A stretch of DNA of 62,268 bases. It comes from Flavobacteriales bacterium. Its GTDB lineage: Bacteria; Bacteroidota; Bacteroidia; Flavobacteriales_F; PHOS-HE28. The notes beneath the pieces were generated by a model. The model ran no database searches. It saw only the letters and a list, made by a program, of their open reading frames with translations, and had not been told where the DNA came from. The translations under genes and the position numbers were made by a program. The stretch is taken from contig JABWBQ010000010.1 in assembly GCA_013360395.1 (NCBI GenBank), positions 1-62,268 of the forward strand. Direction: 5' to 3'. Of the stretch, positions 1 to 62,268 are shown one piece after another (the first letter of the stretch is position 1; each line of letters begins with the position of its first letter).

Positions 1-80
1 TCGCGCGGACACATCGCGCACGCGGCGTTGCACTTGCTGGTCCACTCGACGTTGGCGGCGATGCGGTAGGGAATCTTCAT
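1..80 (-). CDS. radical SAM protein, N-terminal fragment (cut by window edge)
   Basis: Only the first 26 codons are present, reading from an ATG at 80 toward base 1. They include CNAACAMC, the CxxxCxxC triad that binds the 4Fe-4S cluster of radical SAM enzymes. The cluster sits very near the N-terminus, as in SPASM/twitch-type radical SAM proteins. The ATG overlaps the stop of the PPOX gene (ATGA, 77-80), so the two are translationally coupled. The substrate cannot be judged from this fragment. This gene lies left of the suspected chimeric junction at 875-892 and may not belong to the same genome as the rest. Confidence 0.75.
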   Translation of the reverse strand, partial: MKIPYRIAANVEWTSKCNAACAMCPR

Positions 81-595
81 GCGGCCCCCCGCGCGTCGGC
101 AGTGCAGGGGTGCAGAGTGGGGACGTGGCGGGCGCAGTTGGGCACGACCTGCTCCACGTCCACCACCACGGCGCGGTCCTGCCCGGGGAAGAGCCTGGCC
201 GCTGCCTCGCCCTCGAGCAGCGTCGCCCGGCCATTGACGCGCAGGCGGGCGCCGTCGCCGAAGTCGATGAACAGGCAGCCGACCTGCGGGTTCCGCTGCA
301 GGTTGCCCAGGCTCATGAACGCGCCGTTGCCGTCGAAATCCGGAAATGCAAAGCGGCGCGCATCGAGGATGCGCACCAGGCCGGGGCCGCCCCCCTTGAA
401 GGAACAGTCGCAACGCCCCGTCGCATCGCTGGTGGCGAGAAAGAAGAACGGGGCCGCCGCGATCCGGGGCTGCACCCAGTCCGGGAGGTGATCCCACAGC
501 AGCCGCTCCCGGCGTGCCGCATCCCATAGCGATGCGGTGCCCCAGCGCTGCTGCAGGGCGCGCTCGCCGGCATGGAAATCCTTGTTCGATGACAT
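77..595 (-). CDS. pyridoxamine 5'-phosphate oxidase (PPOX) family protein
   Basis: A 172-residue protein with the split-barrel flavin-binding signature of PPOX-like proteins: FFFLATSDATGRCDCSFKGG near residues 50-69, then GAFMSLGNLQRNPQVGCLFIDF and a following beta-strand region. Family members bind FMN, F420 or heme; many are small uncharacterised oxidoreductases, so pyridoxamine phosphate oxidation itself should not be assumed. It ends in a 4-base ATGA overlap with the radical SAM gene. A CTTAAG direct repeat lies about 110 bases upstream. The gene is in the left segment that looks foreign to this Bacteroidota genome. Confidence 0.75.
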   Translation of the reverse strand: MSSNKDFHAGERALQQRWGTASLWDAARRERLLWDHLPDWVQPRIAAAPFFFLATSDATGRCDCSFKGGGPGLVRILDARRFAFPDFDGNGAFMSLGNLQRNPQVGCLFIDFGDGARLRVNGRATLLEGEAAARLFPGQDRAVVVDVEQVVPNCARHVPTLHPCTADARGAA

Positions 596-706
596 CTTCC
601 CGTCCCCGCTCCCAGGTCACGCCGAGCGCTCGACGACGGCCGCAGGGCCGCCGCGCACCCGACGAGCGCCCCTACGAGGAGCGCAGGTTCACGGTAAGAA
701 AGCTGT

Positions 707-723
707 CTTAAGCGACGCTTAAG
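707..723 (-). promoter_or_regulatory. CTTAAG-N5-CTTAAG response-regulator-like box
   Basis: The sequence CTTAAGCGACGCTTAAG is a direct repeat of CTTAAG with an 11-base period, and also a perfect palindrome around base 715. PmrA/BasR/QseB-type OmpR-family regulators bind CTTAA half-sites one helical turn apart. The box overlaps the stop of the histidine kinase fragment and lies upstream of the PPOX gene on the minus strand. Function is inferred from pattern only. Confidence 0.4.
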
Positions 724-892
724 GGCGGGCCGATCCCCCGGACGTCGAGCACGGCCGCACCGGCCCCCCATCGCCCTGGGTCCGGCGCGGCAAGGCGGCG
801 TCCCGCGGCAGCACCACCCGCACCTCCAGCCCGCCGAGCGCACAGCCGTCGAGCGCGATGGTGCCGCCATGCAGTTCGACGATGCGCGCGAC
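719..892 (-). pseudogene. sensor histidine kinase, C-terminal fragment only
   Basis: The minus strand from 892 to the stop at 719 encodes 57 residues starting VARIVELHGG and continuing to GLEVRVVLPR. This is the last part of a histidine kinase ATPase domain: the helix after the G2 box, then the final strands. Upstream of 892 the same frame no longer resembles a kinase, because that DNA is the plus-strand ketosynthase. The kinase therefore loses its sensor, dimerisation and most of its ATPase region exactly where the ketosynthase fragment begins. It is either a true rearrangement remnant or an assembly misjoin. Confidence 0.6.
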
Positions 893-1426
893 GGCATCTC
901 CCTGGGCGAAGCCGCCGCCTCGGTGGTGGTGACGCGCGACGCCAGCCTCTTCCGCCACGGGCCCATCGCCACCTACCTGGGCGGTGCCATGGGCAACGAC
1001 GCCAACCACATCTCGGGCCCCTCGCGCACCGGGGAGGGCCTGGTGCGCGCCGTGGAGGCCGCCCTGCGCGAGGCCGCATTGGCCCCGCAGGCGGTGACGC
1101 ACGTCAACGCCCATGGCACCGGCAGCGTGTACAACGACGGCATGGAGCACATCGCCTTCACGCGCCTGGGCCTGGGGCACGCCCCCGTGAACTCGTACAA
1201 GGGCTACTTCGGCCACACGCTCGGCGCGGCCGGCCTGCTGGAGTCGCTGGTGGCGGTGCATGCCTTGCGCCAGGGCCTGATGCTGCGCAGCCTCGGCGCC
1301 ACCGGTTCGGCGACCCTTCCGGGCATCGATGTGCTCCACGAGCACCGCCCCACGACAGGGCGCATCCTGCTGAAGACCTCCTCGGGCTTCGGCGGTTGCA
1401 ACGCCGCCATCCTGCTGCACGCATGA
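875..1426 (+). pseudogene. beta-ketoacyl-ACP synthase, 5'-truncated (C-terminal half)
   Basis: The reading frame carries FDDARDGISLGEAA, NAHGTGS and KGYFGHTLGAAG, the C-terminal half of a KAS I/II enzyme with both catalytic histidines, plus the closing glycine-rich SSGFGGCNAA. The N-terminal half with the active-site Cys is missing: homologues read RPFDxARDG, but the bases before 875 belong to the kinase on the other strand. The in-frame ATG at 869 is therefore not a credible start. It ends with ATGA overlap into the next gene, so it was part of the polyene-type cluster. It would extend chains on the cluster's ACP if intact. Confidence 0.75.
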
Positions 1427-2007
1427 AGCCCATCGCCCACGCCCGTCTCGCGCCCGGGGCCTTCACCCTGGACGGCACGCCCCTGGCCACGCCCGGCGGC
1501 ACGCCCGAAGAGGCCTTGCGCACCTGTTACCAGGCCCTGGCGATGGACTATCCCAAGTTCCACAAGATGGACCTGGCGGCCAAGCTCACCGTATTGGTGG
1601 CCGAGCCCGTGGTGCGTGTGGCCCGGGAGCGCGGTGCGGACCTGACCGAGGCCACCGGCGTGCTGGCCCTGGGTGCCAGCGGATGCCTGGGCACGGACGT
1701 GGAGCACTGGCGGGTGCGACAGGCCACCGGGCTGGCCAGCCCCGCCGTGTTCGTGTACACCCTGCCCAACATCGGCGTGGGCGAGCTCACCATCCGCCAC
1801 GGCATGCACGGCCCCTCGCTGTGCCTGATGACCGAAGCCCCCGACGCGCCCGAAGCCCTGATGGCCGCCCGTCTTCTGCGCCGCGACCCCCGGGTGCGGT
1901 GGCTGGTCTGCCTGTGGTCCGATATCTTCGCCGACCGCTTCGAAGCCCAGGCCGTGGTCTTCGGCCCGGACGACCACCCGACGGCACTATTCCCCAGCAC
2001 TCCCTGA
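1423..2007 (+). CDS. beta-ketoacyl synthase-like half protein, no catalytic Cys
   Basis: A 194-residue protein that resembles only the N-terminal thiolase-fold half of ketosynthases. VFVYTLPNIGVGELTIRHG (roughly residues 110-128) corresponds to the region before the nucleophile elbow, where the Cys position reads SLCLMTE instead of TACSS. Similar short proteins accompany flexirubin and aryl-polyene clusters. The ATG at 1423 overlaps the previous stop and fits better than the upstream TTG at 1396. It may dimerise with a full ketosynthase or act as a non-catalytic partner; this is inferred from context. It is followed by the ACP gene after two bases. Confidence 0.6.
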   Translation: MKPIAHARLAPGAFTLDGTPLATPGGTPEEALRTCYQALAMDYPKFHKMDLAAKLTVLVAEPVVRVARERGADLTEATGVLALGASGCLGTDVEHWRVRQATGLASPAVFVYTLPNIGVGELTIRHGMHGPSLCLMTEAPDAPEALMAARLLRRDPRVRWLVCLWSDIFADRFEAQAVVFGPDDHPTALFPSTP

Positions 2008-2009
2008 CC

Positions 2010-2270
2010 ATGGACGCACAGGCCCTCAAGCAGCAGCTCAAAGCCCAGATCATCGAACAGCTCAACCTCGAGGAGGTGAAGGTGGAGGACATCGGCGACG
2101 ACCAGGCGCTGTTCGGCGAAGGCCTCGGATTGGATTCCATCGACGCGCTGGAGCTGATCGTGCTGCTGGAGCGCCACTACGGCATCAAGATCACCGACCC
2201 CAAACAGGGGCAGGCCGTCTTCCGCTCGGTGAACACCATGGCGGAGTTCATCCAGAGCCACGGCAAGTGA
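2010..2270 (+). CDS. acyl carrier protein
   Basis: An 86-residue acidic protein with the classic GLDSIDALEL motif; Ser43 is the phosphopantetheine attachment site. Length and helix pattern are normal for a discrete type II ACP. It carries the growing polyene or fatty chain between the ketosynthase, chain-length factor and dehydratase encoded around it. Its last codons overlap the GTG start of the following ketosynthase (GTGA), indicating tight co-translation. This is the cluster ACP rather than the primary-metabolism AcpP, judged by its neighbours. Confidence 0.93.
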   Translation: MDAQALKQQLKAQIIEQLNLEEVKVEDIGDDQALFGEGLGLDSIDALELIVLLERHYGIKITDPKQGQAVFRSVNTMAEFIQSHGK

Positions 2271-3454
2271 AGCCCACGCCGGTCGCCATCACGGGGATCG
2301 GCGCGATCTCCGCACTGGGGACCGGCATTGCGGCCCAGCTTGAAGGCCTGCGCGAAGGCCGGTCGGGCATCGGCCGCCTCGCCCATCTCCCGCTACCCTT
2401 CCCTGAGCTCTGGTTCGGGGAGGTGAAAGCGTCCAACGCCGACCTGGCCACCCTGGCCGGCGTGGAGGCCGAACCCTCGCGCACCGTCCTGCTCGGGCTC
2501 ATCGCGGCCCGCGAGGCACTGCAGGATGCCGGCCTCGGCGTCGGCGCGGACATCGACCTGCTGAGCGCGAGCACCGTGGGGGGCATGGACCGCAGCGAAG
2601 CCTTCGCCACGCGCTGGATGGCCGGTGGCCTGGACGGCATCGACCGGGCCATGGGCCATGCGGTGGGCCACCATGCGCACCTGCTGGCCCGGCATCTGGG
2701 GCTGCGCGGTCGGGTCACCACCCTCAGCACCGCCTGCTCCAGCAGTGCCAATGCGTTGATGCTCGGGGCCTGGCTCCTCCGCTCGGGCCGTGCCGAGGTG
2801 GTGCTCGCCGGAGGCGCCGATGCGCTGTGCCGCTTCACCACCGAGGGTTTCCGGGCGTTGAGCGCGATGGACCCCGCCCCCTGCCGTCCCTTCAGCGCCG
2901 ACCGCGGCGGCATGAACCTCGGCGAGGGTGCGGCCTACCTCGTGCTGGAGCGCGCCGACCATGCCCTGGCGCGGGGCCGCACCCCGCTGGCCTTTCTCGC
3001 CGGTGCGGCCAACACGAACGATGCGCATCACCAGACGGCCACTTCGCCCGAGGGTGACGGGCCGTTCCGGGCCATGCAGGAAGCGTTGGCCGAGGCGGGC
3101 CGGACGCCTGACCAGGTGGACCTGATCAACGCGCACGGCACGGGCACCGACAACAACGACAGCACCGAGCAGCTGGCCATGGAAAGGCTCTTCGCCACGG
3201 TGCCGCCCTTCGCCAGCACCAAGAGCGCCACCGGGCACACGCTGGCGGCCGCAGGTGCGCTGGAGGCGGTGTTCAGCGTGCTCTGCATCCGGCACGGGCT
3301 GATCCCGGCCAACCTGCGCTCCGGTACGCCGATCGAAGGCATGCGCAGCGCGCCCGACCGCGTGCCACGCCGGGCCACCGTGCGCACCGTGCTCAGCACC
3401 TCCTTCGGCTTCGGCGGCAACGACAGCGCCCTGGTCCTCACCGCAACACCATGA
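2267..3454 (+). CDS. beta-ketoacyl-ACP synthase II-type
   Basis: A 395-residue type II ketosynthase with a complete catalytic set: Cys157 in STACSSS, His291 in NAHGTGT and His325 in SATGHT, plus the closing SFGFGGNDS. It condenses malonyl-ACP with the ACP-bound chain. It starts at GTG 2267, overlapping the ACP stop, and overlaps the chain-length factor by ATGA at its end. That immediate pairing with a Gln-for-Cys partner matches KS-CLF heterodimers of polyene and aromatic pathways. Confidence 0.93.
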   Translation: MKPTPVAITGIGAISALGTGIAAQLEGLREGRSGIGRLAHLPLPFPELWFGEVKASNADLATLAGVEAEPSRTVLLGLIAAREALQDAGLGVGADIDLLSASTVGGMDRSEAFATRWMAGGLDGIDRAMGHAVGHHAHLLARHLGLRGRVTTLSTACSSSANALMLGAWLLRSGRAEVVLAGGADALCRFTTEGFRALSAMDPAPCRPFSADRGGMNLGEGAAYLVLERADHALARGRTPLAFLAGAANTNDAHHQTATSPEGDGPFRAMQEALAEAGRTPDQVDLINAHGTGTDNNDSTEQLAMERLFATVPPFASTKSATGHTLAAAGALEAVFSVLCIRHGLIPANLRSGTPIEGMRSAPDRVPRRATVRTVLSTSFGFGGNDSALVLTATP

Positions 3455-4269
3455 TCGTCCGCGCCGCCGCCCACTGCACGCTGCGTCCGGGATCCGGGCA
3501 GGAGGCCGTGGTGCCGGGCATGGACCTGCTTCCCAAGCCGATGGCGCGCCGCATGATCGCCCCGGTGCGCCGGGCCATGGCCTGTGCGCTGGCGGCGCTC
3601 GCCGAGGCCGGCGTGGACCGCCCGGACGGCATCTACTACGGCACCGGCCTGGGCTGCCTGGCGGACACGCAGGAATTCCTGTTGGAGATCGAACGCAACG
3701 CCGGGTCGCTGCTGGCCCCCACCAGCTTCATGCGCAGCACGCACAACACCGTCGCCGGGCTGCTCGCGCTGGCCCTCAAGGCGCAGGGGCCCAACCTCAC
3801 CTTCAGCCAGGGCTTCGTGAGCTTCCACGCGGCCCTCCTCGCCGCGGTGATGCACCTGGAACGGCGGCCCGACGACCGCGTGCTCGTGGGTGCCAGCGAC
3901 GAGCACCTGCCCCTGCTGGATCATCTGTTCGCGCAGCTCGGCGGCCCGGCGCGCTTCGGCCCCGCGGTGCGGCCCGCGGAAGGCGCCGCCTTCCTTGTGC
4001 TCGGCGGTGCCGAAGGACCGGTGCTGGGACGTGTGGTGGACGTGCGGACCGGCCCCGCCGACCGGGTGGTGGCCGACGCTGGCACCGCGGTGTGGAAAGG
4101 CCCGCTCGTCGAGGCGGCGGCACAGGGCACCCCTTACGCGGACCGCACCGGGCTGCACCACAGCGCACCGGCGGTGGCCATGGCCCTGGCGCTGGCCGAT
4201 GCCGTACCCGCCGTGCAAGTGCTGGACCGCGAAGGGGACCAGCACGGGCTGATCCACCTCGCACGATGA
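3451..4269 (+). CDS. beta-ketoacyl synthase chain-length factor
   Basis: A 272-residue ketosynthase-like protein of the flexirubin/aryl-polyene CLF family. The active-site elbow reads TFSQGFVSF with Gln120 at the position of the nucleophilic Cys, the hallmark of CLF subunits, which decarboxylate and gate chain length rather than condense. THNTVAG and SDEHLPLLDHL are also visible. It is shorter than full ketosynthases (about 400 residues), as usual for this subfamily. It overlaps both neighbours by four bases and likely heterodimerises with the preceding ketosynthase. Confidence 0.85.
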   Translation: MIVRAAAHCTLRPGSGQEAVVPGMDLLPKPMARRMIAPVRRAMACALAALAEAGVDRPDGIYYGTGLGCLADTQEFLLEIERNAGSLLAPTSFMRSTHNTVAGLLALALKAQGPNLTFSQGFVSFHAALLAAVMHLERRPDDRVLVGASDEHLPLLDHLFAQLGGPARFGPAVRPAEGAAFLVLGGAEGPVLGRVVDVRTGPADRVVADAGTAVWKGPLVEAAAQGTPYADRTGLHHSAPAVAMALALADAVPAVQVLDREGDQHGLIHLAR

Positions 4270-5024
4270 GCCTGCACCACAAACTGCTGCGCGTACTGCT
4301 GCCCGTGCACGCCCTGCTGCTGACGTATGCCTGGTGGGGCTCCGGGCCGTGGTGGCCCTTCATCATGCTGCTCGCGATGCACCTGCTGCTGATCGGCTGG
4401 GGCTCGATGGACCACGCGCTGGGCCTCTTCCTGCACGCACATCGCACCGGGCGGCCCGGCACGCTGGCGCTCACCTACGACGACGGTCCGCACCCGGTGC
4501 ACACGCCAGCCCTGCTGGACCTGCTGAAGGCCGAAGGGGTGCAGGCCGCCTTCTTCTGCATCGGCCGCCGGGTGGAACAGCGGCCCGACCTGGTGAAGCG
4601 CATGGTGGACGAGGGACACCTGGTGGGCTGCCACAGCATGGACCATCCTGTCGCCTGGGGGTTCCTGGGGAAGGAACGCGCCGTGGAACAGATCTTGCGC
4701 GGCGTGGATGCCATCGAACGCGCCAGCGGCATGCGCACCTCCTGGTTCCGACCGCCCTTCGGGGTCACTTCGCCCAACGTGGCCGCGGCCGTGCGCCGTA
4801 CGGGCATGCGGGTGATCGGCTGGGACGTGCGCCCGTTCGACACCACCTTCCGCACCACGGAGAAAAGGCTCTCGTGGATCTTCGGTGAGCGGCCCAAGGG
4901 CACCGTGGTGGTGCTGCACGACACGGTGGGCCCGGTGGTGGACACCACCCGTGCCATCATCGACCGCTGCCGTGCCGCCGGCATCCCGCTGCTCCGTGTG
5001 GACCGGTCCCTTGGCCTCGCCTGA
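4266..5024 (+). CDS. polysaccharide deacetylase (NodB-fold) family membrane protein
   Basis: A 252-residue protein with two N-terminal hydrophobic segments (about residues 6-22 and 28-46) followed by a NodB domain. Motif 1 is TYDDGPH (catalytic and metal Asp72/Asp73), motif 2 is HSMDHP (metal ligands His123 and His127), and motif 3 is RPPFG. All metal-binding residues are kept, so it should be an active carbohydrate-esterase-4-type hydrolase facing the periplasm. Members of this family occur inside flexirubin-type clusters, where the substrate is not settled. The start is chosen at the ATGA overlap with the chain-length factor. Confidence 0.85.
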   Translation: MSLHHKLLRVLLPVHALLLTYAWWGSGPWWPFIMLLAMHLLLIGWGSMDHALGLFLHAHRTGRPGTLALTYDDGPHPVHTPALLDLLKAEGVQAAFFCIGRRVEQRPDLVKRMVDEGHLVGCHSMDHPVAWGFLGKERAVEQILRGVDAIERASGMRTSWFRPPFGVTSPNVAAAVRRTGMRVIGWDVRPFDTTFRTTEKRLSWIFGERPKGTVVVLHDTVGPVVDTTRAIIDRCRAAGIPLLRVDRSLGLA

Positions 5025-5031
5025 CAAGCCC

Positions 5032-5652
5032 ATGCGCGCCCTTCTCACCGCCCTCCTCGTGCTGCTGAGCCCGCTGCTGCGCGCACAGCTCACCCCCATC
5101 GGGAACGATCACGCCGAGGTGAAAGGGCTGCTGGCGGCCACGCGGGCACTGCGCACGGTGCAGGCGCGCTTCGTGCAGGAGAAGCACCTGCGTGCCCTGA
5201 AGGAGCCGGTGAGCGAGCCCGGTCGGTTCGTGTACGAGCGGCCCGACCGCTTCCGCTGGAGCGTGGACGGTGCGGCACCGCTCACCATCCTCACCGCTGG
5301 AAGCGCGGTGCGCGTGAAGGAGAACGGTGCGGAGAAACGCCTCGGTGCCGCCGAGCAGCGCATGTACGCCTCCATCAACGCGCTGGTGCTGGACCTGGTG
5401 AGCGGGCGCCTGCTGGAGAGCCCGGAGATGAAACCGCGCTACGAACTGGGCGCCGACGTGCTGGTGGCCCACCTCACCCCCACCGGGACCATGGCGCGCC
5501 GTGTGCAACGCATGACGCTGCACTTCGACCGGGCCAGCCACCAGCTGCGCACCATGGAGACCGTGGAGCTCGACGGGGACCGCACCGTGGTGCGATACAG
5601 CGAGGTGCTCGTGGACAAGCCCGTTCCGTCCGGGGCCTTCACCGATCTTTGA
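5032..5652 (+). CDS. LolA-like outer membrane lipoprotein carrier protein
   Basis: A 206-residue protein with an N-terminal signal peptide (MRALLTALLVLLSPLLRA) and a LolA-type barrel pattern: repeated strands with FVQEKHLRALKEPVSEPGRF and YERPDRFRWSVDG. LolA proteins move lipidated cargo across the periplasm. Paralogues embedded in aryl-polyene/flexirubin clusters are thought to carry the polyene lipid to the outer membrane. The ATG at 5032 gives the signal peptide directly and lies seven bases after the deacetylase stop, so it is preferred over longer in-frame extensions. Confidence 0.82.
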   Translation: MRALLTALLVLLSPLLRAQLTPIGNDHAEVKGLLAATRALRTVQARFVQEKHLRALKEPVSEPGRFVYERPDRFRWSVDGAAPLTILTAGSAVRVKENGAEKRLGAAEQRMYASINALVLDLVSGRLLESPEMKPRYELGADVLVAHLTPTGTMARRVQRMTLHFDRASHQLRTMETVELDGDRTVVRYSEVLVDKPVPSGAFTDL

Positions 5653-5656
5653 CGCC

Positions 5657-6043
5657 ATGGACGCCGTTTGTCGCAGCCTCTTCCACGTGGAGACCTTCGC
5701 CCCCTTGGTCGAAGGTCGCGGATGGCAGGCCCGCGCGGTGATGAACGAGCAGCACCCGATCCTCCAGGGCCACTTCCCGGGCCGGCCGGTGATGCCCGGT
5801 GTGGCGATGGTGCAGCTGGCCGGCGCCTTGCTGAGCCGCGGGCTGGGGCGGCCGGTGCATCTGCGCAGCAGCCGCGTCATCAAGTTCCTCTCGCCGTTGG
5901 AACCATCCACGGGCACGGTGCTCGACCTCACGCTTCGTGTCTCCGGCGAGGAAGGCGACAGCGTGACGTGTGACGTCAGCGGAAGCTGTGGCGACCGCGC
6001 GGTCTTCAGCATCAAGGGCGGCTTCGGGCCCCTGCCGGCATGA
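5657..6043 (+). CDS. FabZ-like hotdog dehydratase with Glu-to-Gln change
   Basis: A 128-residue hotdog-fold protein carrying GHFPGRPVMPGV, the signature of 3-hydroxyacyl-ACP dehydratases. The catalytic His is His39. Fourteen residues later, where FabZ has its catalytic Glu, this protein has Gln53. It sits four bases after LolA and overlaps the glycosyltransferase by ATGA. In this context it should dehydrate 3-hydroxyacyl-ACP during polyene synthesis, but the Glu change may lower or alter activity, or the protein may be an acyl-binding partner. Confidence 0.82.
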   Translation: MDAVCRSLFHVETFAPLVEGRGWQARAVMNEQHPILQGHFPGRPVMPGVAMVQLAGALLSRGLGRPVHLRSSRVIKFLSPLEPSTGTVLDLTLRVSGEEGDSVTCDVSGSCGDRAVFSIKGGFGPLPA

Positions 6044-7179
6044 GCAGCACGCGCGCCTGCGTCCTGGTGCCCACGTACAACAACGCCGCCACCGTGGAAG
6101 GCGTGCTGCGTGCGGTGCAGGCCGTGGGCGAGCGCGACATCCTGGTGGTGAACGACGGCAGCACCGACGGCACGGCGGCGATCCTGGCGCGGATCGACGG
6201 CATCACGGTGCTCACCAACGACCGCAACCGCGGCAAGGGCTTCTCGCTGCGGCGCGGCTTCGAGGTGGCGCTGGCGCAGGGCTTCGCGTACGCCATCACC
6301 ATCGACAGCGACGGGCAGCACGCCCCGAGCGAGATCGCCAAGCTGCGCGCCGCCATCGCCGCCAACCCCGGCGCGATGATCATGGGCGCGCGCGACATGA
6401 GCGGCGCCGACGTGCCCGGCAAGAGCAGCTTCGGCAACCGTTTCAGCAACTTCTGGTTCCGGGTGGAGACGGGCTGGAAACTGAGCGACACGCAGACCGG
6501 CTTCCGCGCCTATCCGCTGGCGGCCACCTGTTCCTTCCGCGCATGGACCACGCGGTTCGAGTACGAGGTGGAGACCATCGTGCGGCTGGCCTGGCGCGAT
6601 GTGCCCTTCGTGCAGGTGCCCGTGAGCGTACGCTACGACTTCCCCGAGCGCGTGTCGCACTTCCGACCGGGCAAGGACTTCCTGCGCATCAGCCTGTTGA
6701 ACACCGTGCTGGTGACCCTGGCCTTCCTGTGGCACTGGCCGAAGCAACTGCTCACGGGCGGGCGGCTGTGGCGACGGCTGAAGGAGGAGGCGGTGCGTCC
6801 CGAGGAGAGCTCCTGGCACAAGGCGCTCAGCATCGGCTTCGGGCTCTTCATGGGCATCGTGCCCATCTGGGGCTTCCAGCTGGCGGTGGGCATCCCGCTG
6901 GCCTTCCTGCTGAAGCTGAACCGCGTGCTCTTCGTGGCGGCGGCCAACATCAGCATCCCGCCCATGATCCCCCTGATCGTGTACGCCAGCTACCGCATGG
7001 GCGCGCCCTTCGTGGGCGACGACCGGGTGCGCATTGAACGCTTCGCCGACCTCACGCTGGAGGCCATCCACTGGAACATGATGCAATACCTGCTGGGCGC
7101 CGTACTGCTGGCGGTGGCGGCCGGAGCGGTGGGCACGTTGGCGAGCTGGGCCGTGTTGCGGGCGGCGCGGGGGCGGTAG
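6040..7179 (+). CDS. glycosyltransferase family 2 fused to DUF2062
   Basis: A 379-residue two-part protein. Residues 1-220 are a GT-A glycosyltransferase: VPTYNN, VVNDGST, GKGFSLRRGF, and DSDGQH for nucleotide-sugar and metal binding. Residues about 240-375 form a DUF2062 membrane domain with several hydrophobic helices (GFGLFMGIVPIWGFQLAVG, VAAANISIPPMIPLIVY). This fusion is typical of flexirubin/aryl-polyene clusters of Bacteroidota. It is the last gene of the tightly packed run and probably modifies the lipid headgroup at the inner membrane. Confidence 0.88.
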   Translation: MSSTRACVLVPTYNNAATVEGVLRAVQAVGERDILVVNDGSTDGTAAILARIDGITVLTNDRNRGKGFSLRRGFEVALAQGFAYAITIDSDGQHAPSEIAKLRAAIAANPGAMIMGARDMSGADVPGKSSFGNRFSNFWFRVETGWKLSDTQTGFRAYPLAATCSFRAWTTRFEYEVETIVRLAWRDVPFVQVPVSVRYDFPERVSHFRPGKDFLRISLLNTVLVTLAFLWHWPKQLLTGGRLWRRLKEEAVRPEESSWHKALSIGFGLFMGIVPIWGFQLAVGIPLAFLLKLNRVLFVAAANISIPPMIPLIVYASYRMGAPFVGDDRVRIERFADLTLEAIHWNMMQYLLGAVLLAVAAGAVGTLASWAVLRAARGR

Positions 7180-7224
7180 CGGGAAGGCGCGGACAACCGC
7201 CGCCTTTACTTTGCACCGCGCCTA

Positions 7225-7387
7225 ATACCACTTCGCACTAAGGAGTAGGCCGATCTGCTCGGTCTTTTTCCACTTGACTTCTCCGTCGTGATCGTTCCGT
7301 AGCATCGGCTACGCAACGACCCCGTCGTATCGTCCAGTGAAAAAATCCCTTCGCACCTCTAGCCTACGCCTTAATGCGAAATGGTAT
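7225..7387. repeat. MITE-like dispersed repeat, family 1 (complete copy)
   Basis: A 163-base non-coding element bounded by near-perfect 19-base inverted repeats: ATACCACTTCGCACTAAGG on the left and the complement of ATACCATTTCGCATTAAGG on the right (two mismatches). Inside is a small hairpin, CGTAGCATCGGCTACG. A second copy begins at 62174 with the same order of blocks (ATACCA-TTCGCA, GATCTGCT, TTTTTCC, CGTAG...CTACG). No transposase is encoded here. It fills most of the gap between the glycosyltransferase and the GIY-YIG gene. Confidence 0.75.
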
Positions 7388-7434
7388 AACACCGCCCCGC
7401 GCAAGGCGCAGTGCTTTGCTTCGGCGAGGCGAGT

Positions 7435-7686
7435 TCAAAAAAAATGGCGGTTCATGAACGCGCGACCTGAACCGGACTTGAGGTACTTCTCGAACGCGTA
7501 GGCCTTGTGTTTGTCGATGAAGCCGAAGGTCGCCATGCACTTCACAGGCAACCTGTCCTTGGTGGAGTGGACCGTACCGGCCTCATGGCGGCGCAAGCGG
7601 GCCTCCATGTCCTTGGTGCAACCCACGTAGCTGCGACCGTCCGCGCACAAGAGGATGTACACCCAATGGGACAGGTCGGGGTGCAT
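7435..7686 (-). CDS. GIY-YIG nuclease-fold protein
   Basis: An 83-residue protein consisting of a single GIY-YIG domain: VYILLCADGRSYVGCT supplies the two tyrosine-containing strands, followed by RLRRHEAG and the Glu of AYAFEKYLKSG. Such small stand-alone proteins are common and numerous in Bacteroidota; their role is unclear, with excision, mobile-element or RNA functions suggested. It is flanked on both sides by short GC-rich repeats (TGCTTCGGCGAGGCG near 7417 and 7799), and its 3' end points toward the MITE. Confidence 0.8.
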   Translation of the reverse strand: MHPDLSHWVYILLCADGRSYVGCTKDMEARLRRHEAGTVHSTKDRLPVKCMATFGFIDKHKAYAFEKYLKSGSGRAFMNRHFF

Positions 7687-7769
7687 GGTGAAAGATGTAT
7701 CCGCCTTCGCGAATTACAGCGCAATGCGCTGCAATTTGCTTCGGCGATGCGATGATAGTGCCCGCCTTC

Positions 7770-7799
7770 GCAGGGCCCATGCAAAGCATGGGCGCCTGC
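7770..7799 (-). terminator. hairpin downstream of ssrA
   Basis: GCCCATGC-AAA-GCATGGGC (7775-7793) is a perfect 8-base stem. It is extended by GCAGG/CCTGC with one bulged G. It begins about 17 bases beyond the 3' end of the tmRNA on the minus strand and probably ends or protects that transcript. There is no T-tract, so a classical intrinsic terminator is not certain. Confidence 0.5.
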
Positions 7800-7815
7800 T
7801 TCGGCGAGGCGAAGG

Positions 7816-8210
7816 TGGAGCCGGAGGGATTCGAACCCTCGTCCAAACGTCCGTGACGTGCGCTTTCTCCAGGTTCAGCCGCTTCGTTGGTTTTCGACCG
7901 CCGCCTGGGGAAGGGCACCCCAGCGATGGCTTAGGTCCTGTGTCTCACCCGCGCACCGGACCACAGCGCGGGCCAGCCCTTCAGGATGATACCCCTGTAC
8001 CGGGAAAGCGAAGGACGAACCTCCCCGAGGGGCACTCGTCCACGCTACTGTTGTTCACGTGGATGAAGCCGTTGGCCTGAGGCCATTAGGCTGCGAGCGC
8101 GTAGTCGACGTTGCCAGTTATGGCATTGAGGCACTGGGATGACGAGCCGCACCTCACGCTCGACCTGCTTACACACATCACTCGGCCGCTGTCAAAACCA
8201 GGTCGGCCCC
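7816..8210 (-). ncRNA. ssrA: transfer-messenger RNA (tmRNA)
   Basis: Read on the minus strand, the 5' end GGGGCCGACCTGGTTTTGAC pairs with the 3' end CGGCTCCA to form the tRNA-like acceptor stem. The T-arm GGTTCGAATCC is intact. The tag reading frame encodes GNVDYALAA followed by TAA, ending in the ALAA degron recognised by ClpXP; the usual Bacteroidota tag is GENNYALAA-like. The 3' CCA is not fully encoded (ACCT), so it must be completed enzymatically. Length is about 395 bases, normal for a one-piece tmRNA. It rescues stalled ribosomes with SmpB. Confidence 0.95.
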
Positions 8211-8233
8211 AAAGTGGTTCAAGGAACGCCCCA

Positions 8234-8241
8234 CAAAGGTA
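8234..8241 (-). promoter_or_regulatory. ssrA promoter -7 box
   Basis: On the minus strand this reads TACCTTTG, a perfect match to the Bacteroidota TAnnTTTG -7 element. It lies 24 bases upstream of the mature tmRNA 5' end, consistent with a short leader removed by RNase P. Confidence 0.6.
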
Positions 8242-8320
8242 AGGAACCCGCAAGCCGCGGGCTGTGTGCGGGGACCGGCGCGACAGACCGATGTCAGCCC
8301 CCGTGGCCTGTGGAAGCATC

Positions 8321-8328
8321 TACATTTG
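8321..8328 (+). promoter_or_regulatory. promoter -7 box of the dehydrogenase gene
   Basis: TACATTTG matches the Bacteroidota TAnnTTTG consensus exactly and lies 20 bases before the ATG at 8348, leaving a short leader. It is divergent from the ssrA promoter about 80 bases away. Confidence 0.6.
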
Positions 8329-8347
8329 CCGCCGTTCCAGGAAAGGC

Positions 8348-9580
8348 ATGAAGGAAGGCATACGCAGGATCGGCATCATCCGCGAGCGGAAGGTGCCCGT
8401 GGACCGGAGGGTGGCATTGACGCCGAAAGCGGCCCGGCGGGCCATGGCCCTGCACCCCGGGCTGGACCTGGTGGTGGAGCCGAGCCCGGTGCGGGCGTTC
8501 AGCGATGCGGAATACGAGGCGGCGGGCGTGCCGCTCCAGGCCGACCTGGGCGACCGCGACCTGCTGATCGGTGTGAAGGAAGTGCCCGTGGAGCATCTGC
8601 TGGCGGGCAAGCGTTACCTCTTCTTCAGCCACACCATCAAGAAACAGCCGCACAACCGCAAGCTGATGCAGGCCGTGGTGCGCAAGGGCATCACGTTGAT
8701 CGACCACGAGCTGCTCACCGATGACGCGGGCGAGCGTGTGCTGGCCTTCGGCCACTGGGCCGGCGTGGTGGGCGCCTACAACGCCCTGCGCGGTTGGAAC
8801 ATGCTGCGTGGCGGCCCCGGCATGAAACCGGCGCATGAATGCCACGACCTGGCCGAGCTGAAGCACGAGGTGCTGAAGCTGGAGGACCGCGCGGCGCTGC
8901 ACATCGTGATGACCGGTGCGGGCCGTGTGGGCCAGGGAGCCTTGGAGCTGCTGGAGTCCGCCGACGTGCGGCGCAGCACGCCCGATGACCTGCGTTCCGG
9001 GAAAGTGACGGGGCCCACCGTGACCGTGTTAGGCACGGGTGACCTCTACAAGCGGGTGGACGGAGCGCCTTTCGACCGCCACGCCTTCCACCGCGACCCG
9101 GCCGGGCATCGCAGCGACCTCCTGCCCTACCTGCACCACGCCACGGTGTACCTCGCCTGTCACTTCTGGGACCCGCGCGGCCCGAAGATCCTCTCGCACG
9201 CCGACCTGCGCACACCCGGGCTCGCCCTTCGGCTGATCGCCGACGTGAGCTGCGATGTGGACGGGCCCATCGACAGCACCCTGCGGGCCAGCACCATCGA
9301 CGAGCCGTACTACGGCTACGCCCCGTCCACCGGCGGCGAGGTGGCCTTCGGTGCAGCGGACAGCATCAGCGTGATGGCGGTGGACAACCTGCCCTGCGCG
9401 CTGCCGCGCGATGCCTCGGAAGCTTTCGCGCAGGACCTGCTGGACCGTGTGCTTCCCGCCCTGCTCGGTGAAGGTGATGATGCCATGGTGGACCGTGCCA
9501 CCATCGTGGAGGAAGGCCGTCTGACCCCGCGTTTCAGCCACTTGGAGGACTACGCGGCCGAGGCCACCAACGCGCACTGA
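8348..9580 (+). CDS. LYS1/alanine dehydrogenase/PNT-like NAD(P)-dependent oxidoreductase
   Basis: A 410-residue protein whose N-terminal half (IGIIRERKVPVDRRVALTPKAA, then VVEPSPVRAF and DLLIGVKEVP) follows the alanine dehydrogenase/transhydrogenase alpha/saccharopine dehydrogenase (lysine-forming) pattern. HIVMTGAGRVGQGALELL near residue 197 is the Rossmann nucleotide-binding loop. The C-terminal part (LIADVSCDVDGPI, STIDEPYYGY) resembles saccharopine dehydrogenases. In Bacteroidota this family is usually annotated only as NAD(P)-dependent oxidoreductase; the substrate is unproven. The start at 8348 is supported by the promoter 20 bases upstream. Confidence 0.75.
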   Translation: MKEGIRRIGIIRERKVPVDRRVALTPKAARRAMALHPGLDLVVEPSPVRAFSDAEYEAAGVPLQADLGDRDLLIGVKEVPVEHLLAGKRYLFFSHTIKKQPHNRKLMQAVVRKGITLIDHELLTDDAGERVLAFGHWAGVVGAYNALRGWNMLRGGPGMKPAHECHDLAELKHEVLKLEDRAALHIVMTGAGRVGQGALELLESADVRRSTPDDLRSGKVTGPTVTVLGTGDLYKRVDGAPFDRHAFHRDPAGHRSDLLPYLHHATVYLACHFWDPRGPKILSHADLRTPGLALRLIADVSCDVDGPIDSTLRASTIDEPYYGYAPSTGGEVAFGAADSISVMAVDNLPCALPRDASEAFAQDLLDRVLPALLGEGDDAMVDRATIVEEGRLTPRFSHLEDYAAEATNAH

Positions 9581-9584
9581 GCGC

Positions 9585-10136
9585 TCAACCTTCGCGGGGC
9601 ACCACCAGCTCCAGGCAGAACACCGCCCGCCCGTCGCCGTTGGTGGCGATGGAGACCTGCATGGGCCGCTGGCTGCGCCGGGCCATGGTGAGCAGGCCGA
9701 GCCCGGCACCTCCCCGCGCCGTGCGCGCATCGTTGGACAACAACATGAGGTAGTGTTCCATGAGGGCCACCTCGTCCATGGCGTTGAGCACTTCGATGCG
9801 GTGCTGGAGCAGGGCCGCCGTGGCCAGTTCCACGTGGTTGAGCAGCACGATCCGGTAGGCACCGCCGGTGCGACCCACCAGCACCCGGCCCTCGGCCGCC
9901 TGGTCCTCGCCGCCATGATGCAGGATGTTCTCCACCCCTTCCACCAGCACGCTGATCAGCCGTTTGCGCACGGCCACCGGATCGCCGGCGGCGAGCGAGC
10001 CGGCCTCCACGCGGCCCACAGCGGCCTCCAGGTCGGCGCGGGTGAGCGTGCCGCTGTGGTCCCACAGCACCGCATCGGCGCCGTGGGCCAGCATCTGGCC
10101 GCGCATCTGATCCACGCTGGGTTGCTGCAACGACAT
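9585..10136 (-). CDS. SiaB-like regulatory protein kinase (DUF6272)
   Basis: A 183-residue protein similar in pattern to SiaB-family kinases and GHKL-like proteins: an early HSGTLTRADLEAAVGRVE segment, a helix with VEGVENILHHG (N-box-like, with the Glu/Asn pair expected for ATP-Mg binding), and GGAGLGLLTMARRS near the C-terminus resembling a G-box. In proteobacteria SiaB phosphorylates an anti-sigma-antagonist-type partner (SiaC). No SiaC-like gene is adjacent. It converges with the dehydrogenase, their stops being five bases apart. Confidence 0.65.
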   Translation of the reverse strand: MSLQQPSVDQMRGQMLAHGADAVLWDHSGTLTRADLEAAVGRVEAGSLAAGDPVAVRKRLISVLVEGVENILHHGGEDQAAEGRVLVGRTGGAYRIVLLNHVELATAALLQHRIEVLNAMDEVALMEHYLMLLSNDARTARGGAGLGLLTMARRSQRPMQVSIATNGDGRAVFCLELVVPREG

Positions 10137-10320
10137 GAGGCGCCAGGGATCGGCGTACTGCGCTTGCCTACGGGCGAACGGGACAAAAGGTTCGACCGGG
10201 GCGGGAGGCGGTTCGACCAGCGTTGGCGGTCTCCGAAAGGAACCCGCTCGGAATGAGCGGCATGGATGTCGTGCGATAGGGGCTAACGGCTACCTTTCCA
10301 AACCCCAACGACCCCGTCCC

Positions 10321-13245
10321 ATGCGCCGCCTTCCCGCCCGCTGGACGCACCCCCTGGTGCTCCTGGCGACCCTGTGCCACGCCCTGTCGATGCACGCCCA
10401 GATCGACATCGACCTGGGCACCGGCCTGGCCTTCAACGGCCAGAACCAGTACCCCGCGCCGTACGGCAACCTGGCGGACGGCTCGCGCCACCAGATGCTC
10501 GTGCTCGCCAGCGAGCTCACCGCGGCGGGCATGGCCGAGGGCGATATCGTCTCGCTGGCCTTCCACGTGGCCGTGGCCTCGCCCACCGTGCTCGAGGGCT
10601 TCACGGTGCGCATGGGCCTCACCACGGCCACCGAAATGGACAACCAGTGGCTGGCGGGCAGCACCGTGGTCTGGGGTCCCCAGGACCACGCGGCACAAAC
10701 GGGGTGGAACGTGCATCCGTTCGCGACACCGTTCGCCTGGGACGGCACGAGCAACCTGGTGGTGGAGACCTGCTTCTCCAACAACACGCAGACGGACAAC
10801 AGCAGCATGTACCGCACGGCCACGGGCTTCACCAGCGTCACCTACCGTGCCACGCCCAATCCCAACGTATGCACCTTCAACGGGGGCAACCTGCTCACCA
10901 GCGTTCAGCGTCCCGACATGCGTTTCGGGTGGGTGCCGTTGGAAGCGCCTCCCGTGGCCGCCTTCACCGTGAGCCCCGGCTTCACCTGCACGGGCACCGT
11001 GCAGTTCACCGACGGTTCGGCCTTCGTGCCCACCGCCTGGGAATGGCATTTCGGCGATGACAGCACCAGCACCGCGCAGAACCCCACGCACACCTACCTG
11101 TCCGACGGTGTGTACGACGTGACGCTGATCGTCACCAACGCCTTCGGCACCGACACCCTGACCCTGACCGATGCGGTGACGGTGAGCGCGGGCGGTGCCA
11201 TGCCTGCGGCGATCTGCCCTCCGGCGAACGCGCCCACCATCGCCGGATTCGGCATCACCAACGTGACGATGAACGACCTGGTGCTGACCTCGGGCGATGC
11301 GGTGAGCGATGGCGGCTATCTGGACCGCGGCTGCGCGATCGATACGGTGGCTGCGGGCGCCCCCTTCGTCCTGAGCGTCACCACGGGCACCATCGCCGGG
11401 CATCAACTGAAGGCCTGGGTGGACTGGGACGGCAACGGCGCCTTCGATGCGGGCGAGACCGTGCTGGCGGTGGCCAGTGGGACCGGGGGCAGCGCCAGCC
11501 TGCTCGTACCCGTCGGCGCGGCGCAGGGTGTGCCCTTGCGCGTGCGGGTGATGGCCGACTACGACCTGGCCCCGCTGCTGGACCCCTGTACGGCGCCCCA
11601 ATTCGGGCAGGCCGAGGACCTGGGCCTGGTGGTGGTGCCCAACACCGCGGCGCCCGTGGCCGCCTTCAGCGCCACGCCTCTCTTCACCTGCGACGGGGCC
11701 GTGCAATTCACCGATGCCTCGCAGAACCTGCCCACGGGATGGACCTGGGACTTCGGGGACGGCAATGCGAGCAACCTGGCCTCCCCGCTGCACATCTACG
11801 GGGCCAGCGGCACGTACAGCGTGCAGCTGATCGCCATCAACGCCAACGGGCAGGACACCGTGCTGATGCAGGACCTGGTGACCGTGGACCTGGACGGCCA
11901 GTTGGACCCGCCGCAATGCGCGCCGCAGACCCAGGGCTATTGCTGCGGCTTCGGCCTGCTGGGCCTCAGCTTCGCCGGCCTCAACAGCAGCAGCGCCGAT
12001 GGCGTGGAGGGCTACATGGACCGCACCTGCGGCAACGTGGCCACCGTGGAGGAAGGCACCGTGGTGCCCGTGCAGTTCGACACGGACGACCTGCTGGACC
12101 AGGACGTGTACCTGTGGATCGACCTGGACGATGATGGGGACTTCGCCAACGACGAGCTGGTCTTCTTCGCCCTGAACGCCACCGATCCGTCCGGCACGGT
12201 GGCCATTCCCCAGGGCACGGTGTACAACACGCCGCTGCGCATGCGGGTGGTGGCCGACGTGGTGGGCAACATCACCGGGCCGTGCGATGCACCGTTGTAC
12301 GGCCAGGTGGAGGACTTCAGTGCGGTGGTGCTTCCGGTGAGCGTGCCGCCCACGGCGCAGTTCGCGGCCAGCCCGTCCAGCACCTGCGACGGCGTGGTGC
12401 AGTTCACCGACCAGAGCACGGGGCTGCCCTTCAGCTGGCAGTGGGACTTCGGTGACGGTGGCAGCAGCACCGACCAGCATCCGCAGCACACCTATGCGGC
12501 GCCGGGCAGCTACTCGGTGACCCTGACGGTGGAGAACATCAACGGCACGGACAGCGAGACCCAGGTGGACCTGATCACCTATGTGCAAGGTTTTCTCTGC
12601 GACACCACGCAGATGCCGGACAACGGGTTGCTCACCGTGACCGAATGCCAGGGGGTGCTGGTGGATGATGGTGGTGCGCAGGACGACTACAGCCCGGGCC
12701 TCAGCGCCCCGGTGACCATCGCACCACCGGGCGCGGAAGTGGTGACGCTCACCTTCACGGAGTTCGCCTTCGAGGAGAACTTCGACTTCCTGGCCATTTA
12801 CGACGGTCCGGACCCCAACGCCCCGCTGCTGTACGAGCTCACGGGCAACGGCCTGGGGGCGCTGCCCAACGGCGGGGTGATCGGCTCCACGGGGCCCACG
12901 CTTTGCGTGCGGCAGGAGGCCAGCAACGGCCCCATCACCTGGGCGGGCTTCGTGGCCACCTGGGACTGCTCGTTCACCGGGGTCGCGGAACGCGAGGACC
13001 CGATCGGGTCGGTGCATCCCGTGCCCACCGGCGGGCCCTTCCAGCTGACCTTGAGGCGTCCTGCCGGAGCGGGTTGGACGGTGACCATCAACAACGCCTT
13101 GGGGGAACTTGTGCTGCGGGAAGCCCTTCCCGTAGGCGCGCGCAAGGCCACCTTTGATGCTGCCCCATGGGCGCCCGGGACCTATGGTCTGACGGTGCAG
13201 GGACCCGATGGCCGCTGGGCCCGGCGGATCATGGTGCACCATTGA
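10321..13245 (+). CDS. secreted PKD/GEVED/CUB protein with T9SS type A sorting domain
   Basis: A 974-residue secreted protein. A signal peptide ends near MHAQ (residues 1-24). Three PKD domains (about residues 209-290, 443-523, 675-755) each carry the WDFGDG-type motif (WHFGDDS, WDFGDGN, WDFGDGG). Two GEVED domains alternate with them (about 306-433 and 523-670, with WVDWDGNGAFD and WIDLDDDGDF). A CUB-like domain follows (about 760-883, NFDFLAIYDGPD), then a T9SS C-terminal domain of about 88 residues. It is exported by the gliding-linked type IX system and displayed or released at the surface. The ATG at 10321 is chosen because it gives the signal peptide; TACCTTTC at 10291 may be its -7 box. 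Confidence 0.85.
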   Translation: MRRLPARWTHPLVLLATLCHALSMHAQIDIDLGTGLAFNGQNQYPAPYGNLADGSRHQMLVLASELTAAGMAEGDIVSLAFHVAVASPTVLEGFTVRMGLTTATEMDNQWLAGSTVVWGPQDHAAQTGWNVHPFATPFAWDGTSNLVVETCFSNNTQTDNSSMYRTATGFTSVTYRATPNPNVCTFNGGNLLTSVQRPDMRFGWVPLEAPPVAAFTVSPGFTCTGTVQFTDGSAFVPTAWEWHFGDDSTSTAQNPTHTYLSDGVYDVTLIVTNAFGTDTLTLTDAVTVSAGGAMPAAICPPANAPTIAGFGITNVTMNDLVLTSGDAVSDGGYLDRGCAIDTVAAGAPFVLSVTTGTIAGHQLKAWVDWDGNGAFDAGETVLAVASGTGGSASLLVPVGAAQGVPLRVRVMADYDLAPLLDPCTAPQFGQAEDLGLVVVPNTAAPVAAFSATPLFTCDGAVQFTDASQNLPTGWTWDFGDGNASNLASPLHIYGASGTYSVQLIAINANGQDTVLMQDLVTVDLDGQLDPPQCAPQTQGYCCGFGLLGLSFAGLNSSSADGVEGYMDRTCGNVATVEEGTVVPVQFDTDDLLDQDVYLWIDLDDDGDFANDELVFFALNATDPSGTVAIPQGTVYNTPLRMRVVADVVGNITGPCDAPLYGQVEDFSAVVLPVSVPPTAQFAASPSSTCDGVVQFTDQSTGLPFSWQWDFGDGGSSTDQHPQHTYAAPGSYSVTLTVENINGTDSETQVDLITYVQGFLCDTTQMPDNGLLTVTECQGVLVDDGGAQDDYSPGLSAPVTIAPPGAEVVTLTFTEFAFEENFDFLAIYDGPDPNAPLLYELTGNGLGALPNGGVIGSTGPTLCVRQEASNGPITWAGFVATWDCSFTGVAEREDPIGSVHPVPTGGPFQLTLRRPAGAGWTVTINNALGELVLREALPVGARKATFDAAPWAPGTYGLTVQGPDGRWARRIMVHH

Positions 13246-13257
13246 CCCCTTCCGCGC

Positions 13258-16200
13258 ATGAAGCGTTCCCTCCTCCGCGTTCTGGCCGCACTGGCCTTGG
13301 CGCCGCTCGCAACGGTCCCGGCGATGGCCACCCACCTGGTGGGCGGCAACCTGGGCTACGTGTACCAGGGAGAGACCGCACCGGGCAGCGGGCTGTACCG
13401 CTACCAGGTGTACCTCGAGTTCTACCTCAACTGCGGCCCGGCCTCCAACTACCAGTCGTTGTACGCGCTGCTCGGCGAGGACTACGGCACCCCCTTGTAC
13501 GTGGGCGCCTATCTGCAGGACCCGCAGAACCCGGGGGCGGACAAGGTGAAGTTGCAGGACATCCCGGTGTTCCTCACGGATTCGCTGGTGATCGAGCCGG
13601 AGCTGCCCTCCAACTGCGCCGTGGGCCAGGGGCTGTGCACGGTGAAGGGCACCTTCACGGGGCAGGTGGACGTGCCGCTCAACTTCGGGGGGCTGCACCT
13701 GTACTACCACATGTGCTGCCGCAACCTGGACATCGACAACCTGGACAACCCCAACGGCACCGGCATCGGCTATTACGCCTTCGTGCCGCCACCGCTGGTG
13801 AACAACTCCAGCCCGGTGTTCCTGGGCCAGCCCACGCCCTTCCTGTGCATCGGTGACACGGCCACCTTCCTCAACACGGCCAGCGACCCCGATGGCGACC
13901 AGCTGATCTTCTCCTTCGAGGTGCCCTACAACGCACAGAACTTCGGGGGGGGCATCATCCCGCCGCCGGCCACCCTGGACTGGCCGGTGAACGAGGTGAC
14001 GTACAACCCCGGCTTCAGCCTGGCCCAGCCCTTCGGTGCCGGGGGCTTCGCCTTCATCAACGGGGCCACGGGCCTCACCCGCTACATGGCCCCGTTGCAG
14101 GGCAACTACGTGGTGGCCGTGGAGGTGAAGGAGTACCGCAACGGGCAGCTCATCGGGCGCATCCGCCGCGACCTTCAACTGCAATCGATCCCCTGCCCGC
14201 CCAACGCCACACCGGCCCCCACCACGCCCATCGCCGCCAGCTACACCGTGCAGGCCGGCGACCAGCTGTGCATCGACTTCGCCTTCAACGACGCCGATGG
14301 GGATTCGCTGTTGCTGCAGGCGGCGGGCACCATCTTCGACGGCAACCAGGTGAACCCGCCCGCCACCATCGGCAGCCCGGTGGAGGGTGATGGTTCGGTG
14401 GGCACCCAGTTCTGCTGGAGCACCGCGTGCGACCAGGGCCAGGACCAGCCCTACCTCTTCAGCGTGAGCGTCACGGACAACGGCTGCCCACCGCTGACGC
14501 TGGACGTGGTGGTGCAGGTGCAGGTGGTGCCCTTCGTGGTACCCGGGCCGATCAGCGGTCCGCCACAGGTCTGCACCGGCGCCACGAGCACCGCCTACGG
14601 GCTTCCTGCGGGCAGCGGCGCCAGCTACAGCTGGACGGTCACCGGGGGGACGCTGACGGGCGGCAACGGCACGAACGCCATCACGGTGGACTGGGGTGCG
14701 CCCGGCAGTGGACAGGTGAGCGTGGTGGTGACCGACAGTCTGGGCTGTGCGGCCCCGCCGCTGACGCTGGCCGTTACCATCGTACCGCTGCCCGATGCCG
14801 ACGCGGGCGCCGATGCGTTGATCTGTGCAGGGGATACCGTCACCGTGGGGGGCAGCCCGACCGGGCCGGCGGGCAGCACCTTCGTCTGGGGCCCCGCCAC
14901 GGGTCTCAGCAGCACGGGGGCGGCCAACCCGCAGGCCTTCCCCGGCAGCACCACGGTGTACGTGGTGGAGGTGAACCACAGCGGCTGCACCAACACGGAC
15001 ACGGTGCAGATCACCGTATCGCAGCCCCAGGTGGATGCCGGGGCGGACGCGGCGCTGTGCACGGGGGACACGGTGACCCTGAACGCCACGGGGGCGGGCA
15101 GCTTCCTGTGGGCCCCGGCCCTGGGGCTGGATGATGCCACCGCCGAGGACCCACTGGCCTACCCCTCCGGCACCACCACCTACACGGTCACCCTTACCGA
15201 CAGCGTGGGCTGCACGGCCACCGACCAGGTGCTGGTGATGGTGCATGCGCTGCCCTTCGCCGACGCGGGTCCCGACCGCGAGATCTGCCCCTTGGGAAGC
15301 ACGCCCATCAGCGGGTCGCCCACCGGGCCTCCGGGGGCCACCTTCCTGTGGAGCCCGGCCACCGGCCTGAACGATCCGAGCCTGGGCGCACCCGTCGCCT
15401 CGCCCGCGGTGAGCACCACCTACCTGGTGCTGGTGACCGATACGAACGGCTGCACGGCCACCGACACCATGGTGGTGACGGTGCTGCCTTCGCCTCCCGT
15501 GGACGCGGGCGCCGACCTCACGATCTGCGCGGGCGACACGGCCCAGGTGCTGGCCTCGGGCCCCACGGCGGTGGACCTGGAATGGCTGCCGCCCAACAGC
15601 GGCCTGAGCGATGGGAACATCCTGGACCCGCTGGCCTTCCCCGGTGCGACCACCACCTACGTGCTGTGGGTGCAGGACGCCAACGATTGCACGGCCACCG
15701 ATACCATGACGGTGTTCGTGAACGCGCTGCCCAATGCCAGCGCAGGCCCGGACGTGGCCCTGTGCCTGGGCGGCAGTGCCCAGCTGAACGGCGGCGGTGG
15801 CACCAGCTACCAATGGTCGCCCGCTACCGGTCTGGATGACGCCACGGCCGAAGACCCGGTGGCCACCGTCACCATCAACACCACCTACCACGTGCTGGTG
15901 ACCGACGGCAACGGCTGCAGTGCGACGGACAGCGTGTCCGTGACGGTGAACCTGCCGGTGAACGCGGGGACCGACGGATCCGCCCTAGTTTGCAGCGACG
16001 GTGCGGTGGTGGACCTGAGCACCCTGCTCGGTGGATCGCCCGATGGCGGCGGCACCTGGAGCCCATCGGCCACCTACACGCCCGGCGGCGGCGGCGGTGT
16101 CTTCAGCTACCTCGTGAACGCACAAGCCCCCTGCGTGAGCGACACCGCCTTCGTCACCATCACCGAAGTGGCCGCTCCGGACGCCGGTGCGGACGCCACC

Positions 16201-18330
16201 TTGGAACTGTGCACCACCAACGGGCCGTCGGATCTCCTCGCGGCGCTGGGCGGAAGTCCCGATGCTGGCGGGGTGTGGACCCTGAACGGGTTGCCCTTCA
16301 GCGGCGTGTTCGACCCGGCGCTCTGGCCGGGCGGCGGCGACTGCAGCTACATCGTGGCGGCACAGGCGCCTTGTTCGGCCGACACGGCGACCGTGACGGT
16401 GAACGTCACCACGGCCCCGGACCCCGGCGGGTCGAGCAGCGTCAGCCTGTGCAGCAGCGGCACGGCTTTCAACCTCCTCGATTCGCTCACGGGGTCGCCC
16501 GATGCCTCGGGCACATGGACCGATCCGAGCAACGCCGCCCATGGGGCCACGTACGACCCGGCGGTGGATGAGCCCGGCACCTACACATACACCATCCCCG
16601 GCCAGGGTGGCTGCCCGGACAGCAGCGCCACGGTCACCGTGACCGAACTGGCCCCTGCGGCCGATGCGGGAGGAGACATCGCCTTGTGCATCGGCGATAC
16701 GGCCCAGCTCAATGCCAGCGGCGGCCCGGGCTACACCTGGTCGCCGGGCACCGGCCTCAGCGCCACCGACATCGCCGATCCCCTGGCCTACCCCACCAAC
16801 ACGACCACCTACACGTTGACCGTGACCGACGCACAGGGATGCTCGGCCAGCGATGCGGTGACGGTGACCGTGAACGCCCTGCCGGTGGTGGATGCCGGCG
16901 CGGACATCGCCCTCTGCCTGGGTGCCACCACCACCTTGGGCGGATCGCCGACGGCGCCACCGGGCAGCACCGTGCTGTGGAGCCCTGGTGCGGGGTTGAA
17001 CGACCCCAACGTGGGCAACCCCACCGCGCAGCCCGGCACCACCACCACGTACATCGTGGGTGTACAGGGACCGAACGGCTGCAGCAACAGCGACACGGTG
17101 ACGGTGACCGTGAACCCGTTGCCGACGGTGGGCGCGGGCAACGACACCACCATCTGCAGCGGCGGCAGCGTGCAACTGGACGGCAGCGGCACGGGCAGTT
17201 TCCTGTGGACCCCCGGCACGGGGCTCAGCGACCCCACCGTGGAAGACCCCATCGCCTCGCCGACCACCACCACCACCTACACAGTAACGGTGACGGACGC
17301 CAACCAGTGCAGTGCGAGCGACGACGTGACGGTGAACGTGGGCGCCCTGCCCACGGCCGATGCGGGGCCGGACCAATGGGTGTGTCCCGGCTTTGACGTG
17401 CAGCTGCAAGGTGCGGGGGGCACGGTCTACAGCTGGTCGCCCACCACGGGCCTGAACGACCCCGCGATCGCCAACCCGCTGGCGGCGCCTTCCAGCACGA
17501 CCATCTACACGCTCACCGTCACCGATGCGGCCGGATGCAGCGGCATCGACCAGGTGACCGTGACGGTGAACGACGACCCGCCGGTGGATGCCGGGCCGGA
17601 CCAGACCGCCTGTTCCGGCAACCCGGTGGTGATCGGTGGTGCGCCCAGCTCGATCCCCGGTTCCACCTTCCTGTGGCTGCCCGCCGCCGGACTGGACGAC
17701 CCCACGGCCGCCAACCCCACCGCCACGCCCACGACCACCACGCTCTACACACTGGTGGTGTCCAACGACACCTGCACGGCACAGGACCAGGTGCTGGTGA
17801 CGATCGCCGGCGATGCGCAGGCCGCCTTCTCGCTGCGTCTGGAGCCCCGCTGCGACGGCCTTCGCGCCTTCCTCACCGACCTGAGCCAGGGCGCGGTGAG
17901 CTGGCTGTGGACCTTCAGTGACGGCACCACCTCCGACCTGCAGCAACCCTCCCCGGTGCTTCCATACGGTGGTGACCTCACGGTGACCCTCACCATCACC
18001 GATGCCCAGGGGTGCACGAGCTCCATCACGCAGAACTATCCCGCCGGCACGCTGGACGACCACACGGACATCACCCTGCCCAACATCTTCACCCCGAACG
18101 GGGATGGCGACAACGACCTCTTCGGGCCGATCACGGACGCCGAGCTGGGCGGCTGCCTGCAGATGGCCGTGTTCAATCGGTGGGGCCAGAAGCTGTGGGA
18201 GAGCCTGGGCAACGCCACGCGCTGGGACGGGCGCACCTTCGCCGGTGAGCCCGCCGTGGTGGGCACGTACTTTTACGTGATCGACCTCAACGGGGTGCGC
18301 TACGAAGGCAGCATCCAGCTCATGCGTTGA
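13258..18330 (+). CDS. giant repeat protein with gliding motility-associated C-terminal domain
   Basis: A 1690-residue secreted protein with signal peptide (ends near AMA, residue 23). Residues about 25-430 form a head with VGGNLGYVY and HMCCRN motifs common to gliding-associated surface proteins. From about residue 510 there are ten Ig-like/PKD-like repeats of 75-80 residues, each starting DAGADxxxC and ending with TTTYTVTVTD-x-GC-x-AxD-xVTVTV. Three repeats of a second type (SLLGGSPDGGGTW pattern) are inserted between the fifth and sixth. The end (LPNIFTPNGDGDNDLFGPI, then FNRWGQKLWES and TYFYVIDLNG) is a CHU_C/type B sorting domain. Likely adhesin or motility-associated filament. It starts 12 bases after the preceding T9SS gene. 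Confidence 0.88.
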   Translation: MKRSLLRVLAALALAPLATVPAMATHLVGGNLGYVYQGETAPGSGLYRYQVYLEFYLNCGPASNYQSLYALLGEDYGTPLYVGAYLQDPQNPGADKVKLQDIPVFLTDSLVIEPELPSNCAVGQGLCTVKGTFTGQVDVPLNFGGLHLYYHMCCRNLDIDNLDNPNGTGIGYYAFVPPPLVNNSSPVFLGQPTPFLCIGDTATFLNTASDPDGDQLIFSFEVPYNAQNFGGGIIPPPATLDWPVNEVTYNPGFSLAQPFGAGGFAFINGATGLTRYMAPLQGNYVVAVEVKEYRNGQLIGRIRRDLQLQSIPCPPNATPAPTTPIAASYTVQAGDQLCIDFAFNDADGDSLLLQAAGTIFDGNQVNPPATIGSPVEGDGSVGTQFCWSTACDQGQDQPYLFSVSVTDNGCPPLTLDVVVQVQVVPFVVPGPISGPPQVCTGATSTAYGLPAGSGASYSWTVTGGTLTGGNGTNAITVDWGAPGSGQVSVVVTDSLGCAAPPLTLAVTIVPLPDADAGADALICAGDTVTVGGSPTGPAGSTFVWGPATGLSSTGAANPQAFPGSTTVYVVEVNHSGCTNTDTVQITVSQPQVDAGADAALCTGDTVTLNATGAGSFLWAPALGLDDATAEDPLAYPSGTTTYTVTLTDSVGCTATDQVLVMVHALPFADAGPDREICPLGSTPISGSPTGPPGATFLWSPATGLNDPSLGAPVASPAVSTTYLVLVTDTNGCTATDTMVVTVLPSPPVDAGADLTICAGDTAQVLASGPTAVDLEWLPPNSGLSDGNILDPLAFPGATTTYVLWVQDANDCTATDTMTVFVNALPNASAGPDVALCLGGSAQLNGGGGTSYQWSPATGLDDATAEDPVATVTINTTYHVLVTDGNGCSATDSVSVTVNLPVNAGTDGSALVCSDGAVVDLSTLLGGSPDGGGTWSPSATYTPGGGGGVFSYLVNAQAPCVSDTAFVTITEVAAPDAGADATLELCTTNGPSDLLAALGGSPDAGGVWTLNGLPFSGVFDPALWPGGGDCSYIVAAQAPCSADTATVTVNVTTAPDPGGSSSVSLCSSGTAFNLLDSLTGSPDASGTWTDPSNAAHGATYDPAVDEPGTYTYTIPGQGGCPDSSATVTVTELAPAADAGGDIALCIGDTAQLNASGGPGYTWSPGTGLSATDIADPLAYPTNTTTYTLTVTDAQGCSASDAVTVTVNALPVVDAGADIALCLGATTTLGGSPTAPPGSTVLWSPGAGLNDPNVGNPTAQPGTTTTYIVGVQGPNGCSNSDTVTVTVNPLPTVGAGNDTTICSGGSVQLDGSGTGSFLWTPGTGLSDPTVEDPIASPTTTTTYTVTVTDANQCSASDDVTVNVGALPTADAGPDQWVCPGFDVQLQGAGGTVYSWSPTTGLNDPAIANPLAAPSSTTIYTLTVTDAAGCSGIDQVTVTVNDDPPVDAGPDQTACSGNPVVIGGAPSSIPGSTFLWLPAAGLDDPTAANPTATPTTTTLYTLVVSNDTCTAQDQVLVTIAGDAQAAFSLRLEPRCDGLRAFLTDLSQGAVSWLWTFSDGTTSDLQQPSPVLPYGGDLTVTLTITDAQGCTSSITQNYPAGTLDDHTDITLPNIFTPNGDGDNDLFGPITDAELGGCLQMAVFNRWGQKLWESLGNATRWDGRTFAGEPAVVGTYFYVIDLNGVRYEGSIQLMR

Positions 18331-18333
18331 ACC

Positions 18334-19041
18334 ATGCGCCACCTGACGATCCCCCTGTTGTTGTTCCTGCCGCTGCTGCACGGCTGCCGGAACCTGGACT
18401 GCGTGGAAGCCCCTGGTCCGGCCGTATCACGCGAGCTCACCCTGGAAGCGATCAAGGGCGTGATCACCGAGGGAAGCATCGATGTGGAGGTGGTGCAGGG
18501 ACCCGTGCAGCAGGTGCGGGCCGAGGGTCCTGCCGCGGCAATGGACCTGCTGAACACCCGGGTGAAAGACGGCATCTGGCATGTGCGCACCGACCGGTGC
18601 TTCGATGGCGATGTCGATCTGGTGGTGCACATCACCCTTCCCGCATTGGAACGCGTGGGTGTGGCGGGCTCGGGGGATGTGCGTGCCACGGGCAACTTCG
18701 CCGGGGACCGGCTGGAGGTGACCGTGGCCGGGAGCGGGGACATCACCATGCCGCTGAGCGCGCGTGAGCTGGAGGTGTCGATCCTCGGCTCGGGCGATGT
18801 CAACCTCAGCGGCACCGCCGGCCAGGCCCGGGTGCGCATCACCGGCAGCGGCGCCGTGAACGGCCTGGAGCTGAGCGCCGGACGTGCGAAGGTGGAGATC
18901 ATGGGCAGCGGAGATGCCGGCCTTACGGTGGTGGACGCCTTGGAGGCGGAGATCCTGGGCAGCGGCGGCGTGAACTACCGCGGGACACCCAAGGTCAGCA
19001 CCAGCATCTCCGGGTCAGGCGCCGTGGTGCCGGTGCCATGA
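18334..19041 (+). CDS. head GIN domain (DUF2807) lipoprotein
   Basis: A 235-residue protein with a lipobox LLHGC (Cys18) and a beta-helix of short repeats rich in GSGDV, GSGAV and GSGGV, the signature of the putative auto-transporter adhesin head GIN domain (DUF2807). It is probably anchored in an outer or inner membrane leaflet and periplasm-facing. Function is unknown for the family. It begins three bases after the giant repeat gene and overlaps the GH16 gene by ATGA, so the four genes from 10321 may be one transcription unit. Confidence 0.82.
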   Translation: MRHLTIPLLLFLPLLHGCRNLDCVEAPGPAVSRELTLEAIKGVITEGSIDVEVVQGPVQQVRAEGPAAAMDLLNTRVKDGIWHVRTDRCFDGDVDLVVHITLPALERVGVAGSGDVRATGNFAGDRLEVTVAGSGDITMPLSARELEVSILGSGDVNLSGTAGQARVRITGSGAVNGLELSAGRAKVEIMGSGDAGLTVVDALEAEILGSGGVNYRGTPKVSTSISGSGAVVPVP

Positions 19042-19955
19042 AGCGGAGAGTGCTTCTGTTGACCGCCATGCTGCTCGCAGGCGCGGCCACCGCACAGTCC
19101 AAGCGGGCCCAACGGGTGGGCCCCCTGGCTTACGACGACGGCGGCCCCTGCGACACCTCGGCATGGCAGCTCGTGTTCAGCGAGGAGTTCGACGGGGACC
19201 GGCTGGACCCCGCGCGATGGCGCACCTGGTTCCCGTACAGCAGCGACGGCAGCGACCGCTGTGAGGGCTGCCGATTGATGGGCACCAGCAATACCATCTT
19301 CCGCGACGACCTGGTGAGCGTCAGCGGTGGACAGTTGCACCTTCGGGTGCGTGCACGTGATGGTGAGTGGTACGGCCAGCACAAGCAGCATGAAGGGAGC
19401 ATGATCCATTCGATGGACGATGCACGCTTCACCTACGGCCGCTTCGAAGTACGCTGTCGGGTCCCCAGGGGCACCGGGCTGTGGCCCGCGTTCTGGGGCT
19501 TCGGCGGGGAGACCGAGATCGATGTGTTCGAGTTCTGCGGGGAGCGCACCGGCCGGTTCAAAGGCGCCCTGCACCGATGGGGACCGACCAAGTTCTCCAA
19601 CAGCGGGAGCGAACGCATGGACGACCTCTCCAAGGACTTCCACGATTACGCCGTGGAGTGGGAGCGTGACGGCATCAGCTGGTTCGTCGACGGCCGGCTG
19701 GTCTATCACCGAAGTCGATTCGTGGACAAGCGCGGCCGGCCCCTGCCCATCTGTGGGCGTACGGCCGGGGAAAGGCACACCGCCCCGTATTTCCCGCGCA
19801 CCGAGGACGGCGTCAACATCATCCTGGACCTGGCCGTGAGCGAGCCCAAGGGCTTCTGCAAAGGCCCCCGGCGGCCCATACCCTGGCCGGAGGAGGCGAG
19901 CTTCGATGTGGATCACGTGCGCGTGTACCAGAGGCGCAGCCAGGTCGGTCGTTAG
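19038..19955 (+). CDS. glycoside hydrolase family 16 (beta-glucanase-like)
   Basis: A 305-residue secreted enzyme with signal peptide ending TAQ (residue 20). The GH16 active site is ETEIDVFEF: Glu160 is the nucleophile and Glu165 the acid/base. FSEEFDGDRLDPARW opens the domain, and DYAVEWERDGISWFVDGRLVYH and FDVDHVRVYQ close it. GH16 enzymes cleave beta-1,3/1,4-glucans, laminarin, agar or carrageenan; the precise substrate cannot be read here. No T9SS domain is present. The last bases of the stop codon are the first bases of a MITE-like repeat, so that insertion may have set the C-terminus. Confidence 0.88.
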   Translation: MKRRVLLLTAMLLAGAATAQSKRAQRVGPLAYDDGGPCDTSAWQLVFSEEFDGDRLDPARWRTWFPYSSDGSDRCEGCRLMGTSNTIFRDDLVSVSGGQLHLRVRARDGEWYGQHKQHEGSMIHSMDDARFTYGRFEVRCRVPRGTGLWPAFWGFGGETEIDVFEFCGERTGRFKGALHRWGPTKFSNSGSERMDDLSKDFHDYAVEWERDGISWFVDGRLVYHRSRFVDKRGRPLPICGRTAGERHTAPYFPRTEDGVNIILDLAVSEPKGFCKGPRRPIPWPEEASFDVDHVRVYQRRSQVGR

Positions 19956-20071
19956 AGGCTATCTATTTGAGCCAGTAGGTCAAAGTGTTTGACCAGGATT
20001 GCTCGTTCGGTAAGGATCATGGGCTCGAAAGACCCTCGCGCAGCCCAATGGTTGGTCTTGAGATAGCCTCT
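19954..20071. repeat. MITE-like repeat, family 2 (complete copy)
   Basis: A 118-base element bounded by perfect 11-base inverted repeats: AGAGGCTATCT at 19954 and AGATAGCCTCT ending 20071. Its right part contains AAAGACCCTCGCGCAGCCC, a block also found at 54177 and, inverted, at 62103. No coding capacity. It directly follows, and supplies the last two bases of, the GH16 stop codon. Confidence 0.7.
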
Positions 20072-20159
20072 GGCAACAGACGCCTTTCCCGGTCGCAGCA
20101 TCTTCCGACGGGTGTACGGCCCCGATCCGCGTCATCCCGCACCACGGGACCGCCAGGTT

Positions 20160-20175
20160 GGTATGCATGCATACC
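20160..20175. promoter_or_regulatory. palindromic operator upstream of marR-type gene
   Basis: GGTATGCATGCATACC is a perfect 16-base palindrome. Twelve bases after its first base begins TACCTTTT (20172-20179), a near-match to the TAnnTTTG -7 box, so a bound protein would block the promoter. A related palindrome, GTTATGCGTGCATAAC, stands in the same register before the acyl-CoA dehydrogenase gene at 29267. Likely the MarR autoregulation site. Confidence 0.6.
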
Positions 20176-20202
20176 TTTTGCGTTACCTTGTGCTCCCCGC
20201 CC

Positions 20203-20634
20203 ATGACCCCCGAAGAGACCATCGACTTTCCCATTCGCCGGGTGTGGAGCCGCATCGCGCGCATCTACAACACCGAGGCGGCCAAGTACGGCGGAAGCAT
20301 GGCCATCGGGCAGATCCTGCTCAACATCGAGCCGGAGGGCACGCCCAGCACCAAGCTCGGCCCCAAGATGGGCATGGAGGCCCGCAGCCTGGTGCGTACC
20401 CTGCAGGCCATGGAGGGCGAGGGCCTCATTAAACGCATCGCCGACAAGGCCGACAAACGCGTGGTGCGCATCCACCTCACCGCGAAGGGCAAGCAGATGC
20501 GCGATGTGAGCCGCGACACCGTGGTGCGGTTCAACCAGGCCGTACAGTCACGGTTCACGCCCGCGCAACTCAACAACTTCCGGCAAGTGATGAGCGAGCT
20601 GGACAGGATACTGGAACAGGAACAACTCTTCTGA
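20203..20634 (+). CDS. MarR family transcriptional regulator
   Basis: A 143-residue winged-helix regulator: an N-terminal dimerisation helix, LGPKMGMEARSLVRTLQAMEGEGLIKR as recognition helix region, and KADKRVVRIHLTAKGKQM as wing. The ATG at 20203 follows the operator/promoter by about 25 bases and gives a normal length; upstream in-frame starts would run through the operator. The next gene is a multifunctional beta-oxidation enzyme, so acyl-CoA or fatty acid is the likely ligand. The shared operator at 29267 suggests it also controls the acyl-CoA dehydrogenase. Confidence 0.85.
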   Translation: MTPEETIDFPIRRVWSRIARIYNTEAAKYGGSMAIGQILLNIEPEGTPSTKLGPKMGMEARSLVRTLQAMEGEGLIKRIADKADKRVVRIHLTAKGKQMRDVSRDTVVRFNQAVQSRFTPAQLNNFRQVMSELDRILEQEQLF

Positions 20635-20651
20635 ATATGAACCGCTACGAC

Positions 20652-20692
20652 GCTACGAACGCTACGTCAACGCTCATCAGCGTTGCGTTCGT
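20652..20692 (+). other. hairpin between marR-type gene and fadJ-like gene
   Basis: CAACGCT-CATC-AGCGTTG forms a 7-base stem with a 4-base loop. It is enclosed by a second stem, ACGAACG with CGTTCGT, with a six-base bulge on the left side. It lies in the leader of the fadJ-like gene. It might be an RNA processing site or an attenuator; there is no T-tract. Confidence 0.4.
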
Positions 20693-20723
20693 TGCGCCGT
20701 TGCGGTCAACCAATTGATCAGAC

Positions 20724-23108
20724 ATGACCAAACGCAACATCCGTAAAGTCGCCGTTCTGGGCAGCGGCGTCATGGGCAGCCGCATCGCCTGCCATTTCGC
20801 GAACGTGGGCGCCGAAGTGCTCCTGCTCGACATCGTGCCGAAGGAGGCCGCCGAAAGCACCAAACCCGCCGAGCGGAACAAGCTGGTGAACGACGCCCTC
20901 GCCGCCGCGCTCAAGAGCAACCCATCCCCCATCTACGACAAGCGCTTCGCCAAGCGCATCACCACCGGCAACTTCACGGACGACCTGCCGAAGATCAAGG
21001 ACTGCGACTGGGTGATCGAAGTGGTGGTGGAGCGGCTGGACATCAAGCAGCAGGTGCTGGCCAACGTGGAGAAACACCGCAAGCCCGGCACGCTGATCAC
21101 CACCAACACCAGCGGCATCCCCATCCATGCCATCGCCGAAGGACGCAGTGACGACTTCCGCAAGCACTTCTGCGGCACGCACTTCTTCAACCCGCCGCGC
21201 TACCTGCCGCTGCTGGAGCTGATCCCCGGTCCGGATACGGATCCCGCGGTATTGAGCTTCCTGGAGGATTACGGCTCGCGCGTGCTGGGCAAAGTCACGG
21301 TGCTGTGCAAGGACACGCCCGCCTTCATCGCCAACCGCATCGGCGTGTTCGGCATCATGGGCCTCTTCCACTTGGTGGAGGAAATGGGCCTTACGGTGGA
21401 GGAAGTGGACCGCCTCACCGGCCCCGTGCTGGGCCGTCCGAAGAGCGCGACCTTCCGCACGGCCGACGTGGTGGGCCTCGATACGCTCGTGCATGTGGCG
21501 AAGGGCGTGCAAGCGAACTGCCCGAACGACGAGCAGAACGCCACGTTCGCCCTGCCGAACTACCTGCAACAGATGGTGGAGAAGAACATGCTCGGCAGCA
21601 AGACCGGCAAGGGCTTCTTCTTCAAGGACCGGTCATCGCTCAAGGGTGAGATCCTGCAACTCGACCTGAAAACGCTGGAATACGTGCCGCAGGTGAAGCC
21701 CAAGTTCGCCACGCTCGATGCTGCGCGCAAAGAGGATGATCTGAAGAAGCGGATGACGATCCTCTACACGGGCAGCGACAAGGCCGGCGAGTTCTACCGC
21801 AAGAGCTTCCATGGGCTCTTCGCCTACGTGAGCCACCGGATCCCAGAGATCACCGATGCGCTGTACAAGATCGACGACGCCATGCGCGCGGGCTTCGGTT
21901 GGGAGATGGGACCTTTCGAGTTGTGGGATGCGGTAGGGGTGGGCAAGGTGAAGGAGGAAATTGGAAAGTTGAAAGCTGAAACAATTGCCCCGTGGGTGGA
22001 GGAGATGCTAGCGGCCGGTCACACATCCTTCTACAAGACCGAAGGCGGCAAGCGGCTCTACTACGACATCGCGAGCAAGAGCTACAAACCCGTGCCGCGC
22101 GCGGAAGGCACCATCGTGTTGAGCGAGTTGCCCGAAAGCAGCATCATCTGGCAGAACAAGAGCTGCTGGGTGCGCGACCTGGGCGACGGCATCCTGTGCG
22201 TGAGCTGGAGCACCAAGATGAACACCTTCGGTGCAGAGGTGATCCAGGGCCTCAACAAGGCCATCGACCTCGCCGAGCAGGGCTACAAGGGCCTGGTGGT
22301 GTACAACGACGGCGCGCTCTTCAGCGCGGGCGCCAACGTGGGCATGATCTTCATGATGGCCGTGGAGCAGGAGTACGACGACCTGGACATGGCCGTGCGC
22401 ACCTTCCAGAACACCATGATGCGCATGCGCCACAGCAGCATCCCCGTGGTGGCCGCGCCGCACCAGCTCTGCCTCGGCGGCGGCACTGAGCTCTGCCTGC
22501 ACGCGGACAAAGTCGTTGCGCACGCCGAGACCTACATGGGCCTGGTGGAATTCGGCGTGGGCGTGATCCCCGGCGGCGGCGGCAGCAAGGAGTTCGCACT
22601 GCGCCTCAGCGACGAGATGAAGGAGGGCGACATCCGCATCAACGCGCTGCGCGAGCGCTTCCTCACCATCGGCCAGGCCAAGGTGAGCACCAGCGGCGAA
22701 GAGGCTTTTGCCCTCGGCTACCTGCGCCGCGGCACCGACGAGGTGATCGTGAGCCGCGCGCACCAGCTGGCCCACGCCAAGTCCTGCGCCCTCGACCTCT
22801 GGGAACGCGGCTACACCAAGCCGCCCATGCGCAAGGACATCAAGGTGCTGGGCCGCGAAGGGCTGGGCATCGTGTACGTGGGTGCCAACAGCATGCAGAG
22901 CGGCAATTACATCAGCGAGCACGACACGCTGATCTCGCAGAAGTTGGGCTATGTGCTTTGCGGCGGGGACTTGTCGGAACCCACCGAAGTAAGCGAACAA
23001 TACCTGCTGGACCTGGAGCGCAAGGCCTTCTTGGAGCTGTGCATGCAGCGGAAGACGTTGGAGCGGTTGCAGTCGATCATCACAAGCGGGAAAGTGTTGC
23101 GGAACTGA
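20724..23108 (+). CDS. FadJ/FadB-like 3-hydroxyacyl-CoA dehydrogenase/enoyl-CoA hydratase
   Basis: A 794-residue fusion enzyme of fatty-acid beta-oxidation. Residues 6-190 form the NAD-binding domain (GSGVMGSRIACHFANVGAEV), then the 3-hydroxyacyl-CoA dehydrogenase C-terminal domains with GTHFFNPPRYLPLLELI carrying the catalytic His. Residues about 450-690 form a crotonase domain (FSAGANVGMIF oxyanion segment, and GLVEFGVGVIPGGGG with catalytic Glu). The order dehydrogenase-then-hydratase is the reverse of E. coli FadB but usual in Bacteroidota. It hydrates enoyl-CoA and oxidises the product, feeding the thiolase encoded downstream. It follows the MarR gene by 89 bases and is probably co-transcribed. 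Confidence 0.92.
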   Translation: MTKRNIRKVAVLGSGVMGSRIACHFANVGAEVLLLDIVPKEAAESTKPAERNKLVNDALAAALKSNPSPIYDKRFAKRITTGNFTDDLPKIKDCDWVIEVVVERLDIKQQVLANVEKHRKPGTLITTNTSGIPIHAIAEGRSDDFRKHFCGTHFFNPPRYLPLLELIPGPDTDPAVLSFLEDYGSRVLGKVTVLCKDTPAFIANRIGVFGIMGLFHLVEEMGLTVEEVDRLTGPVLGRPKSATFRTADVVGLDTLVHVAKGVQANCPNDEQNATFALPNYLQQMVEKNMLGSKTGKGFFFKDRSSLKGEILQLDLKTLEYVPQVKPKFATLDAARKEDDLKKRMTILYTGSDKAGEFYRKSFHGLFAYVSHRIPEITDALYKIDDAMRAGFGWEMGPFELWDAVGVGKVKEEIGKLKAETIAPWVEEMLAAGHTSFYKTEGGKRLYYDIASKSYKPVPRAEGTIVLSELPESSIIWQNKSCWVRDLGDGILCVSWSTKMNTFGAEVIQGLNKAIDLAEQGYKGLVVYNDGALFSAGANVGMIFMMAVEQEYDDLDMAVRTFQNTMMRMRHSSIPVVAAPHQLCLGGGTELCLHADKVVAHAETYMGLVEFGVGVIPGGGGSKEFALRLSDEMKEGDIRINALRERFLTIGQAKVSTSGEEAFALGYLRRGTDEVIVSRAHQLAHAKSCALDLWERGYTKPPMRKDIKVLGREGLGIVYVGANSMQSGNYISEHDTLISQKLGYVLCGGDLSEPTEVSEQYLLDLERKAFLELCMQRKTLERLQSIITSGKVLRN

Positions 23109-23121
23109 GGTACTGTCCGAT

Positions 23122-23227
23122 GTCCTATGACGGTTGCAGGATTGCTGAGGACCAGGAGCGAAGGCCTTTTGTCCAAGGTCCAATGACGGTTGCAAGATTG
23201 CTGGATGCAATGAGCTTAGGCCTTTTG
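23122..23227 (+). repeat. tandem duplication, two 50-base units (period 56)
   Basis: Unit 1 (23122-23171) and unit 2 (23178-23227) both run from GTCC-A/T-ATGACGGTTGCA through GATTGCTG to AGGCCTTTTG. They differ mainly in their middle. A shorter echo (GTCCTATGTCCGATGCA) lies after the four-helix-bundle gene near 23693. No coding capacity is seen. Confidence 0.65.
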
Positions 23228-23303
23228 CCCCATGTTATATGGCCGCAGCTGGACTGGGTAATTCGATCCATGTGAACAACCCCTGACAAAACCCTGGAAC
23301 CCC

Positions 23304-23684
23304 ATGAACCGCTTCAAGAACCTTGTTGTGTGGAAGCAAGCGTTGGACCTCTCAGTGGAAGTCTATCGCGTGACCGAGAATTTTCCGAAGAAGGAAGTGT
23401 ATGGATTAGCCAGTCAGATGCAACGTGCCGGTGTGTCCGTTCCAAGCAACATCGCAGAAGGTGCTGCCCGTAATCATGACGGCGAGTTCTACCATTTCCT
23501 GGGCATTGCCTGTGGGTCGGCAGCTGAATTGTACACCCAAACGATGATCGCCCGCGAGTTGGAATACATTACCCGTGCTCAATCTGACAAGATCACCAGC
23601 GAACTCGACCATATCATGAACCGGATCTTCAGGCTTCAGGAGCAATTGGAAACCAAACACAAGAAACGTCCGGCGCGGAGCTAA
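23304..23684 (+). CDS. four helix bundle protein (23S rRNA IVP family)
   Basis: A 126-residue, all-helical protein with the family hallmarks FKNLVVWKQALDLSVEVYRVT, GLASQMQRAGVSVPSNIAEG and ELYTQTMIARELEYI. These proteins were first seen as 23S rRNA intervening-sequence products and are now found as free genes across Bacteroidota; function is unknown. It sits between the fadJ-like and thiolase genes and is bordered by short repeats, suggesting it arrived by insertion into the beta-oxidation operon. Its base composition is visibly lower in G+C than its neighbours. Confidence 0.9.
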   Translation: MNRFKNLVVWKQALDLSVEVYRVTENFPKKEVYGLASQMQRAGVSVPSNIAEGAARNHDGEFYHFLGIACGSAAELYTQTMIARELEYITRAQSDKITSELDHIMNRIFRLQEQLETKHKKRPARS

Positions 23685-23798
23685 TGCCTGTCCTATGTCC
23701 GATGCAAGACTGCACCATGCGTGTGCAGCGCACCGCACGAACAACAAGCGCCCGCAACAAGCAACAAACAGTCCTTCATAGGACATAAGACATTCCCC

Positions 23799-24974
23799 AT
23801 GAACGCATACATCATCTCCGGTTTCCGCAGCGCAGTTGGCAAAGCGCCCCGCGGCAAGTTCCGTTTCACCCGCCCCGACGACCTGGCCGCCAACGTGGTG
23901 AAGCACCTGATGGCCTCCGTGCCGAACCTCGCCGCCGAACAGGTGGACGACGTGATCGTGGGCAACGCCACGCCCGAGGCCGAGCAGGGCCTGAACGTGG
24001 GCCGCATGATCAGCCTCATGGGCCTGAACACCGACAAAGTGCCGGGCATGACGGTGAACCGCTACTGCAGCAGCGGCAGCGAGACCATCGCCATCGCCGC
24101 GGCCAAGATCCACAGCGGGCAGGCCGATGTGATCATCGCCGGCGGCGTGGAGTGCATGAGCCCCATCCCCTTCGGCGGCTGGCGCATCGTGCCCAACTAC
24201 GAGGTAAGCAAGGCCAACCCCACCTACTACTGGGGCATGGGCCTCACCGCCGAGGCCGTGGCGCGCGATTTCAAGGTGAGCCGCGAGGACCAGGACGCCT
24301 TTTCGCTGCGGAGCCACGAGAAGGCGCTGGCCGCGATCAAGGAAGGCCACTTCAAGGACGAGATCGTGCCCGTGGAAGTGGAGCGCGTGTACCTCGATGA
24401 GAAGGAGAAGCGCCAAGTGGAGAAGTACGTGGTGGACACCGATGAAGGTCCGCGCGCGAGCACCTTGGAAGGCTTGGCGAAGCTGAAGCCGGTGTTCGAC
24501 GCGAAGGGCACGGTGACGGCGGGCAATAGCAGCCAGACGAGCGATGGCGCGGCCTTCGTGCTGGTGGTGAGCGAGCGCATGCTGAAGCAGCTGAACGTGC
24601 AGCCGATCGCGCGCCTGCTCTCCTACCACGTGGCGGGCGTGGAGCCGCGCATCATGGGCATCGGTCCCGTGGCGGCGGTGCCGAAGGCGCTGGAGAAGGC
24701 CGGGCTCAAGAAGAGCGACATCGGGCTGTTCGAGCTGAACGAGGCCTTCGCGTCGCAATCGCTGGCGGTGGTACGCGAGTTGGGCATCGACCCAGAGCTG
24801 GTGAACGTGAACGGCGGGGCGATCGCGCTGGGACACCCGCTGGGCTGCACGGGCACGAAGCTGACGGTGCAACTGCTGAACGAGATGCGGCGACGCAAGC
24901 AGAAGTACGGTGTGGTGACGATGTGTGTGGGGACGGGGCAGGGCGCGGCGAGTGTGTTCGAGTTGTTGAATTGA
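23799..24974 (+). CDS. acetyl-CoA acyltransferase (thiolase)
   Basis: A 391-residue thiolase. Cys90 in NRYCSSGSETI is the acyl-accepting nucleophile; GGAIALGHPLGCTG supplies the His, and CVGTGQGAA the second Cys. It cleaves 3-ketoacyl-CoA to acetyl-CoA and a shortened acyl-CoA, the last step after the FadJ-like enzyme. The ATG at 23799 follows immediately upon repeat-derived sequence. Biosynthetic use as acetoacetyl-CoA thiolase is possible, but the neighbours favour degradation. Confidence 0.93.
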   Translation: MNAYIISGFRSAVGKAPRGKFRFTRPDDLAANVVKHLMASVPNLAAEQVDDVIVGNATPEAEQGLNVGRMISLMGLNTDKVPGMTVNRYCSSGSETIAIAAAKIHSGQADVIIAGGVECMSPIPFGGWRIVPNYEVSKANPTYYWGMGLTAEAVARDFKVSREDQDAFSLRSHEKALAAIKEGHFKDEIVPVEVERVYLDEKEKRQVEKYVVDTDEGPRASTLEGLAKLKPVFDAKGTVTAGNSSQTSDGAAFVLVVSERMLKQLNVQPIARLLSYHVAGVEPRIMGIGPVAAVPKALEKAGLKKSDIGLFELNEAFASQSLAVVRELGIDPELVNVNGGAIALGHPLGCTGTKLTVQLLNEMRRRKQKYGVVTMCVGTGQGAASVFELLN

Positions 24975-25000
24975 TGGAGCAAAAGCGGGATAGTATTGCC

Positions 25001-25022
25001 CGCCCTGAGCCTGTCGAAGGGT
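25001..25022. repeat. CCCTGAGCCTGTCGAAGGG palindromic repeat
   Basis: CGCCCTGAGCCTGTCGAAGGG is the REP-like sequence (complement CCCTTCGACAGGCTCAGGG) seen widely in bacterial intergenic regions. A variant, CCCTGAGCCCAGTCGAAGG, occurs at 26247-26265. The rest of the 179-base gap after the thiolase gene shows nothing else clear. Confidence 0.55.
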
Positions 25023-25153
25023 GGGCGTTCCGGCTCGAAGACTCGCCGTCGGGCCATTCGTTCCAAGTCCTCGCGCGGATTACCGCGCTGTGGGCTTTCC
25101 ACTTCTGTCCCTAACGCGACGTGCAGAGCTAACTAAAATCCACTGAGAAGAAC

Positions 25154-26077
25154 ATGAGACCGACAGCAGAAGAACGCGTTGCATACAATGTGAACTACTC
25201 CAAGGACACCGATTTCTCGGCCTATGCTCGACTGCTTCAAAGCCGATGGCGCACTTCCAAAGGATATCCGATGGGGAAGCTCGGCAACTACTTGGAAGCC
25301 GATTTCGCAAAGGCATCTAAAGCGAACTTCTTGACCGAGCGCATTCAGTCCTTGGCCACCGATGAAATGACGCAAGCCAAGGCATCCAAGGCTCTCTTCG
25401 ATGAGGGGCGAATGTGGTCGAACTTGCTCTCATCACAACCCCTTTGTTTCAATCTCTTCGGTGAGTTGTCCTTTGATCTGGATGCAGCGACCGCCTGCTT
25501 CAGGAAGCTATTCCCGGATCGCATTGGTCGAGTGACCAGCGTGAAGTTCGAGTACTCGCCTGGCCGCGGCGATGCTCGATACACCGGAGATCGTTCTGCG
25601 TTTGATGTCTTCGTCGAGTATGAGCGCGATGGCCGGAATGGGTTCTTGGGAATCGAGGTCAAATACGCCGAGAGCCTTCGCGAAGAACAGCCGAAGAAAT
25701 CGGCAGAGATCGTTGAGAAACACGGTGCGCGTTACACAGAGCTTACCGAAGCACATGGTGTCTTCAAGCCCAATGTGATCGCCACGCTACGCCACCCACC
25801 ACTATCACAGATCTGGCGCGACCATCTGCTATCCATCGCATTGCTGAACCACCCAGAACGGAAGTTCAACGAGGGCGTCTTCGTCTTTCTCTTCCCATCG
25901 CTCAACAAGCAATGCCAAGAAGGGGTAAACGAGTATTCCAGGTATCTGACGAGCAACGACGACAAGATCAGCGGCTTCTGCCCGAGACACTTGGAAGACT
26001 TCATTCACACCGTTGCTGATCACTACCACGCCGACTGGAGCGCTGAGTTGAGGTCACGATACCTTGGAGGTAAATGA
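25154..26077 (+). CDS. putative PD-(D/E)XK nuclease-like protein
   Basis: A 307-residue protein without signal peptide. SAFDVFVEYERDGRNGFLGI followed by EVKYAE has the Asp...Glu-x-Lys spacing of the PD-(D/E)XK nuclease core (Asp near residue 158, EVK near 176). It resembles, from memory, the PGN_0703-type putative restriction endonucleases of Bacteroidota. Its codon use is clearly less GC-biased than that of the surrounding genes, which suggests transfer. No methyltransferase is visible beside it, so a classic restriction-modification pair is not present. It could be a defence or repair nuclease. Confidence 0.5.
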   Translation: MRPTAEERVAYNVNYSKDTDFSAYARLLQSRWRTSKGYPMGKLGNYLEADFAKASKANFLTERIQSLATDEMTQAKASKALFDEGRMWSNLLSSQPLCFNLFGELSFDLDAATACFRKLFPDRIGRVTSVKFEYSPGRGDARYTGDRSAFDVFVEYERDGRNGFLGIEVKYAESLREEQPKKSAEIVEKHGARYTELTEAHGVFKPNVIATLRHPPLSQIWRDHLLSIALLNHPERKFNEGVFVFLFPSLNKQCQEGVNEYSRYLTSNDDKISGFCPRHLEDFIHTVADHYHADWSAELRSRYLGGK

Positions 26078-26144
26078 ACCCCGCGCCCTCCACCAAATCC
26101 CGCCTGACCGAAGGCTGCCTTGCGCTGGAAAGAACACCTCACCA

Positions 26145-26191
26145 GCGTATGTTGTCCAATGCGCGTTGACGAAGAAACCGTCGCGCACTGA
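26145..26191 (+). repeat. direct repeat, left copy flanking toxin-antitoxin region
   Basis: The repeat starts GCGTATGTTGTCCAATGCGC and runs about 46 bases to ACTGA. The right copy at 26983-27029 matches it with about three substitutions. Within the left copy, TGCGCG and CGCGCA form an inverted repeat. Together the copies bracket the BRO-N remnant and the VapBC-type pair. Confidence 0.65.
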
Positions 26192-26226
26192 AGCCACGCC
26201 TACGCTAAAGCTTCGGCGTACAAAGC

Positions 26227-26358
26227 ATGAGCGCCCTCCTTCCCCGCCCTGAGCCCAGTCGAAGGACCTCCTCCACTTTGTTCGAGCAGGACCACATCCG
26301 CCGGGCCTACGATGATGCCGCGGAGACCTGGTGGTTCTCGGTGATCGACATGGTCCAA
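26227..26358 (+). pseudogene. BRO-N domain remnant
   Basis: From the ATG at 26227 the frame reads through a proline-rich start to TLFEQDHIRRAYDDAAETWW and FSVIDMVQ. That is the opening of a BRO-N domain, as in BRO-family and DinD-like proteins (FEQKxIRRxWxxxxWYFSVxDVV). After about residue 44 the similarity stops and the frame continues only with unrelated sequence to 26511. The rest of the domain is absent, so this is a decayed phage- or mobile-element-type gene. A REP-like palindrome overlaps its start. Confidence 0.6.
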
Positions 26359-26428
26359 GTCCACGACCAACCGTGGGACTTCCACGAGGACCAGAAGTAT
26401 CTTTGGCCAAGACCCAATTCCAATAGAC

Positions 26429-26608
26429 ATGGCAGTCACCATCAAGGAAGGTATGAGCAAACGGGAGATCGCTGCTGCCTTGAAGAAGCTGAAGAACGGT
26501 CGCAAGCGTAAGCGTGCCTTGCCCGACATCCGGAAGTTCGCGGGGACCATTACGCTGAAGGAAGATCCCTTGGTCATCCAAAAGAAGATGCGTGATGAGT
26601 GGGGTTAG
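26429..26608 (+). CDS. putative VapB-like antitoxin
   Basis: A 59-residue, very basic-to-mixed protein starting MAVTIKEGMSKREIAAALKK and ending KKMRDEWG. Its stop overlaps the start of a PIN-domain toxin gene, the normal antitoxin-first arrangement. The C-terminal stretch (TLKEDPLVIQKKMRDEW) looks like the toxin-neutralising tail of small antitoxins. A known DNA-binding fold is not obvious. It would bind and inhibit the PIN RNase and repress the operon. Confidence 0.7.
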   Translation: MAVTIKEGMSKREIAAALKKLKNGRKRKRALPDIRKFAGTITLKEDPLVIQKKMRDEWG

Positions 26609-26975
26609 GTACGTGGTGGACACGAACATTGTGCTGTACCTCCTGCGGGGCACTGAAACCGTGATCGAACTATTGCGTGACAAGGGCCTTCACCTTTCGG
26701 TGATCACGCGGATGGAATTGTTGAGCTTCCCCGGAATGATCCGTTCCGAGTTGCCGCTCATTCACGCCTTTCTGGATGCCTGGCCTGTGGAAGACCTCCA
26801 TTCCCGGATCGAGGATGAAGCCATTCGTCTCCGCCTCGCCTATCGCCTGAAGCTGCCGGACAGCATCATCGCAGCCACTGCCTCGCATATCGGGATCCCG
26901 CTTGTAACCGCCGATAAGGCCATGCTCCGGCTCGATGACGAGATCGAAGTGGTGCATTACGTGCCCAAGGGTTGA
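26595..26975 (+). CDS. vapC: PIN domain ribonuclease toxin (VapC-like)
   Basis: A 126-residue PIN protein with all four acidic metal ligands: Asp9 in YVVDTN, Glu41 in RMELL, Asp89 in LPDSIIAATA and Asp107 in VTADKAM. VapC toxins cleave tRNA or rRNA and halt translation. The ATG at 26595 overlaps the antitoxin by 14 bases; the GTG at 26592 is an alternative. The pair is enclosed by 46-base direct repeats, consistent with a mobile or recombining cassette. Confidence 0.88.
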   Translation: MSGVRYVVDTNIVLYLLRGTETVIELLRDKGLHLSVITRMELLSFPGMIRSELPLIHAFLDAWPVEDLHSRIEDEAIRLRLAYRLKLPDSIIAATASHIGIPLVTADKAMLRLDDEIEVVHYVPKG

Positions 26976-26982
26976 GGTCGAG

Positions 26983-27029
26983 GCGTATGTTGTCCAATGC
27001 GCGTTGACGAAGAGACCGTAGCGCGCTGA
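26983..27029 (+). repeat. direct repeat, right copy flanking toxin-antitoxin region
   Basis: Begins eight bases after the toxin stop and repeats the sequence at 26145 (GCGTATGTTGTCCAATGCGC...). On the minus strand both copies can be read as the short peptide FVNAHWTTYA, but this is taken as repeat sequence, not a gene. Confidence 0.65.
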
Positions 27030-27102
27030 CCTCCCAACAAGTCGGGATGAATCACATGAATTGCTTCCTTCCCACCGACCGTTTTCAACAGGGCGAAGCC
27101 CG

Positions 27103-27287
27103 GGTGACAAGTCGTCACCGGTCGGAGGTCAGACCTTGGATGGGATTTTGAGTCGGTGACGATCCGTCTCCAACTGAAATCGGCGCAGCGGAACTGGTAA
27201 CAGATCGTTACCAGTTGGGTTCAGCGCATTGCCAACCGGTTACAGATCGTAACCAGTTGATTGGGCAGTCGGTTACAATTTGAAACC
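27103..27287. repeat. array of five GGTNAC-N5-GTNACC palindromes
   Basis: Five inverted repeats with five-base spacers lie in the gap between the convergent vapC-like and 2H phosphoesterase genes: 27103-27119 GGTGAC/GTCACC, 27155-27171 GGTGAC/GTCTCC, 27196-27212 GGTAAC/GTTACC, 27238-27254 GGTTAC/GTAACC and 27271-27287 GGTTAC/GAAACC. Two have arms extended to ten bases (AACTGGTAAC, AACCGGTTAC). The variable fourth base usually changes together with its partner, so the symmetry is kept. Centres are 33-52 bases apart. Possible operator or recombination array. Confidence 0.6.
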
Positions 27288-27304
27288 AACTGGAACCTTC
27301 GGCT

Positions 27305-27847
27305 TCATTCCAACGGAAAAGCCCGCACCCGCCCGTACCGCTCCCCCGGTTTCAACACGCGCTTGAGCAGCACCAGTTCTCCCACGCGCTCGGCGCTGGC
27401 AAGCTCGTGCGGTGCGAGCATCTCCCACGCCTTCTCGAACTGCGCGGGCTTAAGACCGGCTGCGACGGTGAGGTGCGGATGATCCGTCTCGCGGAGCGCC
27501 GGGCTCAACGCCTCATGCTGGCGCAGGGCAGCAACGACGGGTGCGCGCACAACCGCGATGGCCTCCTTCTCCACAGGGTCGATGTAGATGGTGCGCCGGT
27601 CGGGGAAGTGCGTGATGCCCTTGTAGTGCAACGTGAACGACCGTTGCCCGACCACACCGCTCTCCATGGCCCGGATGATGTCGGCTTCGTACGTGTTGGG
27701 CAGGTCGAGGAAGCACAGGGTGATGTGCGGCGGGGTGTGCCGTCCGCTGAAGGAACCGATGCGGGCGTGGAGCCATTCGCGCAACCGGTCCACCTCGGCT
27801 GAAAGTTCCGGTGAAGGCAGGATGGTGAGGAGGAAGCGGTGGAGCAT
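27305..27847 (-). CDS. 2H phosphoesterase (2'-5' RNA ligase family)
   Basis: A 180-residue protein with the two HxT motifs of 2H phosphoesterases: PPHITLCF (near residue 40) and HPHLTVA (near residue 124). Family members hydrolyse 2'-5' or cyclic phosphodiester bonds in RNA or nucleotides; LigT also joins tRNA halves in vitro. It lies three bases downstream of the Fic gene on the same strand, so the two are very likely co-transcribed from the phased-repeat promoter. A shared function of nucleotidylation and phosphoester hydrolysis is only a suggestion. Confidence 0.85.
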   Translation of the reverse strand: MLHRFLLTILPSPELSAEVDRLREWLHARIGSFSGRHTPPHITLCFLDLPNTYEADIIRAMESGVVGQRSFTLHYKGITHFPDRRTIYIDPVEKEAIAVVRAPVVAALRQHEALSPALRETDHPHLTVAAGLKPAQFEKAWEMLAPHELASAERVGELVLLKRVLKPGERYGRVRAFPLE

Positions 27848-27850
27848 GGT

Positions 27851-28888
27851 TCAGGGGGCCGAATAGTGCGTACCGCGACCCGCGCCCGCACGAACGAGGA
27901 CATCGCGGGCCACCATCAATTCAAGGTCCTTCTTCACCGTGGGCAGTGCCAGGGCCAGGGCCTTGGCGATCCCGCCCGCCTGCGCACCGGCATGTGCCTG
28001 CACGTAGCGTAGGATGTTGCGCTGCCGGTCGTTCAGTGCGGTGACGGAGCCCTTCGCGTCAAGCTTCGCACGCAGCTTCTCCATCATCACCACCAGGCAG
28101 TCCAGGAAGAAGTGGACCCACGGCGACAGCTCCTCCCCGGGGCGTTGCAGCTGGCACTGGCGGAGCACGCGGTAGTACTCGTTCTTGCGCCGCTCGATCT
28201 CGTGCTCGAAGCTGACATACTGCACCCACGGGTAGCCTTCCTGCAGCAAGAGCAAAGTGGCCAGCAAGCGGCTCATCCGCCCATTGCCGTCCTGGAACGG
28301 GTGGATGGTGACGAACTCATAGCAGAACAGCGCCGCCCGGACTAGCGGATGGACCTTCGCCGGTGCGGCATACCAATCCACGAGCGCACGCATCGCCTCC
28401 TCGGTCTCCACGCCGGGCGGGGTGGTGGCGAAGACCACGGTGCGGCTTCCATCGGCGGCGACGGCCTCCACGGCGTTGGAGCGCTGCTTGTAGCCGCCGC
28501 GATGCCAGGCATCCTTGGTGCTGTACCGGAGGGCGAGCTTGTGCAGGTGCTTCAGCTCGCTCTCGCCGATGCGGATATCGGCGTAGGCCTCCGAGATCGT
28601 GTCAAGCGCCTCGAAGTAGCCCGCCACCTCCTGCTGGTCACGGTCCTCCAGCTTGGAAATGTCAAGCTGCGCGAGCAGGGCATCCACCTCATCATCGGCG
28701 AGCCGGCTGCCCTCGATGCGGGTGGATGCGCCCACGCTCTGCACGGTGGCGATGCGCTTGAGGTGCTTGAGCGAGCGGCCCTCGCGGCGCTCGATGCCCG
28801 CCCATTCGCCGGCGAAACGGTCCACGCGGCTAAGGGCCTGCAGCAGCTCCCAGGTGAGGTCCAGGCGAAAGGTGTGGAGGGACGGCAT
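27851..28888 (-). CDS. Fic family AMPylase-like protein with C-terminal winged helix
   Basis: A 345-residue class II-type Fic protein. The inhibitory motif STRIEGS (Glu59) precedes the Fic core, whose active site is HPFQDGNGRMSR (His196 to Arg207). Residues about 285-345 form a winged-helix-like domain (RQRNILRYVQAH, then GGIAKALALALPTVKKDLELM). Fic enzymes transfer AMP or other phosphate groups to protein hydroxyls; the N-terminal Glu blocks ATP until relieved. The C-terminal DNA-binding-like domain makes autoregulation plausible. A perfect TATATTTG box and six TATCCG repeats lie at and before the start codon. Confidence 0.9.
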   Translation of the reverse strand: MPSLHTFRLDLTWELLQALSRVDRFAGEWAGIERREGRSLKHLKRIATVQSVGASTRIEGSRLADDEVDALLAQLDISKLEDRDQQEVAGYFEALDTISEAYADIRIGESELKHLHKLALRYSTKDAWHRGGYKQRSNAVEAVAADGSRTVVFATTPPGVETEEAMRALVDWYAAPAKVHPLVRAALFCYEFVTIHPFQDGNGRMSRLLATLLLLQEGYPWVQYVSFEHEIERRKNEYYRVLRQCQLQRPGEELSPWVHFFLDCLVVMMEKLRAKLDAKGSVTALNDRQRNILRYVQAHAGAQAGGIAKALALALPTVKKDLELMVARDVLVRAGAGRGTHYSAP

Positions 28889-28976
28889 ATCCGCAAATAT
28901 ACGTTAATATCCGTTCTGTATCCGAAAATGGCCATGGTGTATCCGTGAATATCCGCAAACAGTCGCAACGTATCCG
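28888..28976 (-). promoter_or_regulatory. helically phased TATCCG array at the fic promoter
   Basis: Six TATCCG hexamers in the same orientation start at 28888, 28908, 28919, 28940, 28950 and 28971. The steps are 20, 11, 21, 10 and 21 bases, all close to one or two DNA turns, so every copy faces the same side of the helix. A degenerate TATACG at 28898 fills one vacant turn. The -7 box of the fic gene lies inside the array. Likely operator for a multimeric regulator. Confidence 0.7.
28894..28901 (-). promoter_or_regulatory. fic promoter -7 box
   Basis: On the minus strand this reads TATATTTG, a perfect TAnnTTTG match, ending six bases before the fic ATG, so the transcript is probably almost leaderless. 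The box lies between the first (28888) and second (28908) TATCCG hexamers. Confidence 0.6.
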
Positions 28977-29266
28977 AAAACCGGGATGCCGCGTGAGGGG
29001 CAGGAGCGGCGGCCTGCCGATGGTGCGCCGAAGGTGCGGCGCGAGCGAGGAGGCTGCGACGCAGGAGCAGACCCCGGAGCCGCTGCCGCACCCGGCGCAA
29101 CGAGGCAGCCACAGCGGATGACCCGGCCCGTGCGCCGGCCCGCGCGCCGCAGGGGGCACGCCCCTACTATTCCCTTGGTGAAAATGGTGAGAGGGAGAAA
29201 GTGGTGAAAAGGCCTTCCCGCTCACCCTGCTAACGACCCTCTCCATTCTGCCCATTTTGAAAATTT
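28977..29266. other. non-coding GC-rich spacer
   Basis: About 290 bases between the fic promoter and the acyl-CoA dehydrogenase promoter. The first two thirds are very GC-rich with many CGGC and GGCG words; the last third turns AT-richer (GTGAAAATGGTGAGAGGGAG). No gene, RNA or clear repeat is recognised. Confidence 0.5.
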
Positions 29267-29282
29267 GTTATGCGTGCATAAC
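29267..29282. promoter_or_regulatory. palindromic operator upstream of acyl-CoA dehydrogenase
   Basis: GTTATGC-GT-GCATAAC is a perfect inverted repeat with the same core (TATGC-GCATA) and length as the site at 20160. TAACTTTA (29279-29286), a near-match to the -7 box, starts 12 bases after the first base of the palindrome, exactly as at the marR-type promoter. Likely second target of the MarR regulator. Confidence 0.6.
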
Positions 29283-29337
29283 TTTATCCCGGACACCGCG
29301 TACCACATACTGTAGAACCGTCCCGACCGACACTCCC

Positions 29338-31128
<1,791 letters not shown>

Positions 31129-31180
31129 CCGCGCTCCGGACCGGATCTCGCGTGGATATCGCCTTGCTAACTTGGTGGCG

Positions 31181-32995
31181 ATGCGCCTCCTCCTCTGGCC
31201 CGCCCTGCTGGTCCCTGCACTGCTTTCCGCGCAGGTGAACATCAATCTGGCGGTGGATGCCTCCACGGTGACCGGCACGATCAACCCGTTGTGGGGCGAC
31301 CACTACGAGCTGCACCTGCTCAGCGGCGCGGGCGGCAACCCGACCGTGGATGGGCCGAAGGCGCCCTTCATCGACGATCCCGGCTTCCTTCCCGAGATGG
31401 CCCGGTTGCGGCCGCGCTCGATCCGCATCAGCACGGGCCGCTACGACGACCCGGGAACAGCGGACGACTACTCCACGGACACCACCGTGCTGCGCAACCT
31501 GCCCACGGAATTCTACCGCGGCCCGAACACTTTGGCCGGTGCCGACGACCCTTCCAACTACGACTTCAGTTACGTGGATTCGCTGGTGGACGTGGTGCAT
31601 GCCATGGGCGCCGATCCGTACGTGGAGATGGCCGCCATGCCCTTCCGCCTCAGCGCCGTGGACACCCCGACCTACTTCCCCTGCGTATACTGGACGCCGC
31701 CGTGCCACCTGTTCTCCTGGGACAATGCGATCCGTACGGCGCCACCGGCGGATCCGGCGGTGTACGGCCGCGTGTTCTACCACCTGGTGAAGCACCTCTA
31801 CGAAACACGGGGCGTGCATTGGTTCGAGGTCTGGAACGAACCCGACCAGTTCCCCGGTCTCACGCCGTTCTGGGATGGCGATGCACCACAACTGCACGCG
31901 ATGCTTGCCGCGCTCACCGCTGAAGTGAACGCCGATCCGGCGCTCTCCCCCCACGTGGAGATCGGCTGCTGCAGCTTCGCCATGCAGAGCTTCCTGAACC
32001 TGTTCGCCATCCAGTTCCTCTCCCTGGTGCAACAGCACAACACACGTCTCGACTTCCTCAGCGTGCACCCCTACTCCTCCGAGCCCATGGGCGGTTACGA
32101 CAGCGCCCGCACCACCGTGGCCGAGGGCTGGCGCGATACGTATGCACCGAACGCCGCCCTGCTGAACACCGAATGGGGTGTGCTGAACCCCGGTTTCGGG
32201 TCGGCGGGATGGAACAGCCTGGATTACGGGCTGGACCGGTTGCGGGCGTTGATCGAGATGCAGGACCGCGACTACCTCTTCGCCCATGCGGCCAGCTTGG
32301 CGGACAACGACACCATGGGCCCCACGTGCTGCCTGGGCATGTTCTACACCAAGCCCACCTTCGCCCCCAAGCCGGCCGCCTTCGCGTACATGGCCATGAA
32401 CCGCTTGAACGACACGCCCGACAGGCTCAGCTGCACCGTCAATGCGCCACACCTGGCCCTGGCCGCCCGAAGCGTCACCGGCGACACGGTTCTCGTGGCA
32501 CTGCCCGCACCCGATCCCGCACCAGGGACCGGGACCGTGTCGCTGACGGTGAACAACCTGCCCTGGACCACCGGCACCGCCCGGCGCCTGGAGCTCACCA
32601 TGACCGGATACGCGATGGACTCAGTGCTGCGCACGGCCTCCACGAGCTTGATCATCAACGGCACGTTCACCGACCCGCTCACCTACGCCAGCGATGCCGG
32701 CAACGGAAGACTCCTGCTTTGGGAACTGGTGCGCAACACCGGTGTGGGTATCGCATCAGACACACACGATGAACGCGCATTGGTCCTGATGAGCCATGGC
32801 GGCACCCTGCATGTAGCGCTTGCGGATGGACGCATTCCCGTGCGATCGCGCGTGATCAACCTTGCGGGAGCCAGCGTGGCAACAGCCGTGCAGGGCGGCG
32901 TGATCGACCTGTTGGGCATCAGCACCGGTGTGTACATCATTGAAGCTGCAACTGCGGATGGCATGGTCTTCCGTGAACGCTGGGTGAAGCCCTGA
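31181..32995 (+). CDS. secreted GH39-like glycoside hydrolase with C-terminal T9SS-type domain
   Basis: A 604-residue protein with signal peptide (MRLLLWPALLVPALLSAQ). The TIM-barrel region has FEVWNEPDQF, with Glu220 as the expected acid/base, and LLNTEWGV, with Glu331 as the expected nucleophile, in the manner of GH39 and related clan GH-A enzymes (beta-xylosidases and others). The end (residues about 520-604, RVINLAGASVATA, STGVYIIEA, ERWVKP) resembles a T9SS type A sorting domain. It is probably surface-bound and acts on plant or microbial glycans. The ATG at 31181 is preferred over upstream in-frame starts because it begins the signal peptide. Confidence 0.75.
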   Translation: MRLLLWPALLVPALLSAQVNINLAVDASTVTGTINPLWGDHYELHLLSGAGGNPTVDGPKAPFIDDPGFLPEMARLRPRSIRISTGRYDDPGTADDYSTDTTVLRNLPTEFYRGPNTLAGADDPSNYDFSYVDSLVDVVHAMGADPYVEMAAMPFRLSAVDTPTYFPCVYWTPPCHLFSWDNAIRTAPPADPAVYGRVFYHLVKHLYETRGVHWFEVWNEPDQFPGLTPFWDGDAPQLHAMLAALTAEVNADPALSPHVEIGCCSFAMQSFLNLFAIQFLSLVQQHNTRLDFLSVHPYSSEPMGGYDSARTTVAEGWRDTYAPNAALLNTEWGVLNPGFGSAGWNSLDYGLDRLRALIEMQDRDYLFAHAASLADNDTMGPTCCLGMFYTKPTFAPKPAAFAYMAMNRLNDTPDRLSCTVNAPHLALAARSVTGDTVLVALPAPDPAPGTGTVSLTVNNLPWTTGTARRLELTMTGYAMDSVLRTASTSLIINGTFTDPLTYASDAGNGRLLLWELVRNTGVGIASDTHDERALVLMSHGGTLHVALADGRIPVRSRVINLAGASVATAVQGGVIDLLGISTGVYIIEAATADGMVFRERWVKP

Positions 32996-33126
32996 ACGTC
33001 GGCGACGGAACGCCTGGCATCCACGGCATCCACGGCGAGCGGACCGCGCTCCGCGAAAGGCGCATCCCCCACCGGCACCCGGCGAGGAAGCCTTCGAACG
33101 AACGGAGGGCGATCTCGATATTCTCT

Positions 33127-33159
33127 ACTAAAGTTTCTTTAGTTGATACTTCCAACTAA
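33127..33159 (+). promoter_or_regulatory. two overlapping palindromes before the ATPase gene
   Basis: ACTAAAG-TTT-CTTTAGT (33127-33143) is a perfect palindrome. TTAGTTG-ATACTTC-CAACTAA (33139-33159) is another, sharing the bases TTAGT with the first. They cannot form as hairpins together. They lie in an AT-rich patch just before TAACTTCG (33167), a possible -7 box, and the ATG at 33179. Operator or attenuator is possible. Confidence 0.45.
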
Positions 33160-33178
33160 TGTTGACTAACTTCGTGGC

Positions 33179-34318
33179 ATGGAAGCGGACAACCCCTTCC
33201 CGGTGATCGGCTACCACGGGCCCGCGTTCTTTTGCGACCGGGAGCGCGAGACCGCCGCGATCGTCTCCGCCCTGCGCAACGGCAGGAACCTGGTGCTCCA
33301 CAGCCCGCGCCGCTACGGCAAGACCGGCCTGATCCGCCATGCGTTCCGGCAACTGGACAGGGTGCGGGGCGCCCGGACCGTGTTCGCCGACATCTACGCC
33401 GCCCAGGATGCCCACGGGTTCAACACCATCCTGCTCAATGCCGTGCACCAGGCGCTTAACCCCACGCCGCGGCAGTTCCTCCGGAACGTGATGGACTGGT
33501 TCTCCGCGCTGCGGCCCGTGGTCACGGTGGATGACCTGACCGGAGAACCGAGCATCGGCCTGGAGCGCGGCACCCCCGGGCGCGAGGCCGCCACCACACG
33601 CGAGATCTTCAAGGTGCTCAACGCCCGGGGCCGGACGATCTTCCTGGCCATCGACGAGTTCCAACAGGTGGCCGAGTTCAAGGACGTCCGCATGGATGCC
33701 GTACTGCGCACCGAGCTCCAGAACAGCCCCAAGGTGCATTGCATCTTCTCCGGAAGCCGCCGCCACCTGTTGTTGGACCTGTTCAACAACGCCAGGAACC
33801 CCTTCCACGGCAGCGCGGACCAGCTGGAGCTGGAGCGCATCGACCGCAAGACCTACGCCGCCTTCGCCGTGGCCCTGATGAAAAAGCACCGGCGCAGGCT
33901 GAAGCCGGAGGACGCCCTGTTCTGCTACGACATCTGCCGCGGCCACACCTACTACGTGCAGGCCCTGTTCAACCGCCTCTTCAGCGACCCGCGCCCCTTG
34001 GAGCGTACCACGGTGGTGGACGTGCTCCTGGCCATCGTGCGGGAACAGGACGCCATCATGGCCACGCTGCGCAGCGCGCTCACCCGGAACCAGTGGGACC
34101 TTTTCGCGGCCATCTCCCGCGAGGGAGAGGTGACCGGTCCCACCACCGGCAGCTTCCTCAAGAAGCACGACCTGCCCTCCTCGGCCACGGTGGTCCATGC
34201 CCTGAAGGCCCTGATGGACCGCGAGCTCGTGTACATCACCGCCTACGAGGGCTCCGGAGGCAAGCCGGTGTACGCCCCGTACAACCCGTTCATGGCGGCA
34301 TGGTTCAAATACCGATGA
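33179..34318 (+). CDS. AAA-type ATPase (archaeal ATPase-like)
   Basis: A 379-residue cytoplasmic protein. Walker A is SPRRYGKTG (Lys48), and Walker B is FLAIDEFQQV (about residues 158-167), with a following sensor-like FSGSRRHLL. A C-terminal winged-helix-like segment (LPSSATVVHALKALMDRELV) ends in the PFMAAWFKYR tail. This matches the large family of STAND-like/AAA_34-type ATPases numerous in Bacteroidota, of unknown role. Its stop overlaps the ATG of a secreted kelch protein, an unusual coupling. Nested palindromes precede its promoter. Confidence 0.75.
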   Translation: MEADNPFPVIGYHGPAFFCDRERETAAIVSALRNGRNLVLHSPRRYGKTGLIRHAFRQLDRVRGARTVFADIYAAQDAHGFNTILLNAVHQALNPTPRQFLRNVMDWFSALRPVVTVDDLTGEPSIGLERGTPGREAATTREIFKVLNARGRTIFLAIDEFQQVAEFKDVRMDAVLRTELQNSPKVHCIFSGSRRHLLLDLFNNARNPFHGSADQLELERIDRKTYAAFAVALMKKHRRRLKPEDALFCYDICRGHTYYVQALFNRLFSDPRPLERTTVVDVLLAIVREQDAIMATLRSALTRNQWDLFAAISREGEVTGPTTGSFLKKHDLPSSATVVHALKALMDRELVYITAYEGSGGKPVYAPYNPFMAAWFKYR

Positions 34319-35556
34319 ACAGGGGAGCCCGACCGGATGCGATCGCCCTGGTGCCGGAACGTACCTGGGTCGTGTTCATGCTGGCCGCCCAGCTCCAGGT
34401 CCCCGCCCAGAACTGGCAGCAGCTGGCGGACTTCCCCGGCACGGCACGCGATGATGCCGCCTCCTTCACCATCGGCGACCGGATCTACGTGGGCACCGGC
34501 ATGGACGCGGGGTTCCAGTTGACGGACGACTGGTGGTGCTTCGACCGGATGACGGAGCAATGGTCGTCCGTCGCATCCCTTCCCGCTTCGGCCCGGCAGT
34601 ACTGCACCGGTTTCACCATCGCCGACACGGGCTACATCTTCGGTGGTGTGGACGCGAACGGGGCCCTGAACGAATTGTGGGCGTACCACCCGGCGAGCGA
34701 TGCGTGGGAGCAGAAAGCATCGCTCCCGGCGGAGGCCCGTTACGCCTGCGTCGCCGTGACGGGCTTCTACTGGAACGCGATCGTGGCCACCGGCATGCTG
34801 GCGAGCGGTATCCCCACCAAGGAAGCATGGAAGTACGACGCTCCCTCGGACAGCTGGACGATGATGGCCCCGGTACCCGGTCCTTCCCGGCATCGCGCCT
34901 CCTGCTTCCTCGGCGCCGGCGGCATGGTGATCGCTGGCGGTGCCGACAGCACGTTCGCACCGCTGAGCGATGTGTGGTCCTACCCCATCTGGTTCGAGAC
35001 CGGTGAATGGTACCCGGAAGCGCCGCTGCCCGCACCACGGTTCGCCGCGGACGGCAGTTGGGGCAATGCGCAGACCATCGTGGGCGGTGCGGACGGGCCC
35101 GGGCCTTCCGACGTGCACGCGGACGCCTGGCGGTGGGATGAAACCACATGGCATGCGCTGCCCCCGTTCCCGGGAGGTCCTCGTCGCGGGGCGATCTCCG
35201 CGTCGGGCACAGATACACCCTGGACGGGCACGATATACTATGGTACGGGCAGCGACAACGTTCAGCGCCACAACGATTGGTGGAAGCTGGAGTTCCCCAC
35301 GGGGATGGACGAGGAGGGCGCGCACGGGATCACCATCGCGCCTGTCCCGGCCAACAACGCGATGCGCGTGATCATCCCGGCAGGTGCATGGTCCGAGTGG
35401 CGGATCATTGCGCTCGATTCCCGGCCGGTGATGCGCGGACCGATACGGGATACGACGACCGAGCTCCACACGGCCGCACTCCCGGACGGCAGTTACGTGC
35501 TGTGCCTGACAGGGCCACGCGGTGCCGTCCGCCGGCCGTTCCAGGTGCTGCACTGA
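34315..35556 (+). CDS. secreted kelch-repeat protein with probable T9SS C-terminus
   Basis: A 413-residue protein. After a long n-region, a hydrophobic signal segment ends near PAQ (residue 32). The body has kelch-type blades: DRIYVGTGMD, DWWCFDRMTEQW, GYIFGGVDANG, ELWAYHPASDAWEQKA and DVWSYPIWF, consistent with a beta-propeller of about six blades. The C-terminus (ITIAPVPANNAMRVI, then LPDGSYVLCL) resembles a T9SS type A domain. The ATG at 34315 overlaps the ATPase stop. Such propellers bind proteins or sugars at the surface; the specific role is unknown. Confidence 0.75.
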   Translation: MNRGARPDAIALVPERTWVVFMLAAQLQVPAQNWQQLADFPGTARDDAASFTIGDRIYVGTGMDAGFQLTDDWWCFDRMTEQWSSVASLPASARQYCTGFTIADTGYIFGGVDANGALNELWAYHPASDAWEQKASLPAEARYACVAVTGFYWNAIVATGMLASGIPTKEAWKYDAPSDSWTMMAPVPGPSRHRASCFLGAGGMVIAGGADSTFAPLSDVWSYPIWFETGEWYPEAPLPAPRFAADGSWGNAQTIVGGADGPGPSDVHADAWRWDETTWHALPPFPGGPRRGAISASGTDTPWTGTIYYGTGSDNVQRHNDWWKLEFPTGMDEEGAHGITIAPVPANNAMRVIIPAGAWSEWRIIALDSRPVMRGPIRDTTTELHTAALPDGSYVLCLTGPRGAVRRPFQVLH

Positions 35557-35700
35557 ACCGTCCTGCGAGCCGAGCGCGCACGGCGGTCCGGCAGGCGAAC
35601 CCATCCTGCGGCGCAGCGTGAGGTCCGGTCCACGGCCATCGCCGAACCCCTCCGTCGCACCGGGACCGTCCCCACAGGTTCCACGGTCTATCTTGGGGGC

Positions 35701-36735
35701 ATGGCCGTACCGACCACCATCGACCTGCGCAGCGACACGGTGACCAAACCCACCCCCGCCATGCGCGAGGCCATGCTGCGCGCCGAGGTGGGCGATGACG
35801 TGTTCGGGGAGGACCCGACGGTGCGTGCGTTGGAGGAGCGCATGGCCGCGATGTTCGGGCACGAGGCGGGGCTCTTCTGCACGAGCGGCACACAGACGAA
35901 CCAGATCGCCATCAACGTGCATACACGGCCGGGCGACGAGGTGCTCTGCGAGGAGGGTGCGCACATCTACCGCTACGAGGGCGGCGGCCTGATGGCGAAC
36001 AGCGGGGTCAGTGTCCGGTTCGTCGCGGCCGACCGCGGCCGGTTCACCGCGGCACAGGTGGAGGAGGCCCTCAACGACCCCGACAACCCGCACCTGGCCC
36101 GGACCCGTGTGGTGAACGTGGAGAACACGAGCAACCGCGGCGGTGGAAGCGTGTGGGACCTGGACGAGGTGGAACGTATCCGCGCGGTATGCGTGAAGCA
36201 CGGCCTGGCGCTGCACCTGGACGGTGCCCGCATCTTCAACGCGATGGCGGTCGATGGGACCACGCCGGCCCGCTGGGGCGCGGCCTTCGATTCCGTTTCG
36301 ATCTGCCTGAGCAAAGGGCTCGGCGCTCCGGTGGGCTCGGTGCTCGTGGGGTCGCAGGAGCTCATCGGCCAGGCCCGGCGGGTGCGCAAGCGCCTGGGCG
36401 GGGGCATGCGGCAGGCGGGGATCCTGGCCGCCGCAGGGCTGTATGCGCTGGACCACCATGTGGAACGCCTGGCGGACGACCATCGCCGCGCGAAGACGTT
36501 GGAAGCGGCCCTGCGACAATGCCCGTTCGTGGCCTCGGTGATGCCCGTGGCGACCAACATCGTGGTCTTCGCCGTGCAGGGCCTCGAAGTGGCCGACCTC
36601 CTGGCCCGTCTGCGTGCGGGGAACATCGCGGCCGTGCAGTTCGGGCCGGGCATGGTGCGGATGGTGACGCACCTGGACGTGGATGATGCGGCCCTGGAAC
36701 GCGTGGTGGATCGCGTGGCGGCCCTGCGCACCTGA
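35701..36735 (+). CDS. ltaE: low-specificity L-threonine aldolase
   Basis: A 344-residue PLP enzyme of fold type [13 protein letters not shown] at the N-terminus is the family signature, [11 protein letters not shown] binds PLP, and [14 protein letters not shown] carries the Schiff-base Lys205. It splits L-threonine and allo-threonine into glycine and acetaldehyde. Length is normal. TATCTTGG, five bases before the ATG, is a weak -7-like box. It is transcribed in the same direction as the histidine kinase that follows 36 bases later, but a shared operon is uncertain. Confidence 0.93.
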
Positions 36736-36771
36736 CCCGCGCCGGACGGCTTCGCTTACACTTGCAGGCAG

Positions 36772-38487
36772 ATGTCCGCCCCGGTCCGCTCCCACACCTG
36801 GTCCTTCCTGCCCGTCGCGCTGGTGCTGGTGGCGGCCCTGGGCTACACCGGGTGGTCCCTCCTGCGCTTCGACGACCGCACCGAGGAGCTTGCCCGGCTG
36901 GGCCTGGAACGCACCGTTCGCAACCTCCGGTCCCGGGTGCAGGGCGAATTCGACCGGCTGACCTTGGACCTGCGGAAGGAAGGCGCCATCGTTTCGGCCC
37001 ACGACACCATGCGCCCCGGCGAACTGGTGGACCGATGGCAGGCCCTGATGACCACCGAGCCGGCGGTCACCGCCGTGTACCTGGCCAACGAACGCGGCGC
37101 CGAGGTGGCCCTGCTGCGCGCCGATGGTGGTCTGCGCGTGCGGCAGCAGCTGGAAGGCCGGGGGCACGGGTTCCCGGTGACCTGGAACCTGGGACCGGAA
37201 GAGGCCCCCCAGCACACACGCATCGACAGCGCGTTGTACGACCCACGGATGGAAAGCTGGTTCAGTCGTGCCTTGGGCGAGCCCCAGTCGGCACCGATAT
37301 GGACCGCGACCGAGCGACCTGCGGGGGACAGTGCCGTGACCAACGACGTGCTGGTGAGCGTGCTGATCCGCCCGTCGAAGAAGGGCCGTCCCTTCCATGT
37401 GGCGGGCTTCCGGGTGGATGCCGAAGCCCTGGTGAACAGCACGCTGAGCCACGGGCAGAAGCGGCCGAACCAACCGCTGGTGCTCTGGCCCGACGGCCGG
37501 CCGATGCTGGCCCTTCCCGCGGACAGTGAGGCCATGGGGGCCGCCTGCCGGGCGGGCATCGCACTCTGGGAACAGCGCATGGACCGTCGCATCATCCGGG
37601 TGGATGTTGGCCCTTCGGGACACCTGTTGCAGGTGCTGCCCTTCACCCTGAACGGCATCACACTGCAGCTCGGGGCCATGGTGGACATGAGCCAGCTGGA
37701 GCCGTGGCTGGGCGCCGAACGCCGTTACCTGCGCATCATGTGCGGCCTGCTGGTGCTGCTGCTGGGTCTGCTCATCTTCACCTTCCTGCGCACCCGGATC
37801 GACAACCGCAACCTGCGGGCCCAGACCAAGCGGTCGCGCACCCAGGAACGCAAGCTGGCCAAGGTGATCGGTGAGCGCAACGTGCTGGACCGCGAGGTGC
37901 ACCACCGAGTGAAGAACAACCTCCAGGTGGTGAGCAGCCTGCTGAACATGCAGGCGCAGCGGCTCCCGGAAGGGCCCGCACGCGATGAGTTCATCCGGGG
38001 CAAGCAGCGCATCGACATCATCGCGTTGGTGCACAACAAGCTCTACGCCCTGCCGGACCTGCGCGGCATCGCCCTGGACCGGTTCTTCGTCGACCTGGCG
38101 GTGGCGATGGCACGCCTGTACGAGCGGACCGACCGGACGGTGAGCCAGGAGGTGCATGCTTCGGGCCTGCGTTGTGGTCCCGACCAGGCGATCGACCTGG
38201 GCATCGTGCTGTGCGAACTGATGAGCAACTGCTACGAGCACGCCTTCCCGCTGGTGACGGGCGGCCACATCGACGTGCGGGTGGAGCCTTTGCCCGACGG
38301 GACGGTGCGGATGCGGGTGCACGACAATGGGCGCGGTCTGCCCCCGGTGGTGGACGGCACAGGGCGCCTCGGGCTGGACGTGGTGGAGGCCCTGGCCGAG
38401 AAGCTGGACGGAAGGTTCACCATCAGTTCGGAGGACGGCACCACCGCCGACCTGGTCTTCAAGCTGGAGCCGCCCGCCGAGGAATGA
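36772..38487 (+). CDS. membrane sensor histidine kinase (HisKA_2 type)
   Basis: A 571-residue sensor. A first transmembrane helix (residues 12-24) and a second (about 318-340) enclose a periplasmic domain of nearly 300 residues. Then come a short coiled linker, the phosphoacceptor motif REVHHRVKNNLQVVSSLLNM (His377/His378) of the HisKA_2 family, and a HATPase domain with NCYEHAFP (N-box), DNGRGLPP (G1) and GLDVVEAL (G2). No response regulator is next to it, so it is an orphan. The signal sensed is unknown. TACACTTG eight bases before the ATG resembles a -7 box. Confidence 0.9.
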   Translation: MSAPVRSHTWSFLPVALVLVAALGYTGWSLLRFDDRTEELARLGLERTVRNLRSRVQGEFDRLTLDLRKEGAIVSAHDTMRPGELVDRWQALMTTEPAVTAVYLANERGAEVALLRADGGLRVRQQLEGRGHGFPVTWNLGPEEAPQHTRIDSALYDPRMESWFSRALGEPQSAPIWTATERPAGDSAVTNDVLVSVLIRPSKKGRPFHVAGFRVDAEALVNSTLSHGQKRPNQPLVLWPDGRPMLALPADSEAMGAACRAGIALWEQRMDRRIIRVDVGPSGHLLQVLPFTLNGITLQLGAMVDMSQLEPWLGAERRYLRIMCGLLVLLLGLLIFTFLRTRIDNRNLRAQTKRSRTQERKLAKVIGERNVLDREVHHRVKNNLQVVSSLLNMQAQRLPEGPARDEFIRGKQRIDIIALVHNKLYALPDLRGIALDRFFVDLAVAMARLYERTDRTVSQEVHASGLRCGPDQAIDLGIVLCELMSNCYEHAFPLVTGGHIDVRVEPLPDGTVRMRVHDNGRGLPPVVDGTGRLGLDVVEALAEKLDGRFTISSEDGTTADLVFKLEPPAEE

Positions 38488-38514
38488 TCCGCCGCCGTCC
38501 TTCCGGCGCCGGCT

Positions 38515-39843
38515 TCACTCGGTGAGCCACTCGATCTCCACCCGCCGCTCCTGGGGATCGCGGCCGAGGCTGCGGCTGTCGCCGTAGTAGTTCACCAGCA
38601 ACCGCTCGGCCGCGATACCACGGGCCAGCAGGTAGTCGCGCACGGCGCGCGCGCGCTGCTCACTGAGCGCCAGGTTGAGCGCGGGGTCGCCGCTGCGGTC
38701 GGTGTACCCGGTGATCAGCACACGGTCCTTGGGCGCACGCGCCAGCTGCTCGAACACCTCGTTGAGCATGATGCGCTGCTCGGGCCCCAGGGCGGCGCCG
38801 TTGCGCGGGAAGCGCACGGTGAGCTCCTGGCCGGTGAGGGCGCTGAGGTTGGCCAGCGGGTTGTCCGACGCCGCCCCGTTCTCCCTGGCCGCACGCAGCT
38901 CGTCCACCTGCCCCTGCATGTCGTCCATGCGCCCTTCGATGTCCTCCATGCGGTCGCGCAGGGACCAGAGCTCGCGGCGCTGGTCCATGCGGTCGATGCG
39001 TTCGTTGATGGCGTCCAGCTCGGCCTTGAGCCAGCGGTCCCGCTTGCGGATGCGCGGCTGCTCCACTTCGGCGGTCGTCGCCTCCTCCTGCCTGGGCGCC
39101 GCGGGGGCGGCCAGTTGCAACGCCGGCTCGGGGGTGGCCACCCCGGCGCCGGCCATCGTCAGGTCCAGCGCGCACAGGAAGTTCTCCTGGTCGAACACCG
39201 TGCCGCACACCGAGGGCACCTGCACGGTGGTGCGCGGGTCGGCCTCATCGCCCCCCAGCACGGGTACGGACGAGAGGTCCAGCAGATCGGCACGCAGCTG
39301 TCGTTCCAGCTCATCGCGCTGCATGCGCACGAAACGGTAGATCGCCAGGTAACGGTCGCCATCGCCGCTGGCGTCGATGGGCAGGGTGGCCTGGCTCCAA
39401 TCCAGTTGCAGCAGGCGGGCCAGCTGGTCGCGCGTGGGGCTGCCCAGGCCGGGGAACAGATCGGCCGCATGGAAGCCGGTGGCGGCGGCGCGTGCCATGG
39501 CCTCCACCCGGTCGGCGATGGTGGCCGCCGGCAGATCGGCGCCCACCCCGGTGCGGGTGAAGTGCACGTGGCGGTCGAGGTAGGCGCCGATGGCGGCCTC
39601 CAACAGGCGGTCGAGCCCGAGCTTCCCGGGGGCTTCGCGGTCGGTGGTCGCGAAGTCGAACACCGGGTCGGCACCGTCGGTGGCGAAGCGCCAGGTGGCG
39701 TGGAAGACGGGCGTGGGGGCCAGGCTGTCCGTGGACTGGCCGCGCACCTCCACCAGCGACGCCTCGGACCGTACGCGCAGCACCAGGTCCTGGGCGTTCA
39801 GGGCGGCGGTGGCCAGCAGTGGGAGAAGGACGAGGCGGCGCAT
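38515..39843 (-). CDS. OmpA family outer membrane protein
   Basis: A 442-residue protein with signal peptide MRRLVLLPLLATAALNAQ. A middle coiled-coil-like segment (about residues 270-330, rich in DRMDQRRELWSLRDRMEDIE) precedes an OmpA-like peptidoglycan-binding domain at the C-terminus: VLITGYTDRSGDPALNLALSEQRA and NYYGDSRSLGRDPQERRVEIEW. It likely ties the outer membrane to peptidoglycan. The start at 39843 gives the signal peptide; a longer in-frame extension to 39912 lacks support. It converges with the histidine kinase gene. Confidence 0.88.
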   Translation of the reverse strand: MRRLVLLPLLATAALNAQDLVLRVRSEASLVEVRGQSTDSLAPTPVFHATWRFATDGADPVFDFATTDREAPGKLGLDRLLEAAIGAYLDRHVHFTRTGVGADLPAATIADRVEAMARAAATGFHAADLFPGLGSPTRDQLARLLQLDWSQATLPIDASGDGDRYLAIYRFVRMQRDELERQLRADLLDLSSVPVLGGDEADPRTTVQVPSVCGTVFDQENFLCALDLTMAGAGVATPEPALQLAAPAAPRQEEATTAEVEQPRIRKRDRWLKAELDAINERIDRMDQRRELWSLRDRMEDIEGRMDDMQGQVDELRAARENGAASDNPLANLSALTGQELTVRFPRNGAALGPEQRIMLNEVFEQLARAPKDRVLITGYTDRSGDPALNLALSEQRARAVRDYLLARGIAAERLLVNYYGDSRSLGRDPQERRVEIEWLTE

Positions 39844-39927
39844 GGCTCCGAAGGGGTGAACATAGCCTGCCGCACAGCGGGCCCCACCGGCCACCGCGGT
39901 CAAGATGCCCACAACGCGATCAACAGG

Positions 39928-40335
39928 TCAGGCCGTTGGCGGCACCGGCAGGGGGGTCCAGCGCAGCACCCAGTCCGCGGCATCCTCCAGGTCGTGGCAC
40001 ACGCGGAAGGGGAACGAGGGCCGGTTGAAGCGCAGGAAGAACTCGGCCTGCAGGCGGTCGCTGCGCTCGGCGGCCAGGAAGGCCACGGGGCGGCCGCGTC
40101 GGCGGCTGCAGCGCACCAGCAGGGTGCGCGCCTCGGGCATCACGCGCACCTGCTCGCGCACCTCCACCACCAGAGGGGTGCGGCCGGCGGGGTCCATGGC
40201 CTGGGCCAGGCGCAGCAGGTCGCGCATGGCGTGCAGGTCGATGCCGGTGCGGGCCTTGAGGCGGACGTGCAGCACCCCTTCCTCCCGCCAGAGCTCGTAG
40301 GGGGCCACTTCGATGGCGGTCTGCACCTCGCTCAC
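39928..40335 (-). CDS. STAS-like/DUF7793-type hypothetical protein
   Basis: A 135-residue soluble protein. The pattern of alternating strands and helices (GVLHVRLKARTGIDLHAMRD, then TPLVVEVREQVRVMPEARTLLV, then QAEFFLRFNRPSFPFRVC, DLEDAADWVLRW) resembles small STAS/SpoIIAA-like proteins of Bacteroidota. No catalytic motif is seen. TACTTTCG on the minus strand (40341-40348) is a probable -7 box. It is upstream of the OmpA gene on the same strand with an 84-base gap. Function is unknown. Confidence 0.6.
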   Translation of the reverse strand: MSEVQTAIEVAPYELWREEGVLHVRLKARTGIDLHAMRDLLRLAQAMDPAGRTPLVVEVREQVRVMPEARTLLVRCSRRRGRPVAFLAAERSDRLQAEFFLRFNRPSFPFRVCHDLEDAADWVLRWTPLPVPPTA

Positions 40336-40413
40336 GGCGCCGAAAGTATTCGACGAACGGCGTTGAATGCTCGGCGGGGTGGCCGCGGATATCCTCCGGG
40401 CGCTGTGGACAGC

Positions 40414-42120
40414 TCAGGGGGCGAGCACTTCGGGCACGGGCTGCCCGCTGCACGCATCGGGCAGGGCGGTGCCCAGCAACATGGCGATCGTGGGCGCGAT
40501 GTCGGTGATGGGGACGCGCCGCAGCACCTCACCCGGCCGGATGCCCTTGCCGAAGAAGAGCAGGGGCACGTGGGTGTCGTAGGTCCAGGGCGTGCCGTGG
40601 TCGGTGCCCCGTTGCGGCGCACCGCCGCGCGACAGCAGGTGGCCGGGGCGCAGCACGATGCACACGTCGCCGCTGCGTTCGGGCATCAGGCCGCGCAGCA
40701 CCATGGCGGCCCGTTCGGAGGGCAACGAACCGCGCAACAGGTCGGCCGTGGCATGCGCTTCGGCCACGCCGGGGAACAGGCGCACCGCGTCGGCGGCCGT
40801 GCGTTGCACCTTCATCGGCTCGAGCCCGCGGGCCTGGATCAGCGAGTCGTTCAGGAAGAGCTGCTCCTTCACGCGCCGCAGCACCCAACGGCCGGGCCCG
40901 TAGCGTTCGGTCAATCGCGCCTGCACGCTGTCCACCAGGGCACCGGCATCCACATACCCGGCGCTGGCCCGGCGGTCGGCCAGGAAGGCGGGCACATCCA
41001 CGGCCGCGTGGTCGGCGGTGAGGAAGAGGGTGTAGGCGCCTACGCCCACCCGGCGGTCCAGTTCCTGCAGCAGCCGTTCCAGTTCGCGGTCCAGCCGCAG
41101 GTACATGTCCTCCAGCTCCAGGGCGCGCACCCCCATCTCGTGGCCGAGCTCGTCGGTGGCGCTGTAGCTCACCGCCAGCAGGTCGGGCACGGCATCCTGG
41201 CCCAGCCCTTCGCCTTCCACGGCGGCGAGGGCCAGCGCGGTGGTGATCGCCAGGCTGCCGGGTGTCCGCAGCAGCACCTCCATGTCGCCGTTGCTGTTCG
41301 CGAAGGCGCGTGCCAGGTCCACCGGCAGGGTGGGCGTGGTGGTGCCGGGCAGCGGCTGTTCGTAGGGGTTGTCGTCGGGCAGGGCGCTGTGGTAGCGTGC
41401 GCGGGGCAGCAGGGGCGCCCAGGTGCCGCGCAGGTGCTCCTGCACCAGCCCCCGCGCGTTGAAGTCCCGCATCCACTGCGGCAGGCTGTCCATGTACCAG
41501 GTGCTGGTGCCGAAAGCCCCGTCGGCCTGCCCGAAGAACCAGTAGGCGGCGTCGCCCGTGCGGCCGATGGGCAGGATGGCCCCGCGGTCCTTCATGGCCA
41601 CCCCGATGGTGCGCGACCGCCCCTCCGTGCGGCGCTCCAGCTCGTCGGCCAGGGTGCTGGCGTACAGGTTCACGGGCGAGCGCCGGCTGCGGGGGCCACC
41701 GCCCCCCACGCCCGTCACCGCGTCGTCCTGCACGCAGTTCACCAGGGCTTTGCGCGCCCGGAAATACATGTCGTTGGCCACGATGCCGTGATCGCTCGGG
41801 GTGGTGCCGGTGTAGATGCTGGCATGGCCGGGCCCGGTGTTGGTCTGGGCGTACGGATAGTGCGCATCGCGCAGGCAGGCCCCCTGCCCCACCAGGCGCT
41901 TGAAGCCGCCCTCGCCGAAGTTGTCCCAGAAACGCAGCAGATGGTCCGCACGCATCTGGTCCACCACGATGCCCACCACCAGCTTGGGGGGCGAGGCCCA
42001 CGCGGGGGAGCGCACCACCGCCACGCGCGGCACGGCGTCGGGCAGGCCCTTGGTCTGGGCGTGGGTGCCGGCACCGGGGAGCGTGAGCAGGAGCAGGGGA
42101 AGCAGAAGGCGCGTGGTCAT
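40414..42120 (-). CDS. PafA-like alkaline phosphatase family protein
   Basis: A 568-residue secreted enzyme with signal peptide MTTRLLLPLLLLTLPGAGTHAQ. VGIVVDQMRADHLLR supplies the first metal Asp54. QTNTGPGHASIYTG holds the nucleophile Thr (Thr95 most likely). LTADHAAVDVP and GTPWTYDTHVPLLFFGKG supply later metal ligands. This matches the calcium-activated, phosphate-insensitive PafA phosphomonoesterases of Bacteroidota, which release phosphate from organic esters in the periplasm. The start at 42120 is chosen for the signal peptide. Confidence 0.88.
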   Translation of the reverse strand: MTTRLLLPLLLLTLPGAGTHAQTKGLPDAVPRVAVVRSPAWASPPKLVVGIVVDQMRADHLLRFWDNFGEGGFKRLVGQGACLRDAHYPYAQTNTGPGHASIYTGTTPSDHGIVANDMYFRARKALVNCVQDDAVTGVGGGGPRSRRSPVNLYASTLADELERRTEGRSRTIGVAMKDRGAILPIGRTGDAAYWFFGQADGAFGTSTWYMDSLPQWMRDFNARGLVQEHLRGTWAPLLPRARYHSALPDDNPYEQPLPGTTTPTLPVDLARAFANSNGDMEVLLRTPGSLAITTALALAAVEGEGLGQDAVPDLLAVSYSATDELGHEMGVRALELEDMYLRLDRELERLLQELDRRVGVGAYTLFLTADHAAVDVPAFLADRRASAGYVDAGALVDSVQARLTERYGPGRWVLRRVKEQLFLNDSLIQARGLEPMKVQRTAADAVRLFPGVAEAHATADLLRGSLPSERAAMVLRGLMPERSGDVCIVLRPGHLLSRGGAPQRGTDHGTPWTYDTHVPLLFFGKGIRPGEVLRRVPITDIAPTIAMLLGTALPDACSGQPVPEVLAP

Positions 42121-42341
42121 GCCGGTCGTGCGGGTTGGCGATACGTGTTCGGTCCGAAGGAACTTGAACGGAGGGCGTGCACAACGTTCGTCCCGGTGGT
42201 TGCCGTGGTCCGTAACGCGGGTACGGGCATGGCCTCCGGTCCTGGAGCGAGGCTGCATGGATGTGCGGAGGCACGCGACACGGTGTCCTGCCCGGTCCTG
42301 CGGGCACCGCTTGTGCGGGGTGCGAAGGGCCGGCCGCTGGT

Positions 42342-42917
42342 TCATGCGGAGCGAAGACGTTGTTGCAGGACGGTGAACAGCCGGAAGAAGAGCCAGCCGA
42401 TGCCCGCCCCGTAGAGCCCGCCCACGAGCACATCGCCCGGGTAGTGCACGCCGAGGTAGATGCGGCTGTAGGCCACGAAGGAGGCCCAGCCCAGCAGGGC
42501 GCCGGTGGCCCACGCGGGCCGGCCCTGCAGGGCGCGCGCCACGAACACGGCGATGGCGAAGTGGTTGCTGGCGTGCGACGACACGAAGCCGAAACGGCCG
42601 CCGCAATGACCGTCCACCAGGTGGGCCAGCCCCTGCAGTGCGGGCTCGTGGCAGGGACGCAGCCGTTGCACGGTGTTCTTGAACAGCACCACGCTGCCGC
42701 TGTCGCTGCACAGCACCATCAGCGCGATCACGGGCAGGCACCAGGCGAACGCGGCACGGCCGTAGCGGCGCAGCAGCACCACCAGCAGCAGGGCGTACAC
42801 CGGGAACCAGGTGGGCATGGCCGAGGCCAGCGCCATCACGCCGTCGGCCCAGGGGGCGTGCGCGCCGTTGATCGCCAGGAAGGCCGCACGGTCCAGTTCG
42901 TCCAGGCGCTCCAGCAT
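42342..42917 (-). CDS. PAP2 family phosphatase
   Basis: A 191-residue integral membrane protein with several hydrophobic helices. Motif 1 is KNTVQRLRP, motif 2 is SSHASNHFA (with SSHA rather than PSGH, as usual in Bacteroidota), and motif 3 is SRIYLGVHYPGD with the catalytic His. It dephosphorylates lipid phosphates such as undecaprenyl pyrophosphate or phosphatidate. Its ATG comes two bases after the stop of the Obg gene, so they share a transcript. Confidence 0.9.
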   Translation of the reverse strand: MLERLDELDRAAFLAINGAHAPWADGVMALASAMPTWFPVYALLLVVLLRRYGRAAFAWCLPVIALMVLCSDSGSVVLFKNTVQRLRPCHEPALQGLAHLVDGHCGGRFGFVSSHASNHFAIAVFVARALQGRPAWATGALLGWASFVAYSRIYLGVHYPGDVLVGGLYGAGIGWLFFRLFTVLQQRLRSA

Positions 42918-42919
42918 CG

Positions 42920-43942
42920 TCACACGCTCCACTCGGGGAATTCCGTGCGCCGGGCCACCGGGCGGTGCAGGAGCTTCCAGAGCTTGTCCTTCAGCTCCTC
43001 CAGGCCGATGCCGGCCACGCTGCTGATGAGCACGCTGTCCACCCCCTCGGGCAGGTCCTGCCGGATCTGTTCCATCATCACCGCGTCCAGCATGTCGCAT
43101 TTGGTGATGGCCAGCAGGCGGTCCTTGTCCAGCAGCTCGGGGCTGTACTGGGCGAGCTCGTTGAGCAGCACGGCGTAGTCGCGGCGGATGTCGGTGCTGT
43201 CGGCCGGCACCATGAACAGCAGCACGCTGTTGCGTTCGATGTGGCGCAGGAAGCGCAGGCCGAGGCCGCGGCCTTCGTGGGCCCCTTCGATGATGCCGGG
43301 GATGTCGGCCATCACGAAGCTCTTGTGGTCGCGGTAGGGCACGATGCCCAGGTTGGGCGTGAGGGTGGTGAAGGCGTAGTCGGCGATCTTGGGCTTGGCG
43401 GCGGTGATGGCGGCCAGCAGGGTGCTCTTGCCCGCGTTGGGGAAGCCCACCAGGCCCACATCAGCCAGCACCTTCAGCTCCATGGCCACCCACTGGCTGA
43501 TGCCGGGCTCGCCGGGCTGGGCATAGCGCGGCGTCTGGTTGGTGCTGCTCTTGAAGTGCTGGTTGCCCAGGCCGCCGCGGCCGCCGGCCAGCAGCACCAC
43601 CTCCTCGCCGTCCTTCAGCACCTCGGCCATCACCTCCTCGGTATCGCTGTTGCGCACCACCGTGCCCAGGGGCACCTCGATCACCACGTCGCGGCCGGCC
43701 TTGCCGCTGCACTGGTTGGCGCCGCCGCTCTCCCCGTCGCCGGCGATCACGTGCTTGGTGTAGCGCAGGTGCAGCAGGGTCCACTGCTGGGCGTTGCCGC
43801 GCAGGATCACATGGCCGCCCCGCCCCCCGTCGCCACCGTCGGGACCGCCCTTGGGCATGTACTTCTCGCGGCGCAGATGGCGCGAGCCGGCGCCCCCCTT
43901 GCCGCTGCGGCACTCGATGCGGATATGGTCGATGAAGTTCAT
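42920..43942 (-). CDS. obg: GTPase Obg/CgtA
   Basis: A 340-residue GTPase with the glycine-rich Obg fold ([18 protein letters not shown]) at residues 1-158, then the G domain: GFPNAGKST (G1), [16 protein letters not shown] (G3) and ITKCD (G4). It acts in late 50S ribosome assembly and stress control. In many Bacteroidota obg follows hpt-adk; here a T9SS gene on the opposite strand separates them. A near -7 box (GACCTTTG, 43950-43957, minus) lies close to the ATG. Confidence 0.96.
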
Positions 43943-44088
43943 CGCGCCCCAAAGGTCGGCAATGGCGGAGGAAGGGGCGCGGGACGTAACCGGGGGCTGT
44001 ACTCCTGAACCTCCCCCAGGCAGCCCTTCCCCGGATCGTGTCGTCTTTTCGTTGCACGCGTACCTTCATTCACCGAACCCCTGATGCC

Positions 44089-46410
44089 ATGACCGCCATC
44101 CGCCGCCTTTTCCTGTGGAGCTACCTGCTGCTGACCACGACCGCGCTGCGCGCCCAGGTCTTCATCCCCGACACGCTGGTGCGCGCCTGGCTGAACCAGA
44201 GCATTCCCGGCATCGTGGACGCCAACGGCATCATGGACACCACGCATGCGGGCATCGCGGGGTGTGATTCGGTGCTATGGTCTGGAACTGATCTCAATTC
44301 AGACACCTTGGTCATCGATTTACAGGGTATTCAATATCTTGATTCTCTTAATGTTCTGTTTATTACGTACCATGTACTGGCGCCCGACAAGACAACCTTT
44401 TTCCATCTACCTGTCATGCCGATATCAATAAAGAAAGTGAACCTTCATTGCGGAGAGGGCATCGCATCGGTCAACCTTCCATCGATCGATCATTCGTTGC
44501 AGTACCTTGGCATTGGTGGTGGACCTACCGGTCGAATTGATGTCAATATTGGGTCCATTTCGGATTCAATTGAGAATTTATCAATCAACTCTTTCCGAAG
44601 TATCTCATGCGATTCATTCACTGGATATATTAATTCAATGAGCATTGGCTTATCCAGCAATTTAATTGATACAACAAATATATCTCTTCCAGGTTGGGAA
44701 TGTGGCTTACTTTACATCAATGGGAACATGCACAACATCAGTATTGACCTTGATGGATCCATTGTGAATGCTCTTGCTACGACTTATGGGCGCTATGGTC
44801 ATCTGTCCTGGCCGCTCGAGCTGACCCAACTTTCGATCAGCGGATACGCGTCCTCGCCCTTACCCGCACTTCCGCCGACATTACTTCATTTGATCATTGA
44901 GGTGTTTGATGAACTTTGTCTACCTGCGATTCCGAATGGCCTACTCACCCTGACTGTGCAACATGGAGTGAATTGCGTGCCAGATATTCCTGGGTCGGTC
45001 CAGTCTCTCACAGGACCATTCCTTTGGCAGATCGGCGACACGGTCTTCTGTACAGTTCTCAACTCCGACTGTCCGGGCAGTGCTTCCGCCATCGCAGGTC
45101 GCCACGCGATCGATGACAACGGCAATGGTCTGTTGGATGCCGGCGAACCCGCCTTCCCTTGGGGCCGCGTGCTCATCCAGCCCATGAACGCCTTGGTGCC
45201 CGCTGGCATCGACGGCTGGTGGGAGCGCGGCGCCCAGCCCGGCACCTACACCATCGAGCCCAATAGCACCTATCCCTACCTCATCAGTTCAGACCCGGCA
45301 CAGCACACCGCCACCTTCGTGGCGTTGGGCGAGGTGGACAGCACCAACCACTTCGCACACATCCTGTTGCCCGGGGTGAACGATCTGCAGGTAAGCGCTT
45401 ACGCCGTCCCCCCGCGCCCCGGCTTCAACAACGACCTGACCCTCTCCTACCGCAACTTCGGAACGACCAGCCTCCCCGCCACCCTGCAGCTGGCCGTGGA
45501 CGCGGACCAGAGCTTCGTGGGCAGCAGCCCCGCTCCCACCACGCTCTCGGGCAACAGTGCCACCTGGGACCTCGGCACCCTACCCATCGGGGCTCAGGGC
45601 CAGGTGCTGGTCACCCTGCACACTGACGCCACCGTCCCCTTGGGCACCCCCGTGCAGCACACTGCGGTGATCGATCCGGTGGCCGGTGACACGGTGCCCT
45701 CCAACAACACCACCTTGTGGACCGACACCGTGGTGGGCGCCTACGACCCCAACGACAAGTTGCTGGACATCCCCGCCGCCACACCCGCCGAGGTGCAGGC
45801 CGACGCCGTCACCCTCACCTACACCATCCGCTTCCAGAACACCGGCACCCATCCCGCCGAGCGCGTGGTGATCCTGGACACCCTGAGCGACGACCTGCAG
45901 TGGAACAGCTTCGAGTTCCTCTCCAGCAGCCATCCCTGCCAGTGGTACATGCTGGACGGTGTGCTCCACTTCATCTTCGACCCCATCCTGCTGCCCGACA
46001 GCGGCAGCAACGAGCCCGCCAGCCACGGTTTCGTGCGCTTCCGCATGCGGCCCTCCACACAGCTCATCCACGGCGATCAGGTGGACAACATCGCACACAT
46101 CGTCTTCGACTTCAACACACCCATCGTCACCCCACCGGCCACCTTCCGCGTGGACATGAGCACCGGCCTGCAGGAACAGGCGGTGAGCACCCTCACGGTG
46201 ATGCCCAACCCCACGCGCGACCGCCTGTTGATCGGTGGCTTCGCCGACACTGCCGTGCTGCGGGTGCTGGACCTCAGCGGTCGCCTGTTGCACAGCACCC
46301 GCGCAACCGCGCCCGCCCGGCTGGACGTGGCCGACCTGCGACCGGGCACCTACCTGCTGGAGGTGCGCACGCCGCAGCGGTCACAGGCCGTGCGGTTCGT
46401 GAAGGAATAG
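44089..46410 (+). CDS. mosaic T9SS surface protein (LRR-like, DUF7619)
   Basis: A 773-residue secreted protein with signal peptide MTAIRRLFLWSYLLLTTTALRAQ. Residues about 60-320 are encoded by strikingly AT-rich DNA (20 G+C of 60 at 44581-44640) and look leucine-rich-repeat-like (LPALPPTLLHLII, LPAIPNGLLTLTV). Residues about 330-690 are encoded by normal high-GC DNA (42 of 60 at 45841-45900) and carry a DUF11/DUF7619-type module (AYDPNDKLLDIPAA, TIRFQNTGTHPAERVVILDTL). A T9SS type A domain ends the protein (VMPNPTRDRLLIGG). The ATG at 44089 starts the signal peptide. Confidence 0.82.
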   Translation: MTAIRRLFLWSYLLLTTTALRAQVFIPDTLVRAWLNQSIPGIVDANGIMDTTHAGIAGCDSVLWSGTDLNSDTLVIDLQGIQYLDSLNVLFITYHVLAPDKTTFFHLPVMPISIKKVNLHCGEGIASVNLPSIDHSLQYLGIGGGPTGRIDVNIGSISDSIENLSINSFRSISCDSFTGYINSMSIGLSSNLIDTTNISLPGWECGLLYINGNMHNISIDLDGSIVNALATTYGRYGHLSWPLELTQLSISGYASSPLPALPPTLLHLIIEVFDELCLPAIPNGLLTLTVQHGVNCVPDIPGSVQSLTGPFLWQIGDTVFCTVLNSDCPGSASAIAGRHAIDDNGNGLLDAGEPAFPWGRVLIQPMNALVPAGIDGWWERGAQPGTYTIEPNSTYPYLISSDPAQHTATFVALGEVDSTNHFAHILLPGVNDLQVSAYAVPPRPGFNNDLTLSYRNFGTTSLPATLQLAVDADQSFVGSSPAPTTLSGNSATWDLGTLPIGAQGQVLVTLHTDATVPLGTPVQHTAVIDPVAGDTVPSNNTTLWTDTVVGAYDPNDKLLDIPAATPAEVQADAVTLTYTIRFQNTGTHPAERVVILDTLSDDLQWNSFEFLSSSHPCQWYMLDGVLHFIFDPILLPDSGSNEPASHGFVRFRMRPSTQLIHGDQVDNIAHIVFDFNTPIVTPPATFRVDMSTGLQEQAVSTLTVMPNPTRDRLLIGGFADTAVLRVLDLSGRLLHSTRATAPARLDVADLRPGTYLLEVRTPQRSQAVRFVKE

Positions 46411-46479
46411 GCGGGGTCGCGTTCATGGCCCCCATGCACGGCCGGTACCGCCGGGCCGGATGGGCACGAGCAAACCCCC

Positions 46480-47052
46480 TCACCCGATCGCCTCCACCAG
46501 CCGTGCGGTGATGTCGGCCACGGAGCCCACGCCATTGATGGCGGCGTACTTGTGCTGGGCGGCGTAGTGGTCCTTGAGCGGTGCCGTCTTCTGTTCGTAC
46601 TCGCGGATGCGGTTGCGGATCACGGCCTCGTCGCGGTCGTCGCTGCGGCCGCTGGTGGCGCCGCGCCCCAGCAGGCGCTGCACCAGTTCGGCCTCGGGCA
46701 CTTCCAGGGCGAGCATCCGGGTGATGGGCTCGTTCTTGGAGGCGAGCATCGTGTCGAGGGCCACGGCCTGCGCCTTGGTGCGGGGGAAGCCGTCGAAGAT
46801 GAAGCCGCGCGCGTCCAGGTTGGCCTCCATGGCGTTGCGGATCATGCCGATCACGATGTGGTCGGCCACCAGTTCGCCGCGGTCCATGAGCTCCTTGGCC
46901 TGCAGGCCCAGCTCGCTCTCGGCCTTGATCTCGGCGCGGAGCAGGTCGCCGGTGCTGAGGTGCACCAGGCCGTATCGTTCGATCAGAAAGGTGCTCTGGG
47001 TGCCTTTGCCGGCGCCGGGAGGGCCGAAGAGCACGAGGTTGAGCTTGCTCAT
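46480..47052 (-). CDS. adk: adenylate kinase
   Basis: A 190-residue short-form adenylate kinase. GPPGAGKGTQ is the P-loop, GFIFDGFPRTKAQA the AMP-site segment, and RLLGRGATSGRSDD the short LID. It interconverts ATP and AMP with two ADP. Its ATG overlaps the stop of the hypoxanthine phosphoribosyltransferase gene (ATGA), so nucleotide salvage and energy balance genes are co-translated. Confidence 0.96.
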   Translation of the reverse strand: MSKLNLVLFGPPGAGKGTQSTFLIERYGLVHLSTGDLLRAEIKAESELGLQAKELMDRGELVADHIVIGMIRNAMEANLDARGFIFDGFPRTKAQAVALDTMLASKNEPITRMLALEVPEAELVQRLLGRGATSGRSDDRDEAVIRNRIREYEQKTAPLKDHYAAQHKYAAINGVGSVADITARLVEAIG

Positions 47053-47612
47053 GATGCGGTCTCGGTGATGCGCCAGATGCCTGGCAGGTTGCGGCCCAGC
47101 CCGTCGTGGTCGAGGCCGGAGCCCACCACGAAGGCGTTGGGGATGCGCAGCGCCACGTGTTCGATGGGCCAGGGGCGCGCGTAAGCCTCGGGCTTGAAGA
47201 GCAGTGCGGCCACGCTGACGCTGGCCGGGTGCAGGCCGGCGAGCGCGTCCATGATGTGGGCGATGGTGCCGCCGGTGTCCACGATGTCCTCCACCACCAC
47301 CACGTGGCGGCCGTCCAGGCGTTCGCTCAGCCCGATGAGCTGGGTGACCGTGCCGGTGGTGCTGGTGCCGTGGTAGCTGGCCACCTTGATGAAGCTGATC
47401 TCGCACTCCATCCCCAGGCGTTTCATCAGTTCGGCGGCGAAGAAGAAGGCCCCGTTGAGCACGCCCAGGAAGAGCGGTCGTTTCCCGGCGTAGCGTTCCT
47501 CCAGTTCCGCGGCCACCCGGTCGATGGCCGCCGCCAGGTCGGTCGCCGGGATGTAGGGCACGAACTCCTTGTCGTGCAGGCGGACGCGTGCGGCGGTGGC
47601 TGGCTCGGGCAT
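47049..47612 (-). CDS. hpt: hypoxanthine phosphoribosyltransferase
   Basis: A 187-residue purine salvage enzyme. VVVVEDIVDTGGT is the PRPP-binding loop, FLGVLNGAFFFAAELM is the upstream loop, and FIKVASYHGTSTTGTV is the flexible loop. It forms IMP or GMP from the free base and PRPP. TACCTTCG on the minus strand (47639-47646) is a likely -7 box about 27 bases before the ATG at 47612. The start fits the family length. Confidence 0.94.
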   Translation of the reverse strand: MPEPATAARVRLHDKEFVPYIPATDLAAAIDRVAAELEERYAGKRPLFLGVLNGAFFFAAELMKRLGMECEISFIKVASYHGTSTTGTVTQLIGLSERLDGRHVVVVEDIVDTGGTIAHIMDALAGLHPASVSVAALLFKPEAYARPWPIEHVALRIPNAFVVGSGLDHDGLGRNLPGIWRITETAS

Positions 47613-47731
47613 GCGGGGGGGGCGCTGCGGAAGGGATGCGAAGGTAGGCAACGGGCCGGGGCCCGGGGCTGACCGTTGCCGGTCGGGGGCCGGGGGGTGC
47701 ACCCAACGCCTTTCCGCATACATTCGGCACC

Positions 47732-48544
47732 ATGCGCCGCCCGATGATCCTGGCCGCCCTGGCCCTGGCCACCGCCGTGCAGGCCGGGGGCGACAACCTG
47801 CCGGTGGGTGCGCGCATCGCCGGCATGGGGCAGGCGGGCCTCACGCTGATCGACCTGTGGGGCGTGCGGCACAACCAGGCGGGGCTGGCCGGCCTCACCC
47901 GCCCTGCGGTGGGCGTGCACGTGCAACGGCACTGGCTGAGCGAGGCGCTGGACCACCAGGCGCTGGCGGCGGCCCTGCCGCTGGGCCGGGGCACCATCGC
48001 CGTGAGCGCCGACAACCTGGGCTACGCGCTGTACCGCGAGATGAAGGTGGGCGTGGCCTACGCCATGCGTTTCGGGGAGGGCCTGCGTGTGGGCGTGCAG
48101 CTGGACTACCTGAGCGTGCGCCTGGGCGAAGGCTACGGAAGCCGCGGCACGGTGACGGGCGAAGTGGGCGTGCAGGCGCGGCTCACCGAGCGGCTGTGGG
48201 CGGGGGCGCATCTGTACAACCCGTCGCGCGCCGCGCTGGGCGGCCCCTACGACGAGCGCGTGCCCACCGTGCTCAAGGCCGGGCTGGGCTACACCTTCAG
48301 CGACAAGCTGGTGGTGGCCGCCGAGGTGGTGAAGGACATCGACGAGGCCGAGCGTTTCCACGCGGGCCTCGAGTACCGGCCGGTGGCCGCGCTCTTCCTG
48401 CGCACCGGCGTGGGCACGGGGCCCGTGCAGGGCCATGCCGGCGTGGGCGTGCGGCTCAAGGGCTTCGACCTCGACCTGGCCGTGGCCTTCCGCAGCCTGT
48501 TGGGCCCCACGCCCCAGCTGGGCCTCAGTTACCGTTTCCCATGA
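47732..48544 (+). CDS. PorV/PorQ-like outer membrane beta-barrel protein
   Basis: A 270-residue protein with signal peptide ending near QAGG. It opens with GARIAGMGQAGLTLIDLWGVRHNQAGLAG, the hallmark of PorV/PorQ/FadL-like proteins, and continues as alternating beta strands to a terminal SYRFP. PorV and PorQ act with the type IX secretion translocon; other members are of unknown role. It overlaps the next outer-membrane gene by four bases (ATGA). TACATTCG at 47719 is a probable -7 box. Divergent from hpt-adk. Confidence 0.7.
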   Translation: MRRPMILAALALATAVQAGGDNLPVGARIAGMGQAGLTLIDLWGVRHNQAGLAGLTRPAVGVHVQRHWLSEALDHQALAAALPLGRGTIAVSADNLGYALYREMKVGVAYAMRFGEGLRVGVQLDYLSVRLGEGYGSRGTVTGEVGVQARLTERLWAGAHLYNPSRAALGGPYDERVPTVLKAGLGYTFSDKLVVAAEVVKDIDEAERFHAGLEYRPVAALFLRTGVGTGPVQGHAGVGVRLKGFDLDLAVAFRSLLGPTPQLGLSYRFP

Positions 48545-50724
48545 GAACGGTGGCCGCTGCCCTGTGCCTGGCCGCGGCCGGGGCGCCGGCCCTGGCGCAG
48601 GTGGACCCCGAGGTGCCGCGCGACCTCATCGAGCAGCGCATCGAGGCCGCCACCGAACAACTGGGCGACGACAGCGACGTGGACCTCACCAACCTGTTCG
48701 ACGTCCTCACCGACCACTACCGCGACCCGATCGACCTCAACCACACCGACGCCGCCGAGCTCAACACCCTGGCGCTGCTCACCGACGTGCAGATCGGCGC
48801 GCTGCTCGACCACATCCGCCGCCACGGCAAGCTGCTGAGCGTGTACGAGGTGCAGACCATCGATGCGTGGGACGCGCGCACGCTGGCCCTGGTGCGCCCC
48901 TTCATCACCGTGCGCGAGGATGCGCTGCGGTCGCGGGCCGGCCTGAAGGAGATCCTGCGCAACGGCGAGCACGAGGTGGTGGTGCGTGCCATCGCCAACG
49001 TGGAGGCGCGGCGCGGCGGCATGGACCGCGCGGGGCTGTTCGGCGGCCGCTACACCGACCCCGACGGCGACGCGCTGCCCGACACGGGCGACGAGGCCGT
49101 GCGCGACAGCCTGCGGCGCGAGAGCCGCCTCTACCTGGGCGATCCGTACAAACTCTACGCCCGCTACCGGTTCCGCTACCGCAACAACATCAGCCTGGGC
49201 ATCACCGCCGAGAAGGACGAGGGCGAGGAGTTCTTCCGCGGCACGCAGACCCGGGGCTTCGACTTCTACAGCGCGCACTTCTTCCTGCGGCATTACGGCC
49301 GGCTGAAGGCCCTGGCCGTGGGCGACTACCAGGCGCAGTTCGGGCTGGGCCTCACCTACTGGAGCGGCCTGGCCTTCGCCAGCAAGTCGTCCTTCAGCCT
49401 CAATGTGAAACGCAATGCCGCCGGGCTGATGCCCTACACCAGCGTCAACGAGAACCTCTTCAACCGCGGCGTGGCGGCCACCGTGGAACTGCACCGCGAC
49501 CTCGACCTCACCGTGTTCTACAGCCGCAAGGGCGTGGATGCGAACGTGCAGCAGGAGGTGGACAGCAGCGATGTGGACGACGCGCAGGTGAGCTTCAGCA
49601 GCTTCCAGGAGGACGGCTACCACCGCACCTACAACGAGCTGGTGAAGCGGAACGCCATCCGCGAACAAGGCTACGGCGGGCATCTGCGCTACCACCGCCG
49701 CAGCTTCAGCTGGGGGCTCACCGGGGCGCGGGTGGACTACGACGTGCCGCTGGCGCGCACGGCGCGTCCGTACAACCGCTTCGAGTTCAACGGGCAGCAC
49801 AACACCACGGTGGGCAGCGACTTCAGCTGGCTGCACCGCAACGCCAGCTTCTTCGGCGAGGTGGCCGCCAGCCTGCCGCAGGCCGACGGCCGCACGGGCT
49901 GGGCCCTGAACCTGGGCACGCTGGTGGCCGTGGACCGGCGCGTGACGCTGGCCCTGCTGTACCGCCACTACGCGCGCGACTTCCACGGGCTGAACAGCGT
50001 GGGCTTCGCCGAAGGCGGCAACCCGTGGAACGAACGCGGCCTGTACACCGGCCTCGAAGTGCGGCCGGACCGCCGGTGGACGATCAACGCCTATTTCGAC
50101 CAGTACCGCTTCCCCTGGTTGCGCAGCCAGGTGGACGCCCCCAGCGACGGCCACGACGTGCTGGTGCAGGTGACCTGGCGGCCCAGCCGGCAGATGGAAC
50201 TGTACCTGCGCGGGCGCCACGAGCAGAAAGGCTACAACAGCGAGGCCCCGGAGGCGGGCATCGACCCCCTGGTGCGGCGGCGGCAGACCAACTGGCGGTT
50301 CAACGCCACCTACAAGGTGAGCCCGGCGGTGAGCCTGCGCACGCGGGTCGAAGCGGTGGATGTGCAGCGCGGCGACAGCCCCGTGGAGCACGGCTTCATC
50401 GTGTACCAGGACGTGGTGCACCGGCCGCTCCGCAGCTGGTGGGAGCTCACCCTGCGCCTGGCGCTCTTCGACACCGACGGCTACGACGCACGGCTGTACG
50501 CCTACGAGAACGACCTGATCGGCGTGTTCAGCATCCCGCCGTACTACGGCCGCGGCATGCGGTGGTACGCCATGCTGCGCCTCACCCCGCTGCGGCGGGT
50601 GGACCTGTGGCTGCGGTACGGGGCCTTCATCCTGCAGGACACCGACCGCATCGGTTCGGGGCTGCAGGAGATCGCCGGTCCCATGCGCAGCGACGTGAAG
50701 GTGCAGGTGCGCGTCCGCTTCTGA
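48541..50724 (+). CDS. helix-hairpin-helix outer membrane protein
   Basis: A 727-residue protein with signal peptide ending ALAQ. Residues about 50-125 hold a ComEA-like helix-hairpin-helix (DLNHTDAAELNTLALLTDVQ). The remaining 600 residues alternate aromatic and charged positions typical of a large outer-membrane barrel (YKLYARYRFRYRNNISLGIT, ALAVGDYQAQFGLGLTYWSG) and end in RVRF. The HhH could touch DNA or act as a plug; DNA uptake is possible but unproven. It overlaps the PorV-like gene and precedes a small gene by five bases. Confidence 0.72.
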   Translation: MRTVAAALCLAAAGAPALAQVDPEVPRDLIEQRIEAATEQLGDDSDVDLTNLFDVLTDHYRDPIDLNHTDAAELNTLALLTDVQIGALLDHIRRHGKLLSVYEVQTIDAWDARTLALVRPFITVREDALRSRAGLKEILRNGEHEVVVRAIANVEARRGGMDRAGLFGGRYTDPDGDALPDTGDEAVRDSLRRESRLYLGDPYKLYARYRFRYRNNISLGITAEKDEGEEFFRGTQTRGFDFYSAHFFLRHYGRLKALAVGDYQAQFGLGLTYWSGLAFASKSSFSLNVKRNAAGLMPYTSVNENLFNRGVAATVELHRDLDLTVFYSRKGVDANVQQEVDSSDVDDAQVSFSSFQEDGYHRTYNELVKRNAIREQGYGGHLRYHRRSFSWGLTGARVDYDVPLARTARPYNRFEFNGQHNTTVGSDFSWLHRNASFFGEVAASLPQADGRTGWALNLGTLVAVDRRVTLALLYRHYARDFHGLNSVGFAEGGNPWNERGLYTGLEVRPDRRWTINAYFDQYRFPWLRSQVDAPSDGHDVLVQVTWRPSRQMELYLRGRHEQKGYNSEAPEAGIDPLVRRRQTNWRFNATYKVSPAVSLRTRVEAVDVQRGDSPVEHGFIVYQDVVHRPLRSWWELTLRLALFDTDGYDARLYAYENDLIGVFSIPPYYGRGMRWYAMLRLTPLRRVDLWLRYGAFILQDTDRIGSGLQEIAGPMRSDVKVQVRVRF

Positions 50725-50729
50725 CGGCC

Positions 50730-51122
50730 ATGGGCGTACAACACATCACCCTGGACGCGGCGCGGCCCGAGGCCCGTTTCAGCGCCACCGAGCGGCCGCG
50801 CATCGTGCTGCGGCAGGCCTTCTTCGCCACGGCCGATCCCGCCTGGCAGCGACGGCTGAACCGTGCGGCGCTGGTGATCACCACCCGGGCCTACGACGGC
50901 CGTGGGCGTGAGCTGGCGACCGACCACCAGGTGTTCCGCTTCAGCAAGCTGTTCAATCCCACCTGGCCCGACCCGGTGTTCCGCAACATCCGCAACTGGA
51001 ACTACGTGCCGGTGGCGCTGCGCGAGGATGCGCCCCCGGTATTGGGCTGGCTGCTGGAGCTGCGGTTGCGCGACCTGCGGCTGGTCGCCGAGGAACACAT
51101 GGAGCTGGTGTTCCTGGGCTGA
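50730..51122 (+). CDS. small hypothetical protein
   Basis: A 130-residue soluble protein, no signal peptide or membrane helix. It is rich in Arg and aromatic residues (HQVFRFSKLFNPTWPDPVF, NIRNWNYVPVALRED) and has no motif I recognise. It starts five bases after the HhH barrel gene, so it is probably the third gene of that operon. The end of the operon is marked by a strong hairpin at 51189. Confidence 0.65.
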   Translation: MGVQHITLDAARPEARFSATERPRIVLRQAFFATADPAWQRRLNRAALVITTRAYDGRGRELATDHQVFRFSKLFNPTWPDPVFRNIRNWNYVPVALREDAPPVLGWLLELRLRDLRLVAEEHMELVFLG

Positions 51123-51188
51123 TACCATCCGGTCATCCGCGCCCGGCCGTCCGGCCTGCCCCCGAAGGTGCGAATGGTATGAAAGCAC

Positions 51189-51217
51189 GAAGCCCCCCGA
51201 CCGGGTCGGAGGGCTTC
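51189..51217. terminator. bidirectional hairpin between convergent genes
   Basis: GAAGCCCCCCGACC pairs with GGTCGGAGGGCTTC, with one mismatch and almost no loop. It lies between the convergent small hypothetical gene (plus) and the Cys/His repeat gene (minus) and can serve both. No strong T-tract follows. Confidence 0.6.
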
Positions 51218-51238
51218 ATGCCGCAGCGGTGGTGCCGC

Positions 51239-51739
51239 TCACTTGTCCGCCGGGGCCGGCTTGGCGTCGGTCTTGGCACCGGCCTTGCCTGCGCAGCAGG
51301 ACTTGGTGGCACCGGCGCAACCGGCGGCCTTGGCATCGCCATGGGCACCGTGCTCGCCGTGCGCCTGGCCGTGGGCCTTCTGGTCGTGCCCGGCACAAGC
51401 CTTGGCGTCGGCCTTGCCGGCGCAGCAACCGGCCTTGGCATCGCCGTGGGCGCCGTGCCCGGCATGGGCTTCGCCGTGGGCCTTGTGGTCGTGCCCGGCA
51501 CAGGCCTTCGCGTCGGTCTTGCCCGCGCAGCAGCCGGCCTTGGCATCGGCCTTGCCGGCGCAGGAATGGGCCTTTTGTTCACCGGCCGGTTGCAGGGTGG
51601 TGCCACCCGCCTCGGGGGCCACGGCCGCAGCTTTCTCGGCCGGAGCCTTGTCGGTGGCGGCCTTGTCGGTGGCCGTGTTCTGGGCCGACGCCGTGGCCAG
51701 GAAGGCCAGGGTGGCGGCGATGGTCAGCAGGATGCGCAT
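51239..51739 (-). CDS. secreted Cys/His-rich repeat protein
   Basis: A 166-residue protein with signal peptide MRILLTIAATLAFLATASAQ, then an Ala/Lys/Asp-rich spacer. Two near-identical 35-residue units follow, each built from DAKAGCCAGK, DAKACAGHD and KAHG-x-AH-xx-HGAHG. Partial copies flank them (HSCAGKADAK before; GCAGATKSCCAGK after). In total there are ten Cys and about twelve His in ordered pairs. No known family is recognised. Metal (copper, zinc, nickel) binding or a redox role is a reasonable guess. The start at 51739 gives a clean signal peptide. Confidence 0.7.
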   Translation of the reverse strand: MRILLTIAATLAFLATASAQNTATDKAATDKAPAEKAAAVAPEAGGTTLQPAGEQKAHSCAGKADAKAGCCAGKTDAKACAGHDHKAHGEAHAGHGAHGDAKAGCCAGKADAKACAGHDQKAHGQAHGEHGAHGDAKAAGCAGATKSCCAGKAGAKTDAKPAPADK

Positions 51740-51934
51740 GGATCGGGGTCGGATTTGAGCGCAAGATACGGATCCTGACACCCCTTCGCCCGCCGCCTTT
51801 GTTAAGGGTTGTGAACCGGCGGCGACCGGGGACGCCCTTCGCCCCGGCGACGCGAGCCCTTCGGCCATGGCCGGGCACCGGCGGTGGGTATTCCGGACCA
51901 CCGCTATATTTCCGGACCCATAACGCTACCGATC

Positions 51935-52366
51935 ATGGACCGACGCCACTTCCTTCTCGCGGGCTGCAAGGCCTGCGCCGCCCTGGCCGCCGTGCCCGCG
52001 CTGGCCTCGCTCGAAAGTTGTTCCACCGGGAAGTCCGCAGCGGGCTCCACGGCCCTGGCGGTGGAGAACGGCGTGCTCAGCGTGCCGGTCGCCAGCCTCT
52101 CCAACGGCGTGGGCATGATCAGCGCCAAGGGCCTCGACGACAAGCTGTACATCAGCAAGGGTGCCGACGGCACGTACAAGGCCCTGGTGCTGCACTGCCC
52201 GCACAAGGGCGGTCCGGTGAAACCTTCCGGCGACAAGCTGATCTGCAACTGGCACGGCAGCGTGTTCGACATGGACGGCAAGGTGACCAAGGGTCCGTCA
52301 CAGCAGGGCCTCAAGGTCTATCCTGTGGAGGTGGCGGGCGACGTGCTGAAGGTGCGCGTGGCCTGA
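51935..52366 (+). CDS. Rieske [2Fe-2S] protein
   Basis: A 143-residue protein. The cluster ligands are Cys88 and His90 (CPHKGG) and Cys104 and His107 (CNWHGSVF), with normal Rieske spacing. The N-terminus has a twin-arginine-like start (MDRRHFLLAGCKACAALAAVPAL), suggesting export folded by Tat. It resembles stand-alone Rieske ferredoxin-like proteins rather than the bc1 subunit. Electron partners are unknown. TATATTTC (51905) is a probable -7 box. Confidence 0.9.
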   Translation: MDRRHFLLAGCKACAALAAVPALASLESCSTGKSAAGSTALAVENGVLSVPVASLSNGVGMISAKGLDDKLYISKGADGTYKALVLHCPHKGGPVKPSGDKLICNWHGSVFDMDGKVTKGPSQQGLKVYPVEVAGDVLKVRVA

Positions 52367-52401
52367 GGGCGCCATCGGGCCGGAGGCCCGTTCCCGCGCC
52401 G

Positions 52402-52848
52402 CTAAGGCGAAGGCTCGAACAGCACGGGCAGGTGCATGCGCATGGCCGTGGGCACGCCGTTCCGCGAGCCGGGCACCCAACCGGTGAGCGTGCCCACCAC
52501 CCGCAGTGCCTCGGCATCGAGCAGCGGGTGCACCGGACGCAGCACGCGCAAGGAACCGGGCATGCCCTCCACCGTGACCGTGAAGGCCACCACGACCCGG
52601 CCGCCGACCCCGGCCGCGAGCGCCTCCGCCGGGTAGCGCATCCTTTCCCGCACGGTGCGCACCAGGGCTTCCGTGCCACCCGGCCACGACGGCGGCACGG
52701 TGCTGCGGTCATCGCCGTCCGTGCGGAACCCCTGGTCGAACAGCGCCTGGCCGCGGTCGGCATCCTGCCGCACGGGCATCCCGCCGTCCTGTGCCACCAC
52801 CACCATCGGCGGCAGGGCCAGCAGCAGCGGCAGGACGTGGCGCAACAT
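52402..52848 (-). CDS. TonB C-terminal domain protein
   Basis: A 148-residue protein with signal peptide ending VVAQ and a single TonB C-terminal fold: RYPAEALAAGVGGRVVVAFTVTVEG (the YPxxA...G.V.V.F.V pattern) and ALRVVGTLTGWVPG. It lacks the membrane anchor and Pro-rich spacer of a true TonB, so it is a short periplasmic TonB-like protein, common in Bacteroidota. It may help energise outer-membrane receptors or bind the T9SS. It is divergent from the tryptophan dioxygenase gene, with a -7 box at 52853. Confidence 0.82.
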   Translation of the reverse strand: MLRHVLPLLLALPPMVVVAQDGGMPVRQDADRGQALFDQGFRTDGDDRSTVPPSWPGGTEALVRTVRERMRYPAEALAAGVGGRVVVAFTVTVEGMPGSLRVLRPVHPLLDAEALRVVGTLTGWVPGSRNGVPTAMRMHLPVLFEPSP

Positions 52849-52852
52849 GGAT

Positions 52853-52860
52853 CAAAGTTA
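52853..52860 (-). promoter_or_regulatory. promoter -7 box of TonB-like gene
   Basis: On the minus strand this reads TAACTTTG, a perfect TAnnTTTG match, four bases before the ATG at 52848. TATTTTCG at 52883 on the plus strand may serve the divergent dioxygenase gene. Confidence 0.55.
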
Positions 52861-52946
52861 GCCGACCGGTGACGGTGCGGCCTATTTTCGCCGCATCCGG
52901 TGAGGTCCGGATCCAACAGGGCCCGCGGCCGGTAACTCCAAGAACC

Positions 52947-53948
52947 ATGTCCAACGTCTATTACCCCGACTACCTCCAACTGGATAAGATCCTGGGTGCA
53001 CAGGCCCTGGAGAGCGAGAAGCACGGCAAGCCCGCGCACGACGAGATGCTCTTCATCATCATCCACCAGGCCTACGAGCTGTGGTTCAAACAGCTGTTGC
53101 ACGAGGTGGGGAGCGTGATCGCGATCTTCGAGCACCCGCGGGTGGACGACAACGGCGGGGACCTGAACATCGCCGTGCACCGTTTGAACCGGGTGAACAC
53201 GATCCTGGACGTGCTGGTGAAGCAGCTGGGCGTGCTGGATACGATGACGCCGCTGGACTTTCTCGACTTCCGCGACATGCTGCGGCCGGCGAGCGGATTC
53301 CAGAGCCTGCAGTTCAAGGTGCTGGAGGCGCGGCTGGGCCTGCGCATGGAGGACCGCCACGGCAAGCAGTACTACACGAGCCAGCTGCGGCCCGAGCACA
53401 AGGCGGACATCGAAGCGCTGGAGTCCAAGCGCACGCTGCGCGAGCTGGTGAACGCCTGGCTGGAGCGCATGCCCTTCCTGCAGGAGGCCCACTGGCCCGA
53501 AGGGGCGGCCTTCTTCGAGAAGTTGTCCAAGGTGTACACCGGTTCGCTGGTGGCCGGCGAGGAAGGCAACGCCCGGTTGTGGGAGGAGATCTTCATCCAG
53601 GGGTCGGCCACGCGCCATTTCTCACCGCGAGCCGCAAGGAGCGCGCTGTTCATCATGCTGTACCGCGACGAGCCCATCTTCCAGCAGCCCTATCGCTTCC
53701 TGGACGCCCTGGTGATCCTGGACAGCAACCTGGCACGCTGGCGTGCGCGGCACATCGACATGGTGCACCGTATGATCGGGCTGCGCATGGGCACGGGCGG
53801 CAGCTCGGGGAGCGGCTACCTGAAGGGTGCGCTGGACAGCCACTACGTTTTCAAGGAGATCGCCGACCTGAGCAGCTTCCTGTTCGAGCGGCGCAAGCTG
53901 CCTCCCCTGCCCGACCGTGTGCACCAGGCGCTCGGCTTCCGGGCCTGA
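52947..53948 (+). CDS. kynA: tryptophan 2,3-dioxygenase
   Basis: A 333-residue heme enzyme of the kynurenine pathway, converting tryptophan to N-formylkynurenine. FIIIHQAYELWFKQLLHE is the substrate-pocket helix, SGFQSLQFK is a family signature, and RHIDMVHRMIGLRMGTGGSSGS contains the proximal heme His and the substrate loop. Length is slightly above the usual 280-300. The ATG at 52947 is followed by YYPDYLQLDKIL as in homologues. The rest of the pathway is not in the window. Confidence 0.95.
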   Translation: MSNVYYPDYLQLDKILGAQALESEKHGKPAHDEMLFIIIHQAYELWFKQLLHEVGSVIAIFEHPRVDDNGGDLNIAVHRLNRVNTILDVLVKQLGVLDTMTPLDFLDFRDMLRPASGFQSLQFKVLEARLGLRMEDRHGKQYYTSQLRPEHKADIEALESKRTLRELVNAWLERMPFLQEAHWPEGAAFFEKLSKVYTGSLVAGEEGNARLWEEIFIQGSATRHFSPRAARSALFIMLYRDEPIFQQPYRFLDALVILDSNLARWRARHIDMVHRMIGLRMGTGGSSGSGYLKGALDSHYVFKEIADLSSFLFERRKLPPLPDRVHQALGFRA

Positions 53949-53994
53949 CCGGGCACTGCCAGGGCGACCGTGGGTGCTCCGCCGTGGTACCCTC

Positions 53995-54130
53995 ATGTAC
54001 GCCCTGCTGGGAAGCTGCAAGCTCCATGCTGTGGAGCCCTTCGCCTACCTCCGCGATGTGATCGCCCGCATCCCCGAACACAAGGCCAGCAAGCCGGGTG
54101 AGCTGCTGCCACAGTACTGGCGGCGCTTCG
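53995..54130 (+). pseudogene. IS66-type transposase C-terminal remnant
   Basis: The frame encodes MYALLGSCKLHAVEPFAYLRD, IARIPEHKASK and ELLPQYWRR, the conserved C-terminal tail of IS66 transposases (YSLLxTCKLxxVxPxxWLxDVL...LLPxxW). Nothing of the catalytic DDE domain remains upstream; the tryptophan dioxygenase stop is only 47 bases away. It is a decayed insertion sequence end. Confidence 0.75.
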
Positions 54131-54176
54131 CAAAGGGAACGGGATCACGACCGGTGGATGGCCGGAGGTGTACGGT

Positions 54177-54223
54177 GCAAAAGACCCTCGCGCAGTCCAA
54201 AGGGTGTTCTTGAGATGGCCTCT
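54177..54223 (+). repeat. MITE-like repeat, family 2 (partial copy)
   Basis: GCAAAAGACCCTCGCGCAGT continuing to TTGAGATGGCCTCT matches the right half of the element at 19954-20071 (AAAGACCCTCGCGCAG...AGATAGCCTCT). The left half is missing, replaced by the IS66 remnant's end. It marks one boundary of the T9SS gene block on the right. Confidence 0.65.
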
Positions 54224-54284
54224 AACACGATGACCCCGCGATCGCGTTCATCGGTTGGATCCCCCCTTCATTTCTGTCCGCTCC

Positions 54285-55760
54285 TCATGGTTGCACCACC
54301 ACCGTGGCCCTGCCCGATCTGCCCTGCGCCGTTCGCACGCGCACGGCATATACACCTGCCGCCGCCCCGGGCAAGTCAAGCACGTGTGCATTGCTCAGCA
54401 TCCGCTCCGTGCGCAGCACCTGCCCCTGTGCATCCAGCACCTGCAAGGTAGCACCTTGCGCCCCCTCCGGCAGTTGCACCTGCACCCGCCCGCTGGTGGG
54501 GTTTGGGTACACCTGTAGTTGCAGTGGCTGATCCACCTCCTCCACCCCCACATTCAGCCCGTACAAGCGGCTCACGAAGCGCTGCTGCGGGTCGTTGGTG
54601 GTGCCATCGTCATACCCCACGTAGCTGCCGTAGATGTACCAGTTGCCGATGGGGTCTTGGACCATGCCATTGGTAGCGGCATTGCTTACGGTGCCGTTGG
54701 CATAAGTTCCGCAGCCGTCGCCCGAAAACACATCCGGCAAAAGCACTCCATTTGCCGAAATCAAGGCTATACCATGACGGGTTTCCCCATCAACTTCAAC
54801 GAAATCCCCATGCAAGGCAATGCGGCCGTCCGGCAGCACAGTATGATGCCACGCCCCGAAACCAGGTATGTCCGCACCGACCACATCCAGCTGGTAGTTG
54901 AAGGTGCTGTCCAATGCACCATCCGGCAGAAGGCGTGCGATATTCAACGTGTCGGACGAACCCGCCAACGTGTAAAAGCCGGTGACGATGATCCTGCCGT
55001 CTGGTAGTTCGGTCAGTTGATCGATGCCTCCACCTGGCAAATTGGAGTAGAAGGTGGTGTCCAAACTGCCATCTGAATGGAGACGGAACAGAGATGAGAC
55101 CGGATGCCCGTCAAAAGCGGATAGATAGGATGCACAGATGAACTTCCCGTTCGACAGCTGTACGATGCGCCTCAACAACGACGCTCCCTGGCCGCGGTGG
55201 GTGGCGGTCGTATCCAACGTACCATCCGCATTGCGCCATGCTAGACCGTAGAAACCGGTAAAACCATGCACCGTGTCGCTCAGCTCGAAGTAACCAACGG
55301 TCAATAGACCGCTGTCCGGCAACACGGCGTAGTCGTACACCACACCCCACTCATAGAACTCCGAAGAATCGGCCGCGAAGGTGGTATCCTCCGCTCCGTT
55401 CAACCAAAGCCTGCGCAACTTGAAGTAGTCGATCGTGTAAAACCGATCGTTCCAGCGGGTCAGATCGCTGCCCATGCGTGGTTGAAGCTCGAACTGCGGA
55501 TCAGGTGAGCCAGCAGCGTTCAATCGTACGCCATTGCGGGTAAGGACCGTATCTCCGGTCAGCTTGAAAGCTCCGCCAGCGATCAGCGACCCGTCCTCCA
55601 GCGCGAGGACCGACGAGGCTCCCCGACTTCCTGGGGATGTCACCACTGGAACCCTGAACGACGTATCGAGGTCGAAGGGTTGCTGGCACCATGCATCCAT
55701 CCAGCCAACCACCAAAAGCAGGCAGGTCAAGTACCGACAGCCGATCGATGGGTGCTTCAT
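54285..55760 (-). CDS. delta-60-repeat-like secreted protein with T9SS type A domain (paralogue 1)
   Basis: A 491-residue protein with signal peptide MKHPSIGCRYLTCLLLVVGW and a following WCQQ. The body has repeated blades with LEDGSLIAGGAF, DGRIIVTGFY, PDGALDSTFNYQL and PDGRIALHGDFVEVDG, as in delta-60 or beta-propeller repeats. The C-terminal about 85 residues are a T9SS type A domain (LQVYPNPTSGRVQVQLPEG). The final 127 residues (about 365-491) are nearly identical to the paralogue at 56096-57538, while the rest is only distantly similar. Likely secreted adhesin or binding protein. Confidence 0.78.
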   Translation of the reverse strand: MKHPSIGCRYLTCLLLVVGWMDAWCQQPFDLDTSFRVPVVTSPGSRGASSVLALEDGSLIAGGAFKLTGDTVLTRNGVRLNAAGSPDPQFELQPRMGSDLTRWNDRFYTIDYFKLRRLWLNGAEDTTFAADSSEFYEWGVVYDYAVLPDSGLLTVGYFELSDTVHGFTGFYGLAWRNADGTLDTTATHRGQGASLLRRIVQLSNGKFICASYLSAFDGHPVSSLFRLHSDGSLDTTFYSNLPGGGIDQLTELPDGRIIVTGFYTLAGSSDTLNIARLLPDGALDSTFNYQLDVVGADIPGFGAWHHTVLPDGRIALHGDFVEVDGETRHGIALISANGVLLPDVFSGDGCGTYANGTVSNAATNGMVQDPIGNWYIYGSYVGYDDGTTNDPQQRFVSRLYGLNVGVEEVDQPLQLQVYPNPTSGRVQVQLPEGAQGATLQVLDAQGQVLRTERMLSNAHVLDLPGAAAGVYAVRVRTAQGRSGRATVVVQP

Positions 55761-56095
55761 AGTGTGCTCGGATTGGTCGGAGCCAAGGTCGTCGTACCTC
55801 GCGTTCAGCACCACACCGCTCCTTGGCCAGATCGGCCGCTGGCTAAACAGACCTCTGATGCGGAAATAGTCAAGGCAGCCTAGTGCTCAACAACCACCAG
55901 TGCTTTGCCCACACGCCCAATTGGTGTGGCCCCCCCCCGCTCCACCTCGCGTGTTCCCATTGCGCGTGAGGCGCGCACTGGGCCGCCGCTTGGCTTCGCC
56001 GAGTGGCCCTCGGTCGCGGACCTGGGGTCCGAAGAATTCACCTTGACGTTCAGTTTGGTTCGTTTGATCCATTGCTCCAAGCTGCCATGCACTCC
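55761..56095. other. non-coding spacer between paralogues
   Basis: A 335-base gap. No gene is recognised. It contains a poly-C run (GGCCCCCCCCC near 55929-55938) and an inverted pair CCACAC/GTGTGG around 55909-55929. The last 10 bases repeat the sequence after the other paralogue's 3' end (CTCCTCATGG). The promoter of paralogue 1 should lie at its left edge. Confidence 0.5.
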
Positions 56096-57538
56096 TCATG
56101 GTTGCACCACCACCGTGGCCCTGCCCGATCTGCCCTGCGCCGTTCGCACGCGCACGGCATATACACCTGCCGCCGCCTCGGACAAGTCCAGCACATGCGC
56201 ATTCCCGTGCATCAACTCGGTGCGCAGCACCTGCCCCTGTGCATCCAGCACCTGCAAGGTGGCACCTTGCTCGCCCTCCGGCAGTTGCACCTGCACCCGC
56301 CCGCTGGTGGGGTTTGGGTACACCTGTAGTTGCAGTGGCTGATCCACCTCTTCAACCCCCACGTTCAGCCCGTACAACCGGCTCACGAAGCGCTGCTGCG
56401 GGTCGTTGGTGGTGCCATCGTCATACCCCACGTAGCTGCCGTAGATGTACCAGTTGCCGATGGGGTCCTGGGTCATGCCAACCGCAGCGTGCAGGACCGA
56501 GAACCCGTCATTGTAGTCACCACACCCCTCCCCAAAGAAGGCATCGCTCTGCAAGAAACCATCGGCATCCAAGAGCGCGATACCGTTCCGTGTTTGACCT
56601 TCCACCTCGTAGAACTGGCCGTGAATTGCGATCCGGCCATCCGGCAACATCGTGTGCCACATTGGTGAATACGCGCCAAATGTTTCCCGTGGAGCAGCCA
56701 ATTCATTGTTGAAAGTTGGGTCCAGCGATCCATCCGGCATTAGACGTATGATCTTCAGAGTATCCGTGGATCCATTGGGAACAAAGTAGCCTGTTGCGAT
56801 TGCCCGACCGTCTGGTAACGCCGTGAATGCATCCGCCATTCCTATCGGGATATCCGTCTGGAACGTCGTATCCAAAGCCCCATCCGCCTGCACGCGGAAC
56901 ACCCGCCCAACAGGTTGTCCTTCGTACACCGAACACAAACCGCTGCACAGGAACTTGCCATCGGGCTGTTCCTTGATGGTGTAGATGGCGTTGTTGGCCT
57001 TCCGATGAGTGCGCGTGGTGTCCAAATAGCCCGTGTTGCTGAACCACACCAAGCTGTGCAGGCCGGTGAACCCACGTATGGTGTCATGAAGGCTGTGCCA
57101 ACCGCTTACCAACAGTCTACCGTCGGGGTACACATGGTAGTCACCACCTTGGCCGCTGGAGAAGTAAGGGTCGTCGTTCATCATGATGAACGACGGGTCC
57201 AGGTAGCCATCACCATCCAAACGCCGCACAATAGCGCCGTTGCCTGCATAATACCCGTTGGCCCATGACGTGAGCTTGCCACCCGCAGGCACACCGAAGT
57301 TCCAGGACAGGTCCAGTGCGCCATCGACTTCCACTCGAGCAAGCGAATGCTCACCGGCCACCCAAGCAAAGTTCAAGCGGCCTGACACTAGGAGTTTTCC
57401 GTCCGGCATTACCGCCAGCGAATTCACATTGCGCGAGAGTACAGCACACCTGAACGTGGTATCCAGATCGAACGGCGCTTGAGCACCGCCACTGTGGGCC
57501 GCGCAAAGCGCGGCCCACAGCAGGGCTGTGCGTTTCAT
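56096..57538 (-). CDS. delta-60-repeat-like secreted protein with T9SS type A domain (paralogue 2)
   Basis: A 480-residue protein with signal peptide MKRTALLWAALCAAHSGGAQ. It has repeats of the same type as paralogue 1 (MPDGKLLVSGRL, PDGRLLVSGWHSL, PDGRAIATGYF, PDGSLDPTFNNEL) and a T9SS type A domain almost identical to that of paralogue 1. The ATG at 57538 is chosen because it overlaps the TGA of the upstream giant gene (57535), the usual coupling in this window. Alternative start at 57547. Confidence 0.78.
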   Translation of the reverse strand: MKRTALLWAALCAAHSGGAQAPFDLDTTFRCAVLSRNVNSLAVMPDGKLLVSGRLNFAWVAGEHSLARVEVDGALDLSWNFGVPAGGKLTSWANGYYAGNGAIVRRLDGDGYLDPSFIMMNDDPYFSSGQGGDYHVYPDGRLLVSGWHSLHDTIRGFTGLHSLVWFSNTGYLDTTRTHRKANNAIYTIKEQPDGKFLCSGLCSVYEGQPVGRVFRVQADGALDTTFQTDIPIGMADAFTALPDGRAIATGYFVPNGSTDTLKIIRLMPDGSLDPTFNNELAAPRETFGAYSPMWHTMLPDGRIAIHGQFYEVEGQTRNGIALLDADGFLQSDAFFGEGCGDYNDGFSVLHAAVGMTQDPIGNWYIYGSYVGYDDGTTNDPQQRFVSRLYGLNVGVEEVDQPLQLQVYPNPTSGRVQVQLPEGEQGATLQVLDAQGQVLRTELMHGNAHVLDLSEAAAGVYAVRVRTAQGRSGRATVVVQP

Positions 57539-60500
57539 CGCTGGCATATGAACTTGGCCACCGCTATAGATGTTCCGTTGTTGATCAGTTCCACCGTGTA
57601 GCTGCCGGGCTCCGCCGCGCGGCAGTCCCACACCAGTTGCTGTTCCATGGTGGCTACAGGGGCTTGCCATACTGTGCGCCCCATTACATCGCGCACCACC
57701 ACCAAGGCATTGTGCGGTGTGGCGTTCAACCGCACGTTCATGGCCAGCCAGGTGGTGGCGGGGTTGGGCATCACCTCAAGGTTGGGTTGCAGGGATTCTT
57801 CTTGCACGGCGAAGCTCAACATGCTCGGACTACGGTTGGCATCGCTACCGGTCATTGGTGTGCGGCACTGGCCGTATGCAAAGCATAGGAGGTTCTGTGC
57901 CCATGTAGCGGGCCGATCGTAGTCCTCGCCAACAATGCTCACCAGTTGGGCCACCTCACCAGCATTCAGTTCGGCAAGGGTGCGGCCGCTGCCGGTTACC
58001 GTGGCACAGAAGGCTATGAGGTCCAGCATGCGCTGGCGCTCCATGCCCGTGGCGGTGCGCAGTTCATGTTCCACGGGTATGCTGGTCACCACATCGGTGG
58101 CCATGCCGTGGTTGCCCTGCTGCAAGTATGTGAGCGCTTCAGCATATCGAGCAGCGGGCGTGCGCAATTGTTGCAAGCCCCACCGCAAGCTGTCCACGTC
58201 TTCGTGCGTGGTGTCGTTGCGGAACTCGTCAAGCACTTCGTGCAGGTGTTGGGTCATGGCCGCATGGTGTTGGCTCATTTGATCTTCCAAAGTGGCGCGG
58301 TAAGTGCGCTCATTCCAGCTGGCCAGCACACTGGCGAGCAGGTAGGCGGGCAATGGGTGTCCACTTTCCTCTTGCAGCCATTGCATGAACCGCTCTTGCT
58401 GGGTAGCTTCAGGATTGGCAATGAGCACCTCTGCCACCATGGCGGCGGGCAAAATGTTCCGATCAACCATCTCTCGCAAGGACTCAGTGCTTAAAAATGG
58501 GCTCTTTGCAAGAAGGTATTCCCGCAGCTCCCAAGCTTGGTTTGGCCATGTGCTCATGATCTCCTGCACCACCTCATCGGTGTTGCCGCCATCGATCAAT
58601 GCGGCGAAGAGATAGCGCGTGTTCCCATAGGCCAATTTTTCGCTTTGCAGCGCGGCCTTGGCTTGTGCTGCTTCCGTGATGGACCGCGCACCGCGTGGAC
58701 GGTAACTGCGCGGTGGACATGGGTCGGCTGGCTCGCTATCGGCTGCCTCCTTGGTCACTGGCGATGCAGGGTCCAAGGTGTAGCACAGTGGTTCAGCCTG
58801 GGTAGTGGTACCGTAGATGTACCGCAACACGCCGTTGGGGCTGGTGCGCTTATAGTCGCCTTCCGGGTTCAGGCAGGTCTGGTCGAACACGTTGGCCGCA
58901 GGAAGGTCCATTTGCCCTTGGTTGGTGCGCATGGTGTGCCAACTGCCATTCTGAAAATCCTGATCTACTTTTCTATCCCAGAAATCGTATTCGTTGCCTT
59001 GGTTGGTGTTGCACAGGAACTGCAAGCCCACGTTGTTGGTGCCGCCAACGGGTAAAACGCTGTTGTCGTAGTCGGCACAGAGTCCTTCGCCAATGAAGCC
59101 AACCTCAAGCCCAACAGCGGTATTGCGGCGCACCATGTCGTTGTAGTCGCGCGTGTAGCCGATCACAATGCCCTCGGTCTCGAAGTGGGTGCCACTTTGG
59201 GTGAGCAGATTGTCCTCCACCCACATGCCGTAACTCTCCGTGCTGAAGATGCCTCGGTGCCGACCGGCCCAAAACTCCTCATCCGTGAAATTCGTCAACG
59301 CCGTCACCACGCTGTTGCCCAACTCGAACTCGTTGCGGGTAACACGGTAGCCCACCACCCCACTGGCGAACACGCCGCACACGTTGGCGCTGAAGGTGCT
59401 GCGGTCCACCACGAAGGCGCGGGTGGTAAGGCCCGTAAGGGCATGCACGCCGTGGTCCAAGCCGCTAAAGCTGCTGGGGGTGTAGCTGCCCACGGGGCAC
59501 TCCTGGCCCTGCTGGATGATGATGTTGCACTTCTCGCGCACTTCGTAGTGGGCATCGAGGCTGTAGATGCCGTGGCCCCGCTCGTGGCTGTTGGTCTCGC
59601 CCCGAAGGTTCGCGAACGTGCAGCCCAGGAAGGGTATGCCGTCCACGTGCCAGAGGTTGGCGTGGTGCCGGAAGTCGATGGCCACGGGGTAGTCGGCATC
59701 CACCACGAAGGTGGTATTGGTGAAGCGGCTGCGGTTGCGCTGCGTTTGGGTGCCCTGTATGTTCATGCCTTGGTAGGGCAGGAAGCGCACGCCGGTGCGG
59801 CAATTCTTGAAGGTGCTGTTGCTGCTGATGATGACACCGCCGCTCTTCAACCCGTTGAAGCCGGGCCCCACGCGCTGGCCGGTGAGCGCGCCGATATCGG
59901 CTTTCTCCACCAGCGTGTTCTGGATGATGAATTCGCCCTGATGGTCGGCATGGGCACCACCGAACTGGTGCTGGTTGAAGGTGCCCTGCACTTCCACGCC
60001 ACGCCACATATAGCCGGGGCAGGCGGTGGTTAGGGTGCAGCCTACGGCGGTGAAAGAAGCGCCCTTTTCAATGATGAGCTTGGCCTGCGGTCCGAACCGG
60101 AAGGTCAACCCCTGCACATCGATGTGTGCGTTGGTCTGCACGCGGAACTCGCCGTTGACGTAGATCTCCGAACCCGCATCGCAGAACAGGTTGTTGCCGG
60201 GTTGCCAGTTGTACGTGCCTGGTGGAATGCTCCAACTGCGATCGTAGTACTGCGCACGTTCATCGCAGCAGAGGCCACCGGTCCAGAGGCCCGGCGTTGC
60301 AAAATCGGTGATCTGTTTGCCCACCATGCGGTATTCCACCGGATCGCCGCCCACATCATAGGTGGCCACTGAGGCGAGTTGTTGGATGTTGGGCATCCAC
60401 ACACCGTTGGCCGGGTCATCAGGGTTGCTGAAGGCGCTGAGGTAGCGGTTGCCGTTGGCATCGGCGCTCACCATGTAGAGGGCCGGAGGACCACCGTTGG

Positions 60501-61900
60501 GGCCCACGTTGATCTCCAGACGCGAGTTGAAAAGGCCCTGGCTCACCGCATCGGGCCCAATGGGAACGTAGGTGGGCATAGAACCCGGAGGTGCGGTAAC
60601 GTCGAAGGTGCCCAGGGCAGTGCTCGGAGCACCGCCATACAATTCATGATCGGACTTGAGGAACCACAGATACATGCCATTAGGCGAGAATTCGAGACCC
60701 GTGGTGCGCTGCTCAGCCACCGGGTTGCCCAGAATATCCTGCGGGTTCATACCCGTAACGATGTGACCAACCTCATAGAGCCTGGGGTTCCAGTCAGCTG
60801 TTCCTGGAGCACCATAGTCGAACGCCGCCGTGGGCAGTGGTGCAGAAAGCCCGGCGAGATCGATATCAATGACGTAAAGGCCCACATGCTTCTCTGTCGG
60901 TGGGCCGGTCTGCCAGTATGCGGAATAGGCCATTCGAAGGTCGTTCCCGTTCTGGTGCAGTTCCATTTCGCCACGGTCGGACACATCGCCATCCTGGAAG
61001 TCCCACAAGATGATCTGCCCGTTCTGATCGCCCTGCGTTTTGTTGATATGAAGGACCATTCTTGGTCCTGTGGCGGAAAAAAGAATGAAACTGATCTCCG
61101 TATTGGTGTCGAGTCCCATCAGGGATCGATCATCGTTGTCGAGATCGATCACGTCCGTGCGGATGTGGTCCAAGCCAGTGTTGGCAAGGTGCATATCGTA
61201 GTGGAACAGGTAGGCCATCGGACCGTTCCCGTATATGGACCACCCACCCATTGCGGTGATGGCGCCGTTGTCCATTTCAAAAGGGCCATTGAAGTAGTCG
61301 TCCTCGCCCCAAAAGCGGCCTGTGATCGGCTTGCCGACCGCAGCATAATGCTGCGCTCCGTTCAACTCCAGGTCATTGGGCAGGGTGAGGTCAAGGATCC
61401 CGACAACAAGGCCGGATTCAGCGTTGCCTCCCACTTCGACGTAAACTCCTGGCATGGCCACATAGAACTTGGAGCAATGGCCAGGTACCGGAATGAAGTG
61501 CGCTTCTGCTGCGATCTTGGGAAGGCAGACTTGGCAGTTACCATCGTTCAGAACGCCATCGTCATCGTCTGCCAATAGGTAGCCATCCTTGTTGTAAAGG
61601 TTGCCGTCAACGATGAAGAAGAGCAGTTCGCCGTTCTCATCGAATTGCACGTTCTGGTGGTACTGTGCCACCTGGCCCTGGTACTCGAACGCGTCGTTCA
61701 CCGCAGCATCCGGGCATTGCGGTGCTGCGCTTTCCACGATGCCGTTATTGAGCACATCACCGAAATCGAGCACATGGTTCCCGTTGAACCACAACGGTTG
61801 CTGCGCCAACGCCTCACCAGTGAACGAACTCCACCCCACCGGGGGGGGAGATACAGATGGAAAGCACCAACGCGGCTCTGAGAAAGGAATACGTCTTCAT
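57535..61900 (-). CDS. giant T9SS beta-helix protein, frame broken at a C8 run
   Basis: The main open frame (61839 to 57535) encodes 1434 residues: an N-terminal region resembling a propeller of surface proteins (about 1-560), a right-handed beta-helix with many NCRTGV- and NSTFKNC-like turns (about 560-960), a helical part, and a T9SS type A C-terminus (VMPNPATTWLAMNVRL). It lacks a proper signal peptide. One frame over, the ATG at 61900 encodes MKTYSFLRAALVLSICIS, a good signal peptide. The two join if the run of eight C (61841-61848, minus) has seven. Either phase variation or sequencing error. Confidence 0.75.
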
Positions 61901-62102
61901 GAGCTTGCGGGCGTTAGGTGGACCCGTATAACGAAGGAAAGCATTCCTTCCGGTCCGTGCAATACCCGATCCATGACATTTTCCGGGAGGTCTATACCGG
62001 TCTGACGGGTTGCATCGGCACCGGAAAGTGCACGGGATCCGCCAAGAACGAAGCGGGGACCGATCGGATGATCAGCCCCCGTTCCTGTTGGACATCCCAA
62101 CC

Positions 62103-62150
62103 AGAGGCTACCTTAAAAAACCTTAGGGCTGCGCGAGGGTCTTTTGCGCC
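62103..62150 (-). repeat. MITE-like repeat, family 2 (partial copy, inverted)
   Basis: AGAGGCTACCTT then GGGCTGCGCGAGGGTCTTTT is the complement of the right half of the element at 19954-20071. It lies upstream of the giant T9SS gene. This copy and the one at 54177 bracket the 54-62 kb T9SS block in opposite orientation. Confidence 0.65.
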
Positions 62151-62173
62151 CATGCTTCGTTGTGAAAAGCCTT

Positions 62174-62268
62174 ATACCATTTCGCAATAGAAAACCATCC
62201 GATCTGCTTGCTCTTTTTCCGCATGCCTTCTCCGAAGAGATCGCACCGTAGGCACCGCTACGCAGCGA
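62174..62268. repeat. MITE-like dispersed repeat, family 1 (cut by window edge)
   Basis: ATACCATTTCGCAAT, then CGATCTGCTTGCTC, TTTTTCC, and CCGTAGGCACCGCTACG follow the order of the complete copy at 7225-7387. The right end lies beyond the window. It is the second copy of this family. Confidence 0.7.

Follow-up and report, generated by a model that had tools for sequence, protein, structure and literature searches.

A candidate contingency tract in the signal peptide of a giant secreted protein from a Flavobacteriales bacterium

The window analyzed here is a stretch of 62,268 nucleotides from a Flavobacteriales bacterium (GenBank assembly GCA_013360395.1, contig JABWBQ010000010.1) and represents the whole of contig C84 in a genome of 139 contigs, known from a single draft assembly. 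Near its far end, on the minus strand, an ATG (61900-61898, 368 nt from the contig end) opens MKTYSFLRAALVLSICISPP, the front part of a signal peptide (MKTYSFLRAALVLSICI, 61849..61900) with a similar counterpart in homologues, which runs directly into eight C (61841..61848). As assembled, this run is out of frame, and the reading from the ATG closes at a TGA (61814..61816) with a product of 28 residues. With the run one C shorter, the ATG frame enters an open reading frame of 1434 codons, giving 1454 aa in total, and the joined frame begins with a normal-looking signal peptide whose rear part (61804..61840) extends to ALA, with cleavage before QQ. This cleavage site was placed by eye, and signal peptides in general were assessed by eye and hydropathy. 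Only when the frame is joined across the run does the giant protein have an N-terminal signal peptide, and the reading frame is determined by how many bases this tract in the 5′ coding part contains. An earlier sequence-only reading of this DNA had described both the signal peptide broken by C8 and a stop and its repair by the loss of one C, and both hold.

The 1434-codon frame itself starts mechanically at a GTG (61837..61839, minus strand), and the same reading had left room for this codon as the true start. No hydrophobic stretch follows it, and the signal peptide of the relatives spans the run; we judge that it is not the real start, and a protein beginning there, devoid of an ordinary signal peptide, is extremely improbable.

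The mature giant protein (57535..61803, minus strand) comprises an N-terminal beta-propeller-like region, a middle part, and a C-terminal secretion tail. A propeller-like model of middling quality (mean pLDDT of 62) was obtained for the N-terminal 547 residues, with matches to generic propellers only, from which no function follows. Relatives of the middle part include beta-helix matches, and the tract-bearing relatives L099 and L171 have beta-helix or NosD matches. The C terminus (57547..57771) resembles Por_Secre_tail at 20 bits, below the Pfam cut-off of 27, and four of eight giant-family members match TIGR04183 at an E value of ≤0.01. Since the sorting-domain match of the giant protein (P0001) falls below the cut-off, its export through the type IX secretion system (T9SS) is likely rather than proven. 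The giant gene ends in an ATGA (57535..57538) in which its stop codon overlaps the start codon of the gene that follows. This second gene (56096..57538) and a third (54285..55760), both on the minus strand, each encode a signal peptide, a DUF5122 propeller, and a T9SS sorting domain, and their products (P0002 and P0003) pass the cut-off. The cluster holds a second tract, G9 on the coding strand (55930..55938, minus strand), which falls outside the coding part, 170 nt ahead of the start codon of the third gene. The ATGA overlap was found at seven loci (the window, L002, L005, L008, L009, L117, and the SprB-type L148), and in other relatives the two genes overlap by a single base or lie a few bases apart.

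The giant protein was matched in 34 of 58 genomes, most strongly within its genus. We compared 29 family N termini by script, a set to which L117 and L176 had been added and from which 10 of 37 listed rows, all distant, low-GC relatives without a run of at least 8, had been omitted. In 23 of the 29 the leader contains a tract, and in 20 the tract is present and the gene is out of frame when read from the ATG that most resembles the start of a signal peptide. These 20 include the window gene, a member with an interrupted run (C5AC6 in L008), and one from outside the genus (L235), and their wrong phases split evenly, 10 and 10. The sole tract-bearing member in frame, L234, also comes from outside the genus, giving 1 in frame among 21 decided cases; L155 and L202 have a tract and no clear ATG, and L323, scored as in frame by another script, was dropped as lacking an ATG in the expected position. 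The phase calls depend on the ATG chosen, and L003, L015, and L241 have an additional, farther ATG in the open frame that lacks a signal-peptide-like start. When only uninterrupted runs were counted and L319 was added, 19 of 19 were out of frame, with lengths of 8 to 16, in a list whose loci from named collections are assigned to a genus only in part. Six members (L004, L021, L109, L135, L164, and L233) have no run of at least 8, most of them with an intact signal-peptide frame. In most members the run lies 49 to 58 nt downstream of the ATG, and elsewhere at 7 to 76 nt, a variability which suggests that the tract of this family may have arisen more than once.

In the homologues, the signal peptide contains C or G runs 9 to 16 long, in both wrong phases, ahead of coding parts that are intact and conserved, as expected of the slipped-strand layout that the sequence-only reading had proposed. 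That reading had also named sequencing error as an alternative, one that accurate reads and relatives all showing seven C would point to; the uninterrupted family tracts are 8 to 16 long. An error confined to this contig, with a true run of another length and a gene that is simply on, draws on the proximity of the contig end 368 nt away, on the error-prone nature of homopolymers, and on the single draft assembly, and it retains some force for this one sequence. It leaves unexplained, however, why many other assemblies, including the one-contig genome G010, carry runs at this position or close to it, and random errors would leave about one in three genes in frame, against the 0 of 20 observed (p = 3e-4, or about 0.002 for 1 of 21 with L234 included, both p values being computed on related sequences that are not independent). 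Many other C8 to C10 runs of the same genome also sit within long open frames. In a codon-model control of 28 runs of this genome flanked on either side by coding-like sequence, 17 proved in frame and 11 out of frame, a soft control in which several of the 11 out-of-frame calls look like gene starts or antisense readings. Overall, we regard an error in this contig as unlikely.

A programmed ribosomal frameshift or transcriptional slippage at the run, with the gene permanently out of frame and corrected during expression, would fit one observation: within the genus, every tract-bearing member that could be decided is out of frame and yet conserved. A programmed site would be expected to keep its phase and length, whereas here both wrong phases are equally common and the tract takes many lengths. 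Moreover, the frame is ordinary in most members that lack a tract, and in-frame tracts occur in other families, making such a mechanism very unlikely. Simple neutral slippage would yield one in three copies in frame, and the excess of out-of-frame copies is also a point against the slipped-strand interpretation.

The assembled gene is out of frame, but a frameshifted pseudogene would hardly keep 1434 stop-free codons, and the same layout recurs across many species. The mature parts of 11 pairs of tract-bearing, out-of-frame members gave dN/dS values of 0.06 to 0.43, well below 1 although most pairs approach saturation at synonymous sites, which argues that these genes are not dead and renders the pseudogene highly improbable. 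Tract length also differs among closely related copies with conserved flanks. Genome G024 carries four SprB-type paralogues with C9, C10, C12, and C16 between alignable flanks, the four being 77 to 91% alike in pairwise comparisons over about 1600 nt, and the leader copies described below show the same.

A C8 run by itself is unremarkable in this genome, which holds 51 separate runs of at least 8, most of its C8 and longer runs lying in ordinary genes or between genes. In the window, C7 matches are in fact rarer than expected, with 9 found where shuffled sequences average 30.6. We rejected the number of C runs as evidence, as these genomes are GC-rich and composition can account for it. We counted C runs, pooled with G runs, in the fetched stretches, using open reading frames of at least 200 codons and a crude signal-peptide filter that misses cases and passes some doubtful ones, alike at all run lengths. 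Runs lying 120 nt or less from the end of a stretch were excluded, six of which were at least 11 long. The share of runs inside signal peptides was 74/2381 for C5, 11/414 for C6, 2/82 for C7, and 3/64 for C8, rising to 9/73 for C9 to C10 and 18/86 for C11 and longer. Runs of 9 or more are thus enriched in signal peptides (27/159 versus 87/2877 for runs of 5 to 7; p = 7e-12, with two of the counted runs, in L158, belonging to one gene), whereas C8 runs are not (3/64 versus 87/2877; p = 0.45). The C8 at 61841-61848 therefore stands out only because the relatives have longer runs in this position or close by. Five of the 27 signal-peptide cases of C9 or longer are in frame (p = 0.07 for at most 5 if one in three is expected).

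Across 45 genomes of the genus there are 129 runs of C11 or longer and 12 of A11 or longer. The genomes of group g43 (about 2 Mb) reach up to 36 runs of C11 or longer, far above most of the class. At contig ends of G004 and G024 (L124, L131, L157, and L158), very long C or G runs are clustered and are likely assembly artefacts. Away from gene starts, a C12 (L138, 6073) and a C11 (L170, 6009) were seen in an NRPS-like and a subtilisin-like gene, respectively, both named by eye.

The sequence-only reading had recommended a search for similar tracts in other T9SS genes, and they were found in two further kinds of secreted protein. SprB-repeat proteins show the same layout in L134, L149, L189, L201, and L083, the last from the window's own genome, where a run at 6998-7007 represents a second out-of-frame signal-peptide tract, and DUF7948 proteins show it in L116 and L118. 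Of 19 tract genes outside the giant family, 13 are out of frame whichever listed ATG is used and 3 (L133, L174, and L196) are in frame with all of them, while in another 3 (L132, L147, and L149) the ATGs upstream of the run fall into two frames; 6 are thus in frame from at least one ATG. With ATGs in two frames, a product would be made in two of the three phases, and expression could take more than two states. Of the runs at 30 loci outside the genus, some lie in signal peptides, among them one at a SusC-like start (L263) and one that is in frame (L259).

With 9 to 16 C or G in this position or nearby in relatives, the C8 looks like part of a slippage-driven on/off switch, and we consider it probable that it is a contingency tract for slipped-strand phase variation of a secreted-protein operon, caught by this contig in the OFF state. 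Slipped-strand mispairing during replication would alter the length of the tract, and in one phase of three the front of the signal peptide would join the 1434-codon frame. In phase, the full secreted protein with its T9SS-like tail would be made; out of phase, as in the contig, only the 28-residue peptide. Because the next ATG overlaps the stop of the giant gene, expression of the second gene would probably be lowered too when the first is untranslated. This overlap, together with the DUF5122 domains and T9SS tails encoded by the next genes, suggests that a single run could gate an operon of surface proteins. We infer that the length change is reversible in living populations, that it affects the downstream genes, that the products reach the surface, and that switching brings a benefit, for example in avoiding phage, grazers, or costly adhesion. 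Genes of this kind are prone to annotation as broken or with a wrong start.

Slippage switches are known mainly from host-adapted pathogens and commensals. In the poly-G and poly-C contingency genes of Campylobacter and Neisseria, C/G homopolymers control the translation of surface functions. Those homopolymers are of a length similar to the ones described here; the genes are non-homologous, and here the tract sits in the signal peptide of T9SS-type cargo. The gonococcal opa genes also share several features with our locus, namely, a repeat in the signal-sequence region, a full protein in one frame only, and membership in families of surface proteins, as described in a 2026 study (PMC13183285). 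The same study gives a mean of 1.7 in-frame opa genes per isolate against 3.4 expected (PMC13183285), and in-frame copies are below one in three in opa and the giant family alike. The opa repeats, however, are CTCTT pentanucleotides, whereas here a mononucleotide C or G run is found in Flavobacteriales, in T9SS-type cargo and coupled operons; with a different kind of run and different proteins, the giant gene would work like opa and is not a member of that group. For the present system the evidence is assembled sequence, and switching is proposed. Poly-A and poly-T tracts near gene starts, such as that of inlA, likewise combine a 5′ homopolymer with reversible inactivation, but they consist of A or T rather than C or G and are tied to no single secretion class (PMC2831843). 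Within the same phylum, the Bacteroides invertase systems also vary surface proteins by phase, through DNA inversion instead of the slippage proposed here, and phase variation in Bacteroidota is known mainly in that form (PMC11868660). Among the openly licensed articles in PMC, judged by titles and the openings of abstracts, we found none that describes T9SS cargo, or any gene of Flavobacteriales, as phase-variable through slippage. If correct, our interpretation would extend slippage switching to environmental, uncultured Flavobacteriales and to T9SS-type cargo.

Some tract-bearing leaders are far more alike than the proteins behind them. In L184 (5961-6057) and L185 (4735-4831), both from G028, the leader DNA is 96% alike, against 62% for the upstream DNA and, in the mature part, 61% over the first 300 nt and 46% over the first 1000. 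Copies of this leader occur in G028, G020, G013, G031, and G066, with five strong matches in the first, three in the second, and one in each of the others. Eight leaders pooled gave a synonymous difference of 0.19, compared to about 0.5 to 0.7 in mature parts, which come partly from other pairs. The window's own leader does not belong to this set of near copies (no match in G000). The likeness could stem from gene conversion, from cassette exchange, or from constraint on the leader DNA or RNA. A speculative extension, which we put forward tentatively and rate as rather doubtful, is modular antigenic variation, in which near-identical phase-variable leader cassettes, kept alike by gene conversion, would precede diverging passengers and gate coupled operons that are OFF by default. 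Such a default would mean that few variants are displayed at once, and copies consisting of a leader plus a tail could be empty shells from or for passenger exchange.

Short copies with 78 to 110 codons after the leader were observed in L318 (G028:C31), L322 (G020:C27), and L317 (G028:C26). L318 and L322 consist of the leader plus a T9SS tail, with the middle missing. These short copies could be deletions or assembly joins.
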